From: a virus
Virus record (IMG/VR): IMGVR_UViG_3300033233_000175
Coordinates: 1 to 21,504 of that record
Length of the DNA: 21,504 bases
Reading direction: 5' to 3' (one strand)
A program made the position numbers and the translations under genes. The notes under the pieces are model-generated. The model searched no databases. It worked only from the letters and a program-made list of their open reading frames with translations, and was not told where the DNA came from. Position 1 is the stretch's first letter. Each line of letters opens with the position of its first letter. This document shows positions 1-21,504 of this stretch, in pieces.

Positions 1-1848
1 ATCTATAGCGAAGGTGATGAGGGCTATGAGGCAACCGAAACGCTGGTTGGTCACAAGTTTTCTACATTGACAAAAATTGCCACCCTGCGGTCGATGGAAG
101 GCAACTACAAACGCGCCGAGCTGACCACCTTTGACGAGGTAGAGGATCGGACGTATGAGTTCCCATTCAGTTCTGAGTTTCCTGTTTCTAGGTATTTCGG
201 CAACGAGATCCTGAGCCATGAGATGAAGGCTGCAGATCTCAGCCGCCTCAACGATGGCGCGCCGCTGCTGTTTAATCACAACCCCGACCGAGTAATTGGT
301 GTGGTTGAGAAGGCATATATTGACGGCAACAAGCGCCGCGGTTATGCCCGCGTGCGCTTTAGCCGCAATGCTTTCGCTCAGGAAATCTTGAGCGATGTGA
401 AGGATGGCGTTCTCCGAAACGTCTCCTTTGGCTATTCCATTGACAAAATGGAAGAGCGCGGCAGTGGTGACTTTGTTGCTACTGCCTGGTCACCTTATGA
501 GATCAGTGTTGTTTCAGTACCGGCTGATCCCGGTGTTGGGATTGGCCGATCTTTTAAGACTGACAAACCTGCTGCTTCGGCAGCACCATCCCACGATCCC
601 ATTCCTCTCATGGAAAACACCGCCCCCGATCTGGCTGTGGTGCGGGCCGAAGCCGTTGAGGCTGAGCGCACCCGCATCGCTGAAATCTCTGCACTCTGCA
701 GCACGCATCAAATGACCGATCTTGGTCGTCAGTTGGTGGAGTCTGGTCGTTCAATCGACGAGGCCCGCGCCGCTGTTCTAGATAAACTCAACGTACCCCA
801 GGAGACTGTCAACATGAGCGCCGCTGAAATCGGCCTTACCGCACAGGAGAGCCGTAAGTTCTCCTTCCTGCGTGCCATCAACTATCTAGCCAACCCGACC
901 GATCGTTCAGCCCGTGAGGCTGCTGCTTTTGAGATCGAAGCATCTGACGCTGCAGCTGCAAAGCTGGGCCGTCAATCGCGTGGCATCACCATCCCTCAGG
1001 ATGTGCTGCGCCGTGACCTGAACGTTGGCACTGCTTCAGCTGGTGGCAACCTAGTCGCTACTGAGCTTGATGCTGGCAGCTTCATCGACCTGCTGCGCAA
1101 TGCATCGGCACTGGATCAAGCTGGCGCCACCGTGCTGACCGGCCTAACCGGCAACGTCGCCATCCCCCGCCAATCCGGCGCTGGCACCGCCTACTGGGTG
1201 GCTGAATCTGGTGCTCCTACCGAGAGCCAGCAATCCATTGATCAGGTGAGCCTGACCCCTAAAACGGTTGCTGCTTTCACTGACTACAGCCGCCGCCTGA
1301 TGCTCCAGTCGAGCATCGACGTGGAGAACATGATCCGCACTGACCTGGCCACCGTTCTTGCACTCAAGATCGATCTGTCTGGTCTTTACGGCACCGGCAG
1401 CAACAGTGAGCCCCTGGGTCTCAAGCTGACCACCGGCGTCGGCACCGAAGACTTCGCTGCTGATGCTCCTACCTTCGCCGAGGTAGTGGCGCTTGAAAGC
1501 GACGTGGCAACCGCCAACGCATTGATGGGCAGCCCTGTCTATCTGATGAACGCTGCTATGCGCGGCAACCTGAAGACCACGAAGAAGGACGCCGGCTCCG
1601 GCATCTTCATCATGGAAAACGGCGAAGTCAACGGTTACCCCGGCGTGCTATCCAACCAGGTAGCAGCTAATGATCTGTGGTTCGGCAACTTTGCCGATCT
1701 GATCATTGGTTACTTCTCCGGCTTGGATTTGATGGTGGACCCTTACACCCATAGCACCTCCGGCACTATCCGGGTTGTGGCTATGCAGGATGTAGACATC
1801 GCTGTTCGCCATCCTGAATCCTTCACCCGCGGCAACAACACCCTCTGA
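1..1848 (+). CDS. HK97-type prohead protease fused to major capsid protein (5' partial)
   Basis: The frame is open from the first base of the window, so the gene probably starts upstream; TTG at 67 or ATG at 94 are possible starts but neither has a convincing ribosome site. Numbering from TTG 67, residues about 15-165 match the S78 prohead protease fold: His71 in LLFNHN, Ser120 in RNVSFGY and Glu145 in PYEISVVSVPADP form the expected catalytic triad. Residues about 180-250 are helical and charged, like a delta (scaffolding) domain. Residues 250-593 are an HK97-fold major capsid protein, with recognisable TASAGGNLVATEL (N-terminal) and PLGL stretches. Protease and capsid are separate genes in HK97; here they are one polypeptide, an arrangement I know from other phages. 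The protease should mature the prohead by cutting the scaffold region. An internal start at 814 may also give free capsid protein. Confidence 0.93.
   Translation: MYSEGDEGYEATETLVGHKFSTLTKIATLRSMEGNYKRAELTTFDEVEDRTYEFPFSSEFPVSRYFGNEILSHEMKAADLSRLNDGAPLLFNHNPDRVIGVVEKAYIDGNKRRGYARVRFSRNAFAQEILSDVKDGVLRNVSFGYSIDKMEERGSGDFVATAWSPYEISVVSVPADPGVGIGRSFKTDKPAASAAPSHDPIPLMENTAPDLAVVRAEAVEAERTRIAEISALCSTHQMTDLGRQLVESGRSIDEARAAVLDKLNVPQETVNMSAAEIGLTAQESRKFSFLRAINYLANPTDRSAREAAAFEIEASDAAAAKLGRQSRGITIPQDVLRRDLNVGTASAGGNLVATELDAGSFIDLLRNASALDQAGATVLTGLTGNVAIPRQSGAGTAYWVAESGAPTESQQSIDQVSLTPKTVAAFTDYSRRLMLQSSIDVENMIRTDLATVLALKIDLSGLYGTGSNSEPLGLKLTTGVGTEDFAADAPTFAEVVALESDVATANALMGSPVYLMNAAMRGNLKTTKKDAGSGIFIMENGEVNGYPGVLSNQVAANDLWFGNFADLIIGYFSGLDLMVDPYTHSTSGTIRVVAMQDVDIAVRHPESFTRGNNTL
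800..816 (+). promoter_or_regulatory. Internal ribosome binding site and in-frame ATG for free capsid protein
   Basis: AGGAG lies at 800-804 and an in-frame ATG at 814-816, nine bases downstream, inside the protease-capsid fusion. Initiation here would give a 344-residue protein beginning MSAAEIGL, just after the protease and scaffold parts, which is about a full HK97-fold capsid subunit. The motif and frame are seen directly; use in vivo is inferred. Confidence 0.5.
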
Positions 1849-1850
1849 TC

Positions 1851-2060
1851 ATGTTGATCGAGGTCCTACGGCAAACAATGCTGGCGGGCCAGGTAGTTCG
1901 GATTGGGGATGTCCTTGAGGCCTCCCCTTCTGACGCCAGGCTTTTGATCGGCATTGGTAAGGCGATCAAGGTTGCCAACGTGGCAGCCACTATTGTTCAG
2001 GCAATTCAGCCTGAGCCTGCACTAAAACCACAATCCCCCCGACGGAGGGCTAAGCCATGA
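1851..2060 (+). CDS. Small post-capsid phage protein, unknown function
   Basis: A 69-residue protein that starts two bases after the capsid stop and overlaps the next gene by four bases. The pattern GQVVRIGDVLEASPSDARLLIGIGKA (split here: GQVVRIGDVLEA, then SDARLLIGIGKA) resembles a widespread class of short phage proteins with a 'ligand/KOW-like beta turn, then ...A..LI..GKA' layout found beside capsid or head-tail connector genes. The C-terminus is Pro- and Arg-rich (PRRRAKP). No ribosome site is seen before the ATG, so translation is probably coupled to the capsid gene. I cannot give a function beyond a likely virion-assembly accessory role. Confidence 0.75.
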   Translation: MLIEVLRQTMLAGQVVRIGDVLEASPSDARLLIGIGKAIKVANVAATIVQAIQPEPALKPQSPRRRAKP

Positions 2061-2440
2061 CGATTCAAAACCTAGGGACCAAAACCGAGGTCCTTAACTT
2101 CCTGCCTAATGATGTGGTGACAACTACTGTCACCGCCAGCACCGCCATCGACCTAGTGGATTATGAAGGCGACATCGCCGTGATCCTTTGCGCTGAGGCT
2201 GGCAGCTCTGGCGTTACCTACCTGGGCAAGCTGACCGAATCTGATACGTCTGGTGGGACCTACACCGATGTGACTGGCGGCGCGTTCACAATCACCACTG
2301 CCAACACCGCATCGGTTCAGAAGATCTCGGTCAACTCTGACAACATGAAGCGGTTTATCAAAGCAGTGGTAACGGTTGCAGGTGGCACTGGTGCCGGCGC
2401 TGTGACGATCGCCGGCCTGGGTTCCAAGAAGTACAGCTGA
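2057..2440 (+). CDS. Probable capsid decoration / head structural protein
   Basis: A 127-residue, Thr-, Val- and Ala-rich, beta-strand-rich protein. It has the pattern 'AIDLVDYEGDIAVILC...GVTYLGKLTESDTSGGTYTDVTGGAFT...KRFIKAVVTVAGGTG', which I recognise as a small beta protein commonly encoded right after capsid genes in siphoviruses. A strong site, GGAGGG, precedes the ATG by about eight bases. It overlaps its upstream neighbour at ATGA and its stop shares bases with the next ATG. Good initiation and position favour an abundant head-surface protein. Decoration is inferred from context; another head role is possible. Confidence 0.8.
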   Translation: MTIQNLGTKTEVLNFLPNDVVTTTVTASTAIDLVDYEGDIAVILCAEAGSSGVTYLGKLTESDTSGGTYTDVTGGAFTITTANTASVQKISVNSDNMKRFIKAVVTVAGGTGAGAVTIAGLGSKKYS

Positions 2441-2718
2441 TGGCGTTTACGGAAGACCTAAGCATCTTCCTTGCAGACTTCGGCGTCAGCTGCACAGCTG
2501 GCGCCGTTACTGCTTTGGGCATCCTTGACATGCCAGGCCAAGTGATCAGCGATGGCATGGTGCTGACTACTGATTACACCTTGACGGCGAAGGCTTCTGA
2601 CTTCGGCGCACTGATCCGCAACGATGCAATTACGGTTAATGCTGTGGCATACACCGTGCGCGAGGCAATGCTGCTAGATGACGGCAGATTTGTTCAAATC
2701 GCACTACAGAAAACATGA
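2440..2718 (+). CDS. Head-tail joining protein (lambda FII-like family)
   Basis: A 92-residue protein of the small beta-barrel head-tail attachment type, the family related to lambda gpFII. Features seen: N-terminal MAFTEDLSIFLADFGV, a middle with ILDMPGQVISDGMV, and a C-terminal pair of strands NAVAYTVREAMLLDDGRFVQIALQ typical of this fold (strand, 'y.V.e...ddG....l.L'). It would bind the completed capsid at the portal vertex and present a surface for the tail. Its place between the decoration gene and the tail terminator is the usual one. The start overlaps the preceding stop (TGATG), giving coupled translation. Confidence 0.75.
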   Translation: MAFTEDLSIFLADFGVSCTAGAVTALGILDMPGQVISDGMVLTTDYTLTAKASDFGALIRNDAITVNAVAYTVREAMLLDDGRFVQIALQKT

Positions 2719-3344
2719 GCGGTCCCTTCAAGGTCAACACACGCAGCCAATGGGGTGCACTCAACCCAGTGATGTTGGCTGGCGAGCCTGGCCTTGAAAG
2801 CGACACTGAGAACCTAAAGATCGGGGATGGTCGAACTACATGGTCTGGCTTGCCCTACTTCGGCAACCCTGGCTACTGGGGTTCGTTTTGGGATGAAACG
2901 TCGCAGGTGGCGGCGCTCGCCAATACGGCTTATGCGATCAAGCTGCGGCAAGTTGACACGGTAAGCCGTGGCACCAAGATCATTTCAAATGAGCGGATTA
3001 CTTTTGATCATCCCGGCATTTACAGCATTACGTTTTCAATCCAGTTCAGCAACACGGACAGCTCGATTCACAACATCAACGTTTGGTTGCGCAAAAACGG
3101 TGCTGACGTGCCGGCCAGCGACAGCCGGTTCAGCATCACTGCAAAGCATGGCATTCTTGATGGTAACGTGATCGGCACCGTTAATTTCGTGCTTGGGTTG
3201 ACGACCAACGACTACCTCGAAGTGATGTGGTCAACCGGCGACGTCGAGGCCTACATTCATGCTGAGGCAGCTCAAACAAGTCCCTTTGCCCACCCCAGCA
3301 TTCCCGGCATCATCTGCACCGTTGTCCAAGTTGCATCTGCTTAA
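2715..3344 (+). CDS. Fibre-like protein with Mtd-type N-terminus and C1q/TNF-like C-terminal domain
   Basis: A 209-residue two-part protein. Residues about 8-50 (W at 13, then MLAGEPGLESDTENLKIGDG and W..LPYF) match the short repeat-like N-terminal module found on many phage fibres and in the Mtd N-terminal family. Residues about 55-207 are a single beta-jelly-roll-like domain, with FDHPGIYSITFSIQFSN, VWLRKNGADVPASDSR and DYLEVMWST, that resembles the C1q/TNF-like trimeric domains of cyanophage fibre proteins. The gene overlaps the upstream joining-protein gene by four bases. It lies within the head-connector cluster rather than among the tail fibres, so a head fibre or collar whisker is plausible. 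Receptor or glycan binding is inferred. Confidence 0.75.
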   Translation: MSGPFKVNTRSQWGALNPVMLAGEPGLESDTENLKIGDGRTTWSGLPYFGNPGYWGSFWDETSQVAALANTAYAIKLRQVDTVSRGTKIISNERITFDHPGIYSITFSIQFSNTDSSIHNINVWLRKNGADVPASDSRFSITAKHGILDGNVIGTVNFVLGLTTNDYLEVMWSTGDVEAYIHAEAAQTSPFAHPSIPGIICTVVQVASA

Positions 3345-3347
3345 GCC

Positions 3348-3773
3348 ATGACCACCAAGCGCGAGACTATCCTTGCCGCGATCCGCACGGCGCTCACGGG
3401 CACTACTGGAGTGGGTACTCGCATCTATCGCAGTCGAGTGGAACCGTTGACCCGGCAGGAGAGCCCGGCGATTGTGGTTGAGCCCGTCAGTGATTCAGCA
3501 GAGCAGAACACTGCACTACCTACGCTGGATTGGAGCCTGACCGTTCGCGTTGCAATTATTGTTCGCGGTGATATCCCCGACCAAGTGGCTGATCCAATTG
3601 TTCAAAGCGCTCATGCCAAAATAATGGCGGACCTAAGCCTGGGTGGCTATGCCATTGACGTGCAGCCAATAAGCGTGACCTTTGACCTGCAAGAAGCAGA
3701 TCAACCTGCTGGCGTAATTTCAATGGATTACTTGGTGCGCTATCGCACTGCCGTTGCTAACTTGGAGGCGTAA
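3348..3773 (+). CDS. Tail terminator / tail completion protein (minor tail U/Z-like)
   Basis: A 141-residue protein of the phage tail-terminator type: an N-terminal helix (KRETILAAIRTAL), then VGTRIYRSRVEPLTRQESPAIVVEP, an edge strand LDWSLTVRVAIIVRG, a helix ADPIVQSAHAKIMADLSL, and a final strand MDYLVRYRT. These proteins form the hexameric ring that caps the tail tube and joins the head connector. It begins three bases after the fibre-like gene and precedes the tail-tube block, the expected place. Family assignment comes from layout and motif memory; lambda gpU-like and gpZ-like versions cannot be told apart here. Confidence 0.78.
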   Translation: MTTKRETILAAIRTALTGTTGVGTRIYRSRVEPLTRQESPAIVVEPVSDSAEQNTALPTLDWSLTVRVAIIVRGDIPDQVADPIVQSAHAKIMADLSLGGYAIDVQPISVTFDLQEADQPAGVISMDYLVRYRTAVANLEA

Positions 3774-3788
3774 CCAGTAGCTACGATA

Positions 3789-3953
3789 ATGGACGAGTAC
3801 TACGGCCAGGGGGGCACCTATCTGGTCAATGACAAAACCGGTAAGCGTAAGCTTCTTCCAGGTTCTCGCACCGAGCCATCCCCTGTAACCAGCACTGAGG
3901 TTCTGACCAATGCCACTCCTGACTCGCAAACGCCTGATTGTGGCGAAGATTGA
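3789..3953 (+). CDS. 54-residue phage protein between tail terminator and tail tube
   Basis: A short ORF, ATG 3789 to TGA 3951-3953, whose product begins MDEYYGQGGTYLVNDKTGKRKLL and continues Ser/Thr/Pro-rich to an acidic end (DCGED). The 'GQGG.Y.V...TG.RKL' pattern is one I associate with short proteins placed between tail-terminator and tail-tube genes in several siphoviruses. It fills the gap left after 3773 and overlaps the tail-tube gene start (3910) by 44 bases in another frame. No good ribosome site precedes it. Function unknown; a virion or tail-assembly accessory role is inferred from position alone. Confidence 0.65.
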   Translation: MDEYYGQGGTYLVNDKTGKRKLLPGSRTEPSPVTSTEVLTNATPDSQTPDCGED

Positions 3954-4842
3954 ATCCACTTACGGAACCGATCCAACGCCTACTGGCTCCAATGCTTTCT
4001 TGGTGCGCAATCTTGAAATCATTCCCCTTGAAGCGGAAACAGTCAGCCGCGATCTAGTGCGCCCATATCTTGGTGCATCAGATCAACTGCTGGCTGAGAC
4101 ACGGGTGAGCATGACCTTCGAGGTCGAGATGGCCGGCTCTGGCACCGCTGGCACCCCACCAGCCTATGGCCCACTGCTGAAGTCCTGCGGCCTGTCTGAG
4201 ACGATTGTGGCGAGCACCTCTGTGACGTATGCGCCTGTTAGCGCATCGTTTTCAAGTGTGACTATCTACATGAACGTTGATGGTATTCTTCACAAGGTTA
4301 CCGGTGCCCGTGGCACGTTTACGCTTTCCGGTGAAGTTAGCCAGATTCCAACAATCTCCTTTACGTTTACCGGCATCTATAACGCGCCTACTGACACAGC
4401 ACAGTTAACGCCGACCTACACCAACCAAGCCACTCCTGTTATCTTCAAAGAAACCAATACAAGTGGTTTCCAGTTGTTTAGCTATGCCGGTTGCCTGCAG
4501 TCCTTTAGTTTTGATATTGCCAATGAAATTGTCTACCGTGAATTGGTAGGTTGCGCCAAAGAAGTTCTGCTGACTAACCGCGCGCCCAATGGCACGGTCA
4601 TGATCGAGGCGCCCTTGCTTGCTTCAAAGGATTACTTTGCAGCGGCGATCGCTACTGCCACTGGCAACTTAACGTTCCAGCATGGTCAGACCGCTGGCAA
4701 CATTTTGACCTTTACAGCAGCTCAAGCGGATCTAGGCGGTCCAACCTACGCTGACCAAGACGGCATCCAAATGCTCAACATCCCTTATATTGCAGTGCCG
4801 ACTAGCGCTGGCAATAACGAGGTCAGCCTAGCCTTCACCTAA
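3910..4842 (+). CDS. Major tail tube protein
   Basis: A 310-residue protein with the tail-tube pattern: N-terminal LTRKRLIVAKIESTYGTDPTPTG followed by long alternating strands, a middle VDGILHKVTGARGTFTLSGEVSQ.P.ISF.FTG typical of phage tail-tube and T6SS-Hcp-like folds, and a C-terminal segment that could be a surface domain. GAGG lies nine bases before the ATG. Together with the terminator upstream and the chaperone downstream it forms the standard tail-shaft block. It would polymerise as hexameric rings around the tape measure. The length is above that of minimal tube proteins (about 150-250), which suggests an extra exposed domain; that part is inference. Confidence 0.85.
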   Translation: MPLLTRKRLIVAKIESTYGTDPTPTGSNAFLVRNLEIIPLEAETVSRDLVRPYLGASDQLLAETRVSMTFEVEMAGSGTAGTPPAYGPLLKSCGLSETIVASTSVTYAPVSASFSSVTIYMNVDGILHKVTGARGTFTLSGEVSQIPTISFTFTGIYNAPTDTAQLTPTYTNQATPVIFKETNTSGFQLFSYAGCLQSFSFDIANEIVYRELVGCAKEVLLTNRAPNGTVMIEAPLLASKDYFAAAIATATGNLTFQHGQTAGNILTFTAAQADLGGPTYADQDGIQMLNIPYIAVPTSAGNNEVSLAFT

Positions 4843-4859
4843 ACCACTGAGCACCTTGC

Positions 4860-5219
4860 ATGGCGTTTGTCCTTAAGCAGTCCGACACCTACGTCTGGCC
4901 GATCACCTTTGACATCCCCGTCGATGGTGGCCGCCATGAACGGCAAACATTGGACGGTGAGTTCAAGCGCCATCCACAGAGCAAGATCGGCCCAATGGTG
5001 GCTGAGCTGCAAAAGCTGGAGGATCTGGGCGACCTTGAGCGGATCACTGAGATGGCAGCCGATCTGCTGGTCGGTTGGTCAGGCGTGACTGGTGATGATG
5101 GCAAGGAGATCCCCTTCAGCCAGAAGGCACTGCATCAGCTTCTTGAAGTGCCCTTCCTTGCGGTAGCGGTGCTCAAGGCTTATATGGACAGCATCAAGGG
5201 AGCTAAGAGAAAAAACTGA
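4860..5219 (+). CDS. Tail assembly chaperone, short form (gpG-like)
   Basis: A 119-residue protein starting MAFVLKQSDTYVWPITFDIPVDGGRHE (seen as two parts: KQSDTYVWPITF and IPVDGG), with FKRHPQSKIGPMVAELQKLEDL and a basic tail KGAKRKN. This is the pattern of phage tail-assembly chaperones placed just before the tape measure. Such proteins coat the tape measure during tail-tube polymerisation and are not in the virion. The last codons AGA AAA AAC TGA contain a slippery heptamer, so part of the ribosomes should shift to the -1 frame and add the T-like segment coded at 5216-5536. Normal termination gives this short form. Confidence 0.9.
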   Translation: MAFVLKQSDTYVWPITFDIPVDGGRHERQTLDGEFKRHPQSKIGPMVAELQKLEDLGDLERITEMAADLLVGWSGVTGDDGKEIPFSQKALHQLLEVPFLAVAVLKAYMDSIKGAKRKN

Positions 5220-5251
5220 TAGACGCCGCCGAGCATTGGGCCGGTGGCGGT
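5196..5251 (+). promoter_or_regulatory. Programmed -1 ribosomal frameshift signal
   Basis: The heptamer A AAA AAC (5210-5216) is in the correct phase for the chaperone frame (codons AAA AAC) and is followed directly by TGA. AAGGGAG, an SD-like stimulator, lies at 5196-5202, seven bases upstream. GCCGCC at 5225-5230 can pair with GGCGGT at 5246-5251, a six-pair stem starting eight bases downstream. All three elements of the bacterial dnaX type are therefore visible. Slipping joins the 119-residue chaperone to 106 further residues, for a product of about 225. Confidence 0.88.
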
Positions 5252-5536
5252 ATCAAGGATGAAACGCAAGCTGATGCGGCAGTGCTTGGTCTGGTACTGC
5301 CAGAACAACCGCCAACTGACTTTGAAGTGTGGGAGGAAAACTGGTTAGCACTGGAGATGTTCCTGCGATGCCAGACGCAGTGGCGCACCACGATGAGTGG
5401 TGTGCTGGGTTTGGACTATGTTGTAGTGGCATGGCTGCTTAAACTGTACGAAGTGGAAAACACCCGCGCGTTGCTGGAGGATTTGCAAGTTATGGAAGCC
5501 GCAGCGATGATGGTGATCAACAGCCGGAGCAGCTGA
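5216..5536 (+). CDS. T-like extension of the tail assembly chaperone (gpGT-type, DUF1799-like), made by -1 frameshift
   Basis: This frame is open from the slippery site (first new codon CTG at 5216) to TGA 5534-5536 and has no well-placed start of its own; GTG 5282 falls inside the conserved part and lacks a ribosome site. The 106 residues begin LIDAAEHWAGGG and include WEENWLALEMFLRCQTQWR, then GLDYVVVAWLLKLY and LQVMEAAAMM, a pattern I recognise as the DUF1799 family. That family occupies the T position of G-T chaperones and recruits tube subunits to the tape measure. It ends one base before the tape-measure ATG. Best read as the C-terminal part of a fusion product. Confidence 0.85.
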   Translation: MIDAAEHWAGGGIKDETQADAAVLGLVLPEQPPTDFEVWEENWLALEMFLRCQTQWRTTMSGVLGLDYVVVAWLLKLYEVENTRALLEDLQVMEAAAMMVINSRSS

Positions 5537-5537
5537 G

Positions 5538-7856
5538 ATGGCCTTAAACATGGATGCCATGCTCCGCATCAAGGCGGACGTGCAAGGTGAGAATAATATT
5601 CGCCGTCTAGGCAATTCCATGCGAGGCCTGCAAGGGCAGGCAAAGAACGCTGCATTGGGCTTTAACAACCTCAAGGGTGCCGTAGGTGGCTTTGCCGCAG
5701 CAATCGCCGGCAGCGCCATTGTGGGCGGCCTGGGTGCCATCGTGAAGAAGTCGATCGACGCAGGCGATGAACTATTCAATCTGCAGGCGAAGACCGGTAT
5801 TGCAGCTAATGCGTTGATTGGACTGGGCAATGCAGCCAAGCTGGCAGACGTTGATCAAGCTGCCCTTGGCAAAGGCTTGACAAAGCTCAGCGTCAACCTT
5901 GTCAAAGCTGCTGAAGGCAACGATGGCCTTGCGCAAAAGTTTAAGGCGTTGGGTGTTTCAATCAAAGATTCTAAAGGTCAGGTGGTGCCGGCTGACAAGG
6001 CACTGAAGCAGATTGCGGATCGCTTTGCGGACATGCCCGACGGCGCGCAAAAGGCGGCCGCAGCGGTGGCACTGTTTGGCAAGTCCGGCGCCGACTTAAT
6101 CCCGCTGCTGAACGAAGGAGCGGCCAGCATGGAAAAGTTCACCTACAAGGTGGGCGAGGACTTTGCCGCGCGGTCCGATCTGTTCAATGACACCATCACT
6201 GAGTTTGGCATCAAGACGCAGGGCTTCGGACTGGAGCTGACCGATGCGCTGCTGCCGGCGCTGCAGTCAATCCTTGAGGTATTTGGCGATCTGTTCGACA
6301 CCGACCAAGACTGGTCGGCATTGTTCAAGGTGATCAAGTTTGGCTTGCAATCTGTTGCCGCTGTTGTTTACGCCACGATCAAGCTGGTTGATCAACTGAT
6401 AAAGGCTGTTGTCTACAGCTTTGATGCAATCGGCAAGGCACTGCAGGGTGATTTTGAGGCTGCAGGCCGGGCGTTGAGTCAAGGCTTTGGCGCGGGGCTT
6501 GAGCAGGCTAAGCGCGACTTTGCTCAGCTTCAAAAGATCTTTACCGACTCCCCCTCCCCCGGCACCGGCCGCCGCACGGGCGGGCGCAACATGGACTTGG
6601 ATACCAGTGCAGCAGATCGAGCTGGTGACGCAGCAGCTCGTAAGCGCGCGGCTGAAGGCAAACGTGTTGAAACAGAGCAGGAGCGACTGTTGGAACGGCG
6701 GCAGGAGCTGACACGCAAGGCGATCGACCTGCAGCAGCAGCTGCAGAACAGCGTCGCTGATGTTGCGGCTGCCTATGCAGGTGTCGGCGCAACGCCCACT
6801 GATCAGCTATTCCTTCAACGGAATGAAGCGATCACCGAAAACGATCGGCAGATAAAGGCACTTACGTTGAGTGTGGTGGAGCTTGTCCGGGGATTCAACG
6901 CAGTCGGCGGTTCACTGGACGTAAAACCGTTTGCGGATTTGATCGACCGCCTTTCGGCTGCAAATGTGGCACTGACCGATCAGGAGTACCTGCAAGGCTT
7001 GAAGGATCTCCTGCCCAGCGTTGCCGAGTACGACGCCAAGATTGCAGAAGTAACACGCGGCAAGACCGAGCTGACTAAATTGGAAAAACTTAACGCTCAA
7101 GTCAACCTGCTACAGCTTGACATCTTGGCAGCAACCAAACCAGCACTGGCTGAGCAGATTCGGCTGTTGCGCGAACGTGCCGGCGCACTGGACAGAGCGA
7201 CCAAGAAGCAAGAAGAAAACAGCAAGAGCTTTGGGACGCAGTTTAAGGAATCGTTCAAGCAGGCCTATGACTCTGCCACCAACCTCGGCGCCAACTTGGC
7301 CAGCATTGCCACGAACGGGATCGACGGTTTGACCAATGCCATCGTTGAGTTTGCCACCACGGGCAAGGCATCTTTCAAAGAGTTTGCGGCATCAGTGCTG
7401 AAAGATCTCAGCGCGATGCTGATCAAGTTTGCCATCTTCAAGGCGATTGGCGCCCTCTTCCCCGGCCTGACCGGCTTCGCTGACGGCGGCGTATTTGGTG
7501 GTGTCAGTGGTCCGAGTATGCAGCCCCGCACTGGTTTTGCCAAGGGCGGCACCTTTACCAATTCCATCGTCAGCTCGCCCACGCTCTTCAAGTTCGCCAA
7601 CGGCGGCGCCATGCGCACAGGCCTTATGGGCGAAGCTGGCCCTGAGGCGATCATGCCTCTGCGTCGTGGCCGCAACGGCAACCTAGGCGTGATGAGTAGC
7701 GGTGGCGGCACCACCAATGTCGTCGTGAATGTTGACGCCTCTGGCAGCAGCGTACAAGGCGATCAGTCGCAAGCCAAGGCACTTGGTAATGCCATTAGTG
7801 CTGCCGTACAATCGGAGCTGGTTAGGCAAAAACGCCCTGGAGGCTTGCTTGCATAA
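5538..7856 (+). CDS. Tail tape measure protein (lambda gpH-like C-terminus)
   Basis: A 772-residue protein that sets tail length. GGAG lies eight bases before the ATG. Residues about 1-45 are polar (VQGENNIRRLGNSMRGLQGQ, the usual tape-measure opening). A hydrophobic Ala/Gly stretch at about 47-70 and another at about 260-295 could act as membrane-inserting segments during DNA ejection. Residues about 100-210 hold the 'LFGKSGADLIPLLNEG' element typical of TP901/lambda-type tape measures. Charged helices with coiled-coil character lie at about 365-405. Residues about 565-650 (FKEFAASVLKDLSAMLIKFAIFKAI) match the lambda tape-measure C-terminal domain, followed by Gly-rich GFADGGVFG, MGEAGPEAIMPLRR and a final helix. 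It ends with overlap into the M-like gene. Confidence 0.95.
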   Translation: MALNMDAMLRIKADVQGENNIRRLGNSMRGLQGQAKNAALGFNNLKGAVGGFAAAIAGSAIVGGLGAIVKKSIDAGDELFNLQAKTGIAANALIGLGNAAKLADVDQAALGKGLTKLSVNLVKAAEGNDGLAQKFKALGVSIKDSKGQVVPADKALKQIADRFADMPDGAQKAAAAVALFGKSGADLIPLLNEGAASMEKFTYKVGEDFAARSDLFNDTITEFGIKTQGFGLELTDALLPALQSILEVFGDLFDTDQDWSALFKVIKFGLQSVAAVVYATIKLVDQLIKAVVYSFDAIGKALQGDFEAAGRALSQGFGAGLEQAKRDFAQLQKIFTDSPSPGTGRRTGGRNMDLDTSAADRAGDAAARKRAAEGKRVETEQERLLERRQELTRKAIDLQQQLQNSVADVAAAYAGVGATPTDQLFLQRNEAITENDRQIKALTLSVVELVRGFNAVGGSLDVKPFADLIDRLSAANVALTDQEYLQGLKDLLPSVAEYDAKIAEVTRGKTELTKLEKLNAQVNLLQLDILAATKPALAEQIRLLRERAGALDRATKKQEENSKSFGTQFKESFKQAYDSATNLGANLASIATNGIDGLTNAIVEFATTGKASFKEFAASVLKDLSAMLIKFAIFKAIGALFPGLTGFADGGVFGGVSGPSMQPRTGFAKGGTFTNSIVSSPTLFKFANGGAMRTGLMGEAGPEAIMPLRRGRNGNLGVMSSGGGTTNVVVNVDASGSSVQGDQSQAKALGNAISAAVQSELVRQKRPGGLLA

Positions 7857-8224
7857 TGGCTACCTTTGACGATGCCACCGTAGGAACCAGCACCAATGGC
7901 ACGGTGCCTGATTTTGGGTTATCAAAAAAAAGTGAGCCCGCTGTCCGCAACGTTCAGTTTGGGGATGGATATTCCCAGCGGCTGGTAGTGGGCTTAAACC
8001 AAAGCCCGAAAGAATGGAGCCTGACGTGGGCCAACAGGAGCAACGCTGATATTACTGCGATTGAGACTTTCCTAGATGCGCGAGCTGGCGCACAGTCTTT
8101 TACTTGGACGCCACCTGATGGCGCTACGGCCTATAAATTTATTGCGCAAAGCTGGAATCGCAAGCTGGAATACGCAGGCATTAGTACGCTTGATGCCACT
8201 TTCCGGCAGGTATTTGAGCCATGA
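7856..8224 (+). CDS. Minor tail protein M-like
   Basis: A 122-residue protein of the lambda gpM / phage minor tail family. Seen: SEPAVRNVQFGDGYSQRLVVGLN near residue 30, KEWSLTWANRS, then FLDARAGAQSFTWTPP and a C-terminal strand STLDATFRQVFEP, all diagnostic of the family ('FGDGY.QR...G', 'F.W.pP'). It forms part of the distal ring between tube and tip, acting just before L. It starts on the tape-measure stop (TAATG) and its last bases overlap the L-like start (ATGA), so M and L are translationally coupled. Confidence 0.93.
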   Translation: MATFDDATVGTSTNGTVPDFGLSKKSEPAVRNVQFGDGYSQRLVVGLNQSPKEWSLTWANRSNADITAIETFLDARAGAQSFTWTPPDGATAYKFIAQSWNRKLEYAGISTLDATFRQVFEP

Positions 8225-9762
8225 GTGAAATGTTTCAGGAGCTGCTTAGCTCCAGTCCCTACGCAATTATTGAACTATTTGAATTGCACTTAGATATAGC
8301 ACTACATGGAAGCAGCGATATTGTGCGGTTTCATGCTGGTGTCAATGAAAAGTCAACCGCAGGTGATGTGATTTGGCAGGGCTACACTTATCAAGCATTG
8401 CCAATTGAGGTGGAGGGGTTTGAGTACAATGGCAGCGGTCAACTGCCACGTCCCAAGGCGCGTGTCGCAAACTTGATGGGCGGCGTTTCCGCGCTTTTGC
8501 TAGGTGTCAATGAGATTACACCCGGCAATGATTTGATTGGCGCTAAATTTATACGCATCCGCACGTTAAGTCGCTTTTTAGATCCTGTTAATTTTACCGG
8601 CGGGGTCAATCCTTATGGCACTTCTGCCGATGAGGAAATGCCCCGCGAGGTGTACTACATTGATCGCAAATCAGCCGAGAACCGTAATATTGTTGAGTTT
8701 GAACTGGCTGCGGTATTTGATCTTGCGGGCGTACGCGCACCAAAGCGGCAAGTGCTGGCTAACCTTTGCCAATGGAAATATCGAAGCGCAGAGTGCGGCT
8801 ACACAGGCGGCAATTTTTATGATGAGCTGGACCAACCGCTTGGGGCGACACCAGCGACAAACTTTGGGGCTAGTGCATTTGGAAACCAATTAACGTCTCC
8901 CTCAACTCTTGGCGAAGGTGATGCGCTTGTGTCGCCTAATGGGTGGTATCGCGCCCTGCTGCAAAGCGACGGCAATTTTGTTGTCTCCAATAAAGCAGGC
9001 CTTGTTGTATGGAGCACCAACACTCCGTATGGCGAAGGTGCGTATGAGCTACAAATGCGGACGGGCGGCAATGCCGTATTGGTCAACGGAAGCAATGTTA
9101 TTTGGCAAACAAATACATGGGGCTCCTCCCCTACAGCCGTTTCTTTTATTGCAATGTATCCACCAGACGCCTTCACGGGCAAGATGGGTGGCTTTGGTTA
9201 TCAAATTGTAGGGTTTTCGCCAACAGGGCTAGGTCAGCAGCAGACAGTAAGCTCTACATTTACAATCGCAACTGGCAAAACAATTACATTACAAATGGTA
9301 TTTAATTCTCTCGAATTGGTTCCGCCGCATTACACAGGATTGGCTTACGCTTGGACGACTGTCTCATACACGGTGACCGCTTCAACTGGATTTTGGTTCC
9401 TAAACGAAGTTTTCAATGCCATTGTGCAGTTAACAGTAGGCAATCCATTTAGAGCAAACCATCCCACCCTAGGCACGCTGACGGAAGCCGGTCCGCAATT
9501 GCAAGTTACTAGCACCACCAATAATAGCGGCAATAAATTTACCTTGGCCAATGATGGCTCACTAACTGTTTACAACGTCTACAATTTAGTGTTGTATTCC
9601 TCGGGTTATAGCAACGCATCTGAACCACTGGTTCAGACTGGCACCGTTGATCCATTGCGTGATGTTTGCGGCAAGCGAATTAGCAGTTGCAGGCTGCGAT
9701 TCCCTGCCCCGTCAGACGTACCGTTTGGCTCCTTCCCCGCTGCTGGCACCTTCTACGGATGA
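8221..9762 (+). CDS. Minor tail protein L-like with a large inserted bulb-type lectin-like region
   Basis: A 513-residue protein, about twice the usual gpL length. Residues 1-205 are a normal gpL N-terminus (IIELFELHLD, YQALPIEVEGFEY, PRPKARVANL) ending at the first cysteine pair Cys183/Cys192 (LCQWKYRSAECGY). The second pair, Cys483/Cys490 (DVCGKRISSCRLRF), and the end PFGSFPAAG are also standard. In lambda gpL four such cysteines bind an iron-sulphur cluster. Between the pairs lie some 270 extra residues. Residues 228-300 read as two bulb-type mannose-lectin repeats (LVSPNGWYRALLQSDGNFVV, VVWSTNT; NAVLVNGSNVIWQTNTW), and 438-463 (LANDGSLTVYN..NLVLYSSG) looks like a third. The middle, 305-435, is beta-rich and unassigned. 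The inserted part probably loops out from the tail tip. Confidence 0.88.
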   Translation: MSEMFQELLSSSPYAIIELFELHLDIALHGSSDIVRFHAGVNEKSTAGDVIWQGYTYQALPIEVEGFEYNGSGQLPRPKARVANLMGGVSALLLGVNEITPGNDLIGAKFIRIRTLSRFLDPVNFTGGVNPYGTSADEEMPREVYYIDRKSAENRNIVEFELAAVFDLAGVRAPKRQVLANLCQWKYRSAECGYTGGNFYDELDQPLGATPATNFGASAFGNQLTSPSTLGEGDALVSPNGWYRALLQSDGNFVVSNKAGLVVWSTNTPYGEGAYELQMRTGGNAVLVNGSNVIWQTNTWGSSPTAVSFIAMYPPDAFTGKMGGFGYQIVGFSPTGLGQQQTVSSTFTIATGKTITLQMVFNSLELVPPHYTGLAYAWTTVSYTVTASTGFWFLNEVFNAIVQLTVGNPFRANHPTLGTLTEAGPQLQVTSTTNNSGNKFTLANDGSLTVYNVYNLVLYSSGYSNASEPLVQTGTVDPLRDVCGKRISSCRLRFPAPSDVPFGSFPAAGTFYG

Positions 9763-10469
9763 ACCACTGGAAACACGATGCCTTGCAACACGCTTTAGCC
9801 GAGGCGCCACGAGAAGCCTGCGGGCTAGTAGTGGTGATCAAAGGGCGCGAACACTACCGGCCATGCAAAAACCTTGCAACCGATCAAAACTTTTTTGTCC
9901 TAGATCCACAAGATTATGCTGATGCCGAAGACGCCGGGGAAATTGTTGCAGTGTTTCACAGCCACCCTCAATCTCCAGCGCAAGCGAGCCAAGCCGATTT
10001 GGTAGCGTGTGAAAAATCTGGCCTTGAGTGGTACATCTGCAACCCTGGCACTGGGTTGTGGTGTAAGTTCAGCCCAACTGGCTATCAGCAGCCCCTAATT
10101 GGCAGGCAATGGGTTTGGGGGGTGTCTGATTGCTGGACACTGGCTCGCGACTGGTACAAGGAGACGTGGGACTTAACGCTGCCTGACTGGAAGCGCCCGA
10201 CAACGATGTTGGAGTTTTACGAGGCACCCATGTTTGAAAGCTGCTACGAAGAAGCAGGTTTTATTGACATGGGCATCCAATCACCCCAAGAGGGTGACTT
10301 GATTTTTATGTCACTGGACGGTTCGCGGGGCTTAAATCACGTTGGCGTTTACCTTGGTGAGCAGCGACTGTTGCATCACTTGTGCAACCGCCTTAGCAGC
10401 CGCGACATCTGGGGCGGCTATTATCAGAAGGCATGTGGCTTAATCGTCAGGCACCGGAGCAAATGCTGA
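9759..10469 (+). CDS. Tail tip protein K-like: JAMM/MPN domain plus NlpC/P60 peptidase domain
   Basis: A 236-residue protein starting at ATG 9759, overlapping the L-like stop (ATGA). A longer frame from 9687 exists but would overlap L by 76 bases and its extra residues do not look like family sequence. Residues 1-100 are a JAMM metalloprotease-type domain: Glu19 in EACGLVV, His67-Ser-His69-Pro, Ser77 and Asp80. Residues 115-232 are an NlpC/P60 domain: Cys125 in VSDCWTLARDWY, His194 in LNHVGVYLG, with His206/207 after it. This is the two-domain arrangement of lambda gpK, which joins the tail tip and may cut peptidoglycan during entry. All key residues are present, so both domains could be active. 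Confidence 0.93.
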   Translation: MNHWKHDALQHALAEAPREACGLVVVIKGREHYRPCKNLATDQNFFVLDPQDYADAEDAGEIVAVFHSHPQSPAQASQADLVACEKSGLEWYICNPGTGLWCKFSPTGYQQPLIGRQWVWGVSDCWTLARDWYKETWDLTLPDWKRPTTMLEFYEAPMFESCYEEAGFIDMGIQSPQEGDLIFMSLDGSRGLNHVGVYLGEQRLLHHLCNRLSSRDIWGGYYQKACGLIVRHRSKC

Positions 10470-10470
10470 C

Positions 10471-11094
10471 ATGTTTCGCGTCATCAAGGTTTACGGAAAA
10501 CTAGCCAAGCACCTGGGGCAACGCAGCTTCAAGGCAGTGGTGAGCACTCCAGCAGAGGCTGTGCGGTTCTTGCTGGCTAATTTCCCAGAACTACGCGCCT
10601 TGATGCGCGAAGGCCAGTACATGGTGAGCGTGGGGCGCAACCCACTTGAACTAGGCACCAACCCCGAGTTATTGCATTACCCCAGCGCAAGCTTTGAAAC
10701 AATCAGGATTGTTCCTGTTGTTGCTGGCGCTGGTGCGGTAGGGCGGATTATTTTGGGCGCTGTGTTAATTGGCGTTGCAATTTTTTCAGGCGGCATTGGT
10801 TTTGGAGCTGCCGGTTTTTTTGCAACAGCAGGGCAAGCGGCTAGCTTTGGAACTGCACTTGTCGTTGGGGCGGGCAACCTTGGCATGGCCTTGGTTCTTG
10901 GCGGCGTCGCCCAACTTCTAACGCCAACACCAAAAGTTGGCGTATCCGAAAGTGATCCACGAAGAAGCTATAGCTTCTCGGGTATCCAAAACGTCAGCCG
11001 TCAAGGTGTGCCTGTGCCTGTGATCTATGGCGAAGTTTTTACTGGTAGCGTCATAATATCTGCTGGTATCAACACTGAAGAGGTTGCTACATAA
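10471..11094 (+). CDS. Tail assembly protein I-like
   Basis: A 207-residue protein of the lambda tail-assembly gpI family. Residues 1-80 show the ubiquitin-like opening (IKVYGKLAKHLGQRSF..V..PAEAVRFLLANFP). Residues about 85-150 form a long Gly/Ala hydrophobic stretch that could span or enter a membrane. The end, about 165-207, holds YSFSGIQNVSRQGVPVPVIYGEV, a motif typical of gpI-type proteins. It starts two bases after the K-like stop and ends in TAATG overlap with J. It is needed for tail-tip assembly in lambda, where it is not found in the finished virion. Confidence 0.92.
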   Translation: MFRVIKVYGKLAKHLGQRSFKAVVSTPAEAVRFLLANFPELRALMREGQYMVSVGRNPLELGTNPELLHYPSASFETIRIVPVVAGAGAVGRIILGAVLIGVAIFSGGIGFGAAGFFATAGQAASFGTALVVGAGNLGMALVLGGVAQLLTPTPKVGVSESDPRRSYSFSGIQNVSRQGVPVPVIYGEVFTGSVIISAGINTEEVAT

Positions 11095-14000
11095 TGACCG
11101 ACCAATACATCATTGGCGCTGGTGGCGGTGGCGGCAAAAGCGGTGGCGCTGCTGGTGGTGGTGCCGAAATTGCAAAGGACAACCTTGATTCCACTCAAGT
11201 AGCTCGAATTATTGACCTGTTGTGTGAGGGAGAAATTGCTGGGTTTCCATCTGCTCGTAACTACTCGCCGGGCACTACCGCTTTTAACAATGCACTTCTT
11301 AAGGACGTATTCTTAAATAATACGCCAATTTTACGAGCAGGCGCAAATGACAGTAACCCGCAAGATTCAGATTTTAATTTCCAAAGGGCTGGCGCGGTTT
11401 TTGAATTTCGCAGCGGCACTCAGAACCAAGCCTATACGGACGCAGTTGGTGATGCCAACCAACGCACAATTGCAGTATCAGCAGAAGCTACTTTCAACTT
11501 GCCAGTCACCCGCACAATTACAGATACCGATGTTACATCGGTGCGGGTGACGATTGGCACACCGCAACTGCACATCCAAAGATCTAACGGCAATATTGAG
11601 GGCAATCAAATTGACTATGAAATTCAAACCTCTTACTCTGGAGGGCCATTTACAACGGTTGTAGCCTCAACGATCAAAGGTCGCACCGCTGATCTTTATC
11701 AACGTATTCATTTGCTTACCTTGACGACGGGAGGTGGTTTTCCTGTTTCAATTCGCGTAAGACGCATATCTGCTGATCCCCCAGCCTCTGGACTGGAGCC
11801 AAGCAGTTTCTTTTGGTACGACTACACTGAAAAAATTAATGCACGGACGACTTTCCCGAATAGCGCATTATTTGGAATAAAAATTAACGCTGAACAATTC
11901 AGCAGTATTCCAGAGCGTATGTATCGCATACGCGGCTTAAAAATTCAAATCCCAAGCAACGCAACGGTCAACCAATCAAATGGGCGATTGATATATGCAG
12001 GCGTGTGGAACGGGACATTTGGCGCGGCGCAATGGACAACAGATCCAGCCTGGATACTTTACGATTTGTTGACAGCCAGGCGCTACGGATTTGGGGAGCA
12101 AATTGACGCTTCACAGCTTGACAAGTACAGCTTCCTAGCTGCAAGTCAGTATTGCACTGAAGTTGTATCAGATGGCAAAGGCGGTCAAGAACCACGCTTT
12201 TCGTGCAACGTGGTGCTGCAAACACAGCAAGAAGCGTACAGCCTTATCAATAGCCTGTGCTCTGTATTCCGCGCCATGCCATTTTGGTCTACAGGGACGC
12301 TTGAAATTGCACAAGATCGCCCCGAAGACTATTCCTATATTTTTAATCAAACCAACGTAACTGAAGAGGGTTTTAACTACAGCGGCAGCGGCTTAAAAAC
12401 ACGCCACACCGTTGCAGTGGTCCAATACTTTGATATGAATTTACGCGACCTTGCGTATGAGGTAGTAGAAGACAAAACAGGCATCGAAAAGTTTGGGGCA
12501 GTTCAAACTGAAATAAGTGCCTTTGCTTGTAACAGCCAAAGCCAGGCTCGCAGGGTTGGCGAATGGTTGCTCTACACAGAGCAAAATGAAACAGAAGTAG
12601 TTAATTTTGCAACTGATATTGCTGCTGGAGTTTCAGTTCGACCTGGCGACTTAATCAAGATCGCTGACCCGGTTCGAGCTGGGGTATCACGCTCTGGCCG
12701 TTGCATTGCTGGCTCTACTACTACTTCTGTATTACTAGACCGCAGTGATAGCGTGTTATTTCCCAGTGGCTCTCCAGCGGGTTTTACGCTAAATGTGATG
12801 TTGGCTGACGGCACTTTAGCGATTGCGCCCAACTCTACGCTAAGTGGTAACACAGTTAGTGTGGGCACCACGCTATCTATGGCGCCTATTGCTGGAGCGC
12901 CTTGGACAATTGGCACGAGTGAAGTGTCCATGTCTACATGGCGCGTCCTAAGCATTGCCGAAAACGAAAACGTCTATACGATTACTGCTGTTGCCCATAA
13001 TCCCAGTAAATACGACTACATTGAAAGGGACGTTCCACTAAGTCAACGAGACGTAAGTGACCTAAACGAACCACCCGAACCGCCAACAAACTTGGGCGTG
13101 CAAGAAATCTTGTACGAAAGCAATGGACAGGTGGTGTCGAAGTTGATTATATCTTGGCAAGGGTCCGAACGTGCGCTGTCCTATGAGTTGCGGTATCGCT
13201 ACAACAACGGCAACTATGTAACACGAACCACGCGCACCATCGACTCTGAAATTCAAAACAGCGACGTAGGCAGGTACGAGATTGAAGTTGTTGCGCTTAG
13301 CGCATTAAACTCCAAGCGATCATCACCAGCAACAATTACGTTTGACGCCATTGGTAAGACCGCTCCACCGCAAACAATTCCTGATTTATTGATTGCTCCA
13401 ATTGATCAGCACACGGCTGAGTTGTATTGGCCGCAGTCGGTGGATATTGACGTTCGTATTGGCGGTAAAATTGCCATTCGCCATTCGCCGTTGATTGATG
13501 GCACTGCTACATGGGGGCTAACGAATGACATTGTGCCTTCCGTTGCAGGCAGCAACACTCGTAAAATTGTGCCCTTACTGGAAGGCACTTATTTTATTCG
13601 AGCCGTTGACTCCCTTGGTAACGAGTCGGCTGGTGTTGCCAGTGTAATTGTTGACTTGCCAGCGCCGCAAGATCTGCTGCTAGTTCAGGAATACCGCGAA
13701 GATGACAACGCCCCGCCCTTCAATGGCACTGCTACCAACCTTGCGTATAGCGACGTTGAAGTCGGTCTAATCCTTACTGCCAGTACCTTAATTGACAGCA
13801 TGGCAACTGACGGCAATTGGGATGCCTTGGGGTTAATTGATTACATTGGCGGCGCGGTTGCCGGAGGCACCTACCAGTTTTTTGAGACGCTTGATCTCGG
13901 CGGTGTCTACGATCTTGGGATGCAAAGAATCCTTAAAACTCGTGCATTTGAGCCGGGCAATACATGGGATGAACGATTAGAAAACATTGACTTGTGGAAC

Positions 14001-14462
14001 GATATTGATGGGGATGACCTTGGCGCCGCTAACTGTGAGGTTTATGTACGGACAACAACCGACAATCCCAGTACCTCGCCAACTTATAGGGATTGGCAGC
14101 CGTTTGTGAACAACACCCATCGAGGGCGTGGCTTCCAGTTCAAGCTAGAAGCAACCAGCAGCAACCCAGCGCAAAACGTAGTAGTGGAGCAGCTAGGCGT
14201 TGAAACCTTGTTTGAGCGTCGCACTGAGCAACAGCGCAACCTAACAAGCGGTGCCTCGGCGTTTGCAGTGACCTTCCCGTCAAGGTTTTATGGGGTGCCA
14301 AGCGTAGGCATTACCGCGCAAGACATGGGCCAAGGTGACTTCTTTACCGTTACCGGCATCAGCCGTTTAGGGTTTACAGTGACCTTCCGCAACAGTGCGA
14401 GTACAATGGTCAGCAGAACCTTTGACTACCAAGCTGTCGGCCACGGCAGGGAGATCATCTGA
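11094..14462 (+). CDS. Tail tip attachment / central hub protein J-like
   Basis: An 1122-residue protein of the lambda gpJ type, the tail hub and host-specificity protein. A Gly-rich N-terminus (residues 7-23) and DSTQVARIIDLLCEGEIAGF are typical. Residues about 60-640 hold the hub domains, including EYSYIFNQ-like and RRVGEWLLYTEQNE...VRPGDLI segments of the tail-associated part. Two fibronectin-III-like domains follow (about 659-753 and 757-861). Residues about 865-1040 form a tip domain with YRDWQPFVNN. The last 80 residues (NLTSGASAFAVTFPSRFYGVPSVGIT..GDFFTVT..GFTVTF) resemble H-type lectin-like beta domains, a plausible receptor-binding end. The start overlaps the I-like stop (TAATG) and the end overlaps the fibre gene (TGATG). 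Confidence 0.93.
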   Translation: MTDQYIIGAGGGGGKSGGAAGGGAEIAKDNLDSTQVARIIDLLCEGEIAGFPSARNYSPGTTAFNNALLKDVFLNNTPILRAGANDSNPQDSDFNFQRAGAVFEFRSGTQNQAYTDAVGDANQRTIAVSAEATFNLPVTRTITDTDVTSVRVTIGTPQLHIQRSNGNIEGNQIDYEIQTSYSGGPFTTVVASTIKGRTADLYQRIHLLTLTTGGGFPVSIRVRRISADPPASGLEPSSFFWYDYTEKINARTTFPNSALFGIKINAEQFSSIPERMYRIRGLKIQIPSNATVNQSNGRLIYAGVWNGTFGAAQWTTDPAWILYDLLTARRYGFGEQIDASQLDKYSFLAASQYCTEVVSDGKGGQEPRFSCNVVLQTQQEAYSLINSLCSVFRAMPFWSTGTLEIAQDRPEDYSYIFNQTNVTEEGFNYSGSGLKTRHTVAVVQYFDMNLRDLAYEVVEDKTGIEKFGAVQTEISAFACNSQSQARRVGEWLLYTEQNETEVVNFATDIAAGVSVRPGDLIKIADPVRAGVSRSGRCIAGSTTTSVLLDRSDSVLFPSGSPAGFTLNVMLADGTLAIAPNSTLSGNTVSVGTTLSMAPIAGAPWTIGTSEVSMSTWRVLSIAENENVYTITAVAHNPSKYDYIERDVPLSQRDVSDLNEPPEPPTNLGVQEILYESNGQVVSKLIISWQGSERALSYELRYRYNNGNYVTRTTRTIDSEIQNSDVGRYEIEVVALSALNSKRSSPATITFDAIGKTAPPQTIPDLLIAPIDQHTAELYWPQSVDIDVRIGGKIAIRHSPLIDGTATWGLTNDIVPSVAGSNTRKIVPLLEGTYFIRAVDSLGNESAGVASVIVDLPAPQDLLLVQEYREDDNAPPFNGTATNLAYSDVEVGLILTASTLIDSMATDGNWDALGLIDYIGGAVAGGTYQFFETLDLGGVYDLGMQRILKTRAFEPGNTWDERLENIDLWNDIDGDDLGAANCEVYVRTTTDNPSTSPTYRDWQPFVNNTHRGRGFQFKLEATSSNPAQNVVVEQLGVETLFERRTEQQRNLTSGASAFAVTFPSRFYGVPSVGITAQDMGQGDFFTVTGISRLGFTVTFRNSASTMVSRTFDYQAVGHGREII

Positions 14463-15526
14463 TGGCTCAGGCAACGGATTACAACATTGCTAACCAGAGC
14501 GGCGCAAACTTCCGCGCTGAGCTGAACACAATCCTGGCGGCAGCCGTCAGTCAAAACTCTGGCAGCACAGCGCCAACCACTACCTACGCCTTTCAGCTAT
14601 GGATTGACACGGGCGCTAGCCCCAACCCCCTGCTGAAGATCCGCAATGCAGCGAACAGTGCATTTATTACTCTTGGCGACGTAACGGTTGCAAACCTTGG
14701 CTTGCTCGCACTGGCAGGCGGGACGTTGACAGGTGCGCTGCTGGCTGATGATGCAAGTACGGCTTTACTGCCCGCCATCGCGTTTGACGGAGATCCCGAT
14801 ACCGGCATATTCAGAGCTGGTGCAAACCAATTTGGAATAGCCACCAATGCCGTTGAGCGTGTTGAGTTTGGCGTAACTGAGGCAGTGTTCAATGACGGCG
14901 GCGCTGACTATGACTTCCGAGTCGAAGGTGACACAAAGTCTGAGCTTTTGCTGGTAGATGCTAGTGCTGATGCTATTTTGCTGGATGGCAATTTAACTCT
15001 GAAGGGACAAGCAGATCTTCGCTTTGCCGACTCGGATAGCAGCAATTATGTGGGTTTTCAGGCGCCCGCGTCAGTCGGCGCCGACCTCGTGTGGACATTG
15101 CCAAGCGGTGATGGCACAGCATCGCAGGCATTAAGCACTAACGGTTCTGGTGTTTTGAGTTTTGCAAGTTTTGCTGCGTTAACAACAGCGCAAAGCTTTG
15201 CCGCTCAGCAGCGCGGTGCAATTACTGCGTTGACCGATGGCGCTACGATCACGCCGGACTTTGCGCTGGCCAATAACTTCAGCGTCACGCTGGGCGGCAA
15301 CCGCACCTTGGCTAACCCAACCAACCAAACGGCTGGTGCCAGTGGTTGCATCTGGATTACGCAGGACGGCACCGGCAGTAGAACGTTGGCATATGGCGCC
15401 AACTGGGACTTTAGCGGTGGCACGGCGCCTACGCTAAGCACTGCCGCAGCAGCGGTGGATTGCTTGGTGTATGCCGTGCAATCCAGCACTAAGATCACTG
15501 CCACCCTCGTCACCAACCTGAGCTGA
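14462..15526 (+). CDS. Tail fibre protein, cyanophage-like
   Basis: A 354-residue fibre protein. Residues 1-85 (NIANQSGANFRAELNTILAA, PTTTYAFQLWIDTG, LKIRNAANSAFITLGDV) form an N-terminal module I recognise from fibre genes beside J, presumably attaching to the hub. Residues 88-135 include PAIAFDGDPDTGIFRAG, and 195-230 SSNYVGFQAPA...LPSGDGTASQALSTNGSGVLSF, both recurrent in cyanophage fibre proteins. The rest is low-complexity beta structure (LANNFSVTLGGNRTLANPTN). It is start-stop coupled to J (TGATG) and to the Gly-rich gene. A trimeric side fibre or tip extension is inferred. Confidence 0.85.
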   Translation: MAQATDYNIANQSGANFRAELNTILAAAVSQNSGSTAPTTTYAFQLWIDTGASPNPLLKIRNAANSAFITLGDVTVANLGLLALAGGTLTGALLADDASTALLPAIAFDGDPDTGIFRAGANQFGIATNAVERVEFGVTEAVFNDGGADYDFRVEGDTKSELLLVDASADAILLDGNLTLKGQADLRFADSDSSNYVGFQAPASVGADLVWTLPSGDGTASQALSTNGSGVLSFASFAALTTAQSFAAQQRGAITALTDGATITPDFALANNFSVTLGGNRTLANPTNQTAGASGCIWITQDGTGSRTLAYGANWDFSGGTAPTLSTAAAAVDCLVYAVQSSTKITATLVTNLS

Positions 15527-16440
15527 TGATTCCCGGAAGTGCTAATCCCCTGCTGCTTGCAAGTGCAGCGGCTACTGCGCCGCCGACCGTTGATTTTCTT
15601 GTGGTCGCTGGTGGTGGTGGTGGTGGCAATGTATATGGAGGCGGGGGCGGTGGTGGCGGGATGCGCTCCACTGTTACTAATACCGGCGGCGGCGGAACGC
15701 TTGAGTCTGCCTTAGCTGTCTCAGGAGGTGTGACTTATACAGTCACTGTTGGAGCTGGCGGCGGTGGTGGTGGATCCACTGGTGTCCCTGGTGCAAACGG
15801 TTCAAATTCTGTTTTTAGTTCTATTACCAGTACCGGCGGCGGTGGTGGAGCCGGTAGTGAAAATGTTTCCTACAGTCAAACTGGTCAAACTGGTGGATCT
15901 GCGGGTGGTAGTGCAGGCGCTGATGGGCGGCAGGGTTATACCGGAACCATTGCAGGCGGTACCAGAACCGCATCACCTGTTCAAGGAAATAACGGTGGGG
16001 ATAGTTATGCGCAATCTGGAGGCGGTTCAAGTGGCGGCGGTGGGGGGGGCGCTGGTGCCGTTGGCGGAAATGCAAGCAATATAGTTGGCGGAAACGGAGG
16101 CAATGGTGCAGCAACCAGCATTGGCGGAAGCAGTGTTACTTATGCAGGTGGTGGTGGTGGTGGTTCATACCCCTATTTTAGTACTCCTGGAACAGGTGGT
16201 ACTGGGGGAGGAGCTAATGGTGCGGCCACACAAAACACTACTGCGTCCAGTGCTACTGCAAACACAGGCGGTGGCGGCGGTGGGTCAAACGCTGTAGGTG
16301 GCGCTGGTGGTTCAGGCATTGTCATTATCCGATATGCAGACACATACCCAGCAGCTACCACCACCGGTAGTCCTACGGTTACCGTCAGTGGTGGTTACCG
16401 CATTTACACTTTCACAGGGTCTGGGAGCATTACTTTCTAA
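15526..16440 (+). CDS. Glycine-rich putative tail adhesin
   Basis: A 304-residue protein dominated by Gly runs separated by short variable Ser/Thr/Asn/Tyr segments. After an N-terminal PPTVDFLVVAGGGGGG, Gly runs recur up to about residue 265, then GGSGIVIIRYAD and a final GGYRIYTFTGSGSITF strand pair. This layout is that of the phage glycine-rich domain proteins; such runs can pack as polyglycine-II helices, as in the gp38-type adhesins of T-even relatives, with loops between them contacting the receptor. It sits between a tail fibre gene and a fibre-associated gene and overlaps both by one base. Adhesin role is inferred. Slip-prone GGN runs could also favour length variation. Confidence 0.75.
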   Translation: MIPGSANPLLLASAAATAPPTVDFLVVAGGGGGGNVYGGGGGGGGMRSTVTNTGGGGTLESALAVSGGVTYTVTVGAGGGGGGSTGVPGANGSNSVFSSITSTGGGGGAGSENVSYSQTGQTGGSAGGSAGADGRQGYTGTIAGGTRTASPVQGNNGGDSYAQSGGGSSGGGGGGAGAVGGNASNIVGGNGGNGAATSIGGSSVTYAGGGGGGSYPYFSTPGTGGTGGGANGAATQNTTASSATANTGGGGGGSNAVGGAGGSGIVIIRYADTYPAATTTGSPTVTVSGGYRIYTFTGSGSITF

Positions 16441-16838
16441 TGGCACACTTTGCACGGGTAAATGAAAACTGGATTGTTGAGCAAGTGATTGCTGTCAAAA
16501 ACGAGGTGCTTCAGAACAACCTTGGCATAGAATGTGACTGGCTTGGTGAGCAATTCTGCCAACAACTTTTTGGTCAAGATACCAAATGGATTCAGACCAG
16601 TTATAACGGGCGAATTTATAAAAACTTTGCAGGCATTGGTTACACGTTTGACCCGCATCGTAATGCTTTTATTTCGCCTAAGCCCTATCCGTCGTGGGTG
16701 CTTAGTGAGGAGTACTGCAGGTGGGATGCGCCAGTGCCATATCCAAGTGATGGCGGTTTTTATTCCTGGGATGAAGAAAACCAAGACTGGGTAAAATCTA
16801 CGGATTCAATGTTTGCTAACCTACAACCACAGACCTAG
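16440..16838 (+). CDS. Conserved cyanophage-type protein of unknown function (132 aa)
   Basis: A soluble 132-residue protein: MAHFARVNENWIVEQVIAVKNEVL, then CQQLFGQDTKWIQTSYNGRIYKNFAGIGYTFD (seen in parts), AFISPKPYPSWVL and YSWDEENQDWV. I recognise this as a family common in marine and freshwater cyanophages, often near fibre genes; no function is known to me. It is rich in aromatic residues (Trp, Tyr, Phe) as in surface-exposed virion or fibre-assembly proteins. It starts on the stop of the Gly-rich adhesin gene (TAATG), so co-translation with the adhesin is likely, and a fibre chaperone or cap is one possibility. Confidence 0.8.
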   Translation: MAHFARVNENWIVEQVIAVKNEVLQNNLGIECDWLGEQFCQQLFGQDTKWIQTSYNGRIYKNFAGIGYTFDPHRNAFISPKPYPSWVLSEEYCRWDAPVPYPSDGGFYSWDEENQDWVKSTDSMFANLQPQT

Positions 16839-16842
16839 ACCC

Positions 16843-17358
16843 ATGTTCATCCTCAACGGCAAGCCACTCGCTTCAGACGTGGCCTTTACTGATCCTGAAA
16901 CGGGGATCCAGTACCCCGCCAACTGGTTGCGCCTCGCCAGTACTGAGGAGCGCGAAGCCATCGGCATCACTGAGGTGCCTGATCCTGCGCCCTACGACCA
17001 GCGGTTCTACTGGGGCCCGGATCTGCCGAAGGACCACGCCCATTTAATTGAGCAGTGGACCCAGCAGACCCGCACCATTGCCGGCACGTTGCTGCAACCC
17101 AGCGATTGGCTGGTGATCCGCGAAGCGGACAACGGCACCGCGATGGATGCCGACACCAAGGCGCTGCGTCAGGAGATCCGCCTGGCAGCCGGCCAGAAAA
17201 ACGCCGCGATTGAGGCTACTGCTGACACCGCTGAGCTGGCGGCGTATATTACCGGCACTGAATACCCCGTCTGGCCTAGTGATTCCCCTGCTCCTGTTGA
17301 GTCTGTTGCTATTGATGGGCTGGAGCTTGCTTTCAATGGGGGCGCTACAGGATTCTGA
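16843..17358 (+). CDS. Putative tail fibre accessory protein (171 aa)
   Basis: A 171-residue protein from ATG 16843, four bases after the upstream stop; a TTG at 16813 would extend it ten residues into the upstream gene and is less likely. Seen: FILNGKPLASDVAFTDPETGIQYPANWLRL, then EEREAIGI and RFYWGPDLPKD (as parts of one N-terminal domain), followed by a helical part that resembles the C-terminal region of phage fibre-assembly proteins (LIEQWTQQTR, LLQPSDWLVIRE, IRLAAGQKNAAIEATADTAELAAYI). 'LL..SDW..IR..E' is a common pattern in phage tail-fibre assembly proteins. Role in fibre assembly inferred; family identity moderately sure. Confidence 0.78.
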   Translation: MFILNGKPLASDVAFTDPETGIQYPANWLRLASTEEREAIGITEVPDPAPYDQRFYWGPDLPKDHAHLIEQWTQQTRTIAGTLLQPSDWLVIREADNGTAMDADTKALRQEIRLAAGQKNAAIEATADTAELAAYITGTEYPVWPSDSPAPVESVAIDGLELAFNGGATGF

Positions 17359-17492
17359 TGGCCGTCCGCAGTAAAACCGGCACCGCACCACTGCAGCACC
17401 TACCGGGTAAACCCAAGCTGACTCGGCAGGGCAATGGCGCTCGTAGTAAGCCCAGCCATGGCCGTAAGCTTATGCGCGGCCAAGGTCGCTAA
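17358..17492 (+). CDS. 44-residue highly basic cyanophage-type protein
   Basis: ATG 17358 overlaps the preceding stop (TGATG) and the frame ends at TAA 17490-17492. The product is short and strongly basic: MAVRSKTGTAPLQHLPGKP, then KLTRQGNG, RSKPSHGRK and a final MRGQGR. The 'TRQGNG...GRK..RGQGR' pattern is one I associate with tiny conserved proteins in cyanophages. Its charge suggests nucleic-acid or capsid/tail contact, but nothing in the sequence proves a function. The overlap with the upstream gene supports real translation. Confidence 0.72.
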   Translation: MAVRSKTGTAPLQHLPGKPKLTRQGNGARSKPSHGRKLMRGQGR

Positions 17493-17517
17493 GATGCATA
17501 AGTAGCCCACTGCCGCG

Positions 17518-17757
17518 ATGATCGAAATCTTTGCAGCAGTCGCGGGAGCGTCGTTATCTTGGGCGGCAATGGGCTCGATGGGAAGATCAAGCCGCGCTCA
17601 AAGCCAGCAAGATGCTGTCGTCCGATTGACCAGCGCCGTCGAACACATTGCAACACAATTAGAGGTCATGCACCTCGACATGCGCGAAGAAAGAAAGGAG
17701 ACTTTTGGCCGCCTTAACTCAGTAGAGCAGCGCGTCAGCAAGCTGGAAGGCAGATGA
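17518..17757 (+). CDS. Small membrane-anchored coiled-coil protein, putative lysis accessory
   Basis: A 79-residue protein with one N-terminal hydrophobic segment (residues 2-20, IEIFAAVAGASLSWAAMG), a short Arg/Ser/Gln linker, and a helical C-terminus (about 30-79: VVRLTSAVEHIATQLEVM, then EERKETFGRLNSVEQRVSKLEGR) with heptad spacing. The layout suits an inner-membrane protein with a soluble coiled coil, such as holin-accessory or spanin-like proteins. It lies just upstream of a second small membrane protein and the endolysin, supporting a lysis role. No lipobox is seen, so it is not an obvious outer-membrane spanin. Confidence 0.7.
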   Translation: MIEIFAAVAGASLSWAAMGSMGRSSRAQSQQDAVVRLTSAVEHIATQLEVMHLDMREERKETFGRLNSVEQRVSKLEGR

Positions 17758-17797
17758 CAGCAGCACCCATTAAGGCCTAACGTAAGAACACCTACCC

Positions 17798-17950
17798 ATG
17801 AATGCTGTGTCTGTTGAAAACGCCGCCATCATTGCCATTGTGATTGCTGCTGGCTCTGAAATCCTTGCCATCACCCCACTGAAATCCAACAGTTGGTTGC
17901 AGCTGTTGTTTCAAGCTGCCCGGTTGATGTTCCCCAAGCAACGACGCTGA
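17798..17950 (+). CDS. 50-residue membrane protein, putative holin
   Basis: ATG 17798 to TGA 17948-17950. The product has a hydrophobic segment AIIAIVIAAGSEILAI (residues 10-25), then TPLKSNSWLQLLFQAARLMF and a basic end PKQRR. The 'SEI.A.TPLKSNS..QL' pattern recurs in small proteins beside cyanophage lysozymes. One transmembrane helix plus an amphipathic second helix and a positively charged C-terminus suit a small holin or pinholin; this is inference. The endolysin gene begins three bases after its stop, so the two should be co-translated. Confidence 0.7.
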   Translation: MNAVSVENAAIIAIVIAAGSEILAITPLKSNSWLQLLFQAARLMFPKQRR

Positions 17951-17953
17951 TCA

Positions 17954-19030
17954 ATGGGCAACACCGCACCGATCACGCTGGAGCAACTGTTCCGGTTTTA
18001 TAAAGCGCTGCCGCATCAAACTGCTGCGTTGCAACTGCTGGAGCAGGACCTAGCCGTTAATGGCTACGGCGTTGCGATGCGCCGTGATCGCGCATGGTTT
18101 GCTACATGGAGCCAAGATGGCAAGCAGCAAGACCTCGGCGCAGCACTCAAGCTGATCCAGTCCTTCGAGGGCTGCCACCTTGATGCCTACCTGTGTCCTG
18201 CCGGCGTGTGGACGATCGGCTGGGGCAATACCCGCTACCAAGACGGCAGACCTGTTAAAGAAAACGATAAAATCAACCGCATCGAAGCGGATATGTTACT
18301 TCGCCAAGAGGTGGACCGCATCGCCGTCAAACTGACCAAGGATGTGCCCGGCTGGAGAGAGATGACCGATGACCAGCGGTCGGCGCTGGTGTCATTTGCC
18401 TACAACCTCGGCGCTGGTTTCTATGGCGCTGTTGGCTTTGAAACAATCAGCAAGCGGTTAAAGGAAAAGGATTGGGGCAAGGTGCCCGAGGCGATGATGT
18501 TGTACAGGAACCCTGGCAGTAACTTTGAAGCTGGTCTGAAGCGCCGCCGTGAAGCGGAGGGCAAGCTATGGAGCCAAGGACTACCGCAGCAGCCGCAAGC
18601 CAGCCCATACAAGGTGAAGCCATCTGATCCGTTCAGCACCAAGCTGTCGCCACACTTCACCCTTGGCGAGTTTGCACTGGGGCAACCTGCTCGGCGCTTC
18701 ACTGCTCAGCACCAGGTAGACACCGCCATCGAGCTGGCGGCATTTTTGGAACGTGTGCGCGTCCAATTTGGTGGCAAGCGCATCACCATCACATCGGGCT
18801 ACAGACCTGCTGCAATCAACCGATCAGTTGGTGGTGCATCTAGCAGTGAGCACCTGTATGACGCGCCTGGGGTAGGAGCTGTGGACTTCTTTGTGGACGG
18901 TGCAGACATCAATGCGGTGCAAGCCTGGTGTGACAAGGAATGGCCGTTCAGCATCGGCTATGGCGCCCCCAAGGGGTTTGTGCATCTTGGCATCCGCAAG
19001 GGCCGGCCTAGGGTCAGATGGCCGTACTAG
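17954..19030 (+). CDS. Two-domain endolysin: GH24-type lysozyme plus M15 peptidase
   Basis: A 358-residue cell-wall enzyme. Residues 1-60 (ITLEQLFRFYKALPHQTAA...AMRRDRAWFATWSQ) form a module I associate with cyanobacterial phage lysozymes. Residues 61-210 are a GH24-type lysozyme: Glu72, Cys81 and Thr87 in FEGCHLDAYLCPAGVWTIGWG give the E-8x-C-5x-T catalytic pattern. Residues 225-358 are an M15-type (VanY-like) zinc carboxypeptidase: His300 (SSSEHLYD), Asp311 (GAVDFF) and His344 (GFVHLG) are the metal ligands. It can therefore cut both the glycan chain and peptide stems or cross-links of peptidoglycan. There is no signal peptide, so it needs the holin. It ends seven bases before the deaminase gene. 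Confidence 0.93.
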   Translation: MGNTAPITLEQLFRFYKALPHQTAALQLLEQDLAVNGYGVAMRRDRAWFATWSQDGKQQDLGAALKLIQSFEGCHLDAYLCPAGVWTIGWGNTRYQDGRPVKENDKINRIEADMLLRQEVDRIAVKLTKDVPGWREMTDDQRSALVSFAYNLGAGFYGAVGFETISKRLKEKDWGKVPEAMMLYRNPGSNFEAGLKRRREAEGKLWSQGLPQQPQASPYKVKPSDPFSTKLSPHFTLGEFALGQPARRFTAQHQVDTAIELAAFLERVRVQFGGKRITITSGYRPAAINRSVGGASSSEHLYDAPGVGAVDFFVDGADINAVQAWCDKEWPFSIGYGAPKGFVHLGIRKGRPRVRWPY

Positions 19031-19037
19031 CCAACGC

Positions 19038-19553
19038 ATGATCATTCCAGACCATGAGATCGCCCGCCTCTGTCGCCAGGCGGCGATGGTGGTGCCATAC
19101 AACGCCGAGCTGCAAAACCCAGCCAGCCTTGATGTGCTGTTAGGTGATCGGTTGATGGTTGAGGTGGAGGACCGGCCCGAGCTGCAGATCCTCGGCATTG
19201 GCCATCACACGCAGGCTGATCCGTATTGGCTGGCACCGGGTGAGTTTTGCTTGGGCGAAACGCAGGAGATCTTCAACCTGCCCAACCACATCGCGGCGCA
19301 ATTCGTGCTGAAGTCCAGCCGTGCGCGTGAAGGCCTTGAGCACCTGCTGGCAGGCTACGCTGACCCAGGATGGCATGGCAGCCGGCTGACGCTGGAGCTG
19401 CAAAACGCGCGGCGATTCCACAACCTGCCGATCTGGCCTGGCATGAAGATCGGCCAGATGGTCTTTCACGTCATCGCCGGCGAGCCTGAACGCACCTACC
19501 GCGAAACTGGCCGCTACAACAACGACGAGCAGGTGACCGCTAGTCGAGGGTGA
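19038..19553 (+). CDS. dcd: dCTP deaminase (Dcd-type)
   Basis: A 171-residue protein from ATG 19038, seven bases after the endolysin stop; longer in-frame starts upstream would overlap the endolysin gene. Family signatures: NPASLDVLLG (residues 27-36), KSSRAREGL (92-100) with the substrate-binding Ser/Arg, DPGWHGSRLTLELQN (109-123) containing the catalytic-type Glu120, PGMKIGQMVF and a C-terminal RYNNDEQVTASR tail. dCTP deaminase forms trimers that convert dCTP to dUTP, feeding dTMP synthesis for phage DNA. A bifunctional deaminase-dUTPase cannot be excluded. The gene ends in convergent overlap (14 bases) with the minus-strand gene at 19540. Confidence 0.88.
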   Translation: MIIPDHEIARLCRQAAMVVPYNAELQNPASLDVLLGDRLMVEVEDRPELQILGIGHHTQADPYWLAPGEFCLGETQEIFNLPNHIAAQFVLKSSRAREGLEHLLAGYADPGWHGSRLTLELQNARRFHNLPIWPGMKIGQMVFHVIAGEPERTYRETGRYNNDEQVTASRG

Positions 19554-19710
19554 TTTGCAGCCGGCTGATCCTTGCCGGCGCTTCAGCCGGGTCATCCAGC
19601 GGGATCATCCGGTACTCATCAACGCCGTGAGTTTCTGCCCAGTGCTGCGCGGCGATGTGGGTGTTGAACGGCCCAACGTGCCAGATGCCAAGGTCAAGGA
19701 TGTAGGTCAT
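19540..19710 (-). CDS. Small conserved protein, minus strand (56 aa)
   Basis: Reading from ATG at 19710 to TAG at 19542-19540: MTYILDLGIWHVGPFNTHIA, then QHWAETHGVDEYRMIPLDDPAEAPAR (in parts). The pattern 'DLGIWHVGPF.T...A..WAE.HGV.E.R.IPLD.P' looks conserved and I recall it from cyanobacterial phages; function unknown. Its start overlaps the stop of the upstream minus-strand ORF (ATGA), supporting a real operon. It converges on the deaminase gene, overlapping its last 14 bases in the opposite strand. Confidence 0.72.
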   Translation of the reverse strand: MTYILDLGIWHVGPFNTHIAAQHWAETHGVDEYRMIPLDDPAEAPARISRLQITLD

Positions 19711-19820
19711 TTCAGGGATGGGTTGCGCTGCTCAGGCGTAAGGCTGGGGTGGTCTTCGTCATCATCATCCTCGGGCAGATCCTCGGGGATGTAGTCGTAT
19801 TCAGGATCAAGCTTGGACAT
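19707..19820 (-). CDS. Very acidic 37-residue protein, minus strand
   Basis: ATG at 19820, stop TGA at 19709-19707, overlapping the next gene's ATG. Product: MSKLDPEYDYIPEDLPEDDD, a run of Asp/Glu (D/E-rich centre), then HPSLTPEQRNPSLK. Too short for family assignment. Stop-start overlap with its downstream neighbour and the plausible start support a real gene. Acidic short proteins of this kind can mimic nucleic acid or bind DNA-binding proteins; that is speculation. Confidence 0.5.
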   Translation of the reverse strand: MSKLDPEYDYIPEDLPEDDDDEDHPSLTPEQRNPSLK

Positions 19821-19862
19821 GGGAGGTCATTGCTGTCTGGGTGGCGGGCAGCCCCGGAGGGC

Positions 19863-20030
19863 TCAGAACTTGGCCACCTTGTAGGAGCCGTCCCGCAGGA
19901 GCCAGACGTTGTAGGTGCGGCGACCGCGGAGGCGCTTGGTCTTAAAAACTTGGGTGACGGTGGGATCGTTGTCAAAGGTCTGGGTGGAGAGGATCTCGTA
20001 GGTGATGTCGTCGATGGTGAGCTGGGTCAT
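19863..20030 (-). CDS. Small protein, minus strand, first gene of operon (55 aa)
   Basis: The likely start is ATG 20030 (product MTQLTIDDITYEILSTQTFD, then KTKRLRGRRTYNVWLLRDGSY). A GTG/ATG further upstream at 20066 would add 12 residues that run into the promoter-like region. It is a strand-rich short protein with a basic RLRGRRTY centre; 'TIDDITYEI...RGRRTYN...DGSY' looks conserved among cyanobacterial phage small proteins. A TATAGT element lies 28 bases upstream. Downstream, 42 bases separate it from the acidic ORF. Function unknown; nucleic-acid contact is possible from the Arg cluster. Confidence 0.65.
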   Translation of the reverse strand: MTQLTIDDITYEILSTQTFDNDPTVTQVFKTKRLRGRRTYNVWLLRDGSYKVAKF

Positions 20031-20163
20031 GGCCGGTCCGGTGCGGTTGATGCAGTAACTATACACCCCCCGCAGCGCACCTCATCCCGATCAGCCGGCC
20101 AGTTGACAATCGGTAACACAGGGCGATCCAGTCTCACCCGCTACCGTTGGCTCAGCCGGGCCG
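20031..20163. promoter_or_regulatory. Divergent intergenic region with promoter-like elements
   Basis: This 133-base gap separates divergent small operons. For the minus strand, TATAGT (20063 to 20058) is a good -10 hexamer, with no clear -35. For the plus strand, TTGACA (20103-20108) is a perfect -35, but the best -10-like hexamer downstream (TCCAGT) is weak. C-run CCCCCC at 20065-20070 lies beside the minus -10. No clear operator repeat is seen. Confidence 0.4.
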
Positions 20164-20355
20164 ATGCCCATGCGGGCTTACCTGGTCGAAATCAACGCCA
20201 AGATCATCGTTCGCTCGGACACCGAGCCATCTGAGCTGCCGGCCGACATCTACAGCCAGCTGGCGGAGTTCATCCCCAGCGATGATGACATCATTGACCT
20301 AGACGTTTCCGCTTTCCTGTTGCCTGGCCAGGACGATGGATCAGCATCGGATTGA
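20164..20355 (+). CDS. Small acidic protein, plus strand (61-63 aa)
   Basis: Two nearby ATGs (20164, 20170) are possible; the second gives MRAYLVEINAKIIVRSDTEP, the start most like relatives I recall. It continues SELPADIYSQLAEFIPSDDD and IIDLDVSAFLLPGQDD, an acidic alpha/beta protein of unknown function. It follows the TTGACA element and overlaps the HNH gene by 20 bases, so the two probably share a transcript. No domain is recognised. Confidence 0.68.
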   Translation: MPMRAYLVEINAKIIVRSDTEPSELPADIYSQLAEFIPSDDDIIDLDVSAFLLPGQDDGSASD

Positions 20356-20641
20356 AGAGACGCAGCTAGTCACCCGCAAGTCTGCGCGTGATCAGATCCA
20401 CCTCGCCTGGAACTACCAATGCGCCTACTGCGGTGATCAGCTCAACCGCAGCCCCACCCTTGACCATGTAGTGCCCAAGGCGCTGGGCGGGGTCCATCAC
20501 CGCTCCAATCTGATCAGCTGCTGTTTCATGTGCAATAGCCAGAAAGGACATAAGCACTGGGTGGACTGGTATCGCGCTCAGCCGTTCTGGTCATCAACCC
20601 GCGAGTGGGCAATCGTGCAGTGGCTTGGCGACTGCTGCTAG
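20336..20641 (+). CDS. HNH endonuclease
   Basis: A 101-residue protein with a complete HNH zinc-finger nuclease core: Cys29-x2-Cys32 (CAYCG), Asp43-His44 in LDHVVPKALGG, Asn58 (HRSNLI), then Cys63-x2-Cys66, Asn67 and Lys70 (CCFMCNSQKG). HNH enzymes cut DNA with a metal ion. In many cos-type phages a small HNH protein works with terminase; others are free homing-type nucleases. No terminase lies nearby in this window, so the role is open. AGGA occurs just before the ATG. The stop overlaps by three bases the stop of the minus-strand gene at 20638, leaving no room for a terminator between them. Confidence 0.88.
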   Translation: MDQHRIEETQLVTRKSARDQIHLAWNYQCAYCGDQLNRSPTLDHVVPKALGGVHHRSNLISCCFMCNSQKGHKHWVDWYRAQPFWSSTREWAIVQWLGDCC

Positions 20642-20814
20642 CGCCCCACCATCTGATCCGCATACAAGATCGCCTGCCATAGATCTGAGCTGTAGCGGCA
20701 GGTGCCAGCCGTGCAGGTGCGGTAGTACAGCTCCCCGCCATCAGCAGGCTCCAGCGTCTCTACCATCACCCCAAGGTGCGGCTCGATGCTGCTGACTACT
20801 TTGGGCTCTGGCAT
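20638..20814 (-). CDS. Small protein, last gene of right-hand minus operon (58 aa)
   Basis: The best start is ATG 20814, giving MPEPKVVSSIEPHLGVMVET, then LEPADGGELYYRTCTAGTCR and SSDLWQAILYADQMVGR. A GTG at 20865 would add 17 residues overlapping the upstream gene further. The start overlaps the upstream stop region (19 bases). Two Cys (TCTAGTC) could form a small redox or metal site but that is weak. The stop meets the HNH stop on the opposite strand. Function unknown. Confidence 0.6.
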   Translation of the reverse strand: MPEPKVVSSIEPHLGVMVETLEPADGGELYYRTCTAGTCRYSSDLWQAILYADQMVGR

Positions 20815-21146
20815 GGCGTAAAGACCGAGCAGTTCGGCGCAAACCTGCCACCAGTTTGGCGGCACTCGGGAATGTCAATTTCACACCGACCGCGACCGCC
20901 TGGTGTCCAATGGATGCAATCCCAGCACATTACTTTTGGCTGCGTGTCGGGCTCTACCGGCCGCGCCTTGGCCTTGAATGCGATGTAGTGCATATTGCCC
21001 CGCTCCATTGCTTGACGCAGGTCTACGGTGCAGGTATCAACCACTAGGTGATGCTCAGGCTTGGAGCCGATCGTGATATGTGCGTGCCACGTCTGACTCG
21101 CCCGCTCGCAGGTCAACAGCAAGCGGCCAGCGTGAAGGGAGATCAT
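20796..21146 (-). CDS. Cysteine-rich conserved protein, minus strand (116 aa)
   Basis: A 116-residue protein from ATG 21146. Residues 1-65 are a mixed alpha/beta part (HAHITIGSKPEHHLVVDT, LRQAMERGNMHYIAFKAK). The C-terminus (74-112) has six Cys: CWDCIHWTPGGRGRCEIDIP, then C95, C106 and C112, with the order C74-x2-C77-x10-C88-x6-C95-x10-C106. This 'CW.C.HW....GRC....PE...G..FA..C' pattern resembles a short Cys motif found in many cyanophage and phage hypothetical proteins; metal binding is likely but unproven. ATG overlaps the upstream stop (ATGA), giving coupled translation. Confidence 0.75.
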   Translation of the reverse strand: MISLHAGRLLLTCERASQTWHAHITIGSKPEHHLVVDTCTVDLRQAMERGNMHYIAFKAKARPVEPDTQPKVMCWDCIHWTPGGRGRCEIDIPECRQTGGRFAPNCSVFTPCQSPK

Positions 21147-21376
21147 TCGTCTTCGCCGTGTGCTGGCTGGTGAAAGATCCGCTCGAACACCATGCTGGGT
21201 GGGTCCTGCTCCATGTTGCGCTCAAACACACTGCGCGCAATCGGATCAGTTTGATCGGCAGCAAAAAACACGTCTGGCCAAAACTTATCTTTCACCACTA
21301 GCAGGCTGACGCGCGGGCTTTTGGCCAGCAGCCAGATGGCGATGCGATCCAGTGGTGACAGGTTGGGCAGTGTCAT
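21143..21376 (-). CDS. Small conserved protein, minus strand (77 aa)
   Basis: Product from ATG 21376: MTLPNLSPLDRIAIWLLAKS, then PRVSLLVVKDKFWPDVFFAADQ and ARSVFERNMEQDPPSM. Helical N-terminus ('LSPLDRIAIWLLAK'), central strand pair and acidic/His-rich end (HQPAHGEDE). I do not recognise a named domain, although the pattern looks conserved in cyanobacterial phages. Start and stop overlap with both neighbours (ATGA on each side), so it sits inside a tightly coupled operon with the DUF3310-like and Cys-rich genes. Confidence 0.72.
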   Translation of the reverse strand: MTLPNLSPLDRIAIWLLAKSPRVSLLVVKDKFWPDVFFAADQTDPIARSVFERNMEQDPPSMVFERIFHQPAHGEDE

Positions 21377-21504
21377 GGCTTTAGTTTCGCAATCAGTCGG
21401 GAAAGATACCAGTGCGCTTTGTTTAAGGACTCAGCACCGCCCTTGTGCTTTTCACGCCATACATATTTCAAGATGTTGCCCTTGCAGTATCCGGCAAACT
21501 CTTC
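21373..21504 (-). CDS. DUF3310-like protein (C-terminal part, 5' end outside the window)
   Basis: The frame is open from the right edge of the window to TGA at 21375-21373. The 43 visible residues, EEFAGYCKGNILKYVWREK, HKGGAESLNKAHWYLSRLI and AKLKP, match the phage DUF3310 family pattern ('FC.GN..KY.WR...KGG.EDL.KA.WYL.RLI'), which is annotated as nucleotide-kinase-like in many phages. Its exact reaction is not known to me. It would be the first gene seen of the right-hand minus operon. Confidence 0.85.
   Translation of the reverse strand, partial: EEFAGYCKGNILKYVWREKHKGGAESLNKAHWYLSRLIAKLKP

Follow-up and report, generated by a model that had tools for sequence, protein, structure and literature searches.

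What occupies the iron-sulphur loop of a viral gpL-type tail-tip protein, and what would it do there? The question arises from a 21.5 kb virus record (IMGVR_UViG_3300033233_000175, positions 1 to 21,504, hereafter the window), in which about 270 residues lie between the two cysteine pairs of such a protein.

The gpL-type protein and the boundaries of its insert

The protein is a clear member of the gpL family. Its residues 32-208 match Phage_tail_L (PF05100) with an E-value of 1.8e-53 and 181 bits against a cut-off of 25 in Pfam, the protein matches phrog_18 in PHROG (E 2e-77), and its predicted fold matches lambda gpL (8iyk_L, E 1e-13) in Foldseek. The tail genes of the window run in the order tape measure-M-L-K-I-J, with gpL in its expected slot and its stop codon sharing the sequence ATGA with the start of gpK (Table 1). 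The mean pairwise identity of the attachment domain across 36 relatives is 68%.

All four cysteines of the predicted iron-sulphur site are present. Cys183 and Cys192 correspond in position to lambda Cys173 and Cys182, and the second half with the C-terminus is aligned to residues 195-228 of the F2-pyocin hub. The cluster cysteines 183, 192, 483 and 490 are invariant in all 36 aligned relatives. The AlphaFold2 model is weak over both halves of the site, with pLDDT below 50 at residues 172-187 and 475-491.

In a PDB sequence search, the F2-pyocin hub aligned to residues 12-206 of the window protein and then to residues 477-510. Because the two matching segments are only two residues apart in the hub, we assign the insert to residues 207-476. 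The spacing from the second to the third cysteine is 291 in the window protein versus 22-23 in 60 short-loop gpLs, and it is 23 in lambda gpL (Cys182 to Cys205, PMC10721106). Lambda gpL, the T1 hub (9l9p_J) and the F2-pyocin hub (25vf_7) have the attachment domain, the four cysteines and the C-terminal strand in common with the window protein. The original prediction had placed a long insert at 8838-9650 between two intact cysteine pairs; both pairs are present, the alignment with the F2-pyocin hub locates the guest between Cys192 and Cys483, and the predicted limits were correct to within a few bases.

Table 1. Coordinates of the gpL-type gene, its parts and the neighbouring tail genes in the window.
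Feature	Residues	Position	Strand	Remarks
gpM-type distal tail protein		7856..8224	+	122 aa; Phage_min_tail E 5e-28, full length
gpL-type tail-tip hub protein with lectin insert		8221..9762	+	513 aa
gpL attachment (HDI) domain	1-182	8221..8766	+	Alignment with F2-pyocin, lambda and T1 hub chains
Fe-S site, first half (Cys183, Cys192)	183-206	8767..8838	+	
Whole insert	207-476	8839..9648	+	Takes the place of 2 F2-pyocin hub residues
Lectin repeats 1 and 2 (QSDGNFVVS; degenerate RTGGNAVLV)	222-301	8884..9123	+	B_lectin, pyocin L1/L2, bulb lectins; pLDDT mostly 81-93
Nested inner domain between lectin repeats 2 and 3	302-437	9124..9531	+	~135 residues
Lectin repeat 3 (degenerate LANDGSLTVY)	438-475	9532..9645	+	Alignment, fold match, joined-flank search
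Fe-S site, second half (Cys483, Cys490), and conserved C-terminus PFGSFPAAGTFYG		9649..9759	+	
gpK-type protein (JAB + NlpC/P60)		9759..10469	+	Pfam matches
gpI-type tail assembly protein		10471..11094	+	phrog_32 E 1e-45
gpJ-type central fibre protein		11094..14462	+	phrog_31 E 1.6e-195; FNIII-A_GpJ (Pfam)

The C-terminus of the gpJ-type protein (residues 1058-1109; gene at 11094-14462) matches H_lectin weakly (E 0.06) and may be a second part that binds saccharides. A short protein encoded at 2715-3344, between the head genes and the tail terminator, has an N-terminus of the tail-fibre or spike type (residues ~5-57; phrog_27786 and others); at the equivalent place, S-CBS3 and S-CBS1 carry a gene annotated as a fibre.

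The predicted lectin and its nested domain

Within the insert, the Pfam family B_lectin (PF01453) was matched with an E-value of 1.8e-5 when the whole protein was searched and 5.7e-6 when only the insert was, at 25.6-27.2 bits, which is under the curated cut-off of 32.4. The same family was matched in 35 of the 36 aligned relatives, with a best E-value of 2.9e-10, over the cut-off; scores above it include 41 bits in L039 and 103 bits in the multi-lectin P0003. The best solved relatives of the insert are pyocin L2, pyocin L1 and garlic lectin; in the PDB sequence search, the two pyocins and bulb lectins match residues 222-309 (E 2e-12 to 1e-8). An AlphaFold2 model built from 36 aligned sequences gave pLDDT 81-94 over most of residues 211-470, and Foldseek aligned its fold with gastrodianin (1xd5 chains) at a TM score of 0.89-0.91 and an rmsd of 1.5-1.6 A. 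This alignment covers 243 columns for a 112-residue target and crosses the nested domain, and such a match with a long central gap indicates that all three lectin repeats are present and the lectin is complete. When the lectin flanks were joined over the inner block, those of the window matched pyocin L2 (E 2e-15) and those of L039 aligned to residues 3-111 of gastrodianin (E 3e-14). On sequence and modelled fold, the insert is a genuine three-repeat B-type (bulb, MMBL) lectin.

The bulb-type lectin first suspected from the repeats is thus upheld by the B_lectin matches in relatives, the solved pyocins and bulb lectins, and the gastrodianin fold. The predicted fold is beta-prism II and not an unrelated one. 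Homologues with a long loop free of repeats were not what the alignment returned; the lectin is plainer in the relatives than in the window copy, and the third repeat, LANDGSLTVY in the window, reads QNDGNLVLY in relatives.

The block that interrupts the lectin appears to be a domain in its own right. Folded separately, residues 301-438 gave a pLDDT of 93 and a pTM of 0.86. Since a separately folding block lies inside the lectin, gpL holds a lectin which itself holds another domain. The inner domain has no significant Pfam, PHROG or PDB-sequence match, and PDB folds matched it in Foldseek at E 0.44 or worse, while two confident matches, D6PHN5 and D6PFJ6, were found among the predicted viral proteins of BFVD. 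As modelled, it is a separate domain without a known fold. The gastrodianin gap and its own confident fold place it at about residues 302-437, in agreement with the beta-rich interruption proposed at the outset.

The sugar site of the window copy is also as partly kept as had been supposed. Repeat 1 retains Q248-D250-N252-V254, with Ser256 in place of the final tyrosine of QxDxNxVxY, whereas repeats 2 and 3 are degenerate at the motif; most relatives retain two or three motifs. The tryptophan triad positions are W264, W295 and Y459, the last being tryptophan in most relatives. Judged from these residues, the predicted sugar site of the window is mostly decayed. With a single nearly intact motif and Ser256, the window lectin may have another sugar or a protein as its ligand, or none at all.

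Relatives and exchange of the insert

Scans of IMG/VR together with a motif count yielded 81 distinct complete lectin-bearing gpL loops, all from uncultured contigs. Across the short-loop and the lectin-bearing gpLs, the loops from the second to the third cysteine fall into discrete sizes of 22-23, 291-331, 578 and 719-744 residues. The class of 291-331 residues corresponds to a single lectin with its inner domain. Loops of 578 and 719-744 residues contain ~3-5 lectin modules with 8-10 QxDxNxV motifs; these multi-lectin proteins are L151, L160, L161, L163, L165 and L168. In a tree of the attachment domain the lectin-bearing gpLs group together, and the long branches of L162, L174 and L178 make any inference of a single origin tentative.

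Among 50,697 phage records, a lectin-bearing gpL turned up in no cultured phage, and the insert of L039 had no match. The lectin insert matched only a few Pseudomonas aeruginosa phages, in pyocin-L-like or hypothetical genes; the two examined lie outside the annotated tail genes. Longer matches, such as residues 7-352 in Bcep176, were rejected as over-extension, the annotated gpL there being 227 aa.

Other gpL proteins depart from the short-loop form in other ways. In Marine virus AG-345-A17 (L174, 2986-3978) an insert of ~130 residues occupies a different gpL loop, after ...LDAVNFP, and the protein ends in ...RQCTRTEFPSIGTFIA without the iron-sulphur half. The gpL of Prochlorococcus phage MED4-184 (L178, 2486-3058) stops before the iron-sulphur domain (...KRIITRKEFPSVGTFV) and has no cluster cysteines; from its sequence, the cluster can apparently be lost in marine cyanophage gpLs. 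L059 (from 2809) has a normal short cysteine loop of 23 and an insert of ~250 residues after the second cysteine pair, before the conserved PFGAFPGAG end, which makes this a further guest site. Burkholderia phage Bcep176 (L176) has an annotated tail-fibre gene at 936-1943, between the M and L genes, a different route by which an adhesin can be added at this point in the operon of tail genes.

The insert has diverged further than the protein that carries it, with a mean identity of 40-48% versus 66-68% for the scaffold among the relatives compared. It is nevertheless under purifying selection, with a dN/dS of about 0.05-0.2 in close pairs with unsaturated dS. The attachment domains of L089 and L090 are identical, their lectin repeats and C-termini nearly so, and the compared ~4 kb stretch is 97-100% identical except for the inner domains, which are ~54% identical and have breakpoints flush with the domain ends. 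L137 compared with L149/L150 shows the same pattern of an inner-domain-only swap. The whole insert has been replaced in L075: over the scaffold it resembles L064 (95%) more than L079 (73%), whereas over the lectin and inner domain it resembles L079 (92-95%) more than L064 (55-62%). A second whole-insert swap is found between L085 and L034. As far as sequence comparison can tell, these four cases demonstrate recombination, and the insert appears to vary by cassette exchange at two levels, either of the whole insert or of the inner domain alone. The guess that the region is hypervariable between relatives was therefore right, given both the lower conservation of the insert and the swapped cassettes.

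The lectin-bearing tail module is not tied to one head. The capsid protein of the window (phrog_617; head module 67-1848) is closest to those of the cyanosiphophages S-LBS1, S-CBS3 and S-CBS1. The contig of the relative L015 has an unrelated head, with a phrog_247 capsid and a portal closest to cyanophage S-2L (proteins L268/L269). As this head differs from that of the window, the tail module is combined with at least two kinds of head. Each of these is nearest to cyanophages, and a cyanobacterial host is likely from these similarities. The cyanophage marker psbA was absent from 13 related records, and a host search in genomes returned one MAG contig as its sole match. In the cultured S-LBS1, S-CBS3 and S-CBS1, the tail tip as annotated is organised differently.

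Proposed role of the insert

In lambda, three gpL copies make up part of the last tail ring, with the iron-sulphur domain on the outer surface (PMC10721106). The B-lectins of LlpA and pyocin L1 bind D-rhamnose of LPS, and in the LlpA bacteriocins it is the C-terminal B-lectin that binds the D-rhamnose of Pseudomonas LPS (PMC6240691). From this outer-surface position and this lectin binding, the insert is most likely an auxiliary adhesin that would keep the tail tip near the cell surface. We believe that the lectin and its nested domain in the iron-sulphur loop probably serve as a glycan grip at the tip surface, exchanged by recombination.

The proposed arrangement is as follows. A full B-type lectin of three repeats takes the place of the surface loop between the two iron-sulphur halves of a lambda-type hub gpL, with a domain of 135 residues lodged between repeats 2 and 3. 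Three gpL copies, as in lambda, would ring the exterior of the tail tip, so that the lectins and inner domains face the cell. There they would bind glycan on the host surface, weakly and through avidity, ahead of the step at which gpJ and the fibres commit the phage, while the intact cluster site would fasten both ends of the loop together. Changing host surfaces would select for recombinational exchange of the whole insert or of the inner domain only. Some lineages appear to have multiplied the lectin to ~3-5 copies, and such arrays would raise avidity; the inner domain may supply a narrower specificity. A bolder version, to which we would give slightly less than an even chance, is a two-level cartridge in which the lectin and a receptor-binding domain of new fold are swapped independently, the lectin is multiplied, and gpL sets the host range together with the fibres.

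The lectin fold might instead bind proteins or act as a structural base, supporting the inner domain or adjacent tail fibres, a stalk of which the inner domain would be the true receptor binder. Such a role would suit the mostly lost sugar motifs of the window, the unchanged lectin in inner-domain-only swaps, and the N-terminal lectin domain of LlpA, which recognises a loop of an outer-membrane protein and not a sugar (PMC6240691). We consider it rather unlikely, since two or three full QxDxNxV motifs persist in most relatives and 8-10 in the long forms, which is hard to explain without sugar binding, and since the lectin is included in the whole-insert swaps.

Much less probable is a neutral or weakly selected acquisition with no part in adsorption. 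The guests known from RcGTA and R4C show that the loop tolerates them, and gpL C-termini have been described as hypervariable (PMC13243795), which would fit a permissive surface loop; however, the insert is intact in 81 distinct gpL sequences and under the purifying selection given above, its motifs are retained, and lectins have been multiplied. It is still more improbable that the nesting and the swaps are artefacts of metagenome assembly. L089 and L090 do differ in almost only one block, and the inner domain of L089 has no close second contig in the set (best 58%), so an assembly error in that pair is conceivable. Yet the architecture is common to 81 distinct complete sequences from many samples, the reading frames remain open, and both parental types are represented for L075 and for L137/L149/L150. 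The glycan grip is the reading we retain.

A guest at this site has precedents. The hubs of RcGTA and roseophage R4C carry an oligosaccharide-binding domain between both iron-sulphur segments, at residues 168-249 and 162-243 respectively (PMC7296036, PMC10276861), so the insertion site itself is already known; saccharide binding by the RcGTA hub was named from fold similarity. RcGTA g13 (Rcc01696) and the R4C hub (vBDshSR4C_014) are, like the window protein, gpL-type hubs with a saccharide-binding guest in the four-cysteine domain, and that guest is a proposed aid to host attachment, as we suggest for the window. Their guest is a single domain of ~82 residues, whereas the window family has a beta-prism II lectin with a nested domain, in arrays of up to about five and swapped as cassettes. 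The RcGTA-type fold was not recovered here: the lectin matches beta-prism II and the inner domain has no PDB counterpart. LlpA, pyocin L1/L2 and the monocot mannose-binding lectins have the three-repeat beta-prism II fold of the window lectin and the QxDxNxVxY motif, which the window copy keeps nearly intact in one repeat, but they occur as free proteins, secreted or stored, and have no nested domain, whereas the window lectin is part of a virion protein. In the evolved Dit and Tal proteins of phages of Gram-positive hosts, too, a loop of a conserved protein of the tail tip accommodates a carbohydrate-binding module (PMC7291167). In evolved Dit the modules have other folds and sit in galectin loops without an iron-sulphur site. 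We did not class the window with them, as its guest sits in gpL and its Dit-like gpM is 122 aa and wholly Phage_min_tail. In searches of open-licence papers we found no description of a B-lectin in gpL or elsewhere in a phage tail, nor of a guest with the beta-prism II lectin fold, a nested domain without known fold, lectin arrays or cassette exchange at two levels.

What the iron-sulphur cluster does in tail tips of the lambda type has been described as still awaiting characterisation (PMC10721106). In this family, large guests are grafted exactly into the cluster-closed loop and the cysteines are always kept, which suggests that the cluster might clamp both ends of an exchangeable surface loop. 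The lectin-bearing gpLs extend the likely receptor-binding modules by a class found in uncultured siphophages, probably of cyanobacteria, and the family also contributes a domain without a known fold. Natural chimeras such as L089/L090 and L075 could reveal which part sets the specificity.
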